From: Peteryoungia algae
GTDB lineage: Bacteria > Pseudomonadota > Alphaproteobacteria > Rhizobiales > Rhizobiaceae
NCBI RefSeq assembly: GCF_030369675.1
Contig: NZ_CP128477.1
Coordinates: 744,001-808,000 of the forward strand
Length of the DNA stretch: 64,000 nt
Direction: 5' to 3'
Of the stretch, positions 1-64,000 are shown piece by piece. The notes beneath the pieces were generated by a model. It ran no database searches, was not told the DNA's origin, and was given only the letters and a program-made list of their open reading frames with translations. How positions within the stretch are numbered: the stretch's first letter is position 1; the number at the start of each line of letters is the position of its first letter. A program made the translations under genes and the position numbers.

Positions 1-186
1 TCGGGCATCGCGGCACGCGAGACCATCGTGATCGGGGATGCGATCTACGACATGCAGATGGCGAAGGCCGCCGGCGCGACCGCGATCGGTGTCGCCTGGG
101 GGTATGCCACGCCGGACGAGCTCTGGAAGGCCGGCGCCGATGCCGTGGTCGAACGACCCGCCGACCTTCTGGCCTATATCCACTAG
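1..186 (+). CDS. HAD-family hydrolase, C-terminal end (partial)
   Basis: The window opens inside a reading frame that is open from base 1 and stops at 184-186. The 61 visible residues contain the last HAD motif, VIGDAIYDMQMAKAAGA, in which the acidic pair D..D binds Mg2+, followed by GVAWGYATPDELWKAGAD. That is how phosphoglycolate-phosphatase-like (HAD subfamily IA) enzymes end. The nucleophile motif lies upstream of the window, so the substrate cannot be judged. The stop is 9 bases before the ATP12 gene, which suggests co-transcription. Confidence 0.85.
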   Translation, partial: SGIAARETIVIGDAIYDMQMAKAAGATAIGVAWGYATPDELWKAGADAVVERPADLLAYIH

Positions 187-195
187 GAGCCTAAG

Positions 196-1002
196 ATGCG
201 CGACGAACTCAATCAGGACATTTTCGGGACCTTTGTTCCGGAGCACAGCCACGAGGATCCCGTGCGCCGGGCGCAGATCCAGATGAAGCGTCCGCTTCCG
301 AAGCGCTTCTACGAGAGCGTCGGTATTGATGAGCGCGACGGAGGATTCTCGATCACGCTCGATGGCAAACCGGTCAAGACGCCGGCCAAGAACCTGCTGC
401 AGCTGCCGACCCGCGAGGCGGCCGAACTCGTGGCAGCGGAATGGGCAGGGCAGGGCGAACACATCGACCCCGCGACCATGCCGGTCACCAAGCTCGCCAA
501 CACGGCGATCGATGCCGTCTCCAATAGCCTCGCCGAAGTTTTCGACGAGATCGTCCGCTTCGCCGGTACGGACATGCTGTGTTACCGCGCAGATGGCCCG
601 AAAGAATTGATTGACCGCCAGGCGGCCCGCTGGGATCCGGTTCTCTCCTGGGCGACGACGGCTCATGGCACCCGCTTCTTCCTGGTGGAAGGCGTCATGC
701 ATCAGGAACAGCCGGCAGAAGCGATTTCCGCCTATACAAGGGCACTTGAGCGTTATCGAGACGCTTTCCTGATTTCATGTCTCAACGTGGTCACGACGCT
801 GACCGGCTCGGCGGTTCTGGCGCTTGCCTATGCCGACGGCGCCTGTGACCTTGATGAAGTCTGGTCGCTCGCGCATATCGACGAGGACTGGGCAGTCGAG
901 CACTGGGGCACCGATGCCGAAGCCGAGGCGCGTCGCGACGCCCGATACGCCGAATATGCGTCGGCAGCCGCCCTCTTCCAGGCGCTTCAGCCGCAAAGTT
1001 AA
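196..1002 (+). CDS. ATP12 family chaperone for F1-ATPase assembly
   Basis: A 268-residue protein matching the ATP12 family of chaperones, which bind the alpha subunit while the F1 part of ATP synthase is assembled; the family occurs in mitochondria and alphaproteobacteria. Family-like blocks are KRFYESVGI near residue 38, FSITLDGKPVKTPAKN near 51-66, AAEWAGQGEHIDP near 85, and the C-terminal AHIDEDWAVEHWGTDAEAE near 226-244. The start ATG follows taggagcctaag (GGAG). It lies 9 bases after the HAD gene and probably shares its transcript. Length fits the family (about 240-290). Confidence 0.9.
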   Translation: MRDELNQDIFGTFVPEHSHEDPVRRAQIQMKRPLPKRFYESVGIDERDGGFSITLDGKPVKTPAKNLLQLPTREAAELVAAEWAGQGEHIDPATMPVTKLANTAIDAVSNSLAEVFDEIVRFAGTDMLCYRADGPKELIDRQAARWDPVLSWATTAHGTRFFLVEGVMHQEQPAEAISAYTRALERYRDAFLISCLNVVTTLTGSAVLALAYADGACDLDEVWSLAHIDEDWAVEHWGTDAEAEARRDARYAEYASAAALFQALQPQS

Positions 1003-1065
1003 CCCTCCACTAACCATAAATGACGAATTGTCGGATTGGTCCAGAATCACCAGTCCGGGGTTGTC

Positions 1066-1887
1066 ATGATCGCTCGCAGTCTCCGTTTCGCCGCAGCCAT
1101 CGGGCTCCTTTTGGTGCTGGCATCGTGTACACTGCTGCATGGACGCAGCATCGACCGGCCACTGGTCTATTACGTTCGCAATGTCACCGTCATGGCCGAT
1201 GCGCGGATCCCGCTCGACCTGATCGGCGGCATTGACCGCCGTGTGTCGGCAGCAATCGCAGCAACCCGGGCGCCTCAGGGTGCGGAACGTGTCGTGCTGC
1301 TGGTCAAGATCGACCGACTCGGCTTCGGCGAGGGGGCACGACGCCACCTGGCTCAAGCGAAGTTGACGGTGACGGCGACATCCGTCGAAACGGGTGAGCC
1401 GGTGGCGCAAGGGTCCTTCACAGTCAATAGCCCGACCGACGACTCGCGCTGGGTCCGCCAGGCGCTGGCCGAGGAAATCGCAGCCCGAATCCGTTTCGCC
1501 TTTTCGCTGACAACGCCCCGTATTCGCAGGGCCGCACCACCCGCCCGAACCATTTCGACGCGCCTCAAGACCGATCCGGCATCGTTGGTCGTGCCAAATA
1601 CGTCTCCGGTTCCGCCGCGGGCCGCAGCCGCGCCGAAGGCTGCGCCGCAGAAGCCTGTCATTGCCGCGGCGCCGGTTGCTGCGACGCCACCTCCGCCAAA
1701 GGAAATGGCCGTCCCCCCGGTGGCTGCCACCACCCAGCCGACGTCTCCGAGAGCCCCGGCGCAACCCGCTCGGCGCGCGGCCGATATCGGCTCTGGAACG
1801 CCGGTGGAGCAGGGGGCAAGCGGTACGATCCGGCTTCGCGCCGAGTGCGATCCGGCTGTGACGTCCAACTGCACGGCAGCGCCGTGA
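1066..1887 (+). CDS. Putative lipoprotein with Pro/Ala-rich C-terminal half
   Basis: A 273-residue protein with a short basic N-terminus (MIARSLRF), a hydrophobic stretch and a lipobox (LASC), so an exported, lipid-anchored protein is likely. Residues about 30-165 form a compact domain rich in beta-strand-like sequence; from about residue 165 it becomes an Ala/Pro/Thr-rich linker ending in a small Cys-containing tail. An in-frame ATG 30 bases upstream (1036) would place ten polar residues before the signal, so 1066 is preferred. I do not recognise the family. It sits between ATP12 and the cobalamin riboswitch, with nothing tying it to either. Confidence 0.6.
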   Translation: MIARSLRFAAAIGLLLVLASCTLLHGRSIDRPLVYYVRNVTVMADARIPLDLIGGIDRRVSAAIAATRAPQGAERVVLLVKIDRLGFGEGARRHLAQAKLTVTATSVETGEPVAQGSFTVNSPTDDSRWVRQALAEEIAARIRFAFSLTTPRIRRAAPPARTISTRLKTDPASLVVPNTSPVPPRAAAAPKAAPQKPVIAAAPVAATPPPPKEMAVPPVAATTQPTSPRAPAQPARRAADIGSGTPVEQGASGTIRLRAECDPAVTSNCTAAP

Positions 1888-1964
1888 TCATCCCCGCGGC
1901 GCAAAGGCGCATCGCCGCGCCGCAGCCGTGATTGACTCGACACCGACCTCGGCCTAATCCTCGT

Positions 1965-2315
1965 CATGGATGGTTTCCGGACGGCAGAGATGCGGTCCGG
2001 AGAGCAAAAGGGAATGCGAAGGCGTGGACCCAGACCGGGCATGCCGAACGCAGCCGACCCCGCGACTGTATTGCAGCGAGGGTTCTCCATCCGCTCTGCC
2101 GTTTCAGGTGGTGACGGGTCGCAGGTGCGACCGGCTTCTCGAAAACGGCAGGACGGAAAAGCCACTGGGGTGGCAGCACGATCAGCCGGGGCAGGACGCC
2201 TCTTTCTCTACGAATCGTCCGCTCTTTCGTGTTGCCGGAACACCCTGGGAAGGTGAGGAGAATCCGACGGCTTTCAAAAGCCACGACCTGCGAGCCAGGA
2301 GACCTGCCATCCACG
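1965..2315 (+). promoter_or_regulatory. Cobalamin (B12) riboswitch, extended form
   Basis: The leader of the cobP operon carries the cobalamin-riboswitch signature: AAAAGGGAA at about 2006-2014, CCCCGCGACTGT at about 2058, CCACTGG near 2162, CTGGGAAGG near 2246, and the B12 box GAGCCAGGAGACCTGCC at 2292-2308. The outer P1 helix is TGGATGG (1967-1973) pairing with CCATCCA (2307-2313). The spacing between the CCACTGG and GGGAAGG blocks is about 80 bases, which makes the element roughly 350 nt long; classical examples are nearer 200 nt. It should reduce cobP-cobW-cobN-cobO expression when adenosylcobalamin is plentiful. Confidence 0.92.
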
Positions 2316-2510
2316 GGCATGGTGCCCACACTGGGGAGGTTTCCCCGTTGCCAGCACGGAGGTTGTCGTGGCGACGTATTGCATCAGCGGGTCCTTGAGG
2401 CCCCGCCGGTGCCGGGCCGTATTGTCGGTCCAGGCATCGATCCCTGTTTCGTGCATTCTGCATCCGTGTGGTGCTGCAGATCTGCATACGGTTGGAGGCG
2501 TCGGCACTCC
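2316..2510 (+). promoter_or_regulatory. Leader between riboswitch and cobP (expression platform)
   Basis: These 195 bases hold no convincing gene. A short hairpin, GGGGAGG-TTT-CCCC, lies at about 2333-2346, and G+C-rich self-complementary segments follow (for example around 2388-2420). They could form the switch's terminator or ribosome-site sequestering structure. No U-tract is seen, so translational control or Rho-dependent termination is more likely than an intrinsic terminator. The cobP ribosome site GGAGG is at 2493-2497. Confidence 0.45.
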
Positions 2511-3041
2511 ATGACCGAATTCCATCCACGATCCATTCTGGTTCTCGGCGGCGCCCGTTCGGGAAAGTCGCGTTTTGCCGAAGGATTGGCCCGCGACACC
2601 GGCCTCGAGAAGATCTATCTTGCGACGGGCCGCGCCTGGGACGACGAGATGCGCGCCCGCATTGCTGCCCACAAAGCTGACCGCGCGGATGACGGCTGGA
2701 CCACCCATGAGGCACCGCTGGACCTGATCGGCGCGCTGAAGACGCTCGATCAGCCGGACCGGGTCATTCTCGTCGATTGCCTGACACTCTGGGTCACCAA
2801 TCTGATGATGGAAGAAGGCCGTGACGTCGACGCAGACGGCGGGGCACTCGCCGCCAGTCTCAGCGAACGCCAGGCCACCGTCATCTTCGTCTCTAATGAA
2901 GTCGGGCTCGGGATTGTCCCTGAGAACAGGATGGCTCGCGCCTTCCGCGACCATGCCGGTCGCCTCCACCAATCGATCGCCGCAAACGCGGCTGAAGTCT
3001 ATTTCGTTGCGGCCGGATTGCCGCTGAAAATGAAGGGTTGA
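2511..3041 (+). CDS. cobP: Adenosylcobinamide kinase / adenosylcobinamide-phosphate guanylyltransferase
   Basis: A 176-residue bifunctional CobP/CobU enzyme that phosphorylates adenosylcobinamide and then transfers GMP to give AdoCbi-GDP, in the nucleotide-loop branch of B12 synthesis. It has the P-loop GGARSGKS at residues 13-20, [18 protein letters not shown] near 37-54 carrying the usual nucleotide-acceptor region, and the family motif [11 protein letters not shown] near 127. The open frame extends upstream to 2229 through the riboswitch, so the ATG at 2511 after GGAGG is chosen; it gives the usual family length. First gene of the riboswitch-controlled operon, 3 bases before cobW. Confidence 0.95.
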
Positions 3042-3044
3042 ACC

Positions 3045-4121
3045 ATGTTGCAGCAAAAGATCCCCGCCACCGTCATCACCGGCTTCCTCGGCGCGGGCAA
3101 GACCACCATCATTCGCAACATGCTGATGAATGCCGGCGGCAAGAAGATCGCGCTGATCATCAACGAATTTGGCGACCTCGGGGTCGATGGCGACGTGCTG
3201 AAGGGCTGCGGCGCAGACAACTGCACCGAAGACGACATCATCGAGCTCACCAATGGCTGTATCTGCTGCACCGTCGCCGATGATTTCGTGCCGACCATGC
3301 TGAAGCTGCTCGACCGAGACGTGAAGCCTGATCACATCGTCATCGAGACGTCTGGGCTTGCCTTGCCGCAGCCGCTGGTCGCCGCCTTCAACTGGCCGGA
3401 TATCCGTACCCGCGTGACGGTCGATGGTGTCGTGACCGTGGTGGACAGCGCCGCAGTCGCCGCAGGCCGTTTTGCCGATGACCATGACGCCGTCGCCGCC
3501 CAGCGCGCCGAGGACGATAGCCTCGACCACGAGAGCCCGATCGAGGAACTCTTCGAGGACCAACTGACCTGCGCCGACCTCATCGTCCTCAACAAGGCGG
3601 ATCTGCTGGATGCTGCCGGTATTGCCGCCGTGCGCGCCGAGGTGAGCGGTCGCACCAGCCGCAAGCCATCGATGATCGAGGCGAAGAACGGCGAGGTGTC
3701 GTCGCTCGTGCTGCTCGGGATCGGCGCCAGCACCGAAGACGACATCGCAAACCGCAAGTCGCACCACGAACTGGAGCACGAGGCATTGCATGCCTCGGGC
3801 GAGGACCACGACCATCATCACGACCACGACGAATTCGAAAGCTTCGTCCTGAAGCTCGGCGCGATCAAGGATCCGGCAGACTTCATCGACAGCCTGAAGC
3901 CGGTCATTGAGAAACACGACATCCTGCGCCTCAAGGGTTTCATCGACGTGCCCGGCAAGCCGATGCGCCTCGTCGTCCAGGCGGTCGGCACCCGCATCGA
4001 CACCTATTTCGACCGCCCCTGGGCATCGGGCGAAAAGCGCGAGACCCGCATTGTCGTCATCGGCCTGCACGATTGGGATTTCGGCGCAGTGGTCGCCGAC
4101 GTCCAGGCGGCGGCTGGCTGA
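3045..4121 (+). CDS. cobW: CobW: G3E-family GTPase metallochaperone for cobaltochelatase
   Basis: A 358-residue G3E P-loop GTPase. Visible motifs are Walker A GFLGAGKTT (residues 13-21), the metal-binding CxCC loop NGCICC (about 70-75), NKAD guanine-specificity motif (about 183-186), and a His/Asp-rich metal-binding loop EDHDHHHDHDE (about 252-262) before the C-terminal CobW_C domain. Proteins of this family deliver Co2+ (or Zn2+ in relatives); position immediately before cobN supports a cobalt-delivery role. The gap to cobN is 3 bases, so translation is probably coupled. Confidence 0.95.
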   Translation: MLQQKIPATVITGFLGAGKTTIIRNMLMNAGGKKIALIINEFGDLGVDGDVLKGCGADNCTEDDIIELTNGCICCTVADDFVPTMLKLLDRDVKPDHIVIETSGLALPQPLVAAFNWPDIRTRVTVDGVVTVVDSAAVAAGRFADDHDAVAAQRAEDDSLDHESPIEELFEDQLTCADLIVLNKADLLDAAGIAAVRAEVSGRTSRKPSMIEAKNGEVSSLVLLGIGASTEDDIANRKSHHELEHEALHASGEDHDHHHDHDEFESFVLKLGAIKDPADFIDSLKPVIEKHDILRLKGFIDVPGKPMRLVVQAVGTRIDTYFDRPWASGEKRETRIVVIGLHDWDFGAVVADVQAAAG

Positions 4122-4124
4122 GCC

Positions 4125-7100
4125 ATGCATCTGCTTCTCGCCCAGAAGGGATCGATCAGCGACGGCGACGAGGCGATCGATCTCGGCCAGACGCCGGGAG
4201 ACATCCTGTTCCTGTCGGCGGCCGACACGGAGCTGGCTGCCATCGCAGCCGCCGTGGAGGCGAGGGGCGAGCATAGGCTGAACTGGCGGCTCGCCAGCCT
4301 GATGACCCTGAAACACCCCATGTCGGTTGACACCTATATCGAACGCACGGCAAGGCATGCGCGGCTGATCGTGGTCCGGGCGCTGGGTGGCGCAAGTTAC
4401 TTCCACTATGTCCTGGAAGCGCTCCATGCCGCTGCATGCCGCAATGGCGGGGCACTTGTCGTTCTGCCGGGTGACGACAAGCCGGATGAGGGTCTCACGC
4501 CTTTCCAGAGCTGTGCCGTCGACGACCGGCAAGCGCTCTGGACCTATCTGACGGAAGGCGGGGCCGACAATGCCGAAGCCTTCGTCTCCTATGCCGAGGC
4601 TGTGCTGGGCGAGGGCGACCGTCCGGAACCGGCGCGTCCATTGCTGAAAGCCGGCATCTGGTGGCCCGGCAGGGGCGTGATCGGGGTCGAGGAGTGGGAG
4701 AGGCTGGCGCTTGAAGCGCCCCTCTCTGGCCCGCAAGCCATCGTCCCCCTCTGCTTCTACCGCGCCCTCGTCCAGAGTGGGGAGACCGCACCCGTCGAAG
4801 CCATGGTCGACGCTTTGCAGGCGCAGGATCTGGTTCCCCTGCCGGTCTTTGTCTCGAGCCTCAAGGATCAGGTTTCGGTCGATACGCTGCGCGCCATCTT
4901 TTCCCGTTTCCCGCCGGCTGTGGTCATCAACACGACCGGCTTTGCCGTCTCCACTCCGGGCGCGGAGAAGCCGTCGACCGTACTCGATGAGACGGGTGCG
5001 GTGGTGCTGCAGGCGATCTTTTCCTCCTCGCCGCGCGCCACCTGGGAGAGCTCAACGCAAGGTCTCAGCGCACGCGATCTCGCGATGAGCGTCGCGCTGC
5101 CGGAGGTCGATGGCCGGGTGATGACCCGCGCCGTCTCCTTCAAGTCCAAGGCACGCTTCGACGAGCGGGTCGAGGCCAATCTGGTTAGCCACGAGCCTGA
5201 TGCTGGTCGCATGCGCTTCGTCGCGGAACTGGCGGCCAACTGGGCGAAACTCCGGTCGACCGAGCCCGTCGATCGCCGGGTTGCGCTGATCATGGCCAAT
5301 TATCCGAACCGCGACGGGCGCCTCGGAAATGGTGTTGGACTGGATACGCCAGCCGGCACAATCGAGGTCATGCGCGCCATGCGGGATGCGGGTTATGATA
5401 TCGCTGGTCTGCCCGCCGACGGCGACGGGCTCATGCAGGCGCTGATGGTCGGGCCAACCAACGCGGCCCATGACGGACGTGTTGTTCGGGAAGTGCTTTC
5501 CATAAGCGATTACAAATGTTTCTTTGGCCTTCTTCCCAAAGAGGTTCAGGATCGCATCACCGCCCGTTGGGGCGCGCCGGAGAGCGATCCCTTCCATCTC
5601 GACGGGGCTTTCGCGCTGCCCCTGATGCGCTTTGGAAAACTCATGATCGGTATCCAGCCGGCCCGCGGCTACAACATCGATCCCAAGGAAAGCTATCACT
5701 CGCCCGATCTCGTGCCGCCGCATGGCTATCTCGCCTTCTATGCGTTCCTCAGACGGGAATTCGGCGCTCAGGCCGTGATCCACATGGGCAAACACGGCAA
5801 TCTCGAATGGTTGCCAGGCAAGGCGCTGGCGCTGTCGGAGACCTGTTTTCCGGAGGCAGTGTTCGGCCCGCTTCCGCATCTCTATCCCTTCATCGTGAAT
5901 GATCCCGGCGAGGGCACGCAGGCCAAGCGCCGCAGCTCCGCTGTCATCATCGACCACCTGACCCCGCCGCTGACGCGGGCTGAAAGCTATGGCCCGCTGA
6001 AGGACCTGGAGGCGCTGGTCGACGAATACTACGAGGCCTCGGGCGGGGATCCGCGCCGGCTGGTGCTCTTGAAAAAGCAGATCCTCGAGCTGATCGCCGA
6101 TATCGGCCTCGATCAGGATGCCGGCATTGCCAAGGGCGAAGCCGAGGACCAGGCGCTGGAAAAGCTTGATGCCTATCTCTGTGACCTGAAGGAAATGCAG
6201 ATCCGCGACGGCTTGCACATCTTCGGGCTCGCTCCGGAGGGACGGTTGTTGACCGATCTTGTCGTCGCGCTCGCGCGCGTGCCGCGCGGTCAGGGCGAGG
6301 GCGGTGATGCGAGTTTGCAGCGGGCGATTGCGGCCGACCTTCTCAAGACGGCAGGCTTCGATCCTCTCGACTGCGTCATGTCTGATCTGTGGACCGGTCC
6401 GAAGCCGGATCTCCTCGCCGACCTCACCGATGCCCCGTGGCGCACGGCGGGCGATACAGTCGAACGCATCGAGCTTCTTTCCGCCAAACTCGTCTCCGGC
6501 GATGTCGGCTGTGAAGACGGTTGGACCCGCACGCGCGCAGTCCTCGCTGAAATCGAGACGCGCCTCAAACCGGCCATCGTCTCCTCCGGTCCCGCCGAAA
6601 TCCACGGTCTGCTGAAGGGTTTGGCCGGCGGTTTCGTGCCCCCGGGACCCTCCGGCGCCCCGACGCGCGGTCGACCGGACGTGCTGCCCACGGGCCGCAA
6701 TTTCTACTCCATCGACAGCCGCGCCGTGCCAACACCGGCGGCTTACGAACTCGGCAAGAAATCCGCCGAGCTGCTGATCCAGCGGTATGTCCAGGACCAC
6801 GGCGAATGGCCAACCTCCTTCGGCATCACAGCCTGGGGCACATCCAACATGCGCACCGGCGGCGATGATATCGCGCAAGGCCTGGCGCTTATCGGGGTCA
6901 AACCACTCTGGGACATGGCCTCCCGCCGTGTGACCGGCTTCGAAGTGGTTCCGATGGCGATCCTCGGACGCCCGCGTGTCGATGTGACACTGCGCATCTC
7001 AGGTTTCTTCCGCGATGCCTTTCCGGAACAGATCGCGCTCTTCGACAAGGCGGTGCGCGCCGTGGCAGGCCTCGACGAGGACGAGGGTGACAATCCGATC

Positions 7101-7886
7101 GCGGCGCGCGTGCAAGCCGAGATCGAGAAGCTGAAAGGCGAAGGGCTGGACGAGAAGCAGGCCGCACGGCGGGCCGGCTACCGTGTCTTCGGCTCAAAGC
7201 CGGGCGCCTATGGTGCCGGCCTCCAGGCCTTGATCGATGAGAAAGGCTGGCGCGACCGGGCGGATCTTGCCGAAGCCTATCTTGTCTGGGGCGGCTACGC
7301 CTATGGTGCCGGCGAGGAGGGCAAGGCGGAACGAGGCCTGTTCGAGGAGCGGTTGCGCTCGGTCCAGGCGGTGGTGCAAAATCAGGACAATCGCGAGCAC
7401 GACCTGCTCGACAGCGACGACTACTACCAGTTCGAGGGCGGCATGACGGCGGCAATCGAGCACGTGGCGGGGGCTCGCCCGAAAGTCTACCACAACGACC
7501 ATTCCCGGCCGGAAAAACCGGTCATCCGGAGCCTTGAGGAAGAGATCGGCCGCGTTGTGCGGGCCCGTGTCGTCAACCCGAAATGGATCGAAGGCATCAT
7601 GCGCCATGGCTACAAGGGCGCTTTCGAGATCACGGCGACGGTTGACTACATGTTTGCCTTCGCCGCGACGACCGGGGCCGTGCGCGACCACCATTTCGAG
7701 GCCGTCTACCAGGCCTTCATCCTCGACGAGCGCGTGCGTGACTTCATGGCCGAGAAGAATGCACCAGCGCAAAAGGAGCTGGCGGACCGTTTGATCGAGG
7801 CAATCGACCGGGGCTTGTGGACGCCGAAGAGCAATTCGGCCAAGTTCACCCTCGTGGAGATGACGCAGGGAGAGCAGCATGCCTGA
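4125..7886 (+). CDS. cobN: Cobaltochelatase large subunit CobN
   Basis: A 1253-residue cytoplasmic protein of the CobN/BchH (Mg-chelatase H-like) family; it binds hydrogenobyrinic acid a,c-diamide while CobS-CobT (not in the window) hydrolyse ATP to insert Co2+. The family block VIHMGKHGNLEWLPGK is near residue 552, and the C-terminal region has KGAFEITATVDYMFAFA. Length matches CobN (about 1200-1280). The start ATG is 3 bases after the cobW stop. Its last 8 bases overlap the following GFA gene. Its presence shows late, ATP-dependent cobalt insertion, the aerobic-pathway arrangement. Confidence 0.97.
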   Translation: MHLLLAQKGSISDGDEAIDLGQTPGDILFLSAADTELAAIAAAVEARGEHRLNWRLASLMTLKHPMSVDTYIERTARHARLIVVRALGGASYFHYVLEALHAAACRNGGALVVLPGDDKPDEGLTPFQSCAVDDRQALWTYLTEGGADNAEAFVSYAEAVLGEGDRPEPARPLLKAGIWWPGRGVIGVEEWERLALEAPLSGPQAIVPLCFYRALVQSGETAPVEAMVDALQAQDLVPLPVFVSSLKDQVSVDTLRAIFSRFPPAVVINTTGFAVSTPGAEKPSTVLDETGAVVLQAIFSSSPRATWESSTQGLSARDLAMSVALPEVDGRVMTRAVSFKSKARFDERVEANLVSHEPDAGRMRFVAELAANWAKLRSTEPVDRRVALIMANYPNRDGRLGNGVGLDTPAGTIEVMRAMRDAGYDIAGLPADGDGLMQALMVGPTNAAHDGRVVREVLSISDYKCFFGLLPKEVQDRITARWGAPESDPFHLDGAFALPLMRFGKLMIGIQPARGYNIDPKESYHSPDLVPPHGYLAFYAFLRREFGAQAVIHMGKHGNLEWLPGKALALSETCFPEAVFGPLPHLYPFIVNDPGEGTQAKRRSSAVIIDHLTPPLTRAESYGPLKDLEALVDEYYEASGGDPRRLVLLKKQILELIADIGLDQDAGIAKGEAEDQALEKLDAYLCDLKEMQIRDGLHIFGLAPEGRLLTDLVVALARVPRGQGEGGDASLQRAIAADLLKTAGFDPLDCVMSDLWTGPKPDLLADLTDAPWRTAGDTVERIELLSAKLVSGDVGCEDGWTRTRAVLAEIETRLKPAIVSSGPAEIHGLLKGLAGGFVPPGPSGAPTRGRPDVLPTGRNFYSIDSRAVPTPAAYELGKKSAELLIQRYVQDHGEWPTSFGITAWGTSNMRTGGDDIAQGLALIGVKPLWDMASRRVTGFEVVPMAILGRPRVDVTLRISGFFRDAFPEQIALFDKAVRAVAGLDEDEGDNPIAARVQAEIEKLKGEGLDEKQAARRAGYRVFGSKPGAYGAGLQALIDEKGWRDRADLAEAYLVWGGYAYGAGEEGKAERGLFEERLRSVQAVVQNQDNREHDLLDSDDYYQFEGGMTAAIEHVAGARPKVYHNDHSRPEKPVIRSLEEEIGRVVRARVVNPKWIEGIMRHGYKGAFEITATVDYMFAFAATTGAVRDHHFEAVYQAFILDERVRDFMAEKNAPAQKELADRLIEAIDRGLWTPKSNSAKFTLVEMTQGEQHA

Positions 7887-8298
7887 CATTCAAACCGGAA
7901 AGTCGATGGCTCTGAGCGGCCATTGCCTGTGTGGCGGTGTTCGCTTCAGCACGCCAGGTCCTGTCCGCAGTTCCGGCCATTGCCATTGCGAAAGCTGCCG
8001 ACGCGCGGCCTCTTCCCCTGTGACAACGTTTCTGACCGTTTCGCGCGACAGCGCCACGCTGGAAGGCGATAGCCTGCGCTTCTATGCCTCTTCGCCAGGT
8101 GTGCGACGCGGCTTCTGCGGCAATTGCGGATCACCCATGTCGTTTGAGACGGAGCGGCGGCCTCAAGACATCGATTTTTATGTCGCGAGCCTCGATGACG
8201 GGCTCTCCGTCCCCATTCGCGAGCACTGGCATTGGGACGAACGCGTGGACTGGTTGCGTGTCGCCGACGATTTGCCAAAAAGCGAGGGCGGCGTGTGA
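7879..8298 (+). CDS. GFA (glutathione-dependent formaldehyde-activating/CENP-V) domain protein
   Basis: A 139-residue zinc-binding protein of the GFA/CENP-V fold: GHCLCGGVRF (residues 14-23), GHCHCESCRR (34-43) and FCGNCGSP (about 79-86) give the typical spaced Cys ligands of two zinc sites. Real function of this family is mostly unknown; some members act on glutathione adducts. The start ATG lies inside the cobN 3' end (8-base overlap) and its own stop overlaps the next start (GTGTGA), so it is translationally embedded in the cob operon. A second, distinct GFA gene follows cobM at 19351. Confidence 0.85.
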   Translation: MPDIQTGKSMALSGHCLCGGVRFSTPGPVRSSGHCHCESCRRAASSPVTTFLTVSRDSATLEGDSLRFYASSPGVRRGFCGNCGSPMSFETERRPQDIDFYVASLDDGLSVPIREHWHWDERVDWLRVADDLPKSEGGV

Positions 8299-8741
8299 CG
8301 AGCGGGATACGGATCGAGCTTGACGAGACCGAGGGAGAGGCCCTGACAGGGGCAGTCGACGCCATTCTGGACGAGGCGGCGGTCGCGATGGGTCATGCCT
8401 TCGAAAAGCGGAAGGTGCATCTGCGCGCCGTTGATGGCGAAGGAAACATCATTGGCGGCCTGGTCGGCGCGCATCTCCAGGGCTGGTTTTACGTCAAGCT
8501 GCTGGCGGTAGCGCCCGAGGCACGAGGCAGCGGTATCGGAGCGCGGCTTCTCGCCCGCGCGGAAGTGATTGCGCGCGATGAAGGCTCGGCCGGCATCTAT
8601 CTCGATACGTTCGAGTTTCAGGCGCCAAGGTTTTACAAGCGCGAGGGCTACCGCGAAATCGGCCGCTTGCCGAAGATTGGCGCCGCGCCACAGCGGATCT
8701 GGTTTGCAAAAGAATTCAACGACACCGGGAGTATGACATGA
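8295..8741 (+). CDS. GNAT-family N-acetyltransferase
   Basis: A 148-residue GNAT acetyltransferase. The acetyl-CoA binding motif A is LLAVAPEARGSGIGARLLARAE at about residues 72-93 (pattern R/Q-x-x-G-x-G/A), and the C-terminal motif is FEFQAPRFYKREGYREIG. The GTG at 8295 is chosen because it overlaps the preceding stop (GTGTGA) and gives the usual length; an upstream frame reaching 8232 is just read-through of the GFA gene. Substrate unknown. It overlaps cobO by four bases (ATGA), so it is expressed with the B12 operon. Confidence 0.85.
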   Translation: MTSGIRIELDETEGEALTGAVDAILDEAAVAMGHAFEKRKVHLRAVDGEGNIIGGLVGAHLQGWFYVKLLAVAPEARGSGIGARLLARAEVIARDEGSAGIYLDTFEFQAPRFYKREGYREIGRLPKIGAAPQRIWFAKEFNDTGSMT

Positions 8742-9370
8742 CCGAGGAAACCACTGCCACCGGCGAGGCAGATCTCGCCCGCCACGCGGAGAAGATGGCC
8801 AAGAAGAAGGCTGCCCGCGACAAGATCATGGCCACCAAGACCGGTGAAAAGGGTTTGATCATCGTCCATACCGGCAAGGGCAAGGGCAAGTCCTCGGCCG
8901 CCTTCGGGATGATCTTCCGCCACATCGCCCATGGCAAGAAGTGCGCCGTTGTGCAGTTCATCAAAGGCGCCATGTCGACGGGCGAGCGGGATATGATCCT
9001 CAAGCATTTCTCCGACTTGTGCGAATTCCATACCATGGGCGAGGGCTTTACCTGGGAAACGCAGGACAAGGCGCGCGACATCGCCATGGCAAAAGCCGCC
9101 TGGGAAAAGGCGAAGGAACTGATCCGGGATCCGGCAAATTCCATGGTGCTGCTCGACGAGGTGAACATCGCCATACGCTACGACTACATCGATCTCGCTG
9201 AGGTGCTCGAATTCCTGGCCACCGAAAAGCCTGACATGACCCATGTCGTCTTGACCGGCCGAAACGCCAAGGACGAGCTGATCGAGCTCGCCGATCTGGT
9301 GACCGAGATGGAGCTGGTGAAGCATCCCTTCCGCTCTGGCATCAAGGCGCAGATCGGGGTGGAATACTGA
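8738..9370 (+). CDS. cobO: Cob(I)yrinic acid a,c-diamide adenosyltransferase
   Basis: A 210-residue CobO/CobA/BtuR-type corrinoid adenosyltransferase, which transfers the 5'-deoxyadenosyl group from ATP to Co(I) corrinoid. It has a Lys-rich N-terminal helix and the family P-loop HTGKGKGKSSAAFG at residues 44-57, then VQFIKGAMSTGE, a Walker B-like MVLLDEVNIAIRY near 135-147, and THVVLTGRNA near 167. Length is normal. Start ATG overlaps the acetyltransferase stop (ATGA). Last gene of the riboswitch operon; the next gene is convergent 38 bases away. Confidence 0.97.
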   Translation: MTEETTATGEADLARHAEKMAKKKAARDKIMATKTGEKGLIIVHTGKGKGKSSAAFGMIFRHIAHGKKCAVVQFIKGAMSTGERDMILKHFSDLCEFHTMGEGFTWETQDKARDIAMAKAAWEKAKELIRDPANSMVLLDEVNIAIRYDYIDLAEVLEFLATEKPDMTHVVLTGRNAKDELIELADLVTEMELVKHPFRSGIKAQIGVEY

Positions 9371-9408
9371 GAGCATCGCGTTATTGGCACGATCACGGAC
9401 GTGGTTCT

Positions 9409-10227
9409 TCAGCGTGACGCTTTCATTGCCATCAGGCATTTGAGGCGTTCTGCCGTTGGGGGATCAGCCGGGAAGAAGGATTCGATCGCCAGTTCCGACA
9501 GGGTGATATCAACCGGCGATCCGAACACGGTTGTGGTCGACAAAAACGAAAGAACACCGACTTTCGTCCTCAACTGCAGAGGGACGGCGAAGTCGGCTTT
9601 ATCGCCGATGGGCGAGCTGCCTCCAGCGACTTGTGCCTCGGGATGCGGCAGGTCCTGCAATTCATGCCGCAGCGCTCTCAGCACCGGATCTCCGCTGGCT
9701 GCAATCTGCTGTTGAAGGCGATCAAGCAGGTGGTGCCGCCATTGCCCGAAATTGACGATGTCAGGCGCCAGGCCAGACGGATGCAGGCTGAGACGCAGGA
9801 CGTTGACGGGCGGCTTCAGCAATTCGGGGTCTCGAACGGCGGTCAGCAAGAGCTCCACCGCGCCATTCGCTGCGACAAGCGTCCAGTGTCGATCGACGGC
9901 CAATGCCGGGTGTGGTTCATGACCTTTCAGGATCAAGTCCACCGTCTGTCGCGCAACGGCCAGTGCCGGTTCATCCAGAGATCGCTGCAAGTAGATCGGG
10001 GCGAAGCCGGCGGCCACGAGTATGGGATTGCGCTCACGCAGCGGAACGGCAAGCCTCTCGGTCAGTCGCAGCAGCATATCCCTGCTGGGCGAGGCCCTGC
10101 CGCTTTCGATGAAACTCAGGTGCCGCTGGGAGATATCTGCATCAAGCGCCAGGTCCAACTGGCTCAAGTGGCGGCGTTGCCGCCACTCTCGCAAGAAGTC
10201 ACCCAGACTCTGGCTTGCCCCGATCAT
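9409..10227 (-). CDS. XRE-family transcriptional regulator with MmyB-like sensor domain
   Basis: A 272-residue regulator. Residues about 8-62 are a helix-turn-helix (FLREWRQRRHLSQLDLAL ... ISQRHLSFIESGRASPS), and about 95-265 form the MmyB-like ligand-binding domain (HPALAVDRHWTLVAANGA, PPVNVLRLSLHPSGLAPDIVNF), a PAS-like fold in this family. Proteins of this class are usually repressors or activators of a neighbouring redox or detoxification gene. It is second in a two-gene minus-strand operon, overlapping the NTF2-like gene by four bases (ATGA). Confidence 0.88.
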   Translation of the reverse strand: MIGASQSLGDFLREWRQRRHLSQLDLALDADISQRHLSFIESGRASPSRDMLLRLTERLAVPLRERNPILVAAGFAPIYLQRSLDEPALAVARQTVDLILKGHEPHPALAVDRHWTLVAANGAVELLLTAVRDPELLKPPVNVLRLSLHPSGLAPDIVNFGQWRHHLLDRLQQQIAASGDPVLRALRHELQDLPHPEAQVAGGSSPIGDKADFAVPLQLRTKVGVLSFLSTTTVFGSPVDITLSELAIESFFPADPPTAERLKCLMAMKASR

Positions 10228-10589
10228 GCCGTTGCCGGTACCCGATCAAGAAAGCCGTCGACGCTGCGCAGACGCCCGTCTTCGACCACCGCGAAATCGG
10301 TGCCCTTGATCATGTCGTCGTTGTCGGCAGGCCCGAGCTTCCACGAAAATCGCAATCGGCTGCCATATCCATCTGGCTTGCCTACCAACGCGAAGCGAAA
10401 GCCAGGGAACCTCTGATGGACTGCGCCGACCAGCGCATGAAGTTCGCTTGGCCCGTCGGCGGCCATCAAAGGGTCGATATAGGTTGTGTCATCGGTGAAG
10501 GTTTCGGCAATGAGCTTGGATCGTTCGTCGGCGTCAGTCTCGTTCCAGACGGCGATGTAGTGCTCTGCGATCCTCTGTGCATTGTCCAT
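10224..10589 (-). CDS. NTF2-like / SnoaL-like protein
   Basis: A 121-residue alpha+beta-barrel protein of the NTF2/SnoaL superfamily: the N-terminal helix AQRIAEHYIAVWNE, then FTDDTTYIDPLMAADGPSELHALVGAVHQRFPGFRFAL, and a C-terminal DFAVVEDGRLRSVDGFLD sheet. Such proteins can be enzymes (cyclases, isomerases) or binding domains; no substrate is assignable. The ATG at 10589 is preferred to the one at 10595 because AAGGAG then sits about 7 bases upstream. The gene overlaps the downstream XRE regulator start, so the pair is one operon and the regulator may sense this gene's substrate. Confidence 0.8.
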   Translation of the reverse strand: MDNAQRIAEHYIAVWNETDADERSKLIAETFTDDTTYIDPLMAADGPSELHALVGAVHQRFPGFRFALVGKPDGYGSRLRFSWKLGPADNDDMIKGTDFAVVEDGRLRSVDGFLDRVPATA

Positions 10590-10692
10590 TGTCATACTCC
10601 TTTGATCGTGTGCCGTGAACAGGCAACGCGATCATCGCGGGCTGGCATCAGACTATCAATTACGCCGGAGGTAATCAAAACGTGGCGGGAGC

Positions 10693-11526
10693 CTAAAACC
10701 CTAGCCACATCCGGATCGGATTGGTGGGGTCGGCGAGCAGCTTGATGGCGAGCGCCACACAGGTGACGACCAGCAAGGGCTTGATGATCCTGGCTCCCTG
10801 GCGCATGGCAAAACGCGAGCCGGTCTGGGCGCCGAGGAACTGACCGACGCCCATCAAAAGGCCGACCTTCCACAAGACCACACCGCTTGCAACGAAGACG
10901 AGGAAGGCGCCGAGATTTGAGCCGAGGTTCAAAAGCTTGGTATGCGCGGTCGCCTTCAGCATGCCGAAACCGGCGAGCGAGACGAAGGCCAGCATGAAGA
11001 AGGAGCCGGTGCCGGGGCCAAAGACGCCATCATAGAGGCCGATCAGCGGCACAAGCGTGACGCCGAAGACGAAGGGCGTCATGCGTTGATGGCGGTCTTC
11101 GTCGGAAATATTCGGCTTCAGGGCGAAGTAGAGCGCAATGGCAACGAGCAGGAAAGGCATCAGCACCCGCAGAATGTCCCCGGGAACGACGGTCGCGATC
11201 AGGGCACCGACAGCACCGCCGAGAACGGCCATGGCTGCCATTGGCAACTGCTTCTTCAGGTCGACATGGCCCTTGCGCGCATAGGCGAGGGTCGCAGAAC
11301 CCGCGCCGAACATTGACTGCAGCTTGTTCGTGCCCAGGGTTTCGAGCGGTGGGATACCGGCGATGAGCATGGCCGGAATGGTGATCAGCCCGCCGCCGCC
11401 GGCAATCGAATCGATGAAACCGGCAATGAAGGCAGCGACGAACAAAAGCAGCAGGGCTTGGAAGGCGAGATCGACCACGGGGAGACTCGTGAGGAGGGGG
11501 TGAAATGTGCCGCCCTTGTGGACCAA
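10693..11526 (-). CDS. TSUP (TauE/SafE) family membrane permease
   Basis: A 277-residue (from TTG) integral inner-membrane protein with about seven or eight hydrophobic segments, of the sulfite exporter TauE/SafE family. The N-terminal repeat has AFIAGFIDSIAGGGGLITIPAMLIAGIPPLETLGTNK split over residues 35-71, the family's hallmark glycine-rich block. TSUP proteins move small sulfur-containing or organic anions; here the substrate is not evident. Start is uncertain: TTG at 11526 gives the track length, while an in-frame GTG at 11478 begins just before the first membrane segment. Neither has a clear ribosome site. Confidence 0.85.
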   Translation of the reverse strand: MVHKGGTFHPLLTSLPVVDLAFQALLLLFVAAFIAGFIDSIAGGGGLITIPAMLIAGIPPLETLGTNKLQSMFGAGSATLAYARKGHVDLKKQLPMAAMAVLGGAVGALIATVVPGDILRVLMPFLLVAIALYFALKPNISDEDRHQRMTPFVFGVTLVPLIGLYDGVFGPGTGSFFMLAFVSLAGFGMLKATAHTKLLNLGSNLGAFLVFVASGVVLWKVGLLMGVGQFLGAQTGSRFAMRQGARIIKPLLVVTCVALAIKLLADPTNPIRMWLGF

Positions 11527-11825
11527 TCATGGCGGCTCCGCAACTGGCCAGGACCGTCGCGCGTGTCGCGGGCGGGACATTCTGTGAACTGCCGCATCCG
11601 TCATACAAAGCGCCGCAATCCGGTTTGACCGCTGGGTGAGGCTTCGATAAAGCTCACAGTAATGTGCGACGGCGCCTGTTCGACAGGCTGGAAATAGTCC
11701 GGTGCGGCCAACCCAATCAGGGGGCCAATTCCGGAGCTGTCCCAAAGGCCATGGACCACGCCAGAAATGGCAGAAGGTTCGGCGCTTCGTACAGAAAAAG
11801 AAGCGAAGCAGGGAGGCCTTTGTCT

Positions 11826-13160
11826 ATGGCGGAAAAACTCGGAATCATGGTTTGCGGACACGGCAGCCGCAATCAGAATGCGGCCAAGGAATTCGCCGTG
11901 ATCGCGGAAGCGCTGCGCGCCCGCAACCCGGACCTGCCCGTTGAATACGGCTATCTCGAATTCTGCAATCCGGTGATTTCTGCCGGTCTCGACAGCCTGC
12001 GCGAGCAGGGTGTGACCCGGGTGCTGGCCGTTCCCGGCATGCTCTTTGCGGCAGGACATGCCAAGAACGACATTCCCTCTGTGCTCAACACCTACCAGGC
12101 ACAGAATCCGGGCATGGTCATCAATTACGGTCGCGAACTCGGCATCGACCTGAAGATGATCCGAGCTGCCGGCGACCGGATCCAGGCAGCTGTCGACGAA
12201 GCCAATGACACGCTCGGGTTCATCGAAAAGCACGAGACGCTGCTGATGGTGGTCGGCCGAGGCTCGTCCGACCCGGACGCCAATTCCAACGCCACCAAGG
12301 TCATGCGCATGCTCTGGGAAGGCATGGGCTTCGGTTGGGGCGAAACCTGCTATTCGGGCGTGACCTTCCCGCTGGTCGAGCCGGGGCTGACCCATGCCGC
12401 CAAGCTCGGCTACAAGCGCATCATCGTCTTCCCGTATTTCCTGTTCACCGGCGTGCTGGTGAAGCGCATCTACAGCTATACCGACGAAGTGGCGGCGCGG
12501 TTCCCGGAGATCCAGTTCGTCAAGGCGAGCTATCTCAACGATCACCCGCTGGTGCTCGATGCCTTCCAGGATCGCGTCAAGGAGATCCTTGAGGGGGCAG
12601 CCGTGATGAACTGCCAGATGTGCAAGTATCGCGAACAGGTCCTGGGCTTCGAGGCCGATGTCGGCCAGCCGCAGGAAAGCCATCACCATCACGTCGAGGG
12701 CATTGGCGGGGGACTGGAAGACTGTCCCTGCAAGGGCGACTGCGATGCATCCTGCCGCGATCCGGATTACTGTCGTGAGCACGGTCTTCCCTGGACGCCT
12801 GTGCACAGCCACGCCGAACCGGCACCGCTGCAGGCCGTCGCGCTCGAGCCCGCATTCGATTATGCGGCGTCCTTCACGCTCGGCGGCAAATATGCTGCCT
12901 TGAAGGACAAGACGCCGGACGCCGACTTGCAAGCCGTGATGGATGCGCCGTCCTCGGGCAAGTCCGCGCAGCACGAGCATGGACCGGACTGCGGCTGCGG
13001 TCATCATGATCACCACGACCACGACCACGATCATCACCATGGTCACACCCACGGGCATGATCATGGCCACAGCCACGATCATGGTCACGATCACCACCAC
13101 GCGCCCTATCCCCATGCCGATCATCCGCTGGGGCCGAAGTCGATGCAGAAGAAAAACTGA
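11826..13160 (+). CDS. cbiX: CbiX-like sirohydrochlorin/cobalt chelatase with Cys- and His-rich C-terminus
   Basis: A 444-residue class II chelatase with two tandem CbiX-like halves. The first half has VCGHGSRN with the metal-binding His at residue 12 and a later VPGMLFAAGHAKNDIP; the second half has VVGRGSSDPDAN near 143 and IIVFPYFLFTGVLVKRI near 200. It then adds MNCQMCKYREQ (about 260), a cysteine cluster CPCKGDCDASCRDPDYC (about 299-315), and a very His-rich tail (about 389-437). The Cys motifs suggest an Fe-S or metal site and the His tail metal storage. The open frame begins at 11664, but only ATG 11826 has a good site (GGGAGG) and matches the family. First gene of the second cob operon; overlaps the next gene by one base (TGATG). 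Confidence 0.85.
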   Translation: MAEKLGIMVCGHGSRNQNAAKEFAVIAEALRARNPDLPVEYGYLEFCNPVISAGLDSLREQGVTRVLAVPGMLFAAGHAKNDIPSVLNTYQAQNPGMVINYGRELGIDLKMIRAAGDRIQAAVDEANDTLGFIEKHETLLMVVGRGSSDPDANSNATKVMRMLWEGMGFGWGETCYSGVTFPLVEPGLTHAAKLGYKRIIVFPYFLFTGVLVKRIYSYTDEVAARFPEIQFVKASYLNDHPLVLDAFQDRVKEILEGAAVMNCQMCKYREQVLGFEADVGQPQESHHHHVEGIGGGLEDCPCKGDCDASCRDPDYCREHGLPWTPVHSHAEPAPLQAVALEPAFDYAASFTLGGKYAALKDKTPDADLQAVMDAPSSGKSAQHEHGPDCGCGHHDHHDHDHDHHHGHTHGHDHGHSHDHGHDHHHAPYPHADHPLGPKSMQKKN

Positions 13161-14728
13161 TGCCGCTCTTCGATCGCATCCTGATCGTCGACTGGTCCGG
13201 TGCCGGGCAACCGGTGACGGGCAAGAACTCGCTCTGGGCCTGCCTCGCCCGGCGCGAGGGCGATCGGCCCGTGATCGACTGGATCGAGAACTTTCCGACC
13301 CGGCATGCCTTCATGTCGCGCCTCGACGCAGAGGTGGGGTCTGCCTTGGCCGCCGGTGAACGTCTCCTCTGCGGCTTCGATTTCGCCTTCGGTTATCCCG
13401 CAGGCACAGCCGTGCGTCTGACGGGCCGGCCAGACTGGCGCTCGCTCTGGCGCCTGATCGCATCCGAAATCGAAGATGGCGATGACAACCGGAACAACCG
13501 CTTTGACCTTGCTTCGCTTTGGAACGCGGCACATTTTCCAGGCGAGCCCCGCTTCTGGGGGCGGCCACATCAGCACACCTATCCCGACCTCTCCGACAAG
13601 AAGCCTGCAGCGCCACAATCGGCGCCCTTTGCCTTCCGTCATTCGGAACAGTTTGCCAAGGGGGCGAAATCTGTCTGGCAGCTCACCTACAATGGCTCGG
13701 TCGGCAGCCAGACCCTCCTCGGCATCGCGCGCTTGTCGCGCTTTCTCGACGAAAGCGGTCACCGCGAAAAGGTTGCCGTTTGGCCCTTCGAGACTGGTTT
13801 TGCCAGCGCTTTCGAAAAGCCGGTCATCTTTGCCGAAATCTACCCCTCGCTCTTCACTGTGGCCGCTGGTGACGACGTGAAGGATCAGGCGCAGGTCCGC
13901 ACCGTCGCCGAAGCCTTCGCCCGGTATGATGCCGAGGGCAGTCTGGCTCAACTGCTTGAACGTCCGCCGATGCTGGCTGAGGACAAGGTGGCAACGTCGA
14001 TCACCGAGGAGGGCTGGGTGCTCGGCATCGGTCATCGCGATCTCACAAGTGCTGTATCGCCTGCTGCAAGTGCGTCTGCTGGCCAGATGGCACCCCTCGA
14101 CTACATCCGCGACCCCGCTGAAATCTATCGCCAGTCCTTCGCCACCATTCGCGAGGAGGCGGCTCTCGACCGCTTCCCAACCGTCCTGCAGCCGCTGGTC
14201 ATCCGCCTCATTCATGCCTGTGGCATGGTCGATCTCGCCGACGATATCCGCTGGTCGGACGGCGCTTTCGAGGCCGGGGCCGCGGCCCTTGAAAGAGGCG
14301 CATCCGTGCTTGTCGATGTCGAGATGGTGCGCCATGGCGTGATCCGCCGCCTGCTGCCGGCTGACAACGAGATCCTTTGCTTGTTGAACGACGATCGCGT
14401 GCGCCCGAAGGCGGCCGAGATCGGCAACACACGCTCGGCCGCCCAGGTCGACCTCTGGGACGAACATCTCGGCGGCGCGGTCGTCGCGATCGGCAATGCG
14501 CCGACAGCACTCTTCCGGCTGCTCGAGCGCATCGACGCAGGGGCACCGAAGCCCGCGATCATCCTGGGCTTCCCGGTCGGCTTCGTCGGTGCCGCCGAAA
14601 GCAAGGATGCCTTGATCGCTGATAGCCGCGGCATCCCCTACATTGCCGTCCGTGGCCGACGGGGTGGCTCCGCGATGGCCTCGGCCGCGGTGAATGCGCT
14701 TGCGGGAGGCCTCGGTACCAATGTCTGA
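13160..14728 (+). CDS. cobH: Two-domain protein: N-terminal DUF429-like domain fused to precorrin-8X methylmutase CobH
   Basis: A 522-residue protein. Residues 310-522 are a complete CobH: DYIRDPAEIYRQSFATIR, the catalytic His in IRLIHACGMVDL, VEMVRHGVIRR, AEIGNTRSAAQVDLWDE, AIGNAPTALFRLLE and GFPVGFVGAAESK. CobH moves a methyl from C11 to C12 to make hydrogenobyrinate. An internal ATG at 14087 sits exactly at the domain boundary. Residues 1-309 are a different domain beginning ILIVDWSGAGQPVTGK, with GFDFAFGYPAG near 75 and IFAEIYPSLF near 220; the D-x-S, D-x-x-x-x-P and E-x-x-P pattern resembles RNase H-like DUF429 proteins. Its role is unknown. Overlaps cbiX (1 base) and cobL (8 bases). Confidence 0.9.
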   Translation: MPLFDRILIVDWSGAGQPVTGKNSLWACLARREGDRPVIDWIENFPTRHAFMSRLDAEVGSALAAGERLLCGFDFAFGYPAGTAVRLTGRPDWRSLWRLIASEIEDGDDNRNNRFDLASLWNAAHFPGEPRFWGRPHQHTYPDLSDKKPAAPQSAPFAFRHSEQFAKGAKSVWQLTYNGSVGSQTLLGIARLSRFLDESGHREKVAVWPFETGFASAFEKPVIFAEIYPSLFTVAAGDDVKDQAQVRTVAEAFARYDAEGSLAQLLERPPMLAEDKVATSITEEGWVLGIGHRDLTSAVSPAASASAGQMAPLDYIRDPAEIYRQSFATIREEAALDRFPTVLQPLVIRLIHACGMVDLADDIRWSDGAFEAGAAALERGASVLVDVEMVRHGVIRRLLPADNEILCLLNDDRVRPKAAEIGNTRSAAQVDLWDEHLGGAVVAIGNAPTALFRLLERIDAGAPKPAIILGFPVGFVGAAESKDALIADSRGIPYIAVRGRRGGSAMASAAVNALAGGLGTNV

Positions 14729-15962
14729 CCACGCGCATGGCCCCTGGCTGACCATCATCGGGATCGGAGACAATGGGCTCGAAAGCCTCACTCCCGAGGC
14801 TCAGGCTGTCGTCTGGCAGGCGGAGACGCTCGTCATTGGCGAGAGGTTGGATGCCGTGATCGACGGATCGAACCTGCCCGAGCTGAAGCGCATCCTCACC
14901 TGGGGTGCCGGGTTTCGCGAGACACTTGCCGAGATCCTGAAATTGCGCGGTACCCCCGTTACGATCCTGGCCACCGGCGACCCTATGCATTTCGGCATCG
15001 GGGCGACGCTGCGACGCTATGTGGCGGCGGAAGAAATGGACGTCCTGCCCAGCCCGTCCGCCTTTTCGCTCGCTGCCGCCCGGCTGGGATGGCCGCTGCA
15101 GTCGGTCACCCAGATCTCTCTGCATGGTCGTCCGCTCGCCTTCCTCAACCGCCATGTCCTGCCGCGCGCGCGCATCCTGGCGCTGACATCGGACGCCTCG
15201 ACGGTGCAGGCCGCCTCTGTTCTGCTGGCCGAACGCGGCTTTGGCGCCTCCGTGCTGCATGTGCTGGAACACATGGGCGGGCAGCATGAGCGCATCCTGC
15301 GTTTGTCAGCGTTGGAAATGGCTGAAACCTGCCCCCCCATGTCGGACTTCAACACGCTGGCGATCGACTGCGCCTGGGACGGACCGATCCTGGCGCCGGT
15401 GCCCGGCCTGCCCGACGAGGCCTTCCGTCATGACGGCCAGTTGACCAAGCGCGAGATCCGCGCGGCAACGCTTGCCCAACTGGCACCCTTTCCGAATGCC
15501 CGTCTCTGGGATGTCGGTGCCGGCTGCGGCTCGATCGCCATTGAGTGGATGCGCGCAGGCATGGGGTCCAGGGCGATTGCGATCGAGGCGAAGCCCGAGC
15601 GGCTGGCAATGATCCGCGAGAATGCCGAGACCCTCGGCGTGCCCGATCTTGACATTGTCGCAGGCGAGGCGCCGGCGGTGCTCGCGGGCCTCAAGACGCC
15701 CGATGTCATCTTCATTGGCGGCGGCATCAGCGGCGAGGGGCTTTTCGACGCCTGCTGGGCCGCCCTTCCGCCCGGCGGAAGGCTGGTGGCCAATGCGGTG
15801 ACCATAGAGGGCGAGGCCAGGCTCGTCGATCTGCGCGGTCGCCATGGTGGGGATCTGACCCGCATCCAGGTGGCACGCGCTGCCCCGGTCGGGCGCTATT
15901 GCGGCTGGAAGTCACTGATGCCGGTCACGATGTGGACCGTTGTGAAGGGAGAGGTCGAATGA
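14721..15962 (+). CDS. cobL: Precorrin-6Y C5,15-methyltransferase (decarboxylating)
   Basis: A 413-residue bifunctional CobL. The N-terminal half (about 8-205) is a CbiE-type tetrapyrrole methylase (TIIGIGDNGLESLTPEA, ATGDPMHFGIGATL, PSPSAFSLAAARLGWPLQ); the C-terminal half (about 235-410) is a CbiT Rossmann methyltransferase with SAM motif LWDVGAGCGSIAIEW near 262 and DVIFIGGGISGEGLFDACW. It methylates C5 and C15 and removes the C12 acetate carboxyl, yielding precorrin-8X. ATG 14721 lies in the last bases of cobH; an in-frame codon 27 bases upstream is less likely. Ends in an ATGA overlap with cobI. Confidence 0.96.
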   Translation: MSDHAHGPWLTIIGIGDNGLESLTPEAQAVVWQAETLVIGERLDAVIDGSNLPELKRILTWGAGFRETLAEILKLRGTPVTILATGDPMHFGIGATLRRYVAAEEMDVLPSPSAFSLAAARLGWPLQSVTQISLHGRPLAFLNRHVLPRARILALTSDASTVQAASVLLAERGFGASVLHVLEHMGGQHERILRLSALEMAETCPPMSDFNTLAIDCAWDGPILAPVPGLPDEAFRHDGQLTKREIRAATLAQLAPFPNARLWDVGAGCGSIAIEWMRAGMGSRAIAIEAKPERLAMIRENAETLGVPDLDIVAGEAPAVLAGLKTPDVIFIGGGISGEGLFDACWAALPPGGRLVANAVTIEGEARLVDLRGRHGGDLTRIQVARAAPVGRYCGWKSLMPVTMWTVVKGEVE

Positions 15963-16696
15963 CCGGTACACTCTATGGTCTCGGCCTTGGTCCAGGCGAT
16001 CCTGAGCTCTTGACGCTGAAGGCGCATCGCATTCTGACGCAATGCCCCGTCATTGCCTATCCGGCACCCGATACCGGTCCGAGCTTCGCCCGCCAGATCG
16101 CGGCCCCCTATCTGACCGCTGCCCAGCTGGAGGTCCCGATTGTCGTGCCGATGCGCGTCGAGCGCTTCCCAGCGCAGGACATCTACACGAAGGCGGCGGA
16201 GACGCTGTCGCATCATCTCGATGCCGGGTCCGATGTTGCCGTGCTCTGCGAGGGAGACCCCTTCTTTTACGGCTCGTTCATGTATCTCTTCGAGCGGCTT
16301 GCTGATCGATACCCGACGCAGGTCGTTCCGGGCGTTTCCTCAATGATGGCGGCCGCCGCCGGTCTCGGACGTCCGCTTGCTGCCCGCAATGACGTCCTGA
16401 CCGTTTTGCCCGGTCCGCTGCCGGATGACCAGCTGAAGGCCCGCATCGACGCCTCCGGTGCTGTTGCCATCATCAAGCTCGGCCGGCATTTCGCCCGCAT
16501 CCGCACGCTGATCGAAAGCCTGGGGCTGACGGCGCAAGCAGGTTATGCCGAGCGTGTCAGCCTTGCCGAAGAAAAGCTCACGCCGCTCTCCGAGGTCGCA
16601 GGCGACACAGCCCCCTATTTCTCGATGATCCTGATCTACAAGGGAGAGGAGCGCTGGCATCCGGCGCTCGCCAAGACCCTTGGAAGTGGGGCCTGA
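15959..16696 (+). CDS. cobI: Precorrin-2 C20-methyltransferase
   Basis: A 245-residue class III tetrapyrrole methylase: LYGLGLGPGDPELLTLKA at residues 5-22 binds SAM, with CEGDPFFYGSFMYLFERL near 97 and VVPGVSSMMAAAAGLGRPLA near 122. It methylates precorrin-2 at C20, committing it to corrin synthesis. Start ATG overlaps the cobL stop (ATGA), and its TGA overlaps the next ATG by one base. Length is the family norm (about 240). Confidence 0.96.
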   Translation: MTGTLYGLGLGPGDPELLTLKAHRILTQCPVIAYPAPDTGPSFARQIAAPYLTAAQLEVPIVVPMRVERFPAQDIYTKAAETLSHHLDAGSDVAVLCEGDPFFYGSFMYLFERLADRYPTQVVPGVSSMMAAAAGLGRPLAARNDVLTVLPGPLPDDQLKARIDASGAVAIIKLGRHFARIRTLIESLGLTAQAGYAERVSLAEEKLTPLSEVAGDTAPYFSMILIYKGEERWHPALAKTLGSGA

Positions 16697-18534
16697 TGGG
16701 TATCGAGGCCTCTCCCGGAATTCCGGTCGTTGTCGTTCTGACCGAGACCGCCGCACGGATCGGTCGTCGTGTCGCCTCGGAGATCTCAGGCGAACTGCAT
16801 GGCGCAGCCTCGCGCGTCACGTCGGCCGATCTGCACTTCGGCTCCGCGAAGGAGCATGTGCAAGCACTGTTCTCGGCCGGCCGGCCGATCGTTGCCGTCA
16901 TGGCTTCGGGCGCTCTCATCCGACTTCTCGCACCGCTCCTCTCCGACAAGCAGACAGAACCGCCGGTGCTGGCCGTTGCGGAAGACGGTTCCTGCGTTGT
17001 GCCCTTGCTTGGCGGCCACCACGGCGCCAATGATCTCGCGCGCAGCATCGCTGCAGCATTCGGCGCGCATGCTGCGATCACCACAGCGGGCGACCTCAAA
17101 TTCGGCGTAGCGCTCGATCAGCCGCCGGAGGGTTACGTGCTCGCCAATCCAGATGCCGCAAAGGCGGTGATGGCAGAGCTCGTGGCAGGCACCGGCGTCA
17201 GACTCGACGCATCATCCGCCACTTGGCTCACCCAATCCAGACTTTCATTTGAACAAGAGGCCCGCGTGACGCTCACCGTGACCGACCAACAGAAGACCGC
17301 CGGCGAGCTGGAGCTCGTCTATCATCCCAAGACGCTCGTGCTCGGTATGGGCTGCGAACGGCATGCCAAGCCCGAGGAAGCGATTGCGCTTGCCGAGGAA
17401 GCGCTGGCGAAGGGTGGCTTTGCGCGGGAAAGCCTAGCCGCAATCTGCTCGATCGACCTGAAGGCGGACGAAACGGCGCTTCATGCCGTCGCCGCCCATT
17501 TCGGCGTGCCGGCGCGGTTTTTCACGGCCGCCACACTCGAAGCTGAGGCGCCCCGTCTCGCGAACCCTTCCGAGGTGGTCTTCGCCGAAGTCGGTTGCCA
17601 TGGCGTTGCTGAAGGCGCGGCTTTGGCTGCCGTCGGACAGGCCGGGGCACTGGCGGTCGAAAAGATCAAGTCGAGGGGTGCCACAGCTGCGATCGCCCAG
17701 GCGCCTGATGTCGTCGATCCCAGGACGCTAGGGCGCGCACGTGGCACGCTCTTCGTGGTCGGGATCGGTCCCGGTTCGGATGACTGGCGGTCGCCGGAAG
17801 TGTCGCGCATGGTGTCATCCTCCACGGATCTCGTTGGCTATTCGCTGTATCTCGATCTGCTCGGGCCCTTGGGCGACGGCAAGGTCCGCCACGATTTCGA
17901 CCTGGGCAAGGAAGAGGCGCGCGTCGTCCATGCGATGGAACTGGCGGGGCAGGGCAGGACGGTGGCACTCGTCTGCTCTGGCGACGCCGGCATCTATGCG
18001 ATGGCGACGCTCGTTTTCGAACTCTTCGACAAGGGCGGCATCACGGATGGCGCGAACCGCATCGAAGTGCAGGTTTCGCCGGGAATCTCCGCACTTCAGG
18101 CCGCGGCCGCCCGCATCGGCGCGCCTCTTGGCCACGACTTCTGCACAATCTCGCTCTCGGACCTGCTGACCCCTTGGGAGCATATCCAGCGTCGGGTGAA
18201 GGCCGCAGGCGAGGGCGATTTCGTCATTGCCTTCTACAATCCCGTTTCGATGAAGCGCCGCACCCAGCTGGCCTATGCCCGCGACGAACTGTTGAAGTAC
18301 CGCCCGGCCACGACGCCAGTCATCCTGGCCACCAATCTCGGCCGCGAGGGCGAACATGTGCGCACCGTCCCGCTTGGTGAATTGAATGTCGACGATGTCG
18401 ACATGCTGACGGTCGTGGTCGTCGGATCCTCGGAAAGCCGGACGGTGACGACCGGTGACGGAAAGACCTGGGTCTACACACCGCGCGGCTATTCGGGCAA
18501 GGCAGACACTGGCATGAAGGGAAGTGAAGCATGA
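16696..18534 (+). CDS. cobJ: Fused CbiG-like protein and precorrin-3B C17-methyltransferase
   Basis: A 612-residue fusion. Residues about 10-135 resemble CbiG_N (FSAGRPIVAVMASGALIRLLAPLL, GGHHGANDLARSIA); about 210-335 form the CbiG_C/CobE domain (VLGMGCERHAKPEEAIALAEE, FAEVGCHGVAEGAALAA); about 345-600 are CobJ (LFVVGIGPGSDDWRSPEV, VCSGDAGIYAMA, VSPGISALQAAAARIGAPL, FYNPVSMKRRTQ). CobJ methylates C17 with ring contraction. In the anaerobic pathway CbiG opens the lactone; CobE-only proteins occur with the aerobic pathway. Overlaps cobI (1 base) and cobM (ATGA). Confidence 0.93.
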   Translation: MGIEASPGIPVVVVLTETAARIGRRVASEISGELHGAASRVTSADLHFGSAKEHVQALFSAGRPIVAVMASGALIRLLAPLLSDKQTEPPVLAVAEDGSCVVPLLGGHHGANDLARSIAAAFGAHAAITTAGDLKFGVALDQPPEGYVLANPDAAKAVMAELVAGTGVRLDASSATWLTQSRLSFEQEARVTLTVTDQQKTAGELELVYHPKTLVLGMGCERHAKPEEAIALAEEALAKGGFARESLAAICSIDLKADETALHAVAAHFGVPARFFTAATLEAEAPRLANPSEVVFAEVGCHGVAEGAALAAVGQAGALAVEKIKSRGATAAIAQAPDVVDPRTLGRARGTLFVVGIGPGSDDWRSPEVSRMVSSSTDLVGYSLYLDLLGPLGDGKVRHDFDLGKEEARVVHAMELAGQGRTVALVCSGDAGIYAMATLVFELFDKGGITDGANRIEVQVSPGISALQAAAARIGAPLGHDFCTISLSDLLTPWEHIQRRVKAAGEGDFVIAFYNPVSMKRRTQLAYARDELLKYRPATTPVILATNLGREGEHVRTVPLGELNVDDVDMLTVVVVGSSESRTVTTGDGKTWVYTPRGYSGKADTGMKGSEA

Positions 18535-19316
18535 CCGTCTATTTCATCGGTGCCGGGCCGGGTGCCCCCGATCTCATCACTGTGCGCGGCCTTCGCCTCA
18601 TCGAGCGCTGCCCGGTCTGCCTCTATGCCGGTTCGCTGGTGCCGGAAGAGATCGTTGAGGCAGCACCGGAAGGCGCCATCGTCAAGGATACGGCCCCCAT
18701 GCATCTCGACGAGATCGTCGCGGAAATGGTGGCCGCCCATGCGCGGGGCGAGGATGTGGCGCGCGTGCATTCCGGCGACCCGTCGATCTACGGCGCAATC
18801 GCCGAACAGATGCGCCGCCTTGATGCGGCAGGCATTCCCTATGACGTCGTACCCGGAGTACCGGCCTTTGCCGCGACAGCCGCGCGTCTCAAGACCGAGC
18901 TCACCCTGCCGGAGATCGCCCAGACCGTCATCGTCACGCGCACCGAAATGAAGGCATCCTCCATGCCGGAATTCGAGACGCTGGAGATTCTCGGAAAATC
19001 GCGGGCGACGCTGGCCATCCACCTGTCGATACGCAATCTCGGTCACATCCGCGACACGCTGACGCCCTACTACGGCGAGGACTGCCCCGTGGTGATCGCC
19101 TATCGCTCGACCTGGCCGGATGAGCTCTTCATTCGCACGACGCTGAAGGACATGGCCGAGGAGGTGCGCAAGGCCAAGATCACCCGGACAGCCCTGATCA
19201 TGGTTGGCAAGGTCTTTGGTCATGTGGAGTTCCGCGACAGCGATCTCTACAACTCCGACTTCAGCCACGTGCTTCGCAATGTCGGGAAAAAGAAGAAGGT
19301 CGCCAAGGCAGGTTGA
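18531..19316 (+). CDS. cobM: Precorrin-4 C11-methyltransferase
   Basis: A 261-residue tetrapyrrole methylase: VYFIGAGPGAPDLITVRGL (residues 3-21), VARVHSGDPSIYGAIAEQM near 80, VVPGVPAFAATAARLKTELTLP near 108 and VIVTRTEMKASSMP near 132 are typical of CobM/CbiF. It methylates C11 of precorrin-4 to precorrin-5. It ends in a basic GKKKKVAKAG tail. Start overlaps the cobJ fusion by ATGA. Last clear B12 gene of this operon. Confidence 0.96.
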   Translation: MTVYFIGAGPGAPDLITVRGLRLIERCPVCLYAGSLVPEEIVEAAPEGAIVKDTAPMHLDEIVAEMVAAHARGEDVARVHSGDPSIYGAIAEQMRRLDAAGIPYDVVPGVPAFAATAARLKTELTLPEIAQTVIVTRTEMKASSMPEFETLEILGKSRATLAIHLSIRNLGHIRDTLTPYYGEDCPVVIAYRSTWPDELFIRTTLKDMAEEVRKAKITRTALIMVGKVFGHVEFRDSDLYNSDFSHVLRNVGKKKKVAKAG

Positions 19317-19350
19317 GCGGAAGATCGCCTGACAACGAGAGGAAACGGTC

Positions 19351-19803
19351 GTGGAAAGTGGAGACGAGGATCACGGCAGCTGCCGTTGCGGGCAGGTGTC
19401 GCTGAAGGTGAAGGGCCGCCCGCTGATGACCATGGCGTGCCACTGCAAGGGATGCCAGCGGATGACGGCAAGCGCCTTTTCGCTCAGCGCTCTCTTTCCG
19501 CAGGACTGCGTCGAGATCAGTGGCCTTGAGCCGGTCATCGGCGGCATGCATGGCGAGCTGCACCATTACTTTTGCCCCCACTGCCTGAGCTGGATCTTCA
19601 CCCGCGCGGAGATGCTCGGCCCGCTCGTCAATGTAAGGGCGACCATGCTCGACAGCACGGCCAATCTGCCGCCCTTTATCGAGACCTGCGTCTCGGAGAA
19701 ACTTGCCTGGGCCTCGGTCCCGGCGAGGCACAGCTACGAGACGTTTCCGGCGATGGACGACTTCCCGAAGCTTCTCGGCGAGTTCGCCGAAGTCGCGCCC
19801 TGA
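19351..19803 (+). CDS. GFA (CENP-V/glutathione-dependent formaldehyde-activating) family protein
   Basis: A 150-residue zinc protein of the GFA fold with CRCGQVSLKVKG (residues 11-22), CHCKGCQRMTASAF (about 31-44) and FCPHCLSWIF (about 75-84). It starts at GTG 19351 with a good site (GAGAGGAAA) 34 bases after cobM, so it is plausibly the last gene of that operon. Its sequence differs clearly from the GFA gene at 7879, but both are attached to cobalamin operons. Function unknown. Confidence 0.82.
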   Translation: MESGDEDHGSCRCGQVSLKVKGRPLMTMACHCKGCQRMTASAFSLSALFPQDCVEISGLEPVIGGMHGELHHYFCPHCLSWIFTRAEMLGPLVNVRATMLDSTANLPPFIETCVSEKLAWASVPARHSYETFPAMDDFPKLLGEFAEVAP

Positions 19804-19867
19804 ATGCTTCCTTGTTCCATAGGTTTGCGATATGGAACCCGCTTCCTCAGACAGGACGACCAAGTTC

Positions 19868-20833
19868 ATGCATAAAGTCATTTTCGATACGGATCCCGGC
19901 GTCGACGACGCCATGGCGCTGCTCTTCCTGCACCACCATCCCGAGATCGACCTCCTCGGCATCACAACCGTCTTCGGCAATGCGGAGATCGACATCACGA
20001 CTCGCAATGCGCTGTACCTCAAGCGCGAGTGGAAGATCGATTCGCCAGTGGCCCGTGGTGCCGGCGAAACCTTCATCCCGCATCGTGTGAGCCACGAGCC
20101 GCCAAAATTCATCCATGGCGATGACGGTCTTGGCAATATCGGCGTGCCCGAAGTGACGGACGTCCATCCCGATCCGCGTCCGGCTCATCGCTTCATCGTC
20201 GATACGGTCCGCGCCAATCCGGGCGAAGTCACCATTGTCGCCGTCGGCCGCATGACCAATCTGGCCAATGCGCTGAAGGAAGATCCCGCGATTGTCGACC
20301 TCGTCAAGGAGATCGTCATCATGGGCGGCGCCTTCGACGTGAACGGCAATGTCACGCCGGCGGCAGAAGCCAATATCCACGGGGATCCGGAAGCGGCCGA
20401 CGTGGTGATGACGGCAAGGTGGCCGGTTGTCGTCGTCGGTCTCGACGTGACGATGCAGACGGTGATGACGCGTTCGCAGCTCGCCGATATCAGGGACGCT
20501 GCCGGCACCAGCCGGGCCCGTCTGCTCTTTGATCTCTCACAGTTCTATATCGATTTCTATGAGGGCCTGGTCGACGACGGCATGGTCGTGCACGACAGCT
20601 GCGCCTGCGTCTATGTCGTGGCGCCGGAGCTATTCAAGACCCGCAGCGGCGTCATTCGCGTTGTCTGCGGTGGCATCGCCGATGGCCAGACCATCCAGAA
20701 GCCTGACGGTCGTGGTTTTGGCCCTTCCGACTGGGATGGCGAGCTGCCAAGCCAGAAGATCTGCACCGAGATCGACGCGCCTGCCGTGCTCAAACTGATC
20801 CATGACGTGATCATAGCAGTCCGCGAAGACTGA
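19868..20833 (+). CDS. Nucleoside hydrolase (inosine-uridine preferring family)
   Basis: A 321-residue N-ribohydrolase that splits nucleosides into base and ribose. It has the Ca2+-binding family signature DTDPGVDDA at residues 7-15, VIMGGAFDVNGNVTPAAEAN near 145-164 (IMGG and N), and DPEAADVVM near 170. The frame opens at ATG 19832, but starting at 19868 puts the signature at the standard distance from the N-terminus. It reads into a strong bidirectional terminator. Confidence 0.93.
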   Translation: MHKVIFDTDPGVDDAMALLFLHHHPEIDLLGITTVFGNAEIDITTRNALYLKREWKIDSPVARGAGETFIPHRVSHEPPKFIHGDDGLGNIGVPEVTDVHPDPRPAHRFIVDTVRANPGEVTIVAVGRMTNLANALKEDPAIVDLVKEIVIMGGAFDVNGNVTPAAEANIHGDPEAADVVMTARWPVVVVGLDVTMQTVMTRSQLADIRDAAGTSRARLLFDLSQFYIDFYEGLVDDGMVVHDSCACVYVVAPELFKTRSGVIRVVCGGIADGQTIQKPDGRGFGPSDWDGELPSQKICTEIDAPAVLKLIHDVIIAVRED

Positions 20834-20856
20834 TCAGCGCCTTTCGGCGAACAAAG

Positions 20857-20892
20857 AAAAACCCCGGATCTGGGAGGAGATCCGGGGTTTTT
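20857..20892. terminator. Bidirectional terminator whose loop carries an anti-Shine-Dalgarno motif on the minus strand
   Basis: A 15-base perfect inverted repeat (AAAAACCCCGGATCT ... AGATCCGGGGTTTTT) with a six-base loop. It ends the nucleoside hydrolase transcript on the plus strand and the DUF1127 transcript on the minus strand. Read on the minus strand the apical region is CTCCTCCC, the motif of CcsR/cuckoo RNAs, so the DUF1127 3' end may also yield a cuckoo-type small RNA. Confidence 0.9.
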
Positions 20893-20921
20893 CTGTTTGA
20901 TCCGACCGTGGTCGGGACCGA

Positions 20922-21068
20922 TCAGCCGTTGACGGCGTGACGGGCAACGCGACGGATGTCTTCGCGGCCGATGCCGAGGTCATGCAGTTCGCGGTCCGAC
21001 ATGCGGCCGAGTTCCGTGATGGTCTGACGGTACTTGCGCCAGTTGGTGAGCGAGCGAGCAATGTTCAT
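20922..21068 (-). CDS. DUF1127 small protein (YjiS-like)
   Basis: A 48-residue protein, too short for most gene calls: MNIARSLTNWRKYRQTITEL, then GRMSDRELHDLGIGREDIRR and VARHAVNG. The arginine-rich helix and the pattern L..L.D.ELhDLGI.R.DI are diagnostic for DUF1127. A good ribosome site (AGAGG) lies 9 bases before the ATG. In Rhodobacter sphaeroides a DUF1127 protein (CcaF1) is an RNA-binding factor made from the same locus as anti-SD small RNAs; here too anti-SD hairpins flank the gene. Cytoplasmic. A TATATT -10-like element lies on the minus strand at 21134-21129. Confidence 0.9.
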   Translation of the reverse strand: MNIARSLTNWRKYRQTITELGRMSDRELHDLGIGREDIRRVARHAVNG

Positions 21069-21330
21069 TGGGTCTACCTCTTTGGTGGTTTGGACCCATC
21101 CGTGGGCCCCTTCGAATTTCTTGAGGTGAATATATGCTGCGTTGCGAAATGTTTGAAGACATAATGCGGCAGATCACCTATGCGCCGCGCGCATAACGCT
21201 CGATTTAACCCGTTGTTAACTGGCGATTTTTTGTGCGTTTGCCTCAGGCTGCGTCGTGCACTGCATTTGGGCAGCTCAAGGCGCCTGGGTGCGGGATCTA
21301 TTCGGCGGGGAGGATCAGGTCAAAAAAATA

Positions 21331-21475
21331 ACGCTCACCGGGGGAGGAGGTCCGGTGAGCGTCATTTGTGCAGACCAACGACTGGGAGGAGGAGTGTCGT
21401 TGGTCAATCGAGCCCGCATTGGGAGGAGGTAACGCGGGTCGAAGAAGAAGCGCCAGAAGTTCTGTCGCTCTGTTG
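21331..21475 (-). ncRNA. Cuckoo-type (CcsR-like) small RNA array: three anti-SD hairpins and terminator
   Basis: Three stem-loops stand in a row: 21413-21438, 21373-21405 (10-base perfect stem) and 21331-21362 (10-base stem). Read on the minus strand each loop contains CCTCCTCCC, complementary to Shine-Dalgarno sequences. The last hairpin is followed on the minus strand by TTATTTTTTT, a good intrinsic terminator, which fixes the orientation. A TATATT box at 21487-21482 (minus strand) is a possible -10, putting the 5' end near 21475. The DUF1127 gene follows on the same strand. This matches the published cuckoo/CcsR RNA architecture. Confidence 0.8.
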
Positions 21476-21481
21476 AGAATG

Positions 21482-21510
21482 AATATAGGCGAGACCTGTC
21501 GGTTTGTGCA
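21482..21510 (-). promoter_or_regulatory. Possible promoter of the cuckoo RNA
   Basis: On the minus strand TATATT (21487-21482) lies about 45 bases before the first hairpin. No good sigma-70 -35 is found at 16-18 bases (the hexamer there is TGCACA), and no clear RpoH or EcfG -35 element is visible, so only the -10 is suggested. The DUF1127 gene has the same TATATTCA string upstream. Confidence 0.35.
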
Positions 21511-21639
21511 GTGCAATATTGACATGGAAGGCATGCGTTTCTGCATGGGCGCAGAAGCCATCGGTCCGGGTGATTTCCACCGCTTGTCTTTCCGTGGTGC
21601 TCGTTCCAGATTGCAGGCGGGATCAAAGGGGAGCAGCCC

Positions 21640-22749
21640 ATGTACAGAGGCAGGTTGAAACGCGATTTGGACGACTGGGTCGCGCGCGGACTGATCGATA
21701 AAGCGACGGCAGCAAGGCTGCTGGCAGATGTCGATCGCCGCCGCGCTGGCTTCAGCATAGGCGGCATCCTGTCGATGTTTGCGGCTGTCCTGATCGCCGC
21801 ATCGCTCCTCATGCTGATAGCCGCCAACTGGGAGGCGATACCGAGAATAACCAAGGTTGTCGGGATCATCGCCCTGATCTGGATTTTTCATGGGGCGGCG
21901 CTGCTTGCACGATCCAGGGGCGCAGATCGGTTGGCTGCCGCAGCGCTCGTTCTCGGCTCCGCAGCCTTCGGCGGCGCGATTGCGCTCATCGGACAACTCT
22001 ATCATCTCTCGGGCGACACCTTCTCGGCGATGCTGCTCTGGTTCACGGTAACGGTCGGCTCCGCGCTGGTCTTTCGCTCCGGCGCACTGACTGTCGTTTC
22101 CGGCGCCCTTTTACTGGTTGCCTTCGGGAGCGGCTTTGAAAATTTGGGCTGGGAGGCCGATGGCCATGGCCTATGGGCCTATTGGCCACCTTTCGGCGCA
22201 GCAGCCGTCCTTGCCCTGTCCCGCTTGAACGGCACCGATCGGGCAAAGCATTTTGCCTATATCCTGCTCGTCGGCTGGATCTGGTGGATCCTCATTCTCG
22301 ACCGGGACGAAGCCTATGCCTTCACTGTGGCAGTCGTCGCAACGATCTTGTTTCTCGCGCTTGTCGCGCCGCGCTCGCCGCTCGAGGCGATCCATCGGAA
22401 GCTGGGCACCTCCGCCAGCTTCTATAGTCTGGTGATGGCGCTCACGGGTTTCGCCTATGTGCAAGGCAATGCGCTCGACGTCCTGTCGACGGCGGCTCTC
22501 GGGATCGCGATCCTCGCCTTGTCGATTGCTGCGATCGCGCTTGAAGGTCGCGACAATGGGGCTGTGCGTTATCTCGCCTATGGGGCCTTCGCTGCGGAGG
22601 TCCTCTACCTGTCCTATGAGACGATTGACAGCATTCTCGGAACCTCGGCCTTCTTCCTGCTCTCGGGCCTGGTTGTTGCCGTGCTGGCCTTCATCGTGGT
22701 CCGTCTTGAAAAACGCTTCTCCCGCTCGACCGTGGAGGTGATGTCATGA
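21640..22749 (+). CDS. DUF2157 multi-pass membrane protein
   Basis: A 369-residue inner-membrane protein of the DUF2157 family: a cytoplasmic N-terminal helix-rich region (LKRDLDDWVARGLIDKATAARLL) followed by about ten hydrophobic segments from residue 45 on, starting SIGGILSMFAAVLIAASLLMLIAANW in two parts. Good ribosome site GGGGAGCAGCCC before the ATG. It overlaps the next gene by four bases; DUF2157 and GDYXXLXY proteins commonly occur as a pair. Function unknown. Confidence 0.85.
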   Translation: MYRGRLKRDLDDWVARGLIDKATAARLLADVDRRRAGFSIGGILSMFAAVLIAASLLMLIAANWEAIPRITKVVGIIALIWIFHGAALLARSRGADRLAAAALVLGSAAFGGAIALIGQLYHLSGDTFSAMLLWFTVTVGSALVFRSGALTVVSGALLLVAFGSGFENLGWEADGHGLWAYWPPFGAAAVLALSRLNGTDRAKHFAYILLVGWIWWILILDRDEAYAFTVAVVATILFLALVAPRSPLEAIHRKLGTSASFYSLVMALTGFAYVQGNALDVLSTAALGIAILALSIAAIALEGRDNGAVRYLAYGAFAAEVLYLSYETIDSILGTSAFFLLSGLVVAVLAFIVVRLEKRFSRSTVEVMS

Positions 22750-23321
22750 TCGGCACCAAAGCATTTGCCGCAGCAGCCCTGCTGGTGTCGCTCGGCCAGA
22801 CGGCAATCCTCGGCTACATGATCGAGGGGCGCGCTTCCATTTTGAGGTCGGGAACCGAAGTGCTCCTGAAGACGGCGCCTGTCGATCCGCGCGACCTATT
22901 GCGCGGTGATTACGTCATTCTCACCTACGATATCTCAACGATCCCGACGACGTCTATTGCCGGCGCACGGCCGGAAGCCGGTTCGCCGGCGCAAATCAAT
23001 GTGCGCCTGAAACCGGGTCCGGATGGCTATTGGATCGTATCGGAAGCCTCGTTCGATCGCCTGTCTGTGGAAGCCGGCAGCGTCGTGCTGGTCTCCCAGC
23101 CCATGGCGATCAACGACTGGGAGTGGTCGAACGCCGGAAATCTCACGGTCGCCTACGGTATCGAAAACTTCTACGTGCCAGAAGGCGAGGGCAAGCCAAT
23201 CGAAGACGGGCGCAACCAGGGTCGGGTGTCGGTGGCAGCACGGGTATCCGATGACGGCCAGGCGCAGATTCGCGCCCTGATGCTGGATGGCGAAGCGCTC
23301 TATGAAGAACCGCTGTACTGA
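22746..23321 (+). CDS. GDYXXLXY-motif membrane-anchored protein
   Basis: A 191-residue protein with an N-terminal hydrophobic anchor (FAAAALLVSLGQTAILGYMI) and the family signature DPRDLLRGDYVILTYDIS at about residues 43-60, followed by a beta-rich extracytoplasmic domain with GNLTVAYGIENFYVPEGEG. It starts in an ATGA overlap with the DUF2157 gene, its usual partner. Function unknown. Confidence 0.88.
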   Translation: MIGTKAFAAAALLVSLGQTAILGYMIEGRASILRSGTEVLLKTAPVDPRDLLRGDYVILTYDISTIPTTSIAGARPEAGSPAQINVRLKPGPDGYWIVSEASFDRLSVEAGSVVLVSQPMAINDWEWSNAGNLTVAYGIENFYVPEGEGKPIEDGRNQGRVSVAARVSDDGQAQIRALMLDGEALYEEPLY

Positions 23322-23392
23322 GCGGCGTCTGTTGCCCGCTGCAAAGCCTGTGCGGTGGGCTGCGGGTGCCCTGCAATGGTGTCATTTTTCCT

Positions 23393-23420
23393 TTGCGTGG
23401 GGGAAAACGGGTGTTATAGA
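23393..23420 (+). promoter_or_regulatory. Promoter of tRNA-Leu
   Basis: TTGCGT (23393-23398), a 16-base spacer, and TATAGA (23415-23420) lie about 48 bases before the tRNA. The same TTGCG-type -35 precedes the tRNA-Glu genes in this window. Confidence 0.6.
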
Positions 23421-23468
23421 GACGCGCGCTCCGGAGGGGCCATGCGCGAGCAGCATGCGCTTTTGGAC

Positions 23469-23553
<85 letters not shown>

Positions 23554-23737
23554 GCTGAGCCGCGCGGGATCGATGAGAGAACACCGAGGTGTGGCTCCCG
23601 TCAGTCCGGCGCCGTTTTGCTTGGCAGATTGTTGACGAATTGCGACGCAGCCACGTCCGGGAAAATCAATTCCGGCGTCGTGCTCAGGGAAAACACCGGC
23701 TGTCCGAGCACGGCCGCCACGACATGAAGGTAAGAAC

Positions 23738-25216
23738 ATGCAGGTTATCGAAACGCTCGCTGAAGGGCTGAAGCGCGAAATCAAGGTCGTCATTCCGGCC
23801 AAGGACATGGAACAGCGCATGAACGAGCGTCTGGCCGATGTGAAGGACAAGGTCCGCATCAACGGCTTCCGCCCGGGCAAGGTGCCGGTCTCTCATGTCA
23901 AGAAGATGTACGGCAAGTCGATCATGGCTGAACTCGTCAACGAGATCATCCGCGACCAGCCCACGGCCATCCTGTCCGAGCGCGGCGAAAAGTCGGCGAC
24001 CCAGCCGGAAATCGTGATGACCGAAGACGAGAAGGAAGCGGAAAAGATCCTGTCGGCTCAGGCCGATCTTGAGTTCACGCTCTCCTACGAAATCATCCCG
24101 GCGATCGAACTGAAGTCGGTTGATGGCATCAAGGTCACCCGCGAAGTTGTCGACGTCTCGGAAGAAGAAATCACCGAGCAGATCGAAAAGATCGCTGAAA
24201 GCGCCCGCACTTTCGAAGCCAAGAAGGGCAAGGCCGCTGACGGCGACCGCGTCACCATGGATTATCTCGGCAAGGTCGATGGCGAAGCCTTTGACGGCGG
24301 CAAGGACGAAGACGCAGAACTGGTCATCGGTTCGAACCGCTTCATCCCGGGCTTTGAAGAGCAGCTCGTCGGCCTCAAGGCCGGTGACGAAAAGGTCATC
24401 ACCGTGAACTTCCCGGCCGACTATCCGGCCGCCAACCTCGCCGGCAAGGAAGCCACCTTCGACATCACCGTCAAGGAAGTGGCAGCACCTGCAGCAACCG
24501 AAATCAACGACGAACTGGCCACCAAGCTTGGCGTCGAATCGGTCGAGAAGCTGAAGGAAATCGTCCGCGGCCAGATCGAGAGCCAGTACGGCAACGTGAC
24601 CCGCCAGAAGGTCAAGCGTCAGATCCTCGACCAGCTGGACGCTCTCTACAAGTTTGAGTCGCCTTCCAAGCTCGTCGATGCCGAGTTCGAAAACATCTGG
24701 CGCCAGATCAACACTGATCTTGCACAGTCGGGCAAGACCTTTGCTGACGAGGACACGACAGAAGAAGCAGCCCGCGAAGAATACCGCGCGCTTGCCGAGC
24801 GTCGCGTCCGCCTCGGCCTCGTTCTCTCCGAAATCGGCGAAAAGGCCGGCATCGAAGTGACCGAAGAAGAGATGCAGCGTTCGCTCTTCGCCCAGCTTCA
24901 GCAGTTCCCGGGCCAGGAAAAGCAGATCCTCGACTTCTTCCGCAACACGCCGGGTGCTGCCGCTTCGCTGCGCGCGCCGATCTTCGAAGAGAAGGTCATC
25001 GACAAGCTGCTGGCTGAAGTTGCCGTCACCGACAAGAAGGTGAGCAAGGAAGAACTTCTCGCCGACGACGCCGAAGACGGCGACAAGCCGGCCAAGAAGG
25101 CTGCTCCGAAGAAAAAGGCTGCTGCCAAGGCTGACGACGCTGCCGAAGGGGAAGAAGCCGCTCCGAAGAAGAAGGCAGCTCCGAAGAAGAAGGCCGCCGA
25201 AGGCGACGCCGAGTAA
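23738..25216 (+). CDS. tig: Trigger factor (ribosome-bound chaperone and prolyl isomerase)
   Basis: A 492-residue trigger factor. The N-terminal ribosome-binding domain carries the signature GFRPGKVP near residue 45; the FKBP-type domain spans about 165-245 ([20 protein letters not shown]); the C-terminal chaperone arms run to about 440. The last 45 residues form a Lys/Ala/Pro-rich tail (repeated APKKKAA) not present in the E. coli protein. ATG follows GAAGGTAAGAAC. It is monocistronic, ending at a terminator at 25243. Confidence 0.97.
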
Positions 25217-25242
25217 GCTTCGTGCCTGATTGAACCTTAGAG

Positions 25243-25268
25243 AAAGCCGTCCCTCGGGGCGGCTTTTT
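25243..25268 (+). terminator. Intrinsic terminator after tig
   Basis: AAAGCCG-TCCCTCGGGG-CGGCTTTTT: a G+C-rich stem followed by T residues, 27 bases after the tig stop. Confidence 0.88.
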
Positions 25269-25437
25269 CATGTTCGGGGAAAGGCCATGCTTGTCCCTGC
25301 ACTCCGGCTTGCCGATCCGGACCGATGCGTCCTGACCGCCTCTCGATGCGGTTGACCACGCGGCAGTCTTGCGCCGATTTCCGTTCCGCCGCGTGAGAAT
25401 GATTGTGAGGCGATCGTCTGTCGCCCCTTCCGTCCCG

Positions 25438-26649
25438 TCAGGCGCGCTTCTGATGAGTGGCGCCTTCGACCAAGAGAAGTCCGGCCACGCCGCTGAGAGC
25501 CAGCGCCAGACCCAGCCAGGCGGTTCCGGAATATCCGAAATAATGTGAACCGATCGCGAATGTACCGGCACTGACAGCATTGCCGAGGAATGAATTGATC
25601 GGCATGAAGGCTGTTCCGAGACCTGGTCGGCTCGGAAAGAGATCCTGGAAATAGGTGATTGGTAGTGAAAGCAGACCCGCCGCGGTCGCAGCGCCCGGGA
25701 CTGCCAGCGCATAGAAGTGCCATGGCGCCGTCGCGAAGGCGAAGCCCACCATATGCAGGCCATAGAGAAGCGCAGAGACGATGATGAGCGCAACCAGGCT
25801 GAAGCGCTTCAACAGCGTTGCCGCGAGCAGCATGAAGGGGATCTCGATGAGGGCAATGAGGGCCGCGATGAAGCCGACATTCCGTGTTGAACCGCCGAGC
25901 TCCAGCGTGAGGATCAGCGGCCAGATCATCATGGCAAGCCGCGTCGTGCCCGTCACGGCAGCCATCGCGACCATTCGCACGAGCATCTCGGCACGTACGA
26001 GCTCGCGCAGCGCCTCGAGGAAGGCGGTTCCACTGGTGCCGGCCGATAGCCCCTTTTGCTTCGCAGGTGCCAGCAGAAGCAGAGAGGCGATTGCAACGAG
26101 TAGCGTGCAGCCTGCCGCAGCACCCCATGCCCCGATCATGTTTGCGGACTGCGCAAGAAGCAGCCCGAGGACCGCCGGCATCACCACCCAGGACGCCGAC
26201 ATGAAGGAGCGCACGATCGTGTTTACGGCGGCCGCATCCCGCGGGGACAGGGCGCTGGTCTCGATCCGCGCCGATGCGAAGAGCAGCGAATGCACTGCCT
26301 GGCCAAACGGTATGATCAGTGCCGTGGCAAGGATGAAGACGGGGATGCTGGGCAAGAGAAAGATCGCGCCGTAGCCGATTGTGCCGGCGAGCGCCAGCAG
26401 CGCGATCATCCGACGCCGGTCACCCATGCCGTCGGAGAGAATGCCGAGTGAAACGCTGATCGCCACCGTCATGACCGAGGCGACGACCGTCAGTGCCGAA
26501 TAGGCCTCGTCGCTCATCCCCAGCGCGCCGATGGCCGTGACGCCGAGATAGGGCAGGGTAGCACCATAGGCGCAGCCCTGCACGAAGATCATCATGGAGA
26601 GGATGACCAGTTGCGGACGCGCCGCGATCTGGCTGAAGGACGACGACAT
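25438..26649 (-). CDS. MFS transporter
   Basis: A 403-residue inner-membrane protein with about twelve hydrophobic segments and the loop 2-3 motif SLGILSDGMGDRRRMIALL near residues 63-81, the conserved G-x-x-x-D-R-x-G-R-R-like signature of the major facilitator superfamily. Overall it resembles the sugar-efflux/drug-efflux branch, but the substrate cannot be assigned. It is divergent from nothing nearby: tig is convergent upstream on the map and sthA lies behind it on the same strand, separated by 94 bases. Confidence 0.85.
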   Translation of the reverse strand: MSSSFSQIAARPQLVILSMMIFVQGCAYGATLPYLGVTAIGALGMSDEAYSALTVVASVMTVAISVSLGILSDGMGDRRRMIALLALAGTIGYGAIFLLPSIPVFILATALIIPFGQAVHSLLFASARIETSALSPRDAAAVNTIVRSFMSASWVVMPAVLGLLLAQSANMIGAWGAAAGCTLLVAIASLLLLAPAKQKGLSAGTSGTAFLEALRELVRAEMLVRMVAMAAVTGTTRLAMMIWPLILTLELGGSTRNVGFIAALIALIEIPFMLLAATLLKRFSLVALIIVSALLYGLHMVGFAFATAPWHFYALAVPGAATAAGLLSLPITYFQDLFPSRPGLGTAFMPINSFLGNAVSAGTFAIGSHYFGYSGTAWLGLALALSGVAGLLLVEGATHQKRA

Positions 26650-26743
26650 GGGCGACTCGGGAAGCGGCGGGGACAGAACCTGCTTAACAGGTGATCTGCA
26701 CCCCGTCTCCAGTGTGAATCGGCAGGTCTCTTTTAAAGCCCAA

Positions 26744-28168
26744 TCATTCGGCTGCCCGACGCTCGACCTTTTCGACCTTCAGCTCACCCATCCGGTTCCA
26801 CGCATCGAGACCGGCAATCTTGTAGGCCTCGGCAAGCGTCGGATAGTTGAAGGTGTTCTCGACGAAGTATTCGACCGTACCTTTGAGATTGAGAACCGCC
26901 TGGCCGATATGCACGAGTTCGGTGGCACCTTCGCCGACGATATGCACGCCGAGAAGGCGGCGGGTCTTGAGCGAGAAGATCATCTTGAGCATGCCGCTGT
27001 CGAGGCCCATGATATGGCCGCGCGAGGTCTCGCGGAAATGCGCGATCCCGGTCTCGTAGGGTATGGCCCGTTGAATGACCTCTTCCTCGGTAAGCCCGCA
27101 GGTCGAGATCTCGGGCACGGCATAAATGCCATAGGGGAAGAATTGCGGCGGCTCGTGCGCCGGCGCCCCGACGGCATGGCGAGCAGCGATTCGCCCCTGT
27201 TCCATCGAGGTTGAGGCGAGGGAAGGAAAACCGACGACGTCGCCGGCGGCGTAGATATTCGGCACGGAGGTCTGGAACGTGTCGGGGTTTACCTTCAGGC
27301 GACCGCGATTGTCCGCCTCAAGACCTGCGGCTTCCAGGTTGAGCGTGTCGGTCGCACCGACGCGGCCGGCGGCAAAGAGCACCATTTCGGCCGTCAGCAC
27401 CCGTCCGTTCTTCAGCGTCACACGGCACTTGCCGTCGACCTTCTCAACGCCCTCGACCGTCTGGCCGAAGATGAGTTTCATGTTGCGGTCGCGCAACTGG
27501 TAGGTGAAGTCCTCGACGATTTCCTTGTCGATGAAGTCGAGCATCGTGTCACGCGGTTCGACCACGGTGACGACGGTATCGAGCGCCGAGAAGATCGTCG
27601 CATATTCGATACCGATGACGCCGGCGCCGATGACGATCATCGAGCGCGGCAGTTCCTTGATCTCAAGGATTTCGTCGCTGTCGATGATGCTCGAACCGTC
27701 GAAGGGAATATGCGAGGGCTTGAAGGGGCGCGTACCAACGGCGAGAAGAACAGACTTGGCCTGCACCTGCAGCACCTCGCCATCCTCCTTCGAGACTTCG
27801 ATCGTATGCGCATCGAGGAAACGCGCGGTGCCACGCATCTGCTGCACGCGGTTGCGGGAGAACTGGTGTTCGAGCACTTCGACCTCGTGGTCGAGTGTGA
27901 TGAGCAAGCGGCGACGCAGGTCGTCGGCGTTGATTTCCTGCTTCACGCGATAGCTGCGACCGTAGAATCCGCGCTCGCGCCAGCCGGTCAGGTTTAGCGC
28001 CGTCTCGCGCAACGTCTTCGATGGGATCGTCCCTGTGTGAACCGAGACGCCGCCGACGCGGGTGCCCTTCTCGATGACGAGAACCTTCTTTTCCAGCTTG
28101 GCAGCCTGGATCGCCGCACGGCGTCCTGCCGGCCCGCTGCCAACCACGACGAAGTCATACTGGTTCAT
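26744..28168 (-). CDS. sthA: Soluble (Si-specific) NAD(P)+ transhydrogenase
   Basis: A 474-residue flavoprotein. FAD motif VVVGSGPAG (residues 7-15), NAD motif VIGAGVIGIEYATIFSAL near 178, FAD motif 2 NIYAAGDVVGFPSLAS near 310, and dimerisation domain AEAYKIAGLDAWNRMG at the C-terminus. The lipoamide-dehydrogenase disulfide motif is replaced by GGVSVHTGTIPSK (39-51), lacking both cysteines, which fits transhydrogenase rather than disulfide reductase. ATG 28168 is chosen over an upstream extension because it sits directly before the FAD motif. It equilibrates NADPH and NADH. Confidence 0.92.
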   Translation of the reverse strand: MNQYDFVVVGSGPAGRRAAIQAAKLEKKVLVIEKGTRVGGVSVHTGTIPSKTLRETALNLTGWRERGFYGRSYRVKQEINADDLRRRLLITLDHEVEVLEHQFSRNRVQQMRGTARFLDAHTIEVSKEDGEVLQVQAKSVLLAVGTRPFKPSHIPFDGSSIIDSDEILEIKELPRSMIVIGAGVIGIEYATIFSALDTVVTVVEPRDTMLDFIDKEIVEDFTYQLRDRNMKLIFGQTVEGVEKVDGKCRVTLKNGRVLTAEMVLFAAGRVGATDTLNLEAAGLEADNRGRLKVNPDTFQTSVPNIYAAGDVVGFPSLASTSMEQGRIAARHAVGAPAHEPPQFFPYGIYAVPEISTCGLTEEEVIQRAIPYETGIAHFRETSRGHIMGLDSGMLKMIFSLKTRRLLGVHIVGEGATELVHIGQAVLNLKGTVEYFVENTFNYPTLAEAYKIAGLDAWNRMGELKVEKVERRAAE

Positions 28169-28459
28169 GAGGTGCCTCTGTTTTGCCTGCCGCCATGCTG
28201 CAGTGCACATTTATTCACATGCAGTATGACAGTTCAACGTCACCGTTTCGTTATCACCGACGGTCAGGTGGGCGACTCTCGCCGCCCACAATGCCCCCGG
28301 CTGCCCTTGCGATCGCGCAGGTCGACAGCCGCCCCAGGCGGTGGTGGGTAGCCTTGAGCTGCTTTCTGGCGGAAATTGAATGGCTTACCTCAAATGAATG
28401 AAGTCGATGGGCCGGTTTGACTATTTTGGTTGGCATGCATTGCTTGGTAAACTTCGCTT

Positions 28460-29626
28460 TTGGTAGTGGAATTTGCTGTGCATGAAAACGTTAGAAATTC
28501 TGTCTCGGCTGGTGTGCGGAACTATCGTTCGGACATAGATGGTTTACGTGCGCTCGCCGTGGTTGCGGTCATCGTCTTTCATTATTTTCCTACCTGGTTA
28601 CCGGGTGGTCTGGTGGGGGTCGACATCTTCTTTGTGATCTCCGGCTATCTGATCAGCGGCCATATCGTGCAGCAGATGCGGGCGGATCGATTTTCCCTTC
28701 TCGACTTCTATAGCCGCCGCGTACGCCGTATCTTCCCCGCGCTGATCGTTGTCCTCGTCGCCAGTCTTTGTTTTGGCTGGATGGTCATGTCCGTCGATGC
28801 CTTCGGCTTGCTCGGCAAACACGTAGCAGGCGGGGCGGACTTCGTTGCCAACCTCGTGTTCTGGACTGAGCGTGACGTGAGGGTGGACGAGAGCAACTTC
28901 AATCCCATGCTGCATCTCTGGTCACTTGGCGTCGAGGAGCAGTTTTACATCGTCTGGCCGCTCATGGCCTGGTTAGTCTGGCGAAGGGGCCTGAATGTCC
29001 TGGCCACGATCGCGACGGTTGCACTGGTGTCGATGATTGCCAATCTGGTAATCGTCAACATCGACCGTGTTTCCGCGTTTTATCTGCCGGTCAGCCGCTT
29101 CTGGGAGCTTCTGGCGGGTGCGGCCCTGGTCGAGATAGAGCGGCAGTATGGCAACATGCCGAGTTCACTGGCGCCGTACGCAGCGGGAACGGGCATGATC
29201 CTGCTCGGATTGAGTTTCGCTCTGGTCCGGGTCGAACAGATGTTCCCCGGCGTGATCGCCCTCTTGCCCGTCATTGGAGCGGTCCTGGTCATTGCCTCCG
29301 GACGGGACATAGGCCTGAAGAAACTGGTGTTCGGCAACCGGCTCGCCATTGCCATCGGCTTGATCAGTTATCCGCTCTATCTCTGGCACTGGCCGCTTGT
29401 GTCGTTCGGCTATGTTCTCGAAGGTGGCACGCCCGGAAAAGCGGTTCGCATCGCGTTGATCGCGCTGTCCTTTCTACTGGCCACATTGACCTACTTCCTG
29501 ATCGAGAAGCCGATCCGCTTCGGGGCCTTCAAGCGGTCGCAGGTGGCGCTGCCGCTCTGTGCTGCCTTGGCGATCATCGGCCTGTGCGGCATTGGCATCT
29601 ATGTCTGGGCGGGTTTCCCTGCCTAG
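28460..29626 (+). CDS. Acyltransferase family 3 membrane protein (OafA/YrhL-like), no SGNH domain
   Basis: About 388 residues with ten or so membrane segments, an acyltransferase-3 protein: YRSDIDGLRALAVVAVIVFH near the N-terminus (catalytic R/H region), GGLVGVDIFFVISGYLIS near 50, DFYSRRVRRIFPAL near 80, and NPMLHLWSLGVEEQFYIVWP near 150. Such proteins O-acetylate surface polysaccharides. OafA-type relatives go on for another 250 residues with a periplasmic SGNH esterase domain; here the frame stops right after the last membrane segment. Start is uncertain (TTG at 28460; GTG at 28478 also fits). Poor ribosome site. Confidence 0.82.
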   Translation: MVVEFAVHENVRNSVSAGVRNYRSDIDGLRALAVVAVIVFHYFPTWLPGGLVGVDIFFVISGYLISGHIVQQMRADRFSLLDFYSRRVRRIFPALIVVLVASLCFGWMVMSVDAFGLLGKHVAGGADFVANLVFWTERDVRVDESNFNPMLHLWSLGVEEQFYIVWPLMAWLVWRRGLNVLATIATVALVSMIANLVIVNIDRVSAFYLPVSRFWELLAGAALVEIERQYGNMPSSLAPYAAGTGMILLGLSFALVRVEQMFPGVIALLPVIGAVLVIASGRDIGLKKLVFGNRLAIAIGLISYPLYLWHWPLVSFGYVLEGGTPGKAVRIALIALSFLLATLTYFLIEKPIRFGAFKRSQVALPLCAALAIIGLCGIGIYVWAGFPA

Positions 29627-29677
29627 CCCGCGTCCCCGCTCCGATCCAAGGCATTTCTCGCGCACGAAATGATGGCT

Positions 29678-30544
29678 TCAGATCAAGCGCAGGCCCTTGA
29701 GGCTTGCATGGCCGTCCTTGCCGATGATGATGTGGTCGTGGACCGTGATGCCGAGCGGTTTGGCCGTCTCGACGATCGTCCGTGTCATGTCGATGTCTGC
29801 ACGCGAGGGGGTTGGGTCGCCACTCGGATGATTGTGCACGAGGATGATCGCAGTGGCCGACAGTTCGAGCGCACGCTTGACCACCTCGCGCGGATAGACG
29901 GGTGTGTGATCGACTGTACCGCGCCCCTGTATCTCGTCGGCGATCAGGACATTGCGCTTGTCGAGGAAGAGGATGCGGAACTGTTCCGTCGTTTCATAGG
30001 CCATCGCGGCATGGCAATAATCGATGACGTGTGACCAGGACGACAAGACCTGCTTCTCGCGCAACTCGCTTTTCAGCATGCGCTGAGCGACGCTCGAAAT
30101 CAGCTTGAGATCGAGTGCCACCGTCTCGCCGACACCCTTCACTTCCTGCAACAGCGCTGGTGGCGCTCCGAGCACGCTGGCCAGAGTCTGGAACCGGGAG
30201 AGCAGAGCCTTCGCGATCGGTTTCGTGTCGCGTCGCGGGATGAGGCGAAAGAGCAGAAGTTCAAGGATTTCGTAATCGGCCAGCGCCGATTCTCCTCCGT
30301 CGCGGAAGCGGCTGCGCAACCGGTCACGATGACCGAGATAATGGGCCTCTGGCTGCAATGCGGCCCGGGTGGAGGCGGCCTTGGCGAGGTTTGTTTCCCG
30401 AGTCGGCTGGTCGGCGAAAAAACATCTTTCGTCGACGCCAGCATCCGACATGGAGTCCGCAGGACCGAATAGATCAGTGCTGTCGGAACTTGCCGGACCA
30501 TCGCGCCGCGGCGGTTCGTCGGAGTACGGAAGCTTGTTCGTCAT
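29678..30544 (-). CDS. radC: RadC family JAB-domain protein
   Basis: A 288-residue RadC/YeeS-type protein. An N-terminal variable region is followed by a helix-hairpin-helix-like part ([30 protein letters not shown]) and the JAB/JAMM metalloprotease-like domain with [18 protein letters not shown] and metal-binding [16 protein letters not shown]. Despite the old name, a DNA-repair role is doubtful for the family. ATG 30544 is preferred to the longer frame start at 30619. Confidence 0.9.
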
Positions 30545-30660
30545 GCCACCCCAATCCTGACCATCATGGTCGAGCGGCTCTGCGGCCGCCCGGATATAGT
30601 GACACGACTGCCGCAGCACGCAAGTTGAAGTTGCGGGAAGATGTGCTGGTGCGCTCCTTG

Positions 30661-31485
30661 TCAGCCGAGGCCGGGGCGATCCAGGCCCTCAGGCGACAGT
30701 GTGAAGATCTCGCAGCCTTCGGAGGTGACCCCGACCGTATGTTCGTACTGCGCCGTCAGCGAGCGGTCGCGGGTCACGGCGGTCCATCCGTCGGAGAGCA
30801 CCTTCACATGCGGCTTTCCGAGATTGATCATCGGCTCGATGGTGAAGATCATGCCTTCGCGCAGTTCCGGACCTTCGTTGGCCTTCCCGTAATGCAGGAT
30901 GTTCGGAGCGTCGTGGAAGAGGCGACCGACGCCATGGCCGCAGAAATCGCGGACCACCGTGCAGCGCTCCGCTTCCGCATGGTTCTGGATAGCCTCACCA
31001 ATGGCGCCGGTCCGAGCACCCGGACGCACTGCGCCGATGCCACGCATCAGGCATTCATAGGTGACTTCCATCAGTCGCTCGGCGGCCCGCTTGATATTGC
31101 CCACCGGATACATGCGGCTCGAATCCCCGTGCCAGCCATCGAGCAGGAAGGTGACATCGATGTTGACGATATCGCCGTCCCGGAGCGGTTTGTCGTCGGG
31201 CATGCCATGACAGACGACGTGATTGATCGAGGTGCAGACGGAATATTTGTAGCCGCGGTAGTTCAAGGTCGCGGGCACAGCGCCGTGGTCGGCACCGAAT
31301 TCGAAGACGAATCGGTCGATGGCAGCCGTCGTGACGCCGGGCTTCACCATCGGCACGAGGGCATCCAGGCAACGGGCAGTCAACTGGCAGGCGCGGCGCA
31401 TGCCTTCAAAGTCGTCTGCGCCGTAAAGCCGGATTGCACCAGTGTTTTTGAGCGGCGCCGACGCCGCGTCGATATAGGTGACCAT
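30661..31485 (-). CDS. map: Type I methionine aminopeptidase
   Basis: A 274-residue pita-bread metallopeptidase that removes N-terminal Met. Metal ligands are visible in [19 protein letters not shown] as NIDVTF...D (two Asp), in the conserved [13 protein letters not shown] (His), [11 protein letters not shown] (Glu) and [11 protein letters not shown] (Glu). Length fits bacterial MetAPs. sfsA lies 40 bases upstream on the same strand, and radC follows. Confidence 0.95.
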
Positions 31486-31525
31486 AGGGTGACTTTCGGA
31501 ACTTCTAATCCAGGATCTTGGCCGT

Positions 31526-32245
31526 TCATAACCGACCGAGACCGTCTTCGTCTATCCGGATGAGGCTTTCGGGCACGATTTTGACCGGGTCGAGGTGACA
31601 ACGGACCGCGTAGGCCTCGACCCCGCGGGAAATGGCGCGAGCAAAGGCCCGGCCATAAGCGGCATCGAGATCGGCACAGATCTTCATGCGGTTGCAGTCG
31701 GCGCGCTGAACGATGAAAAGCATCGCCGCCCGTTTTCCGGTTTCGACAAGATCGCCCATTTCGTCGAGATGCTTGGCGCCACGGGCCGTGATGCTGTCCG
31801 GAAACTCGGCCATGCCGGCTTCCCGGATGAAATGCACGTTCTTGACCTCGACATGCACGCTGCCCTGCAGGTCGTCCTCCAACAGGATGTCGATCCGCGA
31901 ATTGCGCCCGTAGCGCTGCTCCCGTTTCAGCGTGCGGAAGCCCGCAAGGGGGGGAACCAGGCCAGCGACGATCGCCTCCTCGGCAAGGCGGTTGGGTAGC
32001 GCAGTGTTCACACCAACAACGGTACCGCCCGCTTCGACCAGTTCCAGCGCATGGGCATATTTGCGCGTTGCAGCGTCATGGCGCGACAGCCAGATGCGCG
32101 AGCCGGGTTCGGTCAGGCCGCGCATGGAGCCGGTATTGGGACAAAACCCGGTGATTTCAGAGCCATCCTCCAGCAGCGCGTCGAAGAGGAAGCGCTTGTA
32201 GCGGCGCACGAGTCGCGCCGGGATGAGGGGCGGGGAGAAGAGCAT
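31526..32245 (-). CDS. sfsA: SfsA DNA/RNA nuclease family protein
   Basis: A 239-residue Sfs[23 protein letters not shown] at the N-terminus, [10 protein letters not shown] near 38, [16 protein letters not shown] near 85, and the nuclease-like RIDILLEDD ... [10 protein letters not shown] (D..E-x-K) near 115-135. Once described as a sugar-fermentation regulator, the family is now treated as nucleic-acid binding/nuclease. The frame extends upstream to 32392 over non-family residues, so ATG 32245 is used. It is 20 bases after phaC on the same strand. Confidence 0.92.
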
Positions 32246-32265
32246 GGCGGCCGGTCTCAGTCTGC

Positions 32266-34098
32266 TCAGACACGTGCCAGCACATACCGACCCGGCGCAT
32301 CGCCAATCGCGTTGAGCGCATCGCCGCCGGGTTTGCGTGCCGGAACACGTTCGCCGGCGAGGTTTTCGATCCACATCTGCCAGTGCGGCCACCAGGAGCC
32401 GGGCGTCTCCTTGGCATTGGCCATCCAGTCCTCGTAAGTGCCGGCAACCTTGCCATTGGTCCAGAACTGGTACTTGTGCTTGTCTGGCGGATTGACCACG
32501 CCGGCGATATGGCCCGAGCCGGACACCACGAAGTCGACGGGCCCGCCGAACAGGTTGCTACCGACGAAGACCGATTTCGCCGGAGCGATGTGATCTTCCT
32601 TGGTCGCGAGATTATAGATCGGGATTTTCACGTCCTTCAGCGACAGCGTCTTGCCGGCGAGCTGCATCTTGCCTTGGCTCAGCGTGTTGTTGAGGTAGCA
32701 GTTGCGCAGGTAGAAGGAATGGTTCGCCGCTGCCATGCGGGTCGAATCGGAATTCCAGTAGAGCAGGTCGAAGGGCATGGGATCCTGGCCCTTCAGGTAG
32801 CTATTGACGAAATAGGGCCAGATCAGCTCCGAGGCGCGCAGCATGTTGAAAGCGGCCGCCATCTTCGAGCCGTCGAGATAACCGCTTTCCTGCATCCGCT
32901 CTTCAAGATTCGTCAACTGTGCCTCGTCGACGAAGACCTTGAGGTCGCCGGCATGGGTGAAATCCACCTGTGTGGTGAACAGCGTGGCGCTGGCGATCCG
33001 CTTGTTCTTCTCCTGCGCATGCAGGGCAAGTGCCGCCGCGAGCAGCGTTCCCCCGACACAGTAGCCGATCGCGTTCACCTCTTTTTCGCCGGTCGCCTTT
33101 TCCACGGTGTCGAGCGCGAAATCGACACCCTCGCGGATATAGGCCTCCCACCCTTTGTCCGCATGGCGCTCATCGGGGTTGACCCAGGAGATCACGAAGA
33201 CCGTGTGGCCCTGATCGACACACCATTTGATGAAGCTTTTCTGCGGGTTGAGATCGAGAATGTAGAATTTGTTGATCCAGGGCGGACATATGAGGAGAGG
33301 GCGCTTCAGCACCGTCTCGGTCGTAGCCTCGTACTGGATCACTTCGCAGACATCGCTCTGGGCGATGACCTTGCCCGGCGTCACCGCCATGTTTTCCCCG
33401 ACGGCAAACTTGCTGGTATCGGTCTGGCGGATGCGCAGATCCCCGCCTCCGGCGGCGATGTCTTCGGCCAGCATCTGCATGCCCTTGACGAGATTCGCCC
33501 CGCTGCTCTGCACGGTCTCACGATAGAGTTGCGGATTGGTCGCGACGAAGTTGGCGGGCGAAAGTGCCGCCGTGAGCTGCCGCATGTAGAAGTTCGCCTT
33601 GTGACGCGTGTGTTCATCGAGACCGCCGGCGTCGTTGACCATCTTCTCGGCCCATTGGGACAGCACGAGATAGGTCTGGCGGAGGAAGTCGAAGAAGGGA
33701 TTGCGCTCCCAGTCCTCGTCGGAGAAGCGCTTGTCCTTGGGTAAGGGATCGGCAAACGGTTGTTCCGGGGTGGCGAATCGCGCCAGCGACCGGCTCCAGA
33801 CCCCGAAGACCGCATTGAGCAGATGTGTCTGCGCTTCGAGCGTGCGTTTGGGATCGGACATCCAGTATTCCGCGACCTTGCCCAAGATCTTCACGAGTTC
33901 GGCGACAGGCTCGGGGACAGGATCGACGACTTCCCCTGTCTCCCGCGGCTTCAGCCAGACGGAAGCGGCCTTGCCGAGGTTTTCCAGCGCCTTGGCGGCG
34001 TTGACAGCAAGCGCCTGCGGATCCTTGATGATATAGGGCTCGATCAGTTTCGGATCGAACGCAGCACCCGCTTCGGCTTCTTCCCGCGTTCTGTCCAT
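32266..34098 (-). CDS. phaC: Class I poly(3-hydroxyalkanoate) polymerase
   Basis: A 610-residue PHA synthase that polymerises (R)-3-hydroxyacyl-CoA on granules. It has the lipase-like box GYCVGG with catalytic Cys at about residue 347, [20 protein letters not shown] near 275, and the C-terminal [20 protein letters not shown] with catalytic His. The final WWPHWQMWI is also typical. Ribosome site GGGGAGGAC precedes ATG. The phasin gene of the same pathway is at 58522. Confidence 0.97.
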
Positions 34099-34258
34099 GC
34101 CGTCCTCCCCAGGATTGTTCTGGCGTCTTTTGTGTTTGCCTATCCTGCATGAAAACGACTACAAGTTCCAGCGATTGGCGCATAGTCTTTCGATGAGGAT
34201 CGACGGCTGCGCCCTTGAGGAATGTCAGTTTTCCGCGTCAGCGCGGGCGGTCGGGGCC

Positions 34259-34669
34259 ATGGTGCACAGCAAGTTCAGTTTCTCGGGTCTTTCGGGCCAG
34301 GCGGTTATCGCAGCATTTCTCGCGCTGATGGCAGGCACAGGCTGCCAGTCGACGCAGGCGACGACACCGGCGCCTGCCACGGTGCCGGCCGCGCTCGAGG
34401 TCAATGTCGAGGATCCCGACAATCCGGAAGCCGCAGCGGCCCGTCCGACCTATCCTGACGGCTACCCGAACTTTGCCGGTTCGCTGAGTGCCGCGAGTGT
34501 CCAGATGAGCAACGAGGAGGCCTCGGCGCTCCAGGCTCAGCTGACATCACTCGGTGCAGCCCGCAAATCGGGAGCGATTACCGAAGCCGAATATCAGTCG
34601 CGGCTTGCCGAACTGCGCCGTCTCGCGGCCCGGCACGGGGCGGAAACGCAGGCGCTGATCGCCAATTAG
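34259..34669 (+). CDS. Small putative lipoprotein with C-terminal helical (SHOCT-like) segment
   Basis: A 136-residue exported protein: basic N-terminus, hydrophobic core AVIAAFLALMAGTGC ending in a lipobox-like Cys, a Pro/Ala/Thr linker, then a short domain with LQAQLTSLGAARKSGAITEAEYQSRLAEL split over two helices, which resembles SHOCT-type motifs. The frame opens at 34097 and has ATGs at 34193 and 34259; the latter puts the signal peptide at the N-terminus. Ribosome site is weak. Divergent from phaC. Function unknown. Confidence 0.55.
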   Translation: MVHSKFSFSGLSGQAVIAAFLALMAGTGCQSTQATTPAPATVPAALEVNVEDPDNPEAAAARPTYPDGYPNFAGSLSAASVQMSNEEASALQAQLTSLGAARKSGAITEAEYQSRLAELRRLAARHGAETQALIAN

Positions 34670-34898
34670 GGCTTGCGCTTCCCGCGTTTTTTTCGCAAAG
34701 CAACCAGGGCGTTTTCGACATAAAATTTCGTCGGCGATTCAGGTTTCACGCCGGATTTGCGACAAAATTTCCTGCGAGCGCTCTGTTTGGGATATCATCA
34801 CGCGCATTCGGTTCTGCGGTTCGTTGCGGAGCGTGTGGTCACTGGGAAAACGAGCGCGCCTGCCGCGGTTATGATCCGCGCGGTTTCAGGGGTTGAAG

Positions 34899-36116
34899 AT
34901 GGAAGAGTTTCACAAAGTCCGGCGCTTGCCGCCTTACGTGTTCGAACAGGTCAACCGTCTGAAGGCGAGCGCGCGAGCCGGTGGGGCCGACATCATCGAC
35001 CTTGGCATGGGCAATCCGGATCTTCCGACCCCGCAGGCGATCGTCGACAAGCTTTGCGAAGTGGTTCAGGACCCGCGCACCCATCGCTATTCCTCGTCCA
35101 AGGGCATTCCGGGCCTGCGTCGCGCGCAAGCTGCCTATTATGCCCGTCGCTTCAACGTGAAGCTCAATCCGGATACGCAGGTCGTCGCCACCCTGGGCTC
35201 CAAGGAAGGCTTCGCCAACATGGCCCAGGCGATCACGGCGCCCGGCGACGTCATCCTCTGCCCGAACCCGACCTATCCGATCCACGCCTTCGGCTTCCTG
35301 ATGACCGGCGGTGTCATTCGCTCGATTACGGTCGAGCCGGATGAAACCTTCTTTCCGCCACTCGAGCGCGCCGTGCGCCACTCGATCCCGAAGCCGATTG
35401 CACTGATCCTCAACTATCCGTCCAACCCGACGGCCATGGTTGCGACGCTCGATTTCTACAAGGACGTGATTGCGTTTGCGAAGAAGCACGACATCATCGT
35501 CCTCTCCGACCTTGCCTATTCGGAGATCTATTTCGACGGCAATCCGCCCCCGTCGGTGCTGGAAGTGCCAGGTGCCATGGACTGCACCGTCGAGTTCACC
35601 TCGATGTCGAAAACCTTCTCCATGCCTGGCTGGCGCATGGGCTTTGCCGTCGGCAACGAGCGGCTGATTTCGGCTCTGACACGCGTCAAATCCTACCTCG
35701 ACTATGGCGCCTTCACGCCGATCCAGGTGGCGGCGACCCATGCGTTGAATGGCGACGGTACCGATATCGCGGAAGTCCGCAGCGTCTACCATCGCCGCCG
35801 CGACGTGATGGTCGAAAGCTTCGGCAAGGCCGGCTTTGAAGTGCCGCCGCCGGCCGCCACCATGTTCGCCTGGGCGAAGATCCCGGAAAAATTCCGCCAT
35901 CTCGGCTCGCTGGAATTCTCCAAGCTGCTGGTTGAAAAGGCGGACGTCGCCGTGGCGCCGGGCATCGGCTTCGGCGAAATGGGCGACGAATATGTCCGTC
36001 TCGCCCTCGTGGAGAACGAACATCGCATCCGTCAGGCCGCTCGCAACATCAAGAAGTTCTTCTCGACGGCCGACGAGACCATGCACAACGTGATTTCGCT
36101 CAACGCCCACCGTTGA
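34899..36116 (+). CDS. PLP-dependent aminotransferase (AlaC / LL-DAP aminotransferase-like)
   Basis: A 405-residue class I/II (fold type I) aminotransferase. FHKVRRLPPYVFEQVNRLK and DIIDLGMGNPDLPTP at the N-terminus, LNYPSNPTAMVA near 175 (Asn contacting PLP), the Schiff-base Lys at about 238 in SMSKTFSMPGWR, and R in YVRLALVENEHRIR. The family includes alanine transaminase AlaC and LL-diaminopimelate aminotransferase; substrate is not certain. TTG two codons upstream is also open, but ATG 34899 with AGGGG is better. hom follows 60 bases on, so an amino-acid biosynthetic pairing is likely. Confidence 0.9.
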   Translation: MEEFHKVRRLPPYVFEQVNRLKASARAGGADIIDLGMGNPDLPTPQAIVDKLCEVVQDPRTHRYSSSKGIPGLRRAQAAYYARRFNVKLNPDTQVVATLGSKEGFANMAQAITAPGDVILCPNPTYPIHAFGFLMTGGVIRSITVEPDETFFPPLERAVRHSIPKPIALILNYPSNPTAMVATLDFYKDVIAFAKKHDIIVLSDLAYSEIYFDGNPPPSVLEVPGAMDCTVEFTSMSKTFSMPGWRMGFAVGNERLISALTRVKSYLDYGAFTPIQVAATHALNGDGTDIAEVRSVYHRRRDVMVESFGKAGFEVPPPAATMFAWAKIPEKFRHLGSLEFSKLLVEKADVAVAPGIGFGEMGDEYVRLALVENEHRIRQAARNIKKFFSTADETMHNVISLNAHR

Positions 36117-36121
36117 GCCAC

Positions 36122-36144
36122 AGGCGGTCCCGTCAGGACCGCCT
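36122..36144 (+). other. Intercistronic hairpin between the aminotransferase and hom
   Basis: AGGCGGTCC-CGTCA-GGACCGCCT is a 9-base perfect stem just after the aminotransferase stop. There is no T-tract, so it is likely an RNA processing or stabilising hairpin or weak attenuator, not a full terminator. Confidence 0.55.
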
Positions 36145-36176
36145 CAATTCCCCTTTGATGACGTCAGGATTGCCTC

Positions 36177-37496
36177 ATGGCGAATGCCCTTAAAATCGGC
36201 GTGGCGGGTCTTGGTACCGTCGGTGCCTCGCTCGTCCGTATCCTCCAGACCCGCGCTAATGCGCTGACCGTCGCTTGCGGTCGCCCGATCTCGGTTGCAG
36301 CTGTGTCGGCGCGTGATGCCTCAAAGGACCGTGGCATCCTGATGGATGATATCGCCTGGTATGCCGATCCGGTTGAGATGGCGAAGCATGCCGACATCGA
36401 TGTCTTTGTCGAGCTTGTCGGCGGTGCCGAAGGGGCAGCGGAACAGTCGGTCCGTGCGGCCCTGACGCGCGGCCTGCATGTCGTCACCGCCAACAAGGCG
36501 CTGCTGTCGCGCCACGGCGTGGAGTTCGCCAGGCTCGCCGAGGAAAAGGGCCGTCTCCTGAACTACGAAGCGGCGGTCGCTGGCGGTATTCCTGTCATCA
36601 AGACGCTGCGCGAGTCCCTGACGGGCAACAATTTCTCCCGCATCTACGGGATCATGAACGGCACCTGCAATTACATCCTGACCCGCATGGAGCGGGAGGG
36701 TCTGTCCTTTGCCGATTGCCTGAAGGAAGCCCAGCGCCTCGGTTATGCCGAAGCTGATCCGAGCTTCGACATCGAAGGCAATGATACCGCCCACAAGCTG
36801 TCGATCCTGACGACGCTTGCCTTCGGCTGCGAGATTTCGGCTGACAAGATCTATCTCGAAGGCATCACCAATATCTCGATCGAGGACATCCATGCGGCGG
36901 CCGATCTCGGCTATCGCATCAAGTTGCTCGGCGTCGCCCAGAAGACCGAGAGCGGCATCGAGCAGCGCGTGCACCCGACCATGGTGCCGCTCGACAGCGT
37001 CATCGCGCAGGTGGATGGCGTGACAAATGCGGTCGCTCTCGAATCCGACATTCTCGGTGAACTGCTGATGGTCGGCCCGGGCGCCGGTGGCGATGCGACG
37101 GCTTCTGCTGTGCTCGGCGATATCACCGACATCGCCAAGAGCCGTCCCGGTGCACAGGAAGTGCCAGTCCTTGGTCGCCCGGCCCATCTTCTCGAGCCCT
37201 ATCGCCAGGCTGAAATGCAGAGCCACGAAGGCGGCTACTTCATTCGCCTCACCGTACAGGATCGCACTGGCGTCTTTGCCAGCATTGCGACCCGGATGGC
37301 CGAGAATGCGATATCGCTGGAATCCATCGTCCAGCATTCCAAGGAGCCGGCCACGCCAGGTCGTCCGCAGACCATCATCCTCGTCACGCATGCCACCATG
37401 GAAAGCGCCGTTCGCACGGCAGTCGACGCGATCCAGCGCGAGGGATATCTGATTGGCGAGCCCCAGGTGATTCGCATCGAGCGTCCAAAGTCCTGA
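36177..37496 (+). CDS. hom: Homoserine dehydrogenase
   Basis: A 439-residue NAD(P)-dependent enzyme making L-homoserine from aspartate semialdehyde, feeding methionine and threonine. Rossmann motif GVAGLGTVGASLV (residues 8-20), TANKALLSRHG near 103, the catalytic/family signature AEADPSFDIEGNDTAHKLSIL split near 190-210 (Asp and Lys), and a C-terminal ACT domain (about 350-435: GGYFIRLTVQDRTGVFASIA). Length and domains are those of the monofunctional bacterial enzyme with ACT regulation by threonine. Confidence 0.96.
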   Translation: MANALKIGVAGLGTVGASLVRILQTRANALTVACGRPISVAAVSARDASKDRGILMDDIAWYADPVEMAKHADIDVFVELVGGAEGAAEQSVRAALTRGLHVVTANKALLSRHGVEFARLAEEKGRLLNYEAAVAGGIPVIKTLRESLTGNNFSRIYGIMNGTCNYILTRMEREGLSFADCLKEAQRLGYAEADPSFDIEGNDTAHKLSILTTLAFGCEISADKIYLEGITNISIEDIHAAADLGYRIKLLGVAQKTESGIEQRVHPTMVPLDSVIAQVDGVTNAVALESDILGELLMVGPGAGGDATASAVLGDITDIAKSRPGAQEVPVLGRPAHLLEPYRQAEMQSHEGGYFIRLTVQDRTGVFASIATRMAENAISLESIVQHSKEPATPGRPQTIILVTHATMESAVRTAVDAIQREGYLIGEPQVIRIERPKS

Positions 37497-37664
37497 TCGG
37501 GTGCATGCGCCTCGACGGCTGTTTCGGTGTCGGAGTGGCCGCGATCGGGGCGACACGGTCATTTATATGACGATTTATCGTCTCCATGTGGCTCTTCTCT
37601 CGCCAAATGGCGACAGCACGCGTAATCTGTTGCCTCTATCGGGTTCTTGGGGAGGAGCTCATCG

Positions 37665-37862
37665 ATGGTGATCAAACGGAGCGAGCCGTGGCGGGAAGTT
37701 GGCACCGGGGCGCTGGACAATTGCGAACAATCGGGCTGTAGACCCAAAGCAGACGGCTCTTCGGCCCTCTCTTCGCACGCGCTTTCGGACTGGACGTTTC
37801 TCTTCGCATTCACGGCAATCATGATCATTCCGTTCGTCCTGGTCGCCTGGCTGATGTCCTGA
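37665..37862 (+). CDS. Small single-pass membrane protein
   Basis: A 65-residue protein with a polar N-terminal 40 residues containing two Cys and one C-terminal transmembrane helix (WTFLFAFTAIMIIPFVLVAWLMS). An excellent ribosome site GGGGAGGAG precedes ATG 37665 by 7 bases, which is the main support for translation. It contains GGGAGGAG, the exact complement of the CTCCTCCC cuckoo-RNA motif. Unknown family. Confidence 0.6.
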   Translation: MVIKRSEPWREVGTGALDNCEQSGCRPKADGSSALSSHALSDWTFLFAFTAIMIIPFVLVAWLMS

Positions 37863-38002
37863 CGCAGTCAAACAGGTTGTCGATGGCGCGCCCGCCTCTG
37901 GTGATTTTCTCGGATCGGTATAGAACGGGGCTGGGGCACATGTGCTCCGCCTGAACCCTGTTTGCGCAGCTACATCCTCCTGCACAGCCGTAAAGAGCAG
38001 CA

Positions 38003-39808
38003 ATGTCGACCGAACCGGTAGATCCCGTCATCCGCGCCTTCCTCGGTGTCGAGCATTCCGCCAGCGGCCAGCGCTGGATGTCACGCACGGATCAGGCAGG
38101 TCAGAACCGGGCGCTCGCCATCAGTCAGCTGCATGCCATTCCTGAACTCGTCGCCCGCGTTCTGGCCGGGCGCGGTGTAGGCGTGGACGAGGCGCCGGCC
38201 TTCCTGGACCCGACGATCCGCAACCTCATGCCGGACCCATCCAGGCTGACCGATTGCGATGCGGCCGCCAAGCGCATCCTTCAGGCGATCGACAGCAAGG
38301 AGCGCGTCGCGATCTTCGGCGACTACGATGTCGACGGTGCTGCGTCGTCGGCGCTGATGGCTCGTTTCCTTCACCATTTCGGTGTCGAGGCGGAGATCTA
38401 CATTCCCGACCGCATTTTCGAGGGTTACGGTCCGAACGCGGCCGCCATCGATCAGTTGATCGAGCGTGGCGCCAATCTGCTGATCACCGTCGACTGTGGC
38501 TCGACCAGCATCGAGGCGCTGGGAGCAGCGGAGAGGCGTGGCGTCGACGTGGTCGTCATAGACCATCACCAGATGGGTCACGAGATGCCGGTCTGCCATG
38601 CTCTCGTCAATCCGAATCGTGAAGACGATCTGTCAGGGCAGGGGCATCTGTGCGCGGCAGGCGTCGTCTTCATGGTGCTGGTCGCCACGTTGCGATTGCT
38701 GCGCGAGGCTGGCCACCCGTTCGCGCGCTCGCTCGATCTGCTCGCCTGGCTCGATTTGGTGGCGCTTGCCACCGTTTGCGACGTCGTGCCGCTGAAGGGG
38801 CTTAACCGAGCCTATGTGACCAAGGGGCTGATCGCTGCCCGCCACCAGAACAATGCCGGTCTCGCAGCCCTCCTCAGGGTCGCGGGCATTGGCGGGCCGG
38901 TTACGCCTTACCACTTCGGCTTTCTCGTCGGACCAAGAATCAATGCGGGTGGCCGTATCGGCGATGCAGCGCTGGGAAGCCGTCTTCTGACCCTTGATGA
39001 TGCCTCGGAAGCCGATCAGATCGCCCAGAAGCTCGACGAACTCAATCGTGAACGACAGGCCATGGAAGCGGTCATGCTGGCCGAAGCGGAGGCCGAAGCC
39101 ATGGCAGAATATGGGACCGGCGAAAAGGCAGCGGTGATCCTGACCGCGAAGGAACACTGGCATCCCGGCATTGTCGGCCTGCTCGCCGCCCGGCTGAAGG
39201 AAAAGTTCAAGCGTCCCGCTTTCGCCATTGCCTTCGATCCCTTGGGCAAGGGCACCGGCTCTGGCCGTTCGATCCATGGCTTCGACCTGGGGCGCATGGT
39301 GCGTGCGGCCGTCGATGAGGGGCTTCTCGTCAAGGGAGGCGGCCATGCCATGGCGGCGGGCCTGACAGTGGAGCGGGCGAATCTCGGTCGTTTGCGTGGC
39401 TTCTTCGAGGAGCAGGCTGCAGCCCAGGTCTCTGCGCTCGCGGCGAACCAGACATTGAAGATCGACGGCGCGATCGGTGCCTCCGGGGCGACGCTCGCGC
39501 TGGTAGACCAGCTCGAGGCAGCCGGCCCTTATGGATCCGGGCATCCGCAACCGATCTTTGCCGTGCCGCTACACAGGTTGAAGGATGTGCGTCCGGTTGG
39601 GACCACGCATATCAAGATCACGCTGGAGGGCATGGACGGAAAGCGGCTGGAAGGCATTGCTTTCCGGGCCGCCGACACGGATCTTGGACATTTCCTGATG
39701 AACAATCGCGGCAATCAGATCCATGTTGCAGGCACGCTCAGCGCCGACCATTGGCAGGGCAACAGGCGCGTGCAGTTCCGCATCCTCGACGCCGCGAAGG
39801 CGCCGTAA
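38003..39808 (+). CDS. recJ: Single-stranded-DNA-specific exonuclease RecJ
   Basis: A 601-residue DHH-superfamily 5'-3' exonuclease. Motif I FGDYDVDGAASSALM near residue 97, DCGSTSIEALGAA near 160, DHH motif VVVIDHHQMGHEMP near 178, then DHHA1 domain motif KGGGHAMAAGLTVE near 445 (GGGH), and the OB-like RecJ_OB end (HIKITLEGMDGKRLEGIAFR). It acts in RecF recombination and mismatch repair. Length is normal. Confidence 0.96.
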   Translation: MSTEPVDPVIRAFLGVEHSASGQRWMSRTDQAGQNRALAISQLHAIPELVARVLAGRGVGVDEAPAFLDPTIRNLMPDPSRLTDCDAAAKRILQAIDSKERVAIFGDYDVDGAASSALMARFLHHFGVEAEIYIPDRIFEGYGPNAAAIDQLIERGANLLITVDCGSTSIEALGAAERRGVDVVVIDHHQMGHEMPVCHALVNPNREDDLSGQGHLCAAGVVFMVLVATLRLLREAGHPFARSLDLLAWLDLVALATVCDVVPLKGLNRAYVTKGLIAARHQNNAGLAALLRVAGIGGPVTPYHFGFLVGPRINAGGRIGDAALGSRLLTLDDASEADQIAQKLDELNRERQAMEAVMLAEAEAEAMAEYGTGEKAAVILTAKEHWHPGIVGLLAARLKEKFKRPAFAIAFDPLGKGTGSGRSIHGFDLGRMVRAAVDEGLLVKGGGHAMAAGLTVERANLGRLRGFFEEQAAAQVSALAANQTLKIDGAIGASGATLALVDQLEAAGPYGSGHPQPIFAVPLHRLKDVRPVGTTHIKITLEGMDGKRLEGIAFRAADTDLGHFLMNNRGNQIHVAGTLSADHWQGNRRVQFRILDAAKAP

Positions 39809-39844
39809 ACGGCATTCTGTTCAGCTTGTCCATGAAGATCGAAG

Positions 39845-39919
39845 TGGCACGCCCTAGGGGAGTCGAACCCCTCTTCCCAGAATGAAAATCTGGTGTCCTA
39901 ACCGATAGACGAAGGGCGC
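39845..39919 (-). tRNA. tRNA-Glu (anticodon UUC), copy 1
   Basis: 75 nt with encoded CCA on the minus strand. Acceptor GCGCCCT pairs with AGGGCGT (one G-U), anticodon stem CCAGA/TCTGG around TTTTCAT gives TTC, and the T-arm is GGGGTTCGACTCCCC. Identical to the copies at 40091 and 40336. Confidence 0.97.
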
Positions 39920-39937
39920 GTGCGCTTCGGTGGCGCC

Positions 39938-39966
39938 CTTATGGCTGGAACTTTGGATGAGCGCAA
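39938..39966 (-). promoter_or_regulatory. Promoter of tRNA-Glu copy 1
   Basis: On the minus strand TTGCGC (39966-39961), exactly 17 bases, then CATAAG (39943-39938), 18 bases before the tRNA. The -10 is one base poorer than in the other two copies. Confidence 0.65.
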
Positions 39967-40090
39967 GAGGCGTGAGCGCCGCCGCGTCGATTTTTTCCAC
40001 AGGCATTGGTGCTGCACTTATCGCCAGCGCAAACAAATACTTGGCGATCTGTGGAGAACAGGACTGCAATGTCGCGAGGGAAGATCGAAG

Positions 40091-40165
40091 TGGCACGCCC
40101 TAGGGGAGTCGAACCCCTCTTCCCAGAATGAAAATCTGGTGTCCTAACCGATAGACGAAGGGCGC
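40091..40165 (-). tRNA. tRNA-Glu (anticodon UUC), copy 2
   Basis: Identical in sequence to copy 1, 171 bases upstream of it on the minus strand. It has its own promoter, so the three genes are separate units and not one transcript. Confidence 0.97.
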
Positions 40166-40183
40166 GTGCGCTTCGGTGGCGCC

Positions 40184-40212
40184 CTTATAGGCAGGCACCC
40201 GGAGGACCGCAA
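40184..40212 (-). promoter_or_regulatory. Promoter of tRNA-Glu copy 2
   Basis: On the minus strand TTGCGG (40212-40207), 17-base spacer, TATAAG (40189-40184), then the same GGCGCCACCGAAGCG leader as copy 1. Confidence 0.75.
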
Positions 40213-40335
40213 GTGGAAACTTGCTGATCCTCAACAGAAAAACTCCGGGGAATTGCAAGGGACGAAATCATCCCGAAAACCGTCGTCAAACTCGGTCCAG
40301 AGCGATTCTTGCAGCTGCGGGAGGGGTAAACGAAG

Positions 40336-40410
40336 TGGCACGCCCTAGGGGAGTCGAACCCCTCTTCCCAGAATGAAAATCTGGTGTCCTAACCGATAGA
40401 CGAAGGGCGC
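40336..40410 (-). tRNA. tRNA-Glu (anticodon UUC), copy 3
   Basis: Identical in sequence to copies 1 and 2, with 170 bases between copies 2 and 3. The leader differs by a few bases (GAAGCAGACGC). Confidence 0.97.
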
Positions 40411-40427
40411 GTCTGCTTCGTGGCGCC

Positions 40428-40456
40428 CTTATAGTCAGGCTGTTCCCGGACCGCAA
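40428..40456 (-). promoter_or_regulatory. Promoter of tRNA-Glu copy 3
   Basis: On the minus strand TTGCGG (40456-40451), 17-base spacer, TATAAG (40433-40428), followed by the GGCGCCAC leader shared with the other two copies. Confidence 0.75.
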
Positions 40457-40566
40457 GCGGCAATTTTGCGTTTCATGCAAAATTTGTGACAGATACGTCA
40501 AAGGCTGGGACAGGCAGCAAGAAAGCCAGTGATTGGAACGGCTTGCCCAGCAACATCAGCATCAGC

Positions 40567-41535
40567 TCAGGGTGTGGAAATGTCCGGGCTCTTCTTCTTG
40601 CCGCCCTTGAGCATGTCCGAAAGGGAAGGCAGCCAGGCCTTCTTTTTCTTCACTGCCTCGGCATCCGCCATGAGCTCCTCGGCTGGCAGGGGCTCGGCCG
40701 GATCGGCCTCTTCGACGGCGCCCAGCGCCTGCAACTGGTCCGGCGTGAGTTGGACGCGCTCAGGCATTTCAGTTGTCGTTTCACGAAGCGCGAGCATTTT
40801 TCGCTTCGGCCGAGGATCGGAGAGCTTCTTCAGCACCGGCTCCTCCGTGCTGGCCGTCACAGGATCCGTCAGTGGCAGCGACTCGGTCGCCACGGGCGCT
40901 TGATCCTGAAGTGCCTGCTGCTGCATCAGCATCGTCTGCTCTGGTGATGGGCTGAACAGGCTCTTGCGCACAGCATTGACGCCGAGCGTTGGCATCTCGC
41001 TCGGCACGAGGCTGCCGCGTGGCGACGCTTCGGTCGTTGCCATCTGGGTGGCCGTCGGATCGTTGGCTGCGGCAGGCTGGGCCCTCTGGCTGGCGGAAAA
41101 CAGGCTATTGCTTCCAGCTGCAACGGTCGTCGGCTGCATGGTGAGTTCACCGAGATTGGCCGGCGCTGGGGCCTGCCCCGCCGGCTGAGCCTGTCCGGCT
41201 TGCTGCTGAAGGACCAGCACTTCCGGCGGCGGTTCGGCAATGTCGCTATAGGCGGCAGCCAACGGCACGGGTTTGCGCTTCAGGTGCGCCGGATCTGTCT
41301 CGTTTTGGGGCGGTGAAGCATCCGACGTCCCCGCGGCTTGTCCCGACATGGCAACGACATAGGGGTCCCGGAAGGCTTTCCCACTGCTGGACGGCGCCGA
41401 TACCTCTTCGGAAGGCGCCGTTTCCCCGAGCGACAGCACCTCGTCGGCGCTCGTCTGGCACGAGGCGAGCAGCACGCCGCTCAAAACGGCGAGCAGACCG
41501 AATGTCGGCCTGCGAGGATCGGAATTGCGGGTCAT
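40567..41535 (-). CDS. Pro/Ala/Ser-rich putative lipoprotein
   Basis: A 322-residue protein with a twin basic N-terminus, hydrophobic stretch FGLLAVLSGVLL and lipobox LASC at about residue 26, so an exported lipoprotein. The remainder is low-complexity, rich in Ala, Pro, Ser and Gln, with no recognisable fold, and ends in a basic LKGGKKKSPDISTP. ATG 41535 is close to the upstream gene gloA on the same strand (104 bases). Function unknown. Confidence 0.6.
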   Translation of the reverse strand: MTRNSDPRRPTFGLLAVLSGVLLASCQTSADEVLSLGETAPSEEVSAPSSSGKAFRDPYVVAMSGQAAGTSDASPPQNETDPAHLKRKPVPLAAAYSDIAEPPPEVLVLQQQAGQAQPAGQAPAPANLGELTMQPTTVAAGSNSLFSASQRAQPAAANDPTATQMATTEASPRGSLVPSEMPTLGVNAVRKSLFSPSPEQTMLMQQQALQDQAPVATESLPLTDPVTASTEEPVLKKLSDPRPKRKMLALRETTTEMPERVQLTPDQLQALGAVEEADPAEPLPAEELMADAEAVKKKKAWLPSLSDMLKGGKKKSPDISTP

Positions 41536-41639
41536 CTGGCGTCTCCGTCGGTCACCTTGCGGGCAAGGAAAAGGGTCGCCGGGGCGACCCTCGTCTGGTG
41601 CGGAGACTAGGCGCGCAAACTTGCGCGAGGCGGTGGTCC

Positions 41640-42080
41640 TTACCAGGCGCCGGTATTGGCCATCGAGGCCCAGGGCTCGGCCGGCGCGAGGTTCTCGCCC
41701 TTCTGCAGGATCTCGATCGAGATACCGTCCGGCGAGCGGACAAAGGCCATGTGGCCGTCCCGCGGCGGGCGGTTGATGGTGACGCCGTTGTCCATCAGTG
41801 TCTGGCAGATCGCATAGATATCGTCGACCTCGTAGGCGAGATGGCCGAAATTGCGGCCGCCCGCATAGTCTTCTGTATCCCAGTTGTAGGTGAGTTCCAG
41901 GCAGGGGGCCATCTCGACCTTTGCGCGATCGAGATCCTGGTCAGCAGTCAGGAAGACCAGAGTAAAGCGTCCCTTCTCGTTCTCATACCGGCGAATTTCC
42001 TGCAGGCCGAACAGGTTGCAGTAGAAGTGGAGCGAGGCCTCGAGGTCCTTCACGCGGACCATGGTGTGCAGATAGCGCAT
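41640..42080 (-). CDS. gloA: Lactoylglutathione lyase (glyoxalase I, VOC family)
   Basis: A 146-residue metal-dependent VOC enzyme that converts the methylglyoxal-glutathione adduct to S-lactoylglutathione. RYLHTMVRVKDLEASLHFYC (metal His at residue 5), LELTYNWDTEDYAGGRNFGHLAYEV (Glu, then His) and PDGISIEILQKGENL (Glu) give the four metal ligands. AAAGGAGAAC precedes ATG 42080; the longer frame to 42215 is spurious. Confidence 0.95.
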   Translation of the reverse strand: MRYLHTMVRVKDLEASLHFYCNLFGLQEIRRYENEKGRFTLVFLTADQDLDRAKVEMAPCLELTYNWDTEDYAGGRNFGHLAYEVDDIYAICQTLMDNGVTINRPPRDGHMAFVRSPDGISIEILQKGENLAPAEPWASMANTGAW

Positions 42081-42263
42081 GGATGTTCTCCTTTGACCCT
42101 GACGATATGGAACAGTCGCCAGCTTCGAGCAAGGCTGCGGCTGCAAAAGCAATTGGTGAAATGTAAAACTAGGGCTTGCGCAGATCCGTTGACCAAATGT
42201 TAATCTGGATTTCAAGAATCAGTTGACTGAGCAATGTGACGCGTTTTCGAGGGGCTTGGGGAA

Positions 42264-42842
42264 ATGACGGACAGGATGCCATCGAAAGGACTCGGCGAGT
42301 TCGAAGAACTGTCCGGCGAAGCCGTCGATCTCATCGAGATCACCGGTGTCGTGAAATGGTTCGACGTCGCCAAGGGGTTCGGTTTCATCGTTCCCGACAA
42401 TGGCATGCAGGATGTCCTGCTGCACGTCACCTGCCTTCGACGCGACGGCTATCAGACCATTCTTGAAGGCACCCGAATCGTGGCTCTCATCCAGAAGCGC
42501 GACCGTGGCTACCAGGCCTTCCGCATTCTCTCCATGGATCAGTCGACCGCCGTGCACCCCTCGCAGATGCCGCCGGTACGCACGCATGTGCAGGTGACGC
42601 CGACCAGCGGACTGGAGCGCGCGCTCGTCAAGTGGTTCAACCGCACCAAGGGATTTGGCTTCCTGACGCGCGGCGAGGGCACGGAAGACATCTTTGTCCA
42701 TATGGAAACGCTGCGCCGATTCGGCTTGACGGAGCTGCGCCCGGGGCAGACGGTCATGGTCCGCTTCGGGCCTGGCGACAAGGGTCTGATGGCGGCAGAG
42801 ATCCATCCTGACAATCCCGGCCCTGCGGCCAGGGCGCATTGA
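42264..42842 (+). CDS. Double cold-shock-domain protein
   Basis: A 192-residue protein with two cold-shock domains: about 28-92 (VVKWFDVAKGFGFIVPDNG, DVLLHVTCLRRDG) and about 116-182 (LVKWFNRTKGFGFLTRGEG, DIFVHMETLRRFG). Both retain RNP1-like K-G-F-G-F and RNP2-like V-L/F-x-H motifs for binding single-stranded RNA or DNA. This two-domain form is characteristic of alphaproteobacteria. The DUF192 gene follows 4 bases later. Confidence 0.93.
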   Translation: MTDRMPSKGLGEFEELSGEAVDLIEITGVVKWFDVAKGFGFIVPDNGMQDVLLHVTCLRRDGYQTILEGTRIVALIQKRDRGYQAFRILSMDQSTAVHPSQMPPVRTHVQVTPTSGLERALVKWFNRTKGFGFLTRGEGTEDIFVHMETLRRFGLTELRPGQTVMVRFGPGDKGLMAAEIHPDNPGPAARAH

Positions 42843-42846
42843 CCTG

Positions 42847-43323
42847 ATGAACCGTGTCTCGATCAATTTGAAAAGCGCCGTGACGGCGCTTTTCGTGTTT
42901 CTATGGCTGTCGGCGCCCGCGATGAGCGACGTTGTCTTCCCGCGCGGGCAACTCGCCTTCGAGACCACAGCAGGCGAGCGAATCACGATCGACGTGGAAT
43001 GGGCGCTGACCGCCGAGCAGCGGGCGAGGGGGCTGATGGAGCGCCCGGAGCTTCCCGATCGGACAGGCATGCTCTTCGATTTCGGCGAAACCCGCATGGT
43101 CACGATGTGGATGGCCAACACGCCTGCTTCCCTCGACATGATCTTCATCGACGAAACCGGCAGAATCGTCCGCATCGCCGAACGCACGACACCGCTCTCC
43201 GAATCGATCGTCTCGTCGAGCGAGCCCATCCGCTACGCGCTGGAGATTCGGGGCGGTCATGCGAAGGAGCTGGGGCTCGACATCACCGCGCGTCTCGTCT
43301 TGCCGCTCGGTCTGCCGCAATGA
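42847..43323 (+). CDS. DUF192 exported protein
   Basis: A 158-residue protein with an N-terminal signal peptide (AVTALFVFLWLSAPAMS) and a DUF192 domain: EWALTAEQRARGLMERPELP, GMLFDFGETRMVTMWMANTP and LDMIFIDETGRIVRIAERT. Exported small beta protein of unknown role. It starts 4 bases after the cold-shock gene, so the two are likely co-transcribed. Confidence 0.9.
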   Translation: MNRVSINLKSAVTALFVFLWLSAPAMSDVVFPRGQLAFETTAGERITIDVEWALTAEQRARGLMERPELPDRTGMLFDFGETRMVTMWMANTPASLDMIFIDETGRIVRIAERTTPLSESIVSSSEPIRYALEIRGGHAKELGLDITARLVLPLGLPQ

Positions 43324-43341
43324 TCTCGGCCGGGCAGAGTT

Positions 43342-43370
43342 TTGGTCTGAAAAAACAGTGCCTGTAAAAC
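43342..43370 (+). promoter_or_regulatory. Promoter of tRNA-Pro
   Basis: TTGGTC (43342-43347), 17-base spacer, TAAAAC (43365-43370), 58 bases before the tRNA. Confidence 0.5.
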
Positions 43371-43428
43371 CGATTTTTTAGTGTTGCGGCTGCAGGGTGA
43401 ACCGTGTATTCCGGCTTCATTGCTTGAA

Positions 43429-43505
<77 letters not shown>

Positions 43506-43588
43506 AGCAATCGAAGGACGCCGGCAACGGCGGCCGGGAAGTATGCGGCAGGCTGCTGTGCCGTGAAGTCTTGGAGATGGATGGGACC

Positions 43589-43894
43589 ATGTCTGCGAAG
43601 ATCTACCGCCCCGCGAAAACCGCCATGCAGTCCGGTAAAGCAAAGACCCATCTCTGGGTTCTGGAATTCGACCAGTCGGCGCCGCGTAAGATCGACCCGA
43701 TGATGGGCTACACCACCTCCGGCGATACGCGCCAGCAGATCAAGCTGACCTTCGAGAGCCTGGAACAGGCCGAAGCCTATGCACAGCGCGAAGGCATCGA
43801 ATATCGCGTGATCCTGCCCAAGGACGCCAAGCGCCAGCTCGTCTCCTACACCGACAATTTCCGCTATAATCGCCTGCAGCCCTGGACGCATTGA
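43589..43894 (+). CDS. NDUFS4-like complex I accessory subunit (ETC_C1_NDUFA4 family)
   Basis: A 101-residue homologue of the mitochondrial 18-kDa NDUFS4 subunit, found in alphaproteobacteria: AKIYRPAKTAMQSGKAKTH at the N-terminus, WVLEFDQSAPRKIDPMMGYT and the FESLEQAEAYAQREGIEY block, ending SYTDNFRYNRLQPWTH. It binds the peripheral arm of NADH:quinone oxidoreductase. Upstream in-frame ATG 43577 and TTG 43571 are possible; ATG 43589 matches the usual MxAKIYRPA start. Confidence 0.92.
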   Translation: MSAKIYRPAKTAMQSGKAKTHLWVLEFDQSAPRKIDPMMGYTTSGDTRQQIKLTFESLEQAEAYAQREGIEYRVILPKDAKRQLVSYTDNFRYNRLQPWTH

Positions 43895-43927
43895 TCCGGT
43901 TTCGGTCACGCCACGTGGCCTTGAGAC

Positions 43928-44004
43928 GGTCCCTTAGCTCAGCTGGATAGAGCAAGTGCCTTCTAAGCACTAGGTCGTAGGTTCGAGCCCTACAGGGATC
44001 GCCA
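43928..44004 (+). tRNA. tRNA-Arg (anticodon UCU)
   Basis: 77 nt with encoded CCA. Acceptor GGTCCCT/AGGGATC (one G-T), anticodon stem AGTGC/GCACT around CTTCTAA giving TCT, T-arm TAGGTTCGAGCCCTA. It marks the left edge of the accessory insertion; tRNA 3' ends are common integrase targets. Confidence 0.97.
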
Positions 44005-44360
44005 TTTATGCCAATAAGTTGCAGATTTTACTGTTGGTGCGACCGTCTGGGGCAGAGGGTGCGACCTATATTCTGTTCTCGCACCGTTCTGGAAGCAACC
44101 GCTTTGGCCTCCGATCTGTTCAAACATGATGGGACCGAAGCGGGGCTCATTTCGTTGTAAGGCTTCCAGAAATCTTGTCGCGTAAAGTATTTTCGAAAGC
44201 ACAAATATAAAACCCAATAGATCTTTTCCCAATTCGGATTGACAGCAATCCAGCGGCGAAGACTTGACCGCTCTTCTACAAAAAAGCAGTATTCTTCAGC
44301 CGTAGGATGATTGAGGTAGGGCGCATCCATCGGCGGATACTGCCTTGAAAGGGGGGGGAC
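44005..44360. other. Low-G+C stretch between tRNA-Arg and the accessory cassette
   Basis: 356 bases without a convincing gene and visibly richer in A+T than the flanking core. A minus-strand frame (44028-44330) would encode about 100 residues with no recognisable family or ribosome site and runs on antisense to the next gene. GGTGCGACC occurs twice (44036 and 44058). A possible promoter for the cassette is TTGACC (44264) with AGTATT 18 bases later (44288). Confidence 0.4.
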
Positions 44361-45815
44361 GTGAAGCGATTCTGGCATGCCGTTCGCGACGTCGTGGTGG
44401 GGCTGAAGGTGGATGAAGATTCGCCGGTCGCCAAATACAAAGTCGAACTGGAGCACGCGTCTGAACGTTTGAAGAAAGATCGCGAACGAGAACTTCATTT
44501 GCTCGAATTCAAGGCGAAGAATTTCATCGCTGCCCGGCAAACGGCTGTCGAGCGAACGGTTCGGCGCCTGAAGGCGGCTCATAGTCACTCGACGGCGGTC
44601 GTCGAGCGCGTTGAGAAGGAGCTTGAGGAGAAATACTCTCTCAAGACCGTTGCGCGGGCCGAACGGGAAAAAGCACAGGCCCAATTCGAGAAATGGCAGA
44701 AAGCAGTCGGCCGGCCTCCTTATCGTACTGAGCATCGGAGTCTTATCGATCGCCTACGTTTGACGCTTGAGCCCTTGCCAAGTTCCGACGGCGGCATCAC
44801 TTCGATGGCGTCGACAATTGACACCAACGGCTCGCCCCCCCGTACCAGAAGTTTCATCTCGATTGCCGCTGGCATCATCGGCTTGGTGGTGATCCCGATG
44901 GATGTCATTTACGCGCTTCCAGGTTTCCGCGTCATCCTTGAGGATCCCTTCTTTGCTCAAATTGCTGCTGTGATTCTCGGATTGATGCTTATCTTCCTCG
45001 GTGGAACCTTGGCTTACCTAATTCCGCGGGCGTATTCGCACAGCGTCGATGATGCCGGAAATATTGCCGGTAAGTTCAATAAAGTCCCGCTCGCGCTGTT
45101 CATCGTTATCGCGATGTTGGGTTTGGCAACAATCTACGGGGCAACGACAATCCGCAGCATCGTGCCTGAGGCCAATGCTGCGCTTGCAGAGCAGAGCTCG
45201 ATCAATATGGAGGTCAGCTCACTTCGAAGTCGCCCTCTGGGATCGACGACCCTCGAAGACAGACGCGAGGAAATCGTCCGATTAGAAGGTGCTAATTCAG
45301 GCCTGGTAGATAGAATGGCTGAGCTGAGGGTCGTCAATACTCCCCGGCTATCGGCCGACGCGCTGATTGCCATGTGTTTTTACGCGCTGGGAGTTCTCTC
45401 TGTCATGATCTCGCGTTCAGCTCATCGAGATCCAGTATTCGAGTATGAGCTTGCCGCATTATCATATGGCGGCGCGCTTGGTGCTGAGGTTGAGATTGCG
45501 AACAGCATTCAGTCTGGGCGCGCGAAAGCCGAGGCCCTATTGGCCGAGTTGAACGTGAACATAGAGGATCAAGAGAAGGAACTGGGCGACGTGCAACTGG
45601 ATGAAGCGCGCAAGGCCTCTATTGAGGACAAGAAGCTGGAGATTGAGGCGCTAGAGGCCGACGACCGAGCAAAGATCAAGCGCGAAACGCTGGAGTACGC
45701 GAAGTATTTACGTCTGCTGACTCGCAGCCCTCGGCCGCTGCGCGAGTGGGAAGAACTTTACGGCGAAGGCAAAACCGAAAGTCCCAAACCGGTCATCGCG
45801 GCGGTGGCAGTATGA
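44361..45815 (+). CDS. Unrecognised multi-pass membrane protein with two long coiled coils
   Basis: A 484-residue protein from GTG 44361 (GGGGGGGAC upstream). Residues about 26-115 form a highly charged cytoplasmic coiled coil; membrane segments are about 164-184, 198-221, 242-262 and 331-351, with a helical loop of about 265-328 between the third and fourth; a second charged coiled coil is about 385-450 (LLAELNVNIEDQEKELGDVQ). The topology is cytoplasm-membrane-cytoplasm with one soluble extracytoplasmic helical loop. No catalytic motif is visible. It overlaps the next gene by ATGA, so the two act together. Codon and base use differ from the core. Confidence 0.75.
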   Translation: MKRFWHAVRDVVVGLKVDEDSPVAKYKVELEHASERLKKDRERELHLLEFKAKNFIAARQTAVERTVRRLKAAHSHSTAVVERVEKELEEKYSLKTVARAEREKAQAQFEKWQKAVGRPPYRTEHRSLIDRLRLTLEPLPSSDGGITSMASTIDTNGSPPRTRSFISIAAGIIGLVVIPMDVIYALPGFRVILEDPFFAQIAAVILGLMLIFLGGTLAYLIPRAYSHSVDDAGNIAGKFNKVPLALFIVIAMLGLATIYGATTIRSIVPEANAALAEQSSINMEVSSLRSRPLGSTTLEDRREEIVRLEGANSGLVDRMAELRVVNTPRLSADALIAMCFYALGVLSVMISRSAHRDPVFEYELAALSYGGALGAEVEIANSIQSGRAKAEALLAELNVNIEDQEKELGDVQLDEARKASIEDKKLEIEALEADDRAKIKRETLEYAKYLRLLTRSPRPLREWEELYGEGKTESPKPVIAAVAV

Positions 45816-46690
45816 ATCCGATGGCAGTTTTTATCCGAACTGTTTTTGTCGGCTTTCTTGTCCTCGTCGTGCCGGCGGGAATCGCCTTCGGCCAAAATTG
45901 CGATGGTGCAAGAAATATCTTGATCGTGGACCGGACATCTCAACTTAACGCCGCCGAAAGTCGAGCGTTAGAAGACGGAATAGCGATCATGTTCGAGGAC
46001 AGAAGCTTCGGCGGCGAGCTGATGATTGGTGAGGTCCGTGGCAGTTCTCTATCTTCGGAATGGATTTACGAGAGCTGCGTTGCGCGGGATTACGTGCCAT
46101 CCATCGCATGTGAAGGAGTTTTGTCAGATTCCAATCGGCCACAACATTTTCTAGATGACCCCTTCGACTGGATGAAAAATGCCGTGTTCGGAGGGCCCCA
46201 GCGGGAGCCTAACACCAAGGCGGTTTTACTCTGTGAGGCTGAGCGTGCTGAGGCAGAAACGCAGAGAGCAGAAGACAAAACCAAAGTTCTGGAAGAGCTG
46301 AGGCAAATCACAAAGAAGGCTGTTTCATCGTCTCCAACCGCGCTCGGCGACACCATCTTTCGAGTTGCCCAGGCAAGGTGCGCAAAGACATCTTGTAATC
46401 TTTATGTTTTCTCTAATCTCTTAGATGCCGGGTGGAAGGAACTTGTCGCCGCCGATGTGCAGCAGAGCGAGGCCGGGGCAAGGGCTGTCACGAGCTCATC
46501 GCGCTTGAATGGGGCTACAGTGAAGATAAACTCTGTAATGGTTTGGGGCTTCGGGTTTGACGAGCAAGATGGAGAGCAGAAATTCCAGCTCTCGGACGAT
46601 GCTGCATTGAAACTTCTGGAATACTGGAAAGCGTTTTTCACGAAACTGTCAGGGGAAAATGTCTATATAGGCTTCGAAATGCCGCAGTAG
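45812..46690 (+). CDS. Unrecognised exported protein with vWA-like core
   Basis: A 292-residue protein with a clear signal peptide (FIRTVFVGFLVLVVPAGIAFG) and then RNILIVDRTSQLNAAESRAL near 33-52, where D-x-T-S resembles the first metal-site strand of von Willebrand A domains; later NLYVFSNLLDAGWKEL near 208 resembles the vWA strand with SD/SN. Several cysteines (29, and pairs near 95-105 and 200-205) suggest periplasmic disulfides. ATG overlaps the previous stop by ATGA. It is predicted to lie in the periplasm next to the outer loop of its partner. Family not recognised. Confidence 0.7.
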   Translation: MNPMAVFIRTVFVGFLVLVVPAGIAFGQNCDGARNILIVDRTSQLNAAESRALEDGIAIMFEDRSFGGELMIGEVRGSSLSSEWIYESCVARDYVPSIACEGVLSDSNRPQHFLDDPFDWMKNAVFGGPQREPNTKAVLLCEAERAEAETQRAEDKTKVLEELRQITKKAVSSSPTALGDTIFRVAQARCAKTSCNLYVFSNLLDAGWKELVAADVQQSEAGARAVTSSSRLNGATVKINSVMVWGFGFDEQDGEQKFQLSDDAALKLLEYWKAFFTKLSGENVYIGFEMPQ

Positions 46691-46715
46691 ATCTGCAGCC
46701 TTAAGCTCCCCCACC

Positions 46716-47145
46716 TTAGAATTTGTTCGCCAGTTGTTCTACGCCGCGCTTTGCGAGGTCTTTTCGTGCGGCCTTCTGCGTGTAGTAGCTGGCCATTCGA
46801 GGTCAGACCAGCCGAACATTGCCATCAGCTCGTGCGCGCTTGCGCCTCCTCCGCAGCGATGGTTGCGCCGGTTTTTCTCAGGCCATGGGCACGATAGGTA
46901 TCCGGCAGGCCTGCTTCCTTTACTTGCTTTGCAACCCAGTTTCCGAAGCTCGCGCCGGACGCGAGGGGTTTGCCACTCTCGGTGATGAGAATGGCAACGT
47001 TGCCCGTCTTGGTCGCGTCAATCGAAGCCTTCAACGGCCGCATGATCAGAAGCTCGACGAGGGTCTTCGTCTTCTGTGTGCGCAGCGAGCTATTTCTGCC
47101 GCCGCCAACCTTTCGGAAACCCTTGCGAGCGATGATGGCCCTCAT
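46716..47145 (-). pseudogene. Tyrosine recombinase (phage-type integrase), C-terminal remnant with two frameshifts
   Basis: The first open part (47145-46825) encodes an integrase catalytic segment: LRTQKTKTLVELLI, VAILITESGKPLASGASFGNW and the H-x-x-R box AHGLRKTGATIAAEE. After a one-base loss near 46845 the homology continues as ASAHELMAMFGWSDLE, and after a second one-base loss near 46796 as MASYYTQKAARKDLAKRG with the catalytic Tyr, ending TAA at 46716. A stop lies directly upstream of 47145, and the N-terminal half with the first catalytic Arg is absent. This is a decayed mobility gene marking the right side of the insertion. Confidence 0.85.
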
Positions 47146-47157
47146 GAGAGGTTAACC

Positions 47158-47889
47158 ATGTCCAGTCGCACCACCAGTTCCCGCCGCGCCCCCGCAAAAC
47201 GCCGCAAGCCGAGCCGTTCATCCGGCGGCCAGGGCATGACGACATGGCTGGTCGTGCTCGGCCTCGTCGCCGGCGGCATCGCGCTTTACGAAAACCGCGC
47301 CACTGTGCTCAAGGACATGGCGCCGCTCCTGTCCCGGGATAAACCGGGGACCTCCCGAACGGAGGCGAAAGCGGAACCGCGCAGCGAGCGCGCTCAGAAG
47401 CCGGCACCGACCTCCGCGTCGAATAGCGCAAAGGCGCCCGTGCCACCCGCAGCGGTCGGCATGACCAAGGCCGTCGTCCCGGTATCGAGGCCGGCGGTCG
47501 CAGCCGCAGCCACCGGGCCGCTGACGGGCGAAAACTTCTCCGGCAAGTTCTATTTCTGCGGCACATCCGGCCTCGACAACTGCGTAATGAGCGGTGACAC
47601 CTTCTGGTACCGGAAGACGAAGGTCGTGTTGGCCGATATTGCGGCGCCACGGACGGAGGGTGCGGCCTGCCAGCAGGAGCGAGATCGTGGTTTTGCAGCC
47701 AAGGTACGCCTGAAGGATCTGTTGAGTTCCGGCCGCTTTGATCTGGAGACCCTGAAGACGGCTGGACCCGGCATTGCGCCAGCAGTGTTGCGCGTTGCGA
47801 CGCGTAATGGCCGCTCGCTCGGCTCCATCCTCGTTTCCGAGGGGCTCGCCAAACCGCGCATGGCCCGCCAGCAAGCATGGTGCCCGTAA
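47158..47889 (+). CDS. Membrane-anchored SNase-like (thermonuclease-fold) protein, probably inactive
   Basis: A 243-residue protein with a basic N-terminus, one membrane segment (WLVVLGLVAGGIALYE, about residues 29-45), an Ala/Pro linker, and a C-terminal staphylococcal-nuclease-like domain: NCVMSGDTFWYRKTKVVLADIAAPR near 140-165 and TRNGRSLGSILVSEGLAKP near 215. Active SNases have R in V-R-L-x-x-I-D and E in A-P-E; here these are V and R, so nuclease activity is doubtful. ATG 47158 is chosen; the frame further upstream overlaps the integrase remnant. First core gene right of the insertion. Confidence 0.75.
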   Translation: MSSRTTSSRRAPAKRRKPSRSSGGQGMTTWLVVLGLVAGGIALYENRATVLKDMAPLLSRDKPGTSRTEAKAEPRSERAQKPAPTSASNSAKAPVPPAAVGMTKAVVPVSRPAVAAAATGPLTGENFSGKFYFCGTSGLDNCVMSGDTFWYRKTKVVLADIAAPRTEGAACQQERDRGFAAKVRLKDLLSSGRFDLETLKTAGPGIAPAVLRVATRNGRSLGSILVSEGLAKPRMARQQAWCP

Positions 47890-47916
47890 CATACGGTCAG
47901 CGATCGCATGAAAAAT

Positions 47917-47951
47917 AAAGAGCCCGCCGCGATCGTCGCGGCGGGCTCTTT
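47917..47951. terminator. Bidirectional terminator between the SNase-like gene and aapP
   Basis: A 16-base perfect inverted repeat (AAAGAGCCCGCCGCGA / TCGCGGCGGGCTCTTT) with a three-base loop. On the minus strand it is followed by TTATTTTTC, on the plus strand by a short T run, so it serves both convergent transcripts. Confidence 0.92.
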
Positions 47952-47974
47952 CATTGTGAACGGGTCGTGGGACC

Positions 47975-48748
47975 TCAGTGCAGGATCTGGCTGAGGAAGA
48001 GCTGGGTGCGCTCGTGCTGCGGATTGTCGAAGAACTCGGACGGCGAGTTCTGCTCGACGATCTGACCCTGGTCCATAAAGATGACGCGGTCGGCAACCTG
48101 ACGGGCAAAGCCCATTTCATGCGTCACGCAAATCATGGTCATGCCTTCTTCGGCGAGACCTACCATGGTGTCGAGCACTTCCTTGACCATTTCCGGGTCG
48201 AGAGCCGAGGTCGGCTCGTCGAACAGCATGATCTTCGGCTTCATGCAGAGCGCCCGGGCGATCGCCACGCGCTGCTGCTGGCCGCCGGAGAGCTGGCCGG
48301 GATATTTGTTGGCCTGTTCGGGGATCTTGACCCGTTCCAGGAAGTGCATCGCCACTTCTTCCGCATCCTTCTTCGGCATCTTGCGGACCCAGATCGGGGC
48401 AAGCGTGCAGTTTTCCAGGATGGTGAGGTGCGGGAAGAGGTTGAAATGCTGGAACACCATCCCGACTTCACGCCGAACTTCGTCGATCTTCTTGAGGTCG
48501 CTCGTCAGTTCGATGTTGTCCACCAGGATCTTGCCCGTCTGGTGTTCTTCGAGGCGGTTGATGCAGCGGATCATGGTCGACTTGCCGGATCCCGAGGGTC
48601 CGGCAACGACGATGCGTTCACCCGTCATCACCTTGAGGTTGATGTCTCGCAGCACGTGAAAATCGCCGTACCACTTGTTCATGTTGGTCAGTTCGACCGC
48701 CACGTCGGTGCCCGACACGGTCTTCTGAGCGGAATTGGCTTCAGCCAT
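47975..48748 (-). CDS. aapP: General L-amino acid ABC transporter, ATP-binding protein
   Basis: A 257-residue ATPase of the polar amino-acid (GlnQ-like) class. Walker [11 protein letters not shown] near 46-55, Q-loop [12 protein letters not shown], signature [15 protein letters not shown] near 150, Walker [16 protein letters not shown] near 173 and H-loop [17 protein letters not shown] 48748 after GGGGAAC; the long upstream frame is antisense noise. Last gene of aapJQMP; it powers uptake through AapQ-AapM. Confidence 0.96.
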
Positions 48749-48765
48749 GGTTGTTCCCCTTGTTC

Positions 48766-49917
48766 TTAGCGCTTGTGGCCGGTGTCGAGGTGCTGCTCCA
48801 TGAAGGCGGAGTAGCGAGACATGCCGAAGCAGAAGATCCAGAATACGAAGCCGGCGAAGATCAGACCCGTGAGCGGTGTCACGGGTGTGGCCCAGGTGGC
48901 GTCGGTGAAGTTGAGACGGACGATGCCGAGGAGGTCGAACATGCCGATGATCGACACGAGCGATGTATCCTTGAACAGGCCGATGAAGGTGTTGACGATG
49001 CCCGGAATGACCAGCTTGATCGCCTGCGGAAGCACAATCAGGCGGACCTTCTGCCAATAGGAGAGGCCGAGCGAATCCGCGCCCTCATACTGGCCCTTCG
49101 GGATCGCCTGCAGGCCGCCGCGCACCACCTCCGCCATATAGGCCGAGGCGAAGAGCGATACGCCGACGAGCGCACGCAGGAAGTTGTCGATCGTCCAGCC
49201 GGTCGGCATGAAGAGCGGCAGCATCACGTTGGCCATGAAGAGCACGGTGATCAGCGGCACACCGCGCACCACTTCGATGAAGACGACGCAGATCATCTTG
49301 ATCACGGGCATGTCCGACCGGCGCCCAAGCGCGAGCAGGATGCCGAGCGGCAACGAGACCGCGATGCCGACGAAGGACAGGATCAATGTCACCATCAGGC
49401 CGCCCCAGAGTGGGGTTTCCACCTCCGAGAGACCGAACCCGCCATGCAGCAGGAAGAAGGCGACCACCGGGAAGATGACGAAAAGCAGAAGCGCGTTCAA
49501 TCCCTTGCGCGGTGCCTTGGGGATGAGCATCGGCACCAGAAGTGCCACGAACATGGCCCCGACGAGCATGACGCGCCAGCGTTCGTCGAGCGGGTAGCGC
49601 CCGAAGATGAACTGCGAGAAGCGGCTTTCGACAAAAGCCCAGCAGGCACCCGTCCAGCCGTCCGGCTGGATTCCGCCTTGTGCCAGTGTTGCACAGACCG
49701 CGCGATCTGCGCCGAACCAGGCGGCATCGAAGAACAGGAAGTTCAACGCACCCGGAAGGATGAGGGCGAGCACCGCGACCCCGATGAGCGTCAGGATGAC
49801 GTCCTTGGGTGTCGCGAGCAGGTTCTTTCTGATCCAGCCTGCGATGCTGGCGTCGGAGGACGGAGCTGGCAGAGGAGCCAGCATTTCCTGGCGGATGTAA
49901 GTTAGGTCTTGTGCCAT
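48766..49917 (-). CDS. aapM: General L-amino acid ABC transporter, permease AapM
   Basis: A 383-residue inner-membrane permease with a long N-terminal region and about eight hydrophobic segments. The ABC permease (EAA) loop is in [26 protein letters not shown], split across residues 300-325, which contacts AapP; preceding [12 protein letters not shown] is typical. ATG 49917 overlaps the end of aapQ region (aapQ stops at 49919), so translation is coupled. Amino-acid permeases of the Aap/Bzt type have this larger size (about 380-400). Confidence 0.95.
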
Positions 49918-49918
49918 A

Positions 49919-51112
49919 TCAACGCTCCACCAGGGCCATCTTGGCATTGAACCAGTTCATGAAGAGCGAGGTTACGATGCTGATGGAGAGATAGACGACC
50001 AGCCAGATGGAGACGATCTCGATCGCCTGACCTGTCTGGTTCATGGTGGTGCCACCGGTCGACACCAGTTCCGGAAAGCCGACCGCAACCCCGAGCGAGG
50101 AGTTCTTGGTCAGGTTCAGATACTGGCTGGTGAGCGGCGGAATGATGATGCGCATTGCCTGCGGCACGACGACGAGACGTGTCGTGGTCGAAGACTGCAG
50201 GCCAAGTGCCGATGCGGCCTCGGTCTGGCCCTTCGACACGCCCATGATGCCGGCGCGGATGATCTCCGCGATGAAGGCGGCCGTGTAGAAGGACAGCGCG
50301 AGATAGAGCGCGACAAATTCCGGGGCGATGACCGCGCCGCCGGACATGTTGAAGCGACTGGCGACCGGATAGTCGAAGGTCAGCGGTGCGCCGACGGCGA
50401 TAAAGGCAAGAATCGGCAGGCCGACGATCAGAGCGAAAGCGACCCGGCCGGTGGCGAAGATCTGGCCCGTCTTCATCTGGCGCGCCTTGGCCCAGCGGGC
50501 GACACCGATTGCAGCGACGATCCCGATCAGCAAGGCGATCGGAATGATGCTCGAGCCTTCGCCCCATAGCGGCTTCGGAAAAGTCAGGCCGCGATTGTTC
50601 AGGAAGGTCGAGAACGGCAGCTCAAGCGACTCGCGCGGCTGCGGCAAGGTCGCCAGGACACCGGAATACCAGAAGAATATGACGAGAAGCGGCGGGATGT
50701 TGCGGAAGGCTTCCACATAGACTGTGCAAAGCTTGGCGATCAGCCAGTTGTGCGACAGTCGACCGATCCCGATGATGAAGCCGATGATCGTCGCAGTGAT
50801 GATGCCGGTCACGGCAACCAGAAGAGTATTCAGAAGGCCGACGAGAATGGCGCGGCCGTAGGTCGAATCCGACGAATAGGCGATAAGGGTCTGCCCGATG
50901 TCGAAGCCGGCGCGGCCGCCGAGGAAGTCATAGCCCGAGGCCGTGTTGCTTCGAGCGAGGTTTTCGATGGTGTTGTTCGCGATGGTCCAGACGATAAACG
51001 TCATGATGGCGATCGTAGCGATCTGAAAGAAGATGGATCTTGCTTTCGGATCGTAGATCAGCGAGCCAAAGCTCTGCCCACCGGCAGGCAAACTGGTGGC
51101 GTGATCTGTCAT
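49919..51112 (-). CDS. aapQ: General L-amino acid ABC transporter, permease AapQ
   Basis: A 397-residue permease partner of AapM with about eight membrane segments. The EAA-type loop is [20 protein letters not shown] near 310, and the block [19 protein letters not shown] near 137 is diagnostic for the Aap/BztB group. The binding protein gene aapJ is upstream on the same strand, separated by 168 bases containing a hairpin. Confidence 0.95.
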
Positions 51113-51241
51113 TCTGTGCCAAATCCCCGAGGCTTATGTTAGCCTTTACTGTTATTGTTTTTTGCCAAGACAGCCGGCATTCTCTGATGTCGCTGCTGAC
51201 CACAGCGCGCGTGCCGGTCTGAACACTTGGTCCTGATATGC

Positions 51242-51265
51242 GCGAGGCGGCTTTCGCCGCCTCGC
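51242..51265 (-). other. Intercistronic hairpin between aapJ and aapQ
   Basis: GCGAGGCGGC-TTTC-GCCGCCTCGC, a 10-base perfect stem 16 bases after the aapJ stop on the minus strand, without a T-tract. Such hairpins commonly protect the upstream mRNA and let the binding protein be made in excess over the permeases. Confidence 0.7.
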
Positions 51266-51280
51266 AAGGTCAGCCGGATC

Positions 51281-52309
51281 TTAGCGGACCGGCGGTGCGT
51301 ACTGCAGGCCACCCTTGGTCCACAGAGCGTTCACGCCGCGCTCGATCTTGAGCGGGGTGGTTTCGCCGATGTTGCGCTCGAACACTTCACCGTAGTTACC
51401 GACGCCCTTGATGATGTTGTAGGCCCAATCATTGGTCAGGCCGAGGTCGGTACCGATTTTGGTGTCGGCTTCAGAGCCGAGGAAGCGCATGATGTCGGGG
51501 TTGGTGGTGGTCGACTTGATTTCATCGACGTTGGCCTGGGTGATGCCGAATTCTTCGGCCTGCACCAGTGCGTAGTGCGTCCAGGAAACGATGTCGAACC
51601 ACTGGTCGTCACCCTGACGAACGGCCGGTCCGAGCGGCTCCTTGGAGATGATTTCCGGCAGGATGACGTGCTCATCCGGGTTGGTGAGCGTCAGACGCAG
51701 CGAGTACAGGCCCGACTGGTCGGTCGTGTAGACGTCGCAACGGCCGGCCTGATAGGCGGCGTTCACTTCTTCCAGCTTTTCGAAAACGACCGGCTTGTAT
51801 TCGAGGTTGTTGGCCTTGAAATAGTCAGCGAGGTTGAGTTCGGTCGTGGTGCCGGACTGGACGCAGACGGCGGCGCCCGACAGTTCGAGAGCCGACTTGA
51901 CGTTCAGGCCCTTGGTGACCATGAAGCCCTGGCCGTCATAGTAGTTGACGGCGCGGAAATTGAAGCCGAGCGCGGTGTCGCGGCTGATGGTCCAGGTGGT
52001 GTTGCGGGCGAGCATGTCGACTTCGCCGGACTGCAGGGCAGTAAAGCGGCTCTGGGCTGTGGTCGGCGTGTACTTGACCTTCGTGGCATCGCCGAAGACG
52101 GCGGCAGCAACGGCCTTGCAGTAGTCGACGTCGAAGCCGGTCCAGTTGCCGGCTGCGTCCGGCGAAGCGAATCCGGCGAGACCCGTGTTCACGCCGCACT
52201 GGACGAAACCCTTGGCCTTCACGTCATCGAGCACGGCAGCGGAAGCTGCGGACGCGCCAAAACCCAGGACTGCAGCGCCAATGGCGGCTGACAGGAACTT
52301 GTTGTTCAT
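51281..52309 (-). CDS. aapJ: General L-amino acid ABC transporter, periplasmic binding protein
   Basis: A 342-residue binding protein with a signal peptide (FLSAAIGAAVLGFGASAASA) and the family 3 solute-binding fold: VKAKGFVQCGVNTGLAGFA near 29, WTGFDVDYCKAVAAAVFGD near 55, and FTALQSGEVDMLARNTTWT near 88. AapJ binds many L-amino acids. ATG 52309 has AAGG upstream; the upstream frame to 52372 is not part of the family. First gene of aapJQMP, divergent from metC. Confidence 0.96.
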   Translation of the reverse strand: MNNKFLSAAIGAAVLGFGASAASAAVLDDVKAKGFVQCGVNTGLAGFASPDAAGNWTGFDVDYCKAVAAAVFGDATKVKYTPTTAQSRFTALQSGEVDMLARNTTWTISRDTALGFNFRAVNYYDGQGFMVTKGLNVKSALELSGAAVCVQSGTTTELNLADYFKANNLEYKPVVFEKLEEVNAAYQAGRCDVYTTDQSGLYSLRLTLTNPDEHVILPEIISKEPLGPAVRQGDDQWFDIVSWTHYALVQAEEFGITQANVDEIKSTTTNPDIMRFLGSEADTKIGTDLGLTNDWAYNIIKGVGNYGEVFERNIGETTPLKIERGVNALWTKGGLQYAPPVR

Positions 52310-52663
52310 TTTTCCCAACCTTTTTTCTCTTGTTGTATTCCAGCGACGGCCTTCTGCCCAAAAGCAGCGCACGTCGGCTCACGGCCTCCCGGTGCGAGCC
52401 TTTATATCTCAGTCGCAAAATCTTGCAGGGTCAAGTCTTTATGCCGCAGATTGGCCACAAAAGCGCATTTTTGCCAAAATCGCCCTCCGATTAGGCAAAA
52501 ATGTGTGGTTTTTAGCCTAAGGTGATGAAAATGACGCCTTTTTGTCTGTGCTGATATACGTGAACTGCAAGACTTGCGCTTTGGATCGTTGGTTCGTGCA
52601 ACTTGACCGGATCCGCCTGAGGCGCGAGAACCGCGGCATCCCACCGTGAGGAATCTTGATACC
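52310..52663. promoter_or_regulatory. Divergent aapJ/metC control region with overlapping inverted repeats
   Basis: 354 bases without a gene. Main structure: TTTTTGCC (52468-52475) and GGCAAAAA (52494-52501) form an inverted repeat with inner AATCG/CGATT arms; the same GGCAAAAA can instead pair with TTTTTAGCC (about 52509-52517). So two mutually exclusive hairpins are possible. On the minus strand TTGACC (about 52437) with an A+T-rich TATAAA about 22 bases on is a poor-spacing promoter candidate for aapJ. No known riboswitch core was recognised. Confidence 0.5.
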
Positions 52664-53857
52664 ATGAGCAAACCAAAAGACTGGCTGGCCACCGCCGGCA
52701 CCGACACGAAACTGTGCCATATCGGCTATGATCCGGCCGACTACCACGGCTTTGTCAATCCGCCTGTCGTTCATGCTTCAACGGTGCTTTTTCCCAATGC
52801 ACGGGCCATGGAAATGCGCTCTCAGACCTACACCTACGGGACGCGCGGTACGCCGACCACGGATGCTCTATGCCATGCGATCGACGAGCTTGAGGGCTCG
52901 GCCGGCACGATCCTCGTCCCATCCGGGCTCGCCGCCATCACCGTACCCTTCCTCGCCTTCCTCTCGGCGGGGGATCATGCGCTCATCGTCGATTCCGTCT
53001 ACTCGCCCTGCCGCCACTTCTGCGACACGATGCTGACGCGGCTCGGCGTCGAGGTGGAATACTACGATCCGGAGATCGGCGCCGACATCGAACGCCTGAT
53101 CCGGCCGAACACGAAACTTGTGCATACCGAAGCGCCTGGTTCCAACACGATGGAGATGCAGGACATTCGCGCCATCTCGGATGCGGCTCACAAGCATGAT
53201 TGTGTGGTGACGATCGACAACACCTGGGCGACGCCGCTCTATTTCAAGGCATTGGATTTCGGTGCCGATATCTCGATCCATGCTGCAACCAAGTATCCCT
53301 CTGGTCATTCGGACATCCTGATGGGCACGGTCTCGGCCAATGCCAAGCACTGGCCGGTGCTCAAGGAAGCCAACATTACGCTCGGTATCTGCGGCGCCCC
53401 CGATGACAGCTACCAGATCCTGCGCGGCCTGCGGACGATGGGTCTCCGGCTTGAGCATCACTACAAGAGTGCGCTCTCGATCGCCCGCTGGCTCGAGGCG
53501 CGCGATGATGTGGCGCGTGTCCTGCATCCGGCTCTCGAATCTTTCCCTGGTCACGCCCTATGGAAACGCGACTTCAAGGGCGCGAGCGGCGTCTTTTCCT
53601 TTGTGCTGCCGGCGCCTTCGCCGGAGAAGATCAAGCCAAAGACCCATGCCTTTCTCGATGCGCTGCAGATCTTCGGCCTCGGCTGGTCCTGGGGCGGCTA
53701 TGAGAGCCTGGCAGTGCACGTCAACCTGGATGACCGCAGGATCCGCAAGGGCCCGACCGATGGTGCCGTGATCCGTCTGCAGATCGGGCTGGAAAATGTT
53801 GAGGATATCCAGGCCGATCTTGAACGCGGCTTTGCTGCAGCCGCAGCCGCCGTCTGA
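52664..53857 (+). CDS. metC: Cystathionine beta-lyase
   Basis: A 397-residue fold-type I PLP enzyme of the Cys/Met metabolism family that cleaves cystathionine to homocysteine. VNPPVVHASTVLFPNARAME near 30, TYTYGTRGTPTTDALCHAI near 52 (Tyr/Arg), DNTWATPLYFKALDFGADIS near 186 and the PLP Lys at about 210 in HAATKYPSGHSD. GLGWSWGGYESL near 342 is typical of MetC rather than MetB. ATG 52664 after GAGGAATC; an upstream start (52646) is less likely. Confidence 0.94.
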   Translation: MSKPKDWLATAGTDTKLCHIGYDPADYHGFVNPPVVHASTVLFPNARAMEMRSQTYTYGTRGTPTTDALCHAIDELEGSAGTILVPSGLAAITVPFLAFLSAGDHALIVDSVYSPCRHFCDTMLTRLGVEVEYYDPEIGADIERLIRPNTKLVHTEAPGSNTMEMQDIRAISDAAHKHDCVVTIDNTWATPLYFKALDFGADISIHAATKYPSGHSDILMGTVSANAKHWPVLKEANITLGICGAPDDSYQILRGLRTMGLRLEHHYKSALSIARWLEARDDVARVLHPALESFPGHALWKRDFKGASGVFSFVLPAPSPEKIKPKTHAFLDALQIFGLGWSWGGYESLAVHVNLDDRRIRKGPTDGAVIRLQIGLENVEDIQADLERGFAAAAAAV

Positions 53858-53872
53858 CGGGCAGGCCCGTTG

Positions 53873-55036
53873 TCAGTCGCCGATCCGGTGGCCGTAGAGC
53901 CAGTCGAGATCGGCGGCGAGCTTTTCCGCAGGCCGGAGAGAGAGCACGAGATCCCGCCCGATTCTGATCGGCCCTCGGGCGTGATAGGCAAAGCGGTTAA
54001 AGTCGCCGCGGGATTTGACCCGGGCAGTGCGCGCCTTGCGCTCGATCGAGAAAGCCGCAAGCGCGGAGGGCAGGGGTGCGCGAGTAACATGCGAGGCGAG
54101 CGAGAATGCGTCCTCGATCGCCATTGCAGCCCCCTGGGCGGAGAAAGGCATCATGGCATGCGCCGCATCACCGATCAGGACCGTATCGCGCCCATTGTGC
54201 CAATTGCCGTCAGATGCCTGGTAGAGCGGCCAGAAGGTGGGCCTCTCTGCGCCGGCGAGAATTGTTCTGATGTCGCGATGCCAGCCTGAAAACTGTTCAA
54301 GCAGCATGGCGCGCCGCGCCGCATCTGCATCGATGGCCCAGCTTTCGTCGCTTCTCGTGCCGGCAGCGATGGCCACGAGATTGAAGCCGTCAATCTCCTT
54401 CAGCGGATAGCTGACCAGATGCGCCTTGGCACCGAGATAGGCCGTCACACCGTCTGGCGACAGGAATGCGGGCGCCGCATCCCGCCTGAGGGTGAAGCGC
54501 CAGGCGATATTGCCGGAGAAACTGACGGTGGGGCTGCTGGGGACTGCATCGCGGGCGACGGACCAGGCGCCGTCAGCGCCGATCACCAGATCCGGCTTTC
54601 GACCGGTGATCGAGGTCAGTGCATCCGCCCCGATCCCCTGGACCCGATGACCGAGATGCAGCTGGCAGAGCGGTTGATTGAGAGCAGCGCGCATCAGCCC
54701 CTGCTGCAGGGTCGAGCGATGCAGCACGCCATAAGGATGGCCCCAGCGCCTCCGGGCGAAATCTCCGGCCGGCACTTCGGCGAGATGTCTGAGGTCCCTG
54801 CCGGAAACAAGGCTGATGGCACGGGGTTCGTACCAGTGGCGTTCGAGTTCGCTCAGAACGCCCAGAGAATCGAGAACCCGCGTGGCATTCGGCGAAAGCT
54901 GCAGACCCGCGCCGACCTCCCCCAGTTGGGGCGCCTGCTCGATGACGTCGGATGAAATGCCCTTTCGTGCAAGGGACAGGGCAGCGGTCAGGCCCGCCAC
55001 CCCGGCTCCAACGATGGCGGCGTGCTTGATGGACAT
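53873..55036 (-). CDS. FAD-dependent monooxygenase (salicylate hydroxylase-like)
   Basis: A 387-residue class A flavoprotein monooxygenase. FAD motif AAIVGAGVAGLTAALSLA at residues 6-23, DG motif PDLVIGADGAWSVARDAV near 146, and GD motif VLIGDAAHAMMPFSAQGAAM near 280. The substrate is unknown; relatives hydroxylate aromatic rings. ATG 55036 places the FAD motif normally; GTG 55069, which overlaps the previous stop (GTGA), is a real alternative and would add 11 residues. Convergent with metC at 15 bases. Confidence 0.88.
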   Translation of the reverse strand: MSIKHAAIVGAGVAGLTAALSLARKGISSDVIEQAPQLGEVGAGLQLSPNATRVLDSLGVLSELERHWYEPRAISLVSGRDLRHLAEVPAGDFARRRWGHPYGVLHRSTLQQGLMRAALNQPLCQLHLGHRVQGIGADALTSITGRKPDLVIGADGAWSVARDAVPSSPTVSFSGNIAWRFTLRRDAAPAFLSPDGVTAYLGAKAHLVSYPLKEIDGFNLVAIAAGTRSDESWAIDADAARRAMLLEQFSGWHRDIRTILAGAERPTFWPLYQASDGNWHNGRDTVLIGDAAHAMMPFSAQGAAMAIEDAFSLASHVTRAPLPSALAAFSIERKARTARVKSRGDFNRFAYHARGPIRIGRDLVLSLRPAEKLAADLDWLYGHRIGD

Positions 55037-55065
55037 GGGGATGGTGCCGATCGTGACCCCTGCGG

Positions 55066-55350
55066 TCACGCAGCCTTGACGTGAAAGACGCAGCCGGGCG
55101 GGTTGGTCTGTTCAGCTTTGAGGCTGGGATTGTAGCGAAAGAGTGTCGAACAGTAGGAACAGACCTTTTCATTGTCATGCCCCATGTCGATGAAGATGTG
55201 CGGATGGTCGTAGGGCACGGATGCGCCGGTGCACATGAATTCCTTCACGCCGACTTCGATCACGCGATGACCGCCGTCGTTCTGGAAATGGGGAATGGTG
55301 TGGCCGGCCATGTGTTGCTCCGAAAATGCTTTGCGAATTGGCGCGGACAT
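55066..55350 (-). CDS. zf-CHCC zinc-finger protein (NDUFS6-like)
   Basis: A 94-residue protein with HTIPHFQNDGGHRVIEVGVK, EFMCTGASVPYDHPHIFIDMG and KVCSYCSTLFRYN, giving the C-H-C-C zinc ligands of the zf-CHCC family to which the NDUFS6 complex I subunit belongs. ATG 55350 is preceded by AAGGAGGG, the best site; a second in-frame ATG is at 55311. Upstream of and overlapping the monooxygenase region, so probably an operon with it. Confidence 0.9.
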   Translation of the reverse strand: MSAPIRKAFSEQHMAGHTIPHFQNDGGHRVIEVGVKEFMCTGASVPYDHPHIFIDMGHDNEKVCSYCSTLFRYNPSLKAEQTNPPGCVFHVKAA

Positions 55351-55486
55351 TAGCGCCCTCCTTCGCAAATGTGTAGAGCCAGCACCTGGCAAAAATCACA
55401 GAAAATCCGCATGCGGCAATTGATGTCAGGGATGTCTTGGCTATGGTTGCCCGCCCAGGCTTACCCCGGTTCACAAGGACTGATCG

Positions 55487-56272
55487 ATGAATCTCGACGC
55501 GCCATCGTTTTCCAGCTTTCGCAACGAAGGCCTCGAACTCGCCTATTTCGACGACGGCGATCCCGCAGGCGACCCGGTTTTGCTCATTCACGGTTTTGCC
55601 TCGACGGCCAGCGTCAACTGGGTTTTTCCCGGCTGGCTGAGGACGCTGGGAGATGCAGGCTATCGGGTCATCGCCATTGACAATCGCGGCCATGGCGCCA
55701 GCGCCAAGCCGCATGATCCTGAAGCCTATCACCCGACGTCCATGGCCGGGGACGCAGCCGCCCTGCTGACCCATCTCGGCATCGCCGACGCCCATGTCAT
55801 GGGCTATTCGATGGGCGCCCGCATCTCCGCCTTCCTTGCCATCGAGCATCCCGACCGCGTACGCTCGCTCGTTTTCGGTGGGCTCGGCATCGGCATGTGC
55901 GACGGTGTGGGGGATTGGGATCCGATCGCCGACGCGCTGCTTGCTCCGTCGCTTTCCGACGTGGTCCACGAACGTGGCCGCATGTTCCGCGCCTTTGCGG
56001 ATCAGACGAAGTCGGACCGGCTGGCGCTTGCGGCCTGCATCCGCACCTCCCGGGACCTGGTGCGCCGCGAGGACATTGCCAAGGTCGATCTGCCTTGTCT
56101 GATCGGCGTCGGGACGAAGGACGATATCGCCGGCTCGCCGCATGAGCTGGCCGAGCTGATGCCGCGTGCCATAGCGCTCGACATTCCCAACCGCGACCAC
56201 ATGCTGGCCGTTGGCGATAGGGTCTTCAAGAAGGCGGTGCTGGATTTCTATTCCGAACTTGAGCGCCGCTGA
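55487..56272 (+). CDS. Alpha/beta hydrolase
   Basis: A 261-residue cytoplasmic alpha/beta hydrolase. Oxyanion region PVLLIHGFASTASVNW near 30, VIAIDNRGHGASAKP near 62, nucleophile elbow GYSMGARIS (Ser at about 106), Asp in GTKDDIAGSPHEL near 207, and His in IPNRDHMLAVGD near 238. Substrate cannot be assigned. Convergent with the enoyl-CoA hydratase, whose stop is 3 bases away. Confidence 0.9.
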   Translation: MNLDAPSFSSFRNEGLELAYFDDGDPAGDPVLLIHGFASTASVNWVFPGWLRTLGDAGYRVIAIDNRGHGASAKPHDPEAYHPTSMAGDAAALLTHLGIADAHVMGYSMGARISAFLAIEHPDRVRSLVFGGLGIGMCDGVGDWDPIADALLAPSLSDVVHERGRMFRAFADQTKSDRLALAACIRTSRDLVRREDIAKVDLPCLIGVGTKDDIAGSPHELAELMPRAIALDIPNRDHMLAVGDRVFKKAVLDFYSELERR

Positions 56273-56275
56273 CCC

Positions 56276-57079
56276 TCAGCGCCCCGTGAAAATCGGCCGG
56301 CGGCGTTCGGCGAAAGCTGCGCGGCCTTCACGATAGTCGTCACTCTCGAAGGTCGATGCACCGATGATTTCGGCCTCGCGCAAGAGGTCGTCATCTCCTT
56401 GTTCGACGGCGCGCAAGGCGAGCTTGGAGGCCCGCAGCGACAGGGGGGCATTGGCTGCGATCGTATCGCCGAGGTTCTGCGCCCGTTGATCCAGATCGTC
56501 GGGGCCTGTCAGTTCGGACAGAAAACCGCTGGCCAGGAGTTCCTGAGCCTTGAGGGCTCCACCGGTGAAGAGTAAGCGCCGTGCCAGCTGACTGCCCAGG
56601 CTCCGCACGAAATCCTGAACGGCATCGGCCGGATAGGCGAGGCCGAGCCGGGCGGCGGGCACCGCGAAGACGGCATCGGAGGAGGCGAGCCGCAGGTCGG
56701 CGGCTGCGGCCAGACCAAAGCCGCCGCCATAGCAGACGCCACGGATCGCCGCGATGACGGGGACAGGTGCTTCGCGTATGGCTGCGAAGGCGCGGCTGTT
56801 CGAAGCTTCGTAGATCCGGGCCGTCGCCGCATCCTTCCTTAATTCGCTAAATTCCGAAATGTCTGCTCCGGCACAGAAGTCTGCATGACCGCCGCCGGCC
56901 AGCACGATGACCCGGGCGCCCGCGTCGACATGCAGCCAATGGATGGCGTCCGGAATTGCGCGCCACATGGCTGCCGTAACCGCATTTTTCCGTTGCGGAT
57001 TGTCGAGCACCAGAAGCCCCGTTCCAGCTTCACAGAAAGCCTTGATAAAGCCAGTGGCAAAGCTGTGCGATTGTTTCAT
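56276..57079 (-). CDS. Enoyl-CoA hydratase/isomerase family protein
   Basis: A 267-residue crotonase-fold protein. The oxyanion-hole regions are ADFCAGADISEFSEL near 70 and AIRGVCYGGGFGLAAAADLRLAS near 108; ASNSRAFAAIREAPVPVIA leads into the second. The usual catalytic Glu position near GLAYPADA is altered, so hydratase versus other crotonase activity is open. ATG 57079; the frame further upstream is in the cysE promoter region. Divergent from cysE. Confidence 0.88.
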   Translation of the reverse strand: MKQSHSFATGFIKAFCEAGTGLLVLDNPQRKNAVTAAMWRAIPDAIHWLHVDAGARVIVLAGGGHADFCAGADISEFSELRKDAATARIYEASNSRAFAAIREAPVPVIAAIRGVCYGGGFGLAAAADLRLASSDAVFAVPAARLGLAYPADAVQDFVRSLGSQLARRLLFTGGALKAQELLASGFLSELTGPDDLDQRAQNLGDTIAANAPLSLRASKLALRAVEQGDDDLLREAEIIGASTFESDDYREGRAAFAERRRPIFTGR

Positions 57080-57150
57080 GCGTGCCCCATTTGAGTTCGA
57101 CAGGTGTTCGACTATATAATGCCATTCCAAGACGAACGAGGAGACCTGCA

Positions 57151-57975
57151 ATGGTCGCACACAACGACGTCCTCAAGACAGAAACCGTCAAGTCCATGGA
57201 TCCGATCTGGGACAGCCTGCGGCACGAAGCCCGCGTGGCGGCTGATCGCGATCCGATGCTGGCGGCCTTCTTCCATTCGACGGTGCTGAGCCACCGCTCG
57301 CTGGAGGATTGTGTAATCTACCGGATCTGCGAGCGCCTCGATCATTCGGACGTGCCGGCGATTGTCCTGCGTCAGGCCTTCGAGGCCATGATGAGAGATT
57401 GGCCGGAATGGGGCGCGATCCTGAGGGTCGACATACAGGCCGTCTACGACCGCGATCCGGCCTGCACGCGGTTCATGGAGCCGGTCCTCTATTTCAAGGG
57501 CTTTCACGCCATCCAGACGCATCGTCTGGCGCATTGGCTGTGGAAAAATGGACGCCGGGACTTCGCGCTTTATCTGCAGAGCCGATCGTCGAACATGTTC
57601 CAGACGGACATCAATCCGGCCGCACGCATCGGCAAGGGTATCTTCCTCGATCACGCCACGGGGCTTGTTGTTGGCGAAACGGCCCGCATCGGTGACAATG
57701 TGTCGATCCTGCATGGCGTCACGCTCGGCGGCACCGGGAAGGAAGGCGCCGATCGCCATCCGAAGATCGGTGACGGCGTTCTGATCGGGGCAGGGGCCAA
57801 GGTGCTCGGCAATATCGAAGTCGGCAGTTGCTCGCGCATTGCCGCCGGTTCTGTGGTTCTCAAGCCCGTGCCGAAATGCACCACGGTCGCCGGCGTTCCG
57901 GCGCGGGTGGTCGGTGAGGCGGGATGTGCCGAGCCGAGCCGCTCGATGGATCAGATGATCGCCTCGGAGATCTGA
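57151..57975 (+). CDS. cysE: Serine O-acetyltransferase
   Basis: A 274-residue left-handed beta-helix acetyltransferase making O-acetylserine for cysteine synthesis. An N-terminal helical domain (DPIWDSLRHEARVAADRDPM, ADRDP typical) is followed by hexapeptide repeats from about 185: INPAARIGKGIFLDHATGLV, ETARIGDNVSILHGVTLGGT and IGDGVLIGAGAKVLGNIEVG, with catalytic His in DHATG and HGVTLGGTG. ATG 57151 follows CGAGGAGACC; the upstream frame is discarded. Confidence 0.96.
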   Translation: MVAHNDVLKTETVKSMDPIWDSLRHEARVAADRDPMLAAFFHSTVLSHRSLEDCVIYRICERLDHSDVPAIVLRQAFEAMMRDWPEWGAILRVDIQAVYDRDPACTRFMEPVLYFKGFHAIQTHRLAHWLWKNGRRDFALYLQSRSSNMFQTDINPAARIGKGIFLDHATGLVVGETARIGDNVSILHGVTLGGTGKEGADRHPKIGDGVLIGAGAKVLGNIEVGSCSRIAAGSVVLKPVPKCTTVAGVPARVVGEAGCAEPSRSMDQMIASEI

Positions 57976-58114
57976 GGCGTCCGCGATGCGCCGGGCCGAG
58001 AGCGATCCGGCTTGCCGGGGGCAAACTTTTCTTTGCGGCTTTACATCGGCGGAAAGGCCGTGCGACAAGCGCGCAATTCGACCACTCCCCGAAAACAGTC
58101 CATGGAGAGACAGT

Positions 58115-58318
58115 GTGAAGCCGGAAGAACTGAAGAAGCTCGACGCCTATTTCAAGCGCACCTTCAACCCGACGATGAGCGTGAAGGCTCGTCCCCGCAA
58201 GGACGATTCTGCTGAAGTCTATGTCGGTGACGAGTTTCTCGGCGTGGTCTTCAAGGATGATGAAGACGGCGATCTCTCCTACAATTTCTCGATGGCGATC
58301 CTCGACGTCGATCTCTGA
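58115..58318 (+). CDS. DUF3126 family small protein
   Basis: A 67-residue protein from GTG 58115 (TGGAGAG upstream): KPEELKKLDAYFKRTFNPTM, VKARPRKDDSAEVYVGDEFL and GVVFKDDEDGDLSYNFSMAI, the DUF3126 pattern of alphaproteobacteria, usually found near cysE as here. Acidic, probably cytoplasmic, unknown function. Confidence 0.88.
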   Translation: MKPEELKKLDAYFKRTFNPTMSVKARPRKDDSAEVYVGDEFLGVVFKDDEDGDLSYNFSMAILDVDL

Positions 58319-58433
58319 TTGTCGGGCCATTGCCGACCGCCTAGCGGCGAGAAGCCTTTGATACGCGTTGCAAAGGGGGCTGTGCCGATGGGTACGGCCC
58401 CTTATTTGTTGTCCGGCTTACAATTGACGATTG

Positions 58434-58482
58434 TTGTGCAATGCACAAAATTGCTTGACCGATTTTGTGCGACTGCTATCTT
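58434..58482 (+). promoter_or_regulatory. Phasin promoter with perfect palindromic operator
   Basis: TTGTGCA-A-TGCACAA (58434-58448) is a perfect 15-base palindrome, followed by -35 TTGACC (58455-58460), a 16-base spacer, and -10 TATCTT (58477-58482). A half-site TTTTGTGC lies in the spacer. Placement suggests a repressor site; PhaR, the PHA-responsive repressor of phasins, is the obvious candidate. Confidence 0.6.
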
Positions 58483-58521
58483 TGGGCTATCTGATATGCC
58501 TGACAAGGGAGGAGTGTTCGC

Positions 58522-58869
58522 ATGTTCAACATCGATGACGCCAGCAAGAAGAGCAAAGAAGCCATGGACACCATGATGAAGAACTATTCGGAGGTGACCA
58601 AGGGTTTCCAGGCGATTGCCACGGAAGCAACGGACTACTCCAAGAAGTCATTCCAGGACATGGCTTCCTACATGGAAGCCCTGACTTCGGTGAAGAGCGT
58701 CGAGGCGGCATTCGAGCTGCAGACCTCCTTCATGAAGTCTTCCTATGAGAGCTTCGTCGCAGAAGCGACCAAGATGGGCGAGATGTATGCCGATCTCGCC
58801 AAGGTCGCTTACAAGCCCTACGAGGGCGTTGTGGGCAAGGCCATGGCGCCGATGTCTGCTGCCGCCTGA
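58522..58869 (+). CDS. Phasin (PHA-granule-associated protein)
   Basis: A 115-residue helical protein of the Phasin_2 type: MKNYSEVTKGFQAIATEATD, YSKKSFQDMASYMEAL, VKSVEAAFELQTSFMKSSYE and VAEATKMGEMYADLAK. It coats polyhydroxybutyrate granules made by PhaC (gene at 32266). The ribosome site GGGAGGAG (58507-58514) is 7 bases before ATG and exactly complementary to the cuckoo-RNA loop motif. Monocistronic, with its own promoter and terminator. Confidence 0.93.
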   Translation: MFNIDDASKKSKEAMDTMMKNYSEVTKGFQAIATEATDYSKKSFQDMASYMEALTSVKSVEAAFELQTSFMKSSYESFVAEATKMGEMYADLAKVAYKPYEGVVGKAMAPMSAAA

Positions 58870-58892
58870 TCGAAGCTTGCGCGTAACATGCG

Positions 58893-58922
58893 AGACCGGC
58901 CGTGCCCTGCACGGCCGGTCTT
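58893..58922 (+). terminator. Terminator after the phasin gene
   Basis: AGACCGGCCGTGC-CCT-GCACGGCCGGTCT: a 13-base stem with a three-base loop, followed by TTGTCATTT. Confidence 0.85.
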
Positions 58923-59110
58923 GTCATTTGTACCCGCTGCTATAACCTGATTGTTCAATCTTCTCGCCATTGCGGTCTTCGTGACAAATTGTCGTCACTG
59001 ATGTCCGGGGGGCTTAAAATCACCGCATAATGAACTACCTTACTGTGCTGAGTGTTCGTCCGCACCGATGTGTAACGGCAAACCGGCCGGACAACGGAGA
59101 ATGAACTGAA

Positions 59111-59458
59111 ATGACTGCAAAGCCGGTCTTCATGCAAAGCCAGGGTGACGGGGAAAACGCCAATCGCGGCACCTCGGTGATCACCCGCACCAAGCCGAAG
59201 ACGAAGAAGCCCGATCTGTATCGCGTCCTGCTTCTGAACGACGACTACACACCGATGGAATTCGTGATCCATATCCTGGAGCGCTTCTTCCAGAAGGACA
59301 GGGAAGCCGCCACCCGCATCATGCTGCATGTTCACAATCATGGAGTGGGCGAATGTGGTGTCTTCACCTACGAAGTCGCCGAAACCAAAGTCTCACAGGT
59401 GATGGATTTCGCCAGGCAACATGAACATCCGCTTCAATGCGTCATGGAAAAGAAGTGA
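59111..59458 (+). CDS. clpS: ClpS adaptor for ClpAP
   Basis: A 115-residue N-end-rule adaptor. A flexible N-terminus, then [25 protein letters not shown] split at 37-61, with N-D-D and hydrophobic pocket residues for N-degron binding, and [19 protein letters not shown] with the conserved His. It delivers substrates to ClpA, whose gene starts 9 bases downstream. Confidence 0.96.
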
Positions 59459-59467
59459 GGATCAGAC

Positions 59468-61945
<2,478 letters not shown>

Positions 61946-61968
61946 GCGCCGACGTCCATGAAAAAACC

Positions 61969-62000
61969 GTGCCGGGCGCAAAGCCCGGCACTTTCTTTTT
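61969..62000 (+). terminator. Intrinsic terminator after clpA
   Basis: GTGCCGGGC-GCAAA-GCCCGGCAC, a 9-base perfect stem followed by TTTCTTTTT. Confidence 0.95.
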
Positions 62001-62018
62001 GCCGATCCGGAATTTCAG

Positions 62019-62798
62019 ATGTCTTCGGCTCCCTCCGATATTTCACAAATGCGGTGGTTTTTCACCGGCATGCGCGGACTCTTCAGTCTGCCCGCGATCA
62101 TCCTGATGATCTCCTTCGTGGGTTTTTCGGCTTTTGCCCTGCAATCCGGCATCACGCGCGCCGAGGCCATGTTCATGACGGCGACCGTCTGGGCATTGCC
62201 GGCCAAGATGATCCTGATCGGCACGATGACAAGTGGTGCAAACCTGCTCGCGATCTTTCTTGCCGTCTCGCTGTCATCGATCCGCATGATGCCGATGGTG
62301 GCCTCGCTGGTGCCGGAAATGCGAACCGAGCGCACGCCGACATGGCTCCTGCTCCTCTTGTCCCATTTCATCGCGATCACGGCCTGGGTCTTCGCCATGG
62401 GGAGTTTCAAGACCGTGCCGCGGGAGGCGCGTGTCTCCTATTTCGCCGGGTTCGGGATTACGCTGGTAACGGTCAACACCATCCTCGTCGGCGTATGCTA
62501 CGGGCTGGTGGCGAGTTTCCCGCCAGTCGTGGCGGGTCTCCTCTTCTTCCTCACGCCGGTCTATTTTATCGCTTCGATCTGGGCGACCGGACGGCAGTCC
62601 GTCGTCAAGGTCGCCTTCGTCGTCGGCATCGTCTCAGGGCCGCTTCTGGCGGCCGTTGTGCCAGGCTTTGATATCCTGATCGCCGGTCTCGGTGGCGGGA
62701 CTTTGGCTTATCTCTTCGATCGCTACGCGATCCGGGGCGGCAAGGCCTCGGCGATCGCGGAGCCGATAAAGGACGAGCCGGTGGAGGAGCTGGTCTGA
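62019..62798 (+). CDS. azlC: AzlC-family branched-chain amino acid exporter, large subunit
   Basis: A 259-residue inner-membrane protein with about seven hydrophobic segments; FFTGMRGLFSLPAIILMISF at the N-terminus and AVSLSSIRMMPMVASLVPEM near 88 (R-M-M/L-P block) are AzlC hallmarks. With AzlD it exports branched-chain amino acids. Overlaps azlD by one base (TGATG). Confidence 0.9.
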   Translation: MSSAPSDISQMRWFFTGMRGLFSLPAIILMISFVGFSAFALQSGITRAEAMFMTATVWALPAKMILIGTMTSGANLLAIFLAVSLSSIRMMPMVASLVPEMRTERTPTWLLLLLSHFIAITAWVFAMGSFKTVPREARVSYFAGFGITLVTVNTILVGVCYGLVASFPPVVAGLLFFLTPVYFIASIWATGRQSVVKVAFVVGIVSGPLLAAVVPGFDILIAGLGGGTLAYLFDRYAIRGGKASAIAEPIKDEPVEELV

Positions 62799-63127
62799 TG
62801 GTGGATTACTGGCCCTATGTCGTCATCATCGTCGCCGGCTGGCTCGCGACCGATATGTGGCGCTGGCTGGGCGTCATTGCCGGAAATCGTCTGCGGGAGG
62901 GCTCCGAGGTGCTGAACTGGGTGAGGGCGGTTGCGACCGCGCTCGTCATGGCAGTAACCGCGAAACTGGTCGTCTTTCCCTCAGGCATGTTGGAAAACTC
63001 GCCACTCTGGCTCAGGTTGGCGGCCGCAGGTCTCGGCTTCGCAGCCTTCCTGCTCTCGGGCCAACGCGTCGTCGTCGGGGTCGTCGTCCCTCTGGCAATC
63101 CTGGGGGCTGGCCTGCTCTGGCTCTGA
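62798..63127 (+). CDS. azlD: AzlD-family branched-chain amino acid exporter, small subunit
   Basis: A 109-residue, four-segment membrane protein: WPYVVIIVAGWLATDMWRWL, NWVRAVATALVMAVTAKLVV, LRLAAAGLGFAAFLLSG and VVVGVVVPLAILGAGLLWL. It is the usual partner of AzlC; ATG overlaps the azlC stop. Confidence 0.88.
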   Translation: MVDYWPYVVIIVAGWLATDMWRWLGVIAGNRLREGSEVLNWVRAVATALVMAVTAKLVVFPSGMLENSPLWLRLAAAGLGFAAFLLSGQRVVVGVVVPLAILGAGLLWL

Positions 63128-63217
63128 GATCGCATGCGATCACAGACGCGTGTGATCGCTGGATTTGCCACATTTCGCCTCCCAGATCGTGAATATCGGT
63201 CAAGAAAGGAAAGCGAA

Positions 63218-63406
63218 ATGTCCAAGGTAGTACGCTTCCGAACACTGAAGCACGGCGATCCGCCCCGGTTCAAGGTTCTCCCGGAAGATCTGCGCAAACG
63301 GTCTCCTCGGATCCGCGCAACCCATTCGCCCCGTGCGTTCCCGATCATGCTTCTCGCGCTCGTCGGGGCCGCGGTCGCACTGGTGCTTGGTGGGATTGTC
63401 GGCTGA
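63218..63406 (+). CDS. Small basic single-pass membrane protein
   Basis: A 62-residue protein with a strongly basic N-terminal 40 residues (VVRFRTLKHGDPPRFKVLPE, DLRKRSPRIRATHSPRAF) and one C-terminal helix (PIMLLALVGAAVALVLGGIVG). A good ribosome site AAAGGAAA precedes ATG 63218; the upstream frame to 63134 lacks one. Unknown family; a small inner-membrane protein with a cytoplasmic basic tail is predicted. Confidence 0.6.
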   Translation: MSKVVRFRTLKHGDPPRFKVLPEDLRKRSPRIRATHSPRAFPIMLLALVGAAVALVLGGIVG

Positions 63407-63439
63407 CCTTGACGTTTGGCCACCATTGACGGCGCCTGT

Positions 63440-63859
63440 TCAGAGCGCAGCCTTGATCTTCTCCGCCTGAGCCTTCAGCACCTCGACATCGGCCATGCCA
63501 CCGGCATGCGGTTTGAGCGGCAAGCCGTCATGCCTTGGGATCACGTGAAAATGCAGGTGGAAAACGGTCTGCCCGGCTGCGGGCTCGTTGAACTGCGCGA
63601 CAAAGACGCCGTCGGCCTCGAAGGCCTCTTTCGCCGCATTGGCGAGTTTCTGTACGACCGGCATGAGCTTCGACAGCACGGCCGGATCGGCATCGAGCAG
63701 GTTGCGCGATCCAGCCTTCGGGATCACGAGAAGATGGCCGGGCGCCTGCGGCATGACGTCCATGAAGGCGAGCGTGTCTTCGTCTTCGTAGAGTTTGACC
63801 GAGGGAATGTCGCCGGCAAGGATCTTGGCGAAGATGTTGTTCGGATCATAGGCGGTCAT
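63440..63859 (-). CDS. HIT family protein
   Basis: A 139-residue histidine-triad hydrolase/transferase: NNIFAKILAGDIPSVKLYED, DTLAFMDVMPQAPGHLLVIP and the triad VFHLHFHVIPRHDG (H-phi-H-phi-H). It acts on purine nucleoside phosphoramidates or dinucleotides. ATG 63859 follows CGAGGAGACG. Convergent with the small membrane protein. Confidence 0.94.
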   Translation of the reverse strand: MTAYDPNNIFAKILAGDIPSVKLYEDEDTLAFMDVMPQAPGHLLVIPKAGSRNLLDADPAVLSKLMPVVQKLANAAKEAFEADGVFVAQFNEPAAGQTVFHLHFHVIPRHDGLPLKPHAGGMADVEVLKAQAEKIKAAL

Positions 63860-63930
63860 GGTCGTCTCCTCGATTGTCCGGGCCACTTAACGGCAAGGCA
63901 CGCCCCGCTTCAAGGGAGGGACTGTGCCTC

Positions 63931-64000
63931 TCAACCATCGAATTCCTCGCCTTCGCGCAGTTGGCGCTCACCTTTTCGGAAGGGGGTGTGTTCGCCGAGA
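63931..64000 (-). CDS. C-terminal end of an unidentified gene (partial)
   Basis: On the minus strand the last 22 codons read LGEHTPFRKGERQLREGEEF then Asp-Gly and TGA (63933-63931), open to the window edge. The charged tail does not identify a family. It lies 71 bases upstream of the HIT gene on the same strand, so the two may share an operon. Confidence 0.5.
   Translation of the reverse strand, partial: LGEHTPFRKGERQLREGEEFDG

Follow-up and report, generated by a model that had tools for sequence, protein, structure and literature searches.

The stretch of Peteryoungia algae DNA analysed here (64,000 nucleotides, referred to as the window) carries a tandem array of anti-Shine-Dalgarno hairpins followed on the same strand by a short DUF1127 gene, which raises the question of whether the pair is transcribed and processed as one operon or consists of separate genes under a common control. 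A precedent for the first arrangement exists, since CcsR-like sRNAs with short DUF1127 genes have already been published as the ‘CIN1 locus’; in Rhodobacter sphaeroides, ccaF1 is reported to precede the sRNAs in one transcript that is driven by an RpoHI/RpoHII promoter and cut by RNase E (PMC10253847). The evidence below, read from sequence, makes it probable that the two are adjacent genes with their own promoters and terminators, co-regulated by a LysR activator of the LsrB/VtlR kind.

The array adds a new member to the described alpha-r14/cuckoo/NfeR1 sRNA family. The Rfam covariance model RF02344 (ar14) matched the minus strand at 21326-21447, the extent of the whole sRNA, with 103.7 bits (E 1.9e-19) against a gathering score of 58.8, which upheld the cuckoo-family membership proposed in an earlier sequence-only reading of this DNA. 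Membership of the CcsR1 family (RF02791) was rejected at 31.5 bits against a gathering score of 65.3, and matches in the locus to ohsC, 6C, the Thr leader and further Rfam models were set aside as they lay below their gathering scores. The 64 kb window has three copies of the motif CCTCCTCCC, on the minus strand only (21342-21350, 21384-21392 and 21421-21429); this bare count was rejected as evidence because three or more copies were reached in 7 of 100 shuffles of the window. In the predicted fold of 21326-21447 (-57.6 kcal/mol), all three copies fall in the loops of stems. Hairpin 1 (21408-21442, minus strand) and hairpin 2 (21373-21405, minus strand) present CCUCCUCCC in their loops, as supported by the fold, the stem comparison and the ar14 match, and hairpin 3 with its T tract (21326-21367, minus strand) would form the end of the sRNA, the ar14 match also ending at 21326. 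All three motif-bearing stem-loops of the sequence-only reading were present, hairpins 1 and 3 being longer in the fold than it had given them, and the T tract that it took to terminate the array was seen after the third stem. This terminator-like hairpin, with a loop of 10, was missed by a simple terminator scan with a loop limit of 8. The whole minus-strand frame running across the array (21298-22005) had no Pfam match.

The array stems vary in sequence yet keep their pairing across relatives. Among 49 distinct loci, which comprised 40, 38 and 19 different left arms for hairpins 1, 2 and 3, for each hairpin, left arms paired better with the right arms of their own locus than with those of other loci (mean stem scores of 11.7 vs 6.7, 17.0 vs 10.6 and 28.3 vs 21.3, respectively, the between-loci control taking no account of relatedness). 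Stems were compared by an ungapped rule, which found only one or two pairs in a few loci; because the loci were selected by the loop motif, only the stems are informative in this comparison. Three CCUCCUCCC hairpins on variable stems are likewise described for NfeR1, the alpha-r14 sRNA of Sinorhizobium meliloti, in which the three motifs are reported to be redundant and the loops to pair with Shine-Dalgarno regions and repress translation (PMC10746234). The CcsR hairpins have been placed in a shared family with alpha-r14 (PMC3927594).

The DUF1127 gene was found as the sequence-only reading had it, an open reading frame for a 48-aa protein at 20922-21068 on the minus strand (PF06568, 59.3 bits), and the array does lie upstream of it on the same strand (21326-21447 vs 20922-21068). 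CcaF1 of R. sphaeroides, a protein of 71 aa, is reported to bind RNA (PMC10253847), and for short DUF1127 proteins of Agrobacterium, binding to the kinase PhoR has been reported (PMC12501420); by analogy, the 48-aa protein may bind RNA or a kinase, both of which we regard as candidate roles. Between its stop codon and its terminator there is a small hairpin (CCGAC/GTCGG, 20902-20915) that is kept in nine close relatives, with a G-U pair in one of them.

Two promoter-like sites, both on the minus strand, were found in 20750-21650, compared with a mean of 0.4 in shuffled sequences. The first (21482-21514) consists of a GCACTGCA block and TATATT, with the promoter-like arrangement TGCACA-17-TATATT at 21510-21482, and would start the array RNA near 21475. 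The second (21129-21157; TTCAAA-17-TATATT) lies before the DUF1127 gene, whose RNA is predicted to start near 21122. Both coincide with conserved blocks when relatives are aligned (59 distinct rows for the array promoter, 29 of them printed, and 57 for the DUF1127 promoter, 23 of them printed). Upstream of each core promoter on the minus strand stands a dyad, ATGC-N6-GCAT before the array (21533-21546) and ATGC-N7-GCAT before DUF1127 (21180-21194). Read onward, the DUF1127 dyad is GCATAGGTGATCT, an exact fit to GCAT-N3-TG-N3-T, while the array dyad is GCATGCCTTCCAT, with one mismatch to it. The bare form ATGC-N7-GCAT occurs 3 times in the window against 2.0 expected, and because it is this common by chance, the weight of the dyads rests on their place and conservation. 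The longer form ATGC-N7-GCATRGG has seven matches in the genome, among which only that of the DUF1127 locus was followed; the six other sites are L122 and L124-L128.

These dyads resemble published sites of one regulator. In S. meliloti, LsrB is reported to bind and activate the nfeR1 promoter at TGCA-N6-GCAT (PMC10746234), which equals TGC-N7-GCA followed by T. The nfeR1 box is given at about -72 to -57, upstream of the core promoter, and the box of the window array lies at about -71 to -58 from its inferred start, one base shorter between its halves. VtlR is described as the LsrB orthologue of Brucella and Agrobacterium, with GCAT-N3-TG-N3-T as its proposed box; atu1667, a small-protein gene of A. 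tumefaciens orthologous to BAB1_0914 and BAB2_0512, is reported as a direct VtlR target (PMC7486931), and three DUF1127 genes together with AbcR2 are reported to be under VtlR control in Brucella (PMC12595884). Such VtlR/LsrB-activated genes (atu1667, BAB1_0914 and others) have in common with the window gene a product of 47-48 aa and GCAT-N3-TG-N3-T upstream (PMC7486931, PMC12595884).

Both dyads hold their place in relatives. Identical sequences were counted once in the dyad counts, as in the stem and tree counts and the promoter alignments, and related sequences inflate all such measures of conservation. Of 60 distinct array promoters, 39 had ATGC-N7-GCAT beginning 33 nt before GCACTGCA, and wherever dyad and GCACTGCA occurred within 150 nt of each other (43 co-occurrences) they shared one offset. 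The remaining array promoters had TGC-N7-GCA (2/60), the N6 spacing (2/60, the window and L034), GCACTGCA without the dyad (7/60) or no exact GCACTGCA (10/60); in three of the last ten (L060, L092 and L114) the core has a single mismatch and the dyad lies at -33 from it. Given its N6 spacing, LsrB control of the window array may be weak or lost in this copy. Of 83 distinct regions upstream of DUF1127, 68 had the exact dyad 105-150 nt ahead of the gene, namely 58 of 60 with an array upstream (two or more CCTCCTCCC within 700 nt upstream) and 10 of 23 without one; it was missing from 2 and 13 of these, respectively. GCAT-N3-TG-N3-T fits 53 of the 68 dyad-bearing regions. Most of the seven inner bases of the DUF1127 dyad are nearly free and RGGTG is conserved after GCAT; the apparent invariance of its outer bases follows from the restriction to exact matches.

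A candidate for the regulator is encoded elsewhere in the genome. A match to RF00519 marks an AbcR-like sRNA (L159, C1:1512127-1512205) directly preceded by a LysR gene, which in turn is preceded by an oxidoreductase fragment, so that the order is as described for trxB, vtlR and abcR1 (PMC7486931). Judged by this gene order alone, the LysR protein would be LsrB/VtlR. The exact VtlR consensus GCATGCCTGACAT lies upstream of the AbcR-like sRNA; the same upstream DNA also has CGCATGCCT and CACTGCACAA in common with the array promoter. Control of an sRNA and of small-protein genes by one regulator is what has been described for VtlR in Agrobacterium and Brucella (PMC7486931, PMC12595884), except that the sRNA there is AbcR, encoded at another place, and here alpha-r14 lies next door.

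Since both promoters bear a like control site, array and DUF1127 are probably switched on together, and we infer that they are two adjacent LsrB/VtlR targets and not one processed operon. The first gene would yield an alpha-r14 (cuckoo/NfeR1-type) sRNA of about 120-150 nt, whose three CCUCCUCCC loops, as in NfeR1, would silence several mRNAs by pairing with their Shine-Dalgarno regions, and the second would yield the 48-aa DUF1127 protein from its own promoter. A LysR activator of the LsrB/VtlR kind would turn on both through the dyads upstream of the core promoters. By analogy, nfeR1-type silencing with LsrB activation and atu1667-type activation by VtlR would both hold here; the LysR protein that acts on the two promoters is proposed from gene order.

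One further element had been claimed for this pair, a fourth cuckoo hairpin at the 3' end of the DUF1127 gene. The terminator hairpin at 20857-20892 (minus strand) is supported by fold and sequence as a real terminator, with CTCCTCCC at its tip. Of the nine bases of the motif, CTCCTCCC (20872-20879) comprises eight; two of these are paired in the fold, leaving CCUCCC alone unpaired. The hairpin is terminator-like on the plus strand too, and the simple terminator scan listed the plus-strand site and lacked the minus-strand reading. The ar14 model gave 23.6 bits here, below the cut-off. Nine distinct loci, all from one group, showed the CTCCTCCC tip, and 8 more loci with a like stem have other tips; on the tree, the tip requires at least three changes, with 9 of 18 inner branches open. 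The remaining terminators in a listing of 110 loci have other stems (identical sequences were not merged in this listing, no DUF1127 frame was found by rule in L025, L103 and L117-L120, and the wrong frame was taken in L023 and L043). In L014-L030, many DUF1127 terminators have CCTCCC in the stem and not in the loop.

We regard the CTCCTCCC tip as a trait of a single group. As a conserved cuckoo element the fourth hairpin was not accepted, with 8 of 9 motif bases, six of them unpaired, and 8 like-stem loci that lack the tip. A module in which one LysR regulator commands an anti-Shine-Dalgarno sRNA and DUF1127 through twin boxes, and in which the mRNA of one group adds a fourth hairpin with the same targets, is a tentative extension of the two-gene reading. 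That the tip works as a fourth anti-Shine-Dalgarno hairpin and gives rise to a 3' UTR-derived sRNA we find doubtful. The hairpin is identical in the nine distinct loci, while average identity is 67% in the spacer from array to dyad and 81% downstream of the terminator, which speaks for such a role; these loci were, however, selected by the motif itself, sister loci differ at the tip of the same stem, the minimum of three changes is drawn on a weak tree, and only CCUCCC is free to pair.

It is also rather unlikely that array and gene are linked without shared control, as stress genes that are neighbours by descent and whose dyads serve different regulators. In favour of such unshared control, the dyad has the general LysR-type form and is frequent by chance, and the window copy has the N6 spacing. 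On the other hand, a like dyad occurs at fixed places in both promoters of most loci, and binding of LsrB/VtlR has been published for both promoter kinds in relatives (PMC10746234, PMC7486931). The genome (one contig of 4,398,809 bases) has a second ar14 match above the cut-off besides the window array, at C1:3373605-3373730 (L001 1501-1626; 113.3 bits), which adjoins a phosphoglucomutase-type gene and has a different promoter. No ATGC-N6..8-GCAT was found in the 400 nt upstream of this copy and no DUF1127 gene beside it; the missing dyad counts against the co-regulated reading, and this copy was left out of the argument from the twin promoters. Also in the window, a 612-aa frame (16696-18534) joins N- and C-terminal parts of CbiG to a tetrapyrrole methylase and resembles fused cobalamin genes.

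How the pair is arranged in relatives bears on the remaining alternatives. A tool-drawn sample of 40 genomes of the genus contained ar14 in 40/40 and DUF1127 in 40/40, with 122 arrays above the cut-off (from 145 ar14 hits). Among the DUF1127 matches listed, which extend to 45.3 bits, the gene lay downstream of 39 of the 122 arrays on the same strand at a gap of 227-525 nt, one in each of 39 genomes; the exception among these matches, G016, is an incomplete genome. On the same basis, DUF1127 lay upstream of 18 arrays (11 genomes; gap 215-292 nt) and on the opposite strand beside none of the 122. At most 65 arrays had no listed DUF1127 match inside 3000 nt, an upper bound because matches were listed only down to 45.3 bits. 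A second tool-drawn sample covered 41 genomes of Rhizobiaceae, one per genus including that of the window; ar14 was found in 40/41, with 110 arrays above the cut-off (from 125 ar14 hits). Counting DUF1127 matches of at least 46.5 bits, 53 of the 110 arrays (31 genomes) followed the gene at 28-445 nt, 23 of these 53 at only 28-42 nt, and 12 arrays (10 genomes, that of the window included) preceded it at 169-624 nt; one array had DUF1127 on the opposite strand and 44 had none of these matches inside 1500 nt. Some arrays left out of the family count as below the cut-off also adjoin DUF1127 (e.g. in G072, G040 and G061). The search of other Rhizobiaceae that the sequence-only reading had called for thus found the arrangement: array-first order in 39 of 40 genus genomes and, family-wide, DUF1127 ahead of the array in 53 of the 65 pairs linked on the same strand, so that array-first is the rule of the genus and a minority in the family. 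In two genera (G058, G063) the coordinates show array and DUF1127 alternating as a chain, from which both gene orders may derive. In L121, L099 and L115, six to eight CCTCCTCCC copies stand before one DUF1127 gene, spaced like at least two tandem arrays.

An operon of the CcsR/CcaF1 type, the parallel on which the sequence-only reading had drawn, did not fare well and appears improbable; in it, a single transcript would be processed into sRNAs and an mRNA, with the hairpins bound and matured by the protein. The partners are the same as in the R. sphaeroides locus, where a short DUF1127 gene is also linked to CCUCCUCCC hairpins (PMC10253847); they share a strand and a conserved linkage, CcaF1 is described as an RNA binder in that source, and the short distance of 28-42 nt from DUF1127 to the array in other genera would suit one transcript. 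In the window, however, the order is reversed relative to CcaF1-CcsR1-4, a terminator-like hairpin with its T tract closes the array, a second, conserved promoter-like site with its conserved dyad stands between array and gene, and the CcsR1 model stays below its cut-off. Least probable is that the array serves as a leader, with the sRNA as its terminated form and read-through past the last hairpin giving the DUF1127 mRNA, since the conserved same-strand order and gap in 39 of 40 genus genomes (among the matches listed) are offset by a promoter-like block of DUF1127's own and by the dyad, which also precedes 10 of the 23 DUF1127 genes that lack an upstream array.

We therefore retain the reading of two adjacent genes under a common LsrB/VtlR-type activator. 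One family would thus show two wirings of the same pair, with the gene first and close, or with the array first and a second promoter. Among six open-licence papers that name at least two of NfeR1, DUF1127 and LsrB, none names NfeR1 together with DUF1127; LsrB/VtlR has been linked with NfeR1 in one organism and, in separate work on others, with short DUF1127-type genes (PMC10746234, PMC12595884, PMC7486931). Beyond the described sRNA family and gene kind, what would probably be new is LsrB/VtlR-type control common to both members of an adjacent pair. The locus is also relevant to how DUF1127 proteins work, in the service of these sRNAs or by way of kinases such as PhoR (PMC12501420), and since both kinds of target are kept as neighbours with like boxes throughout the genus, their joint control is directly testable.
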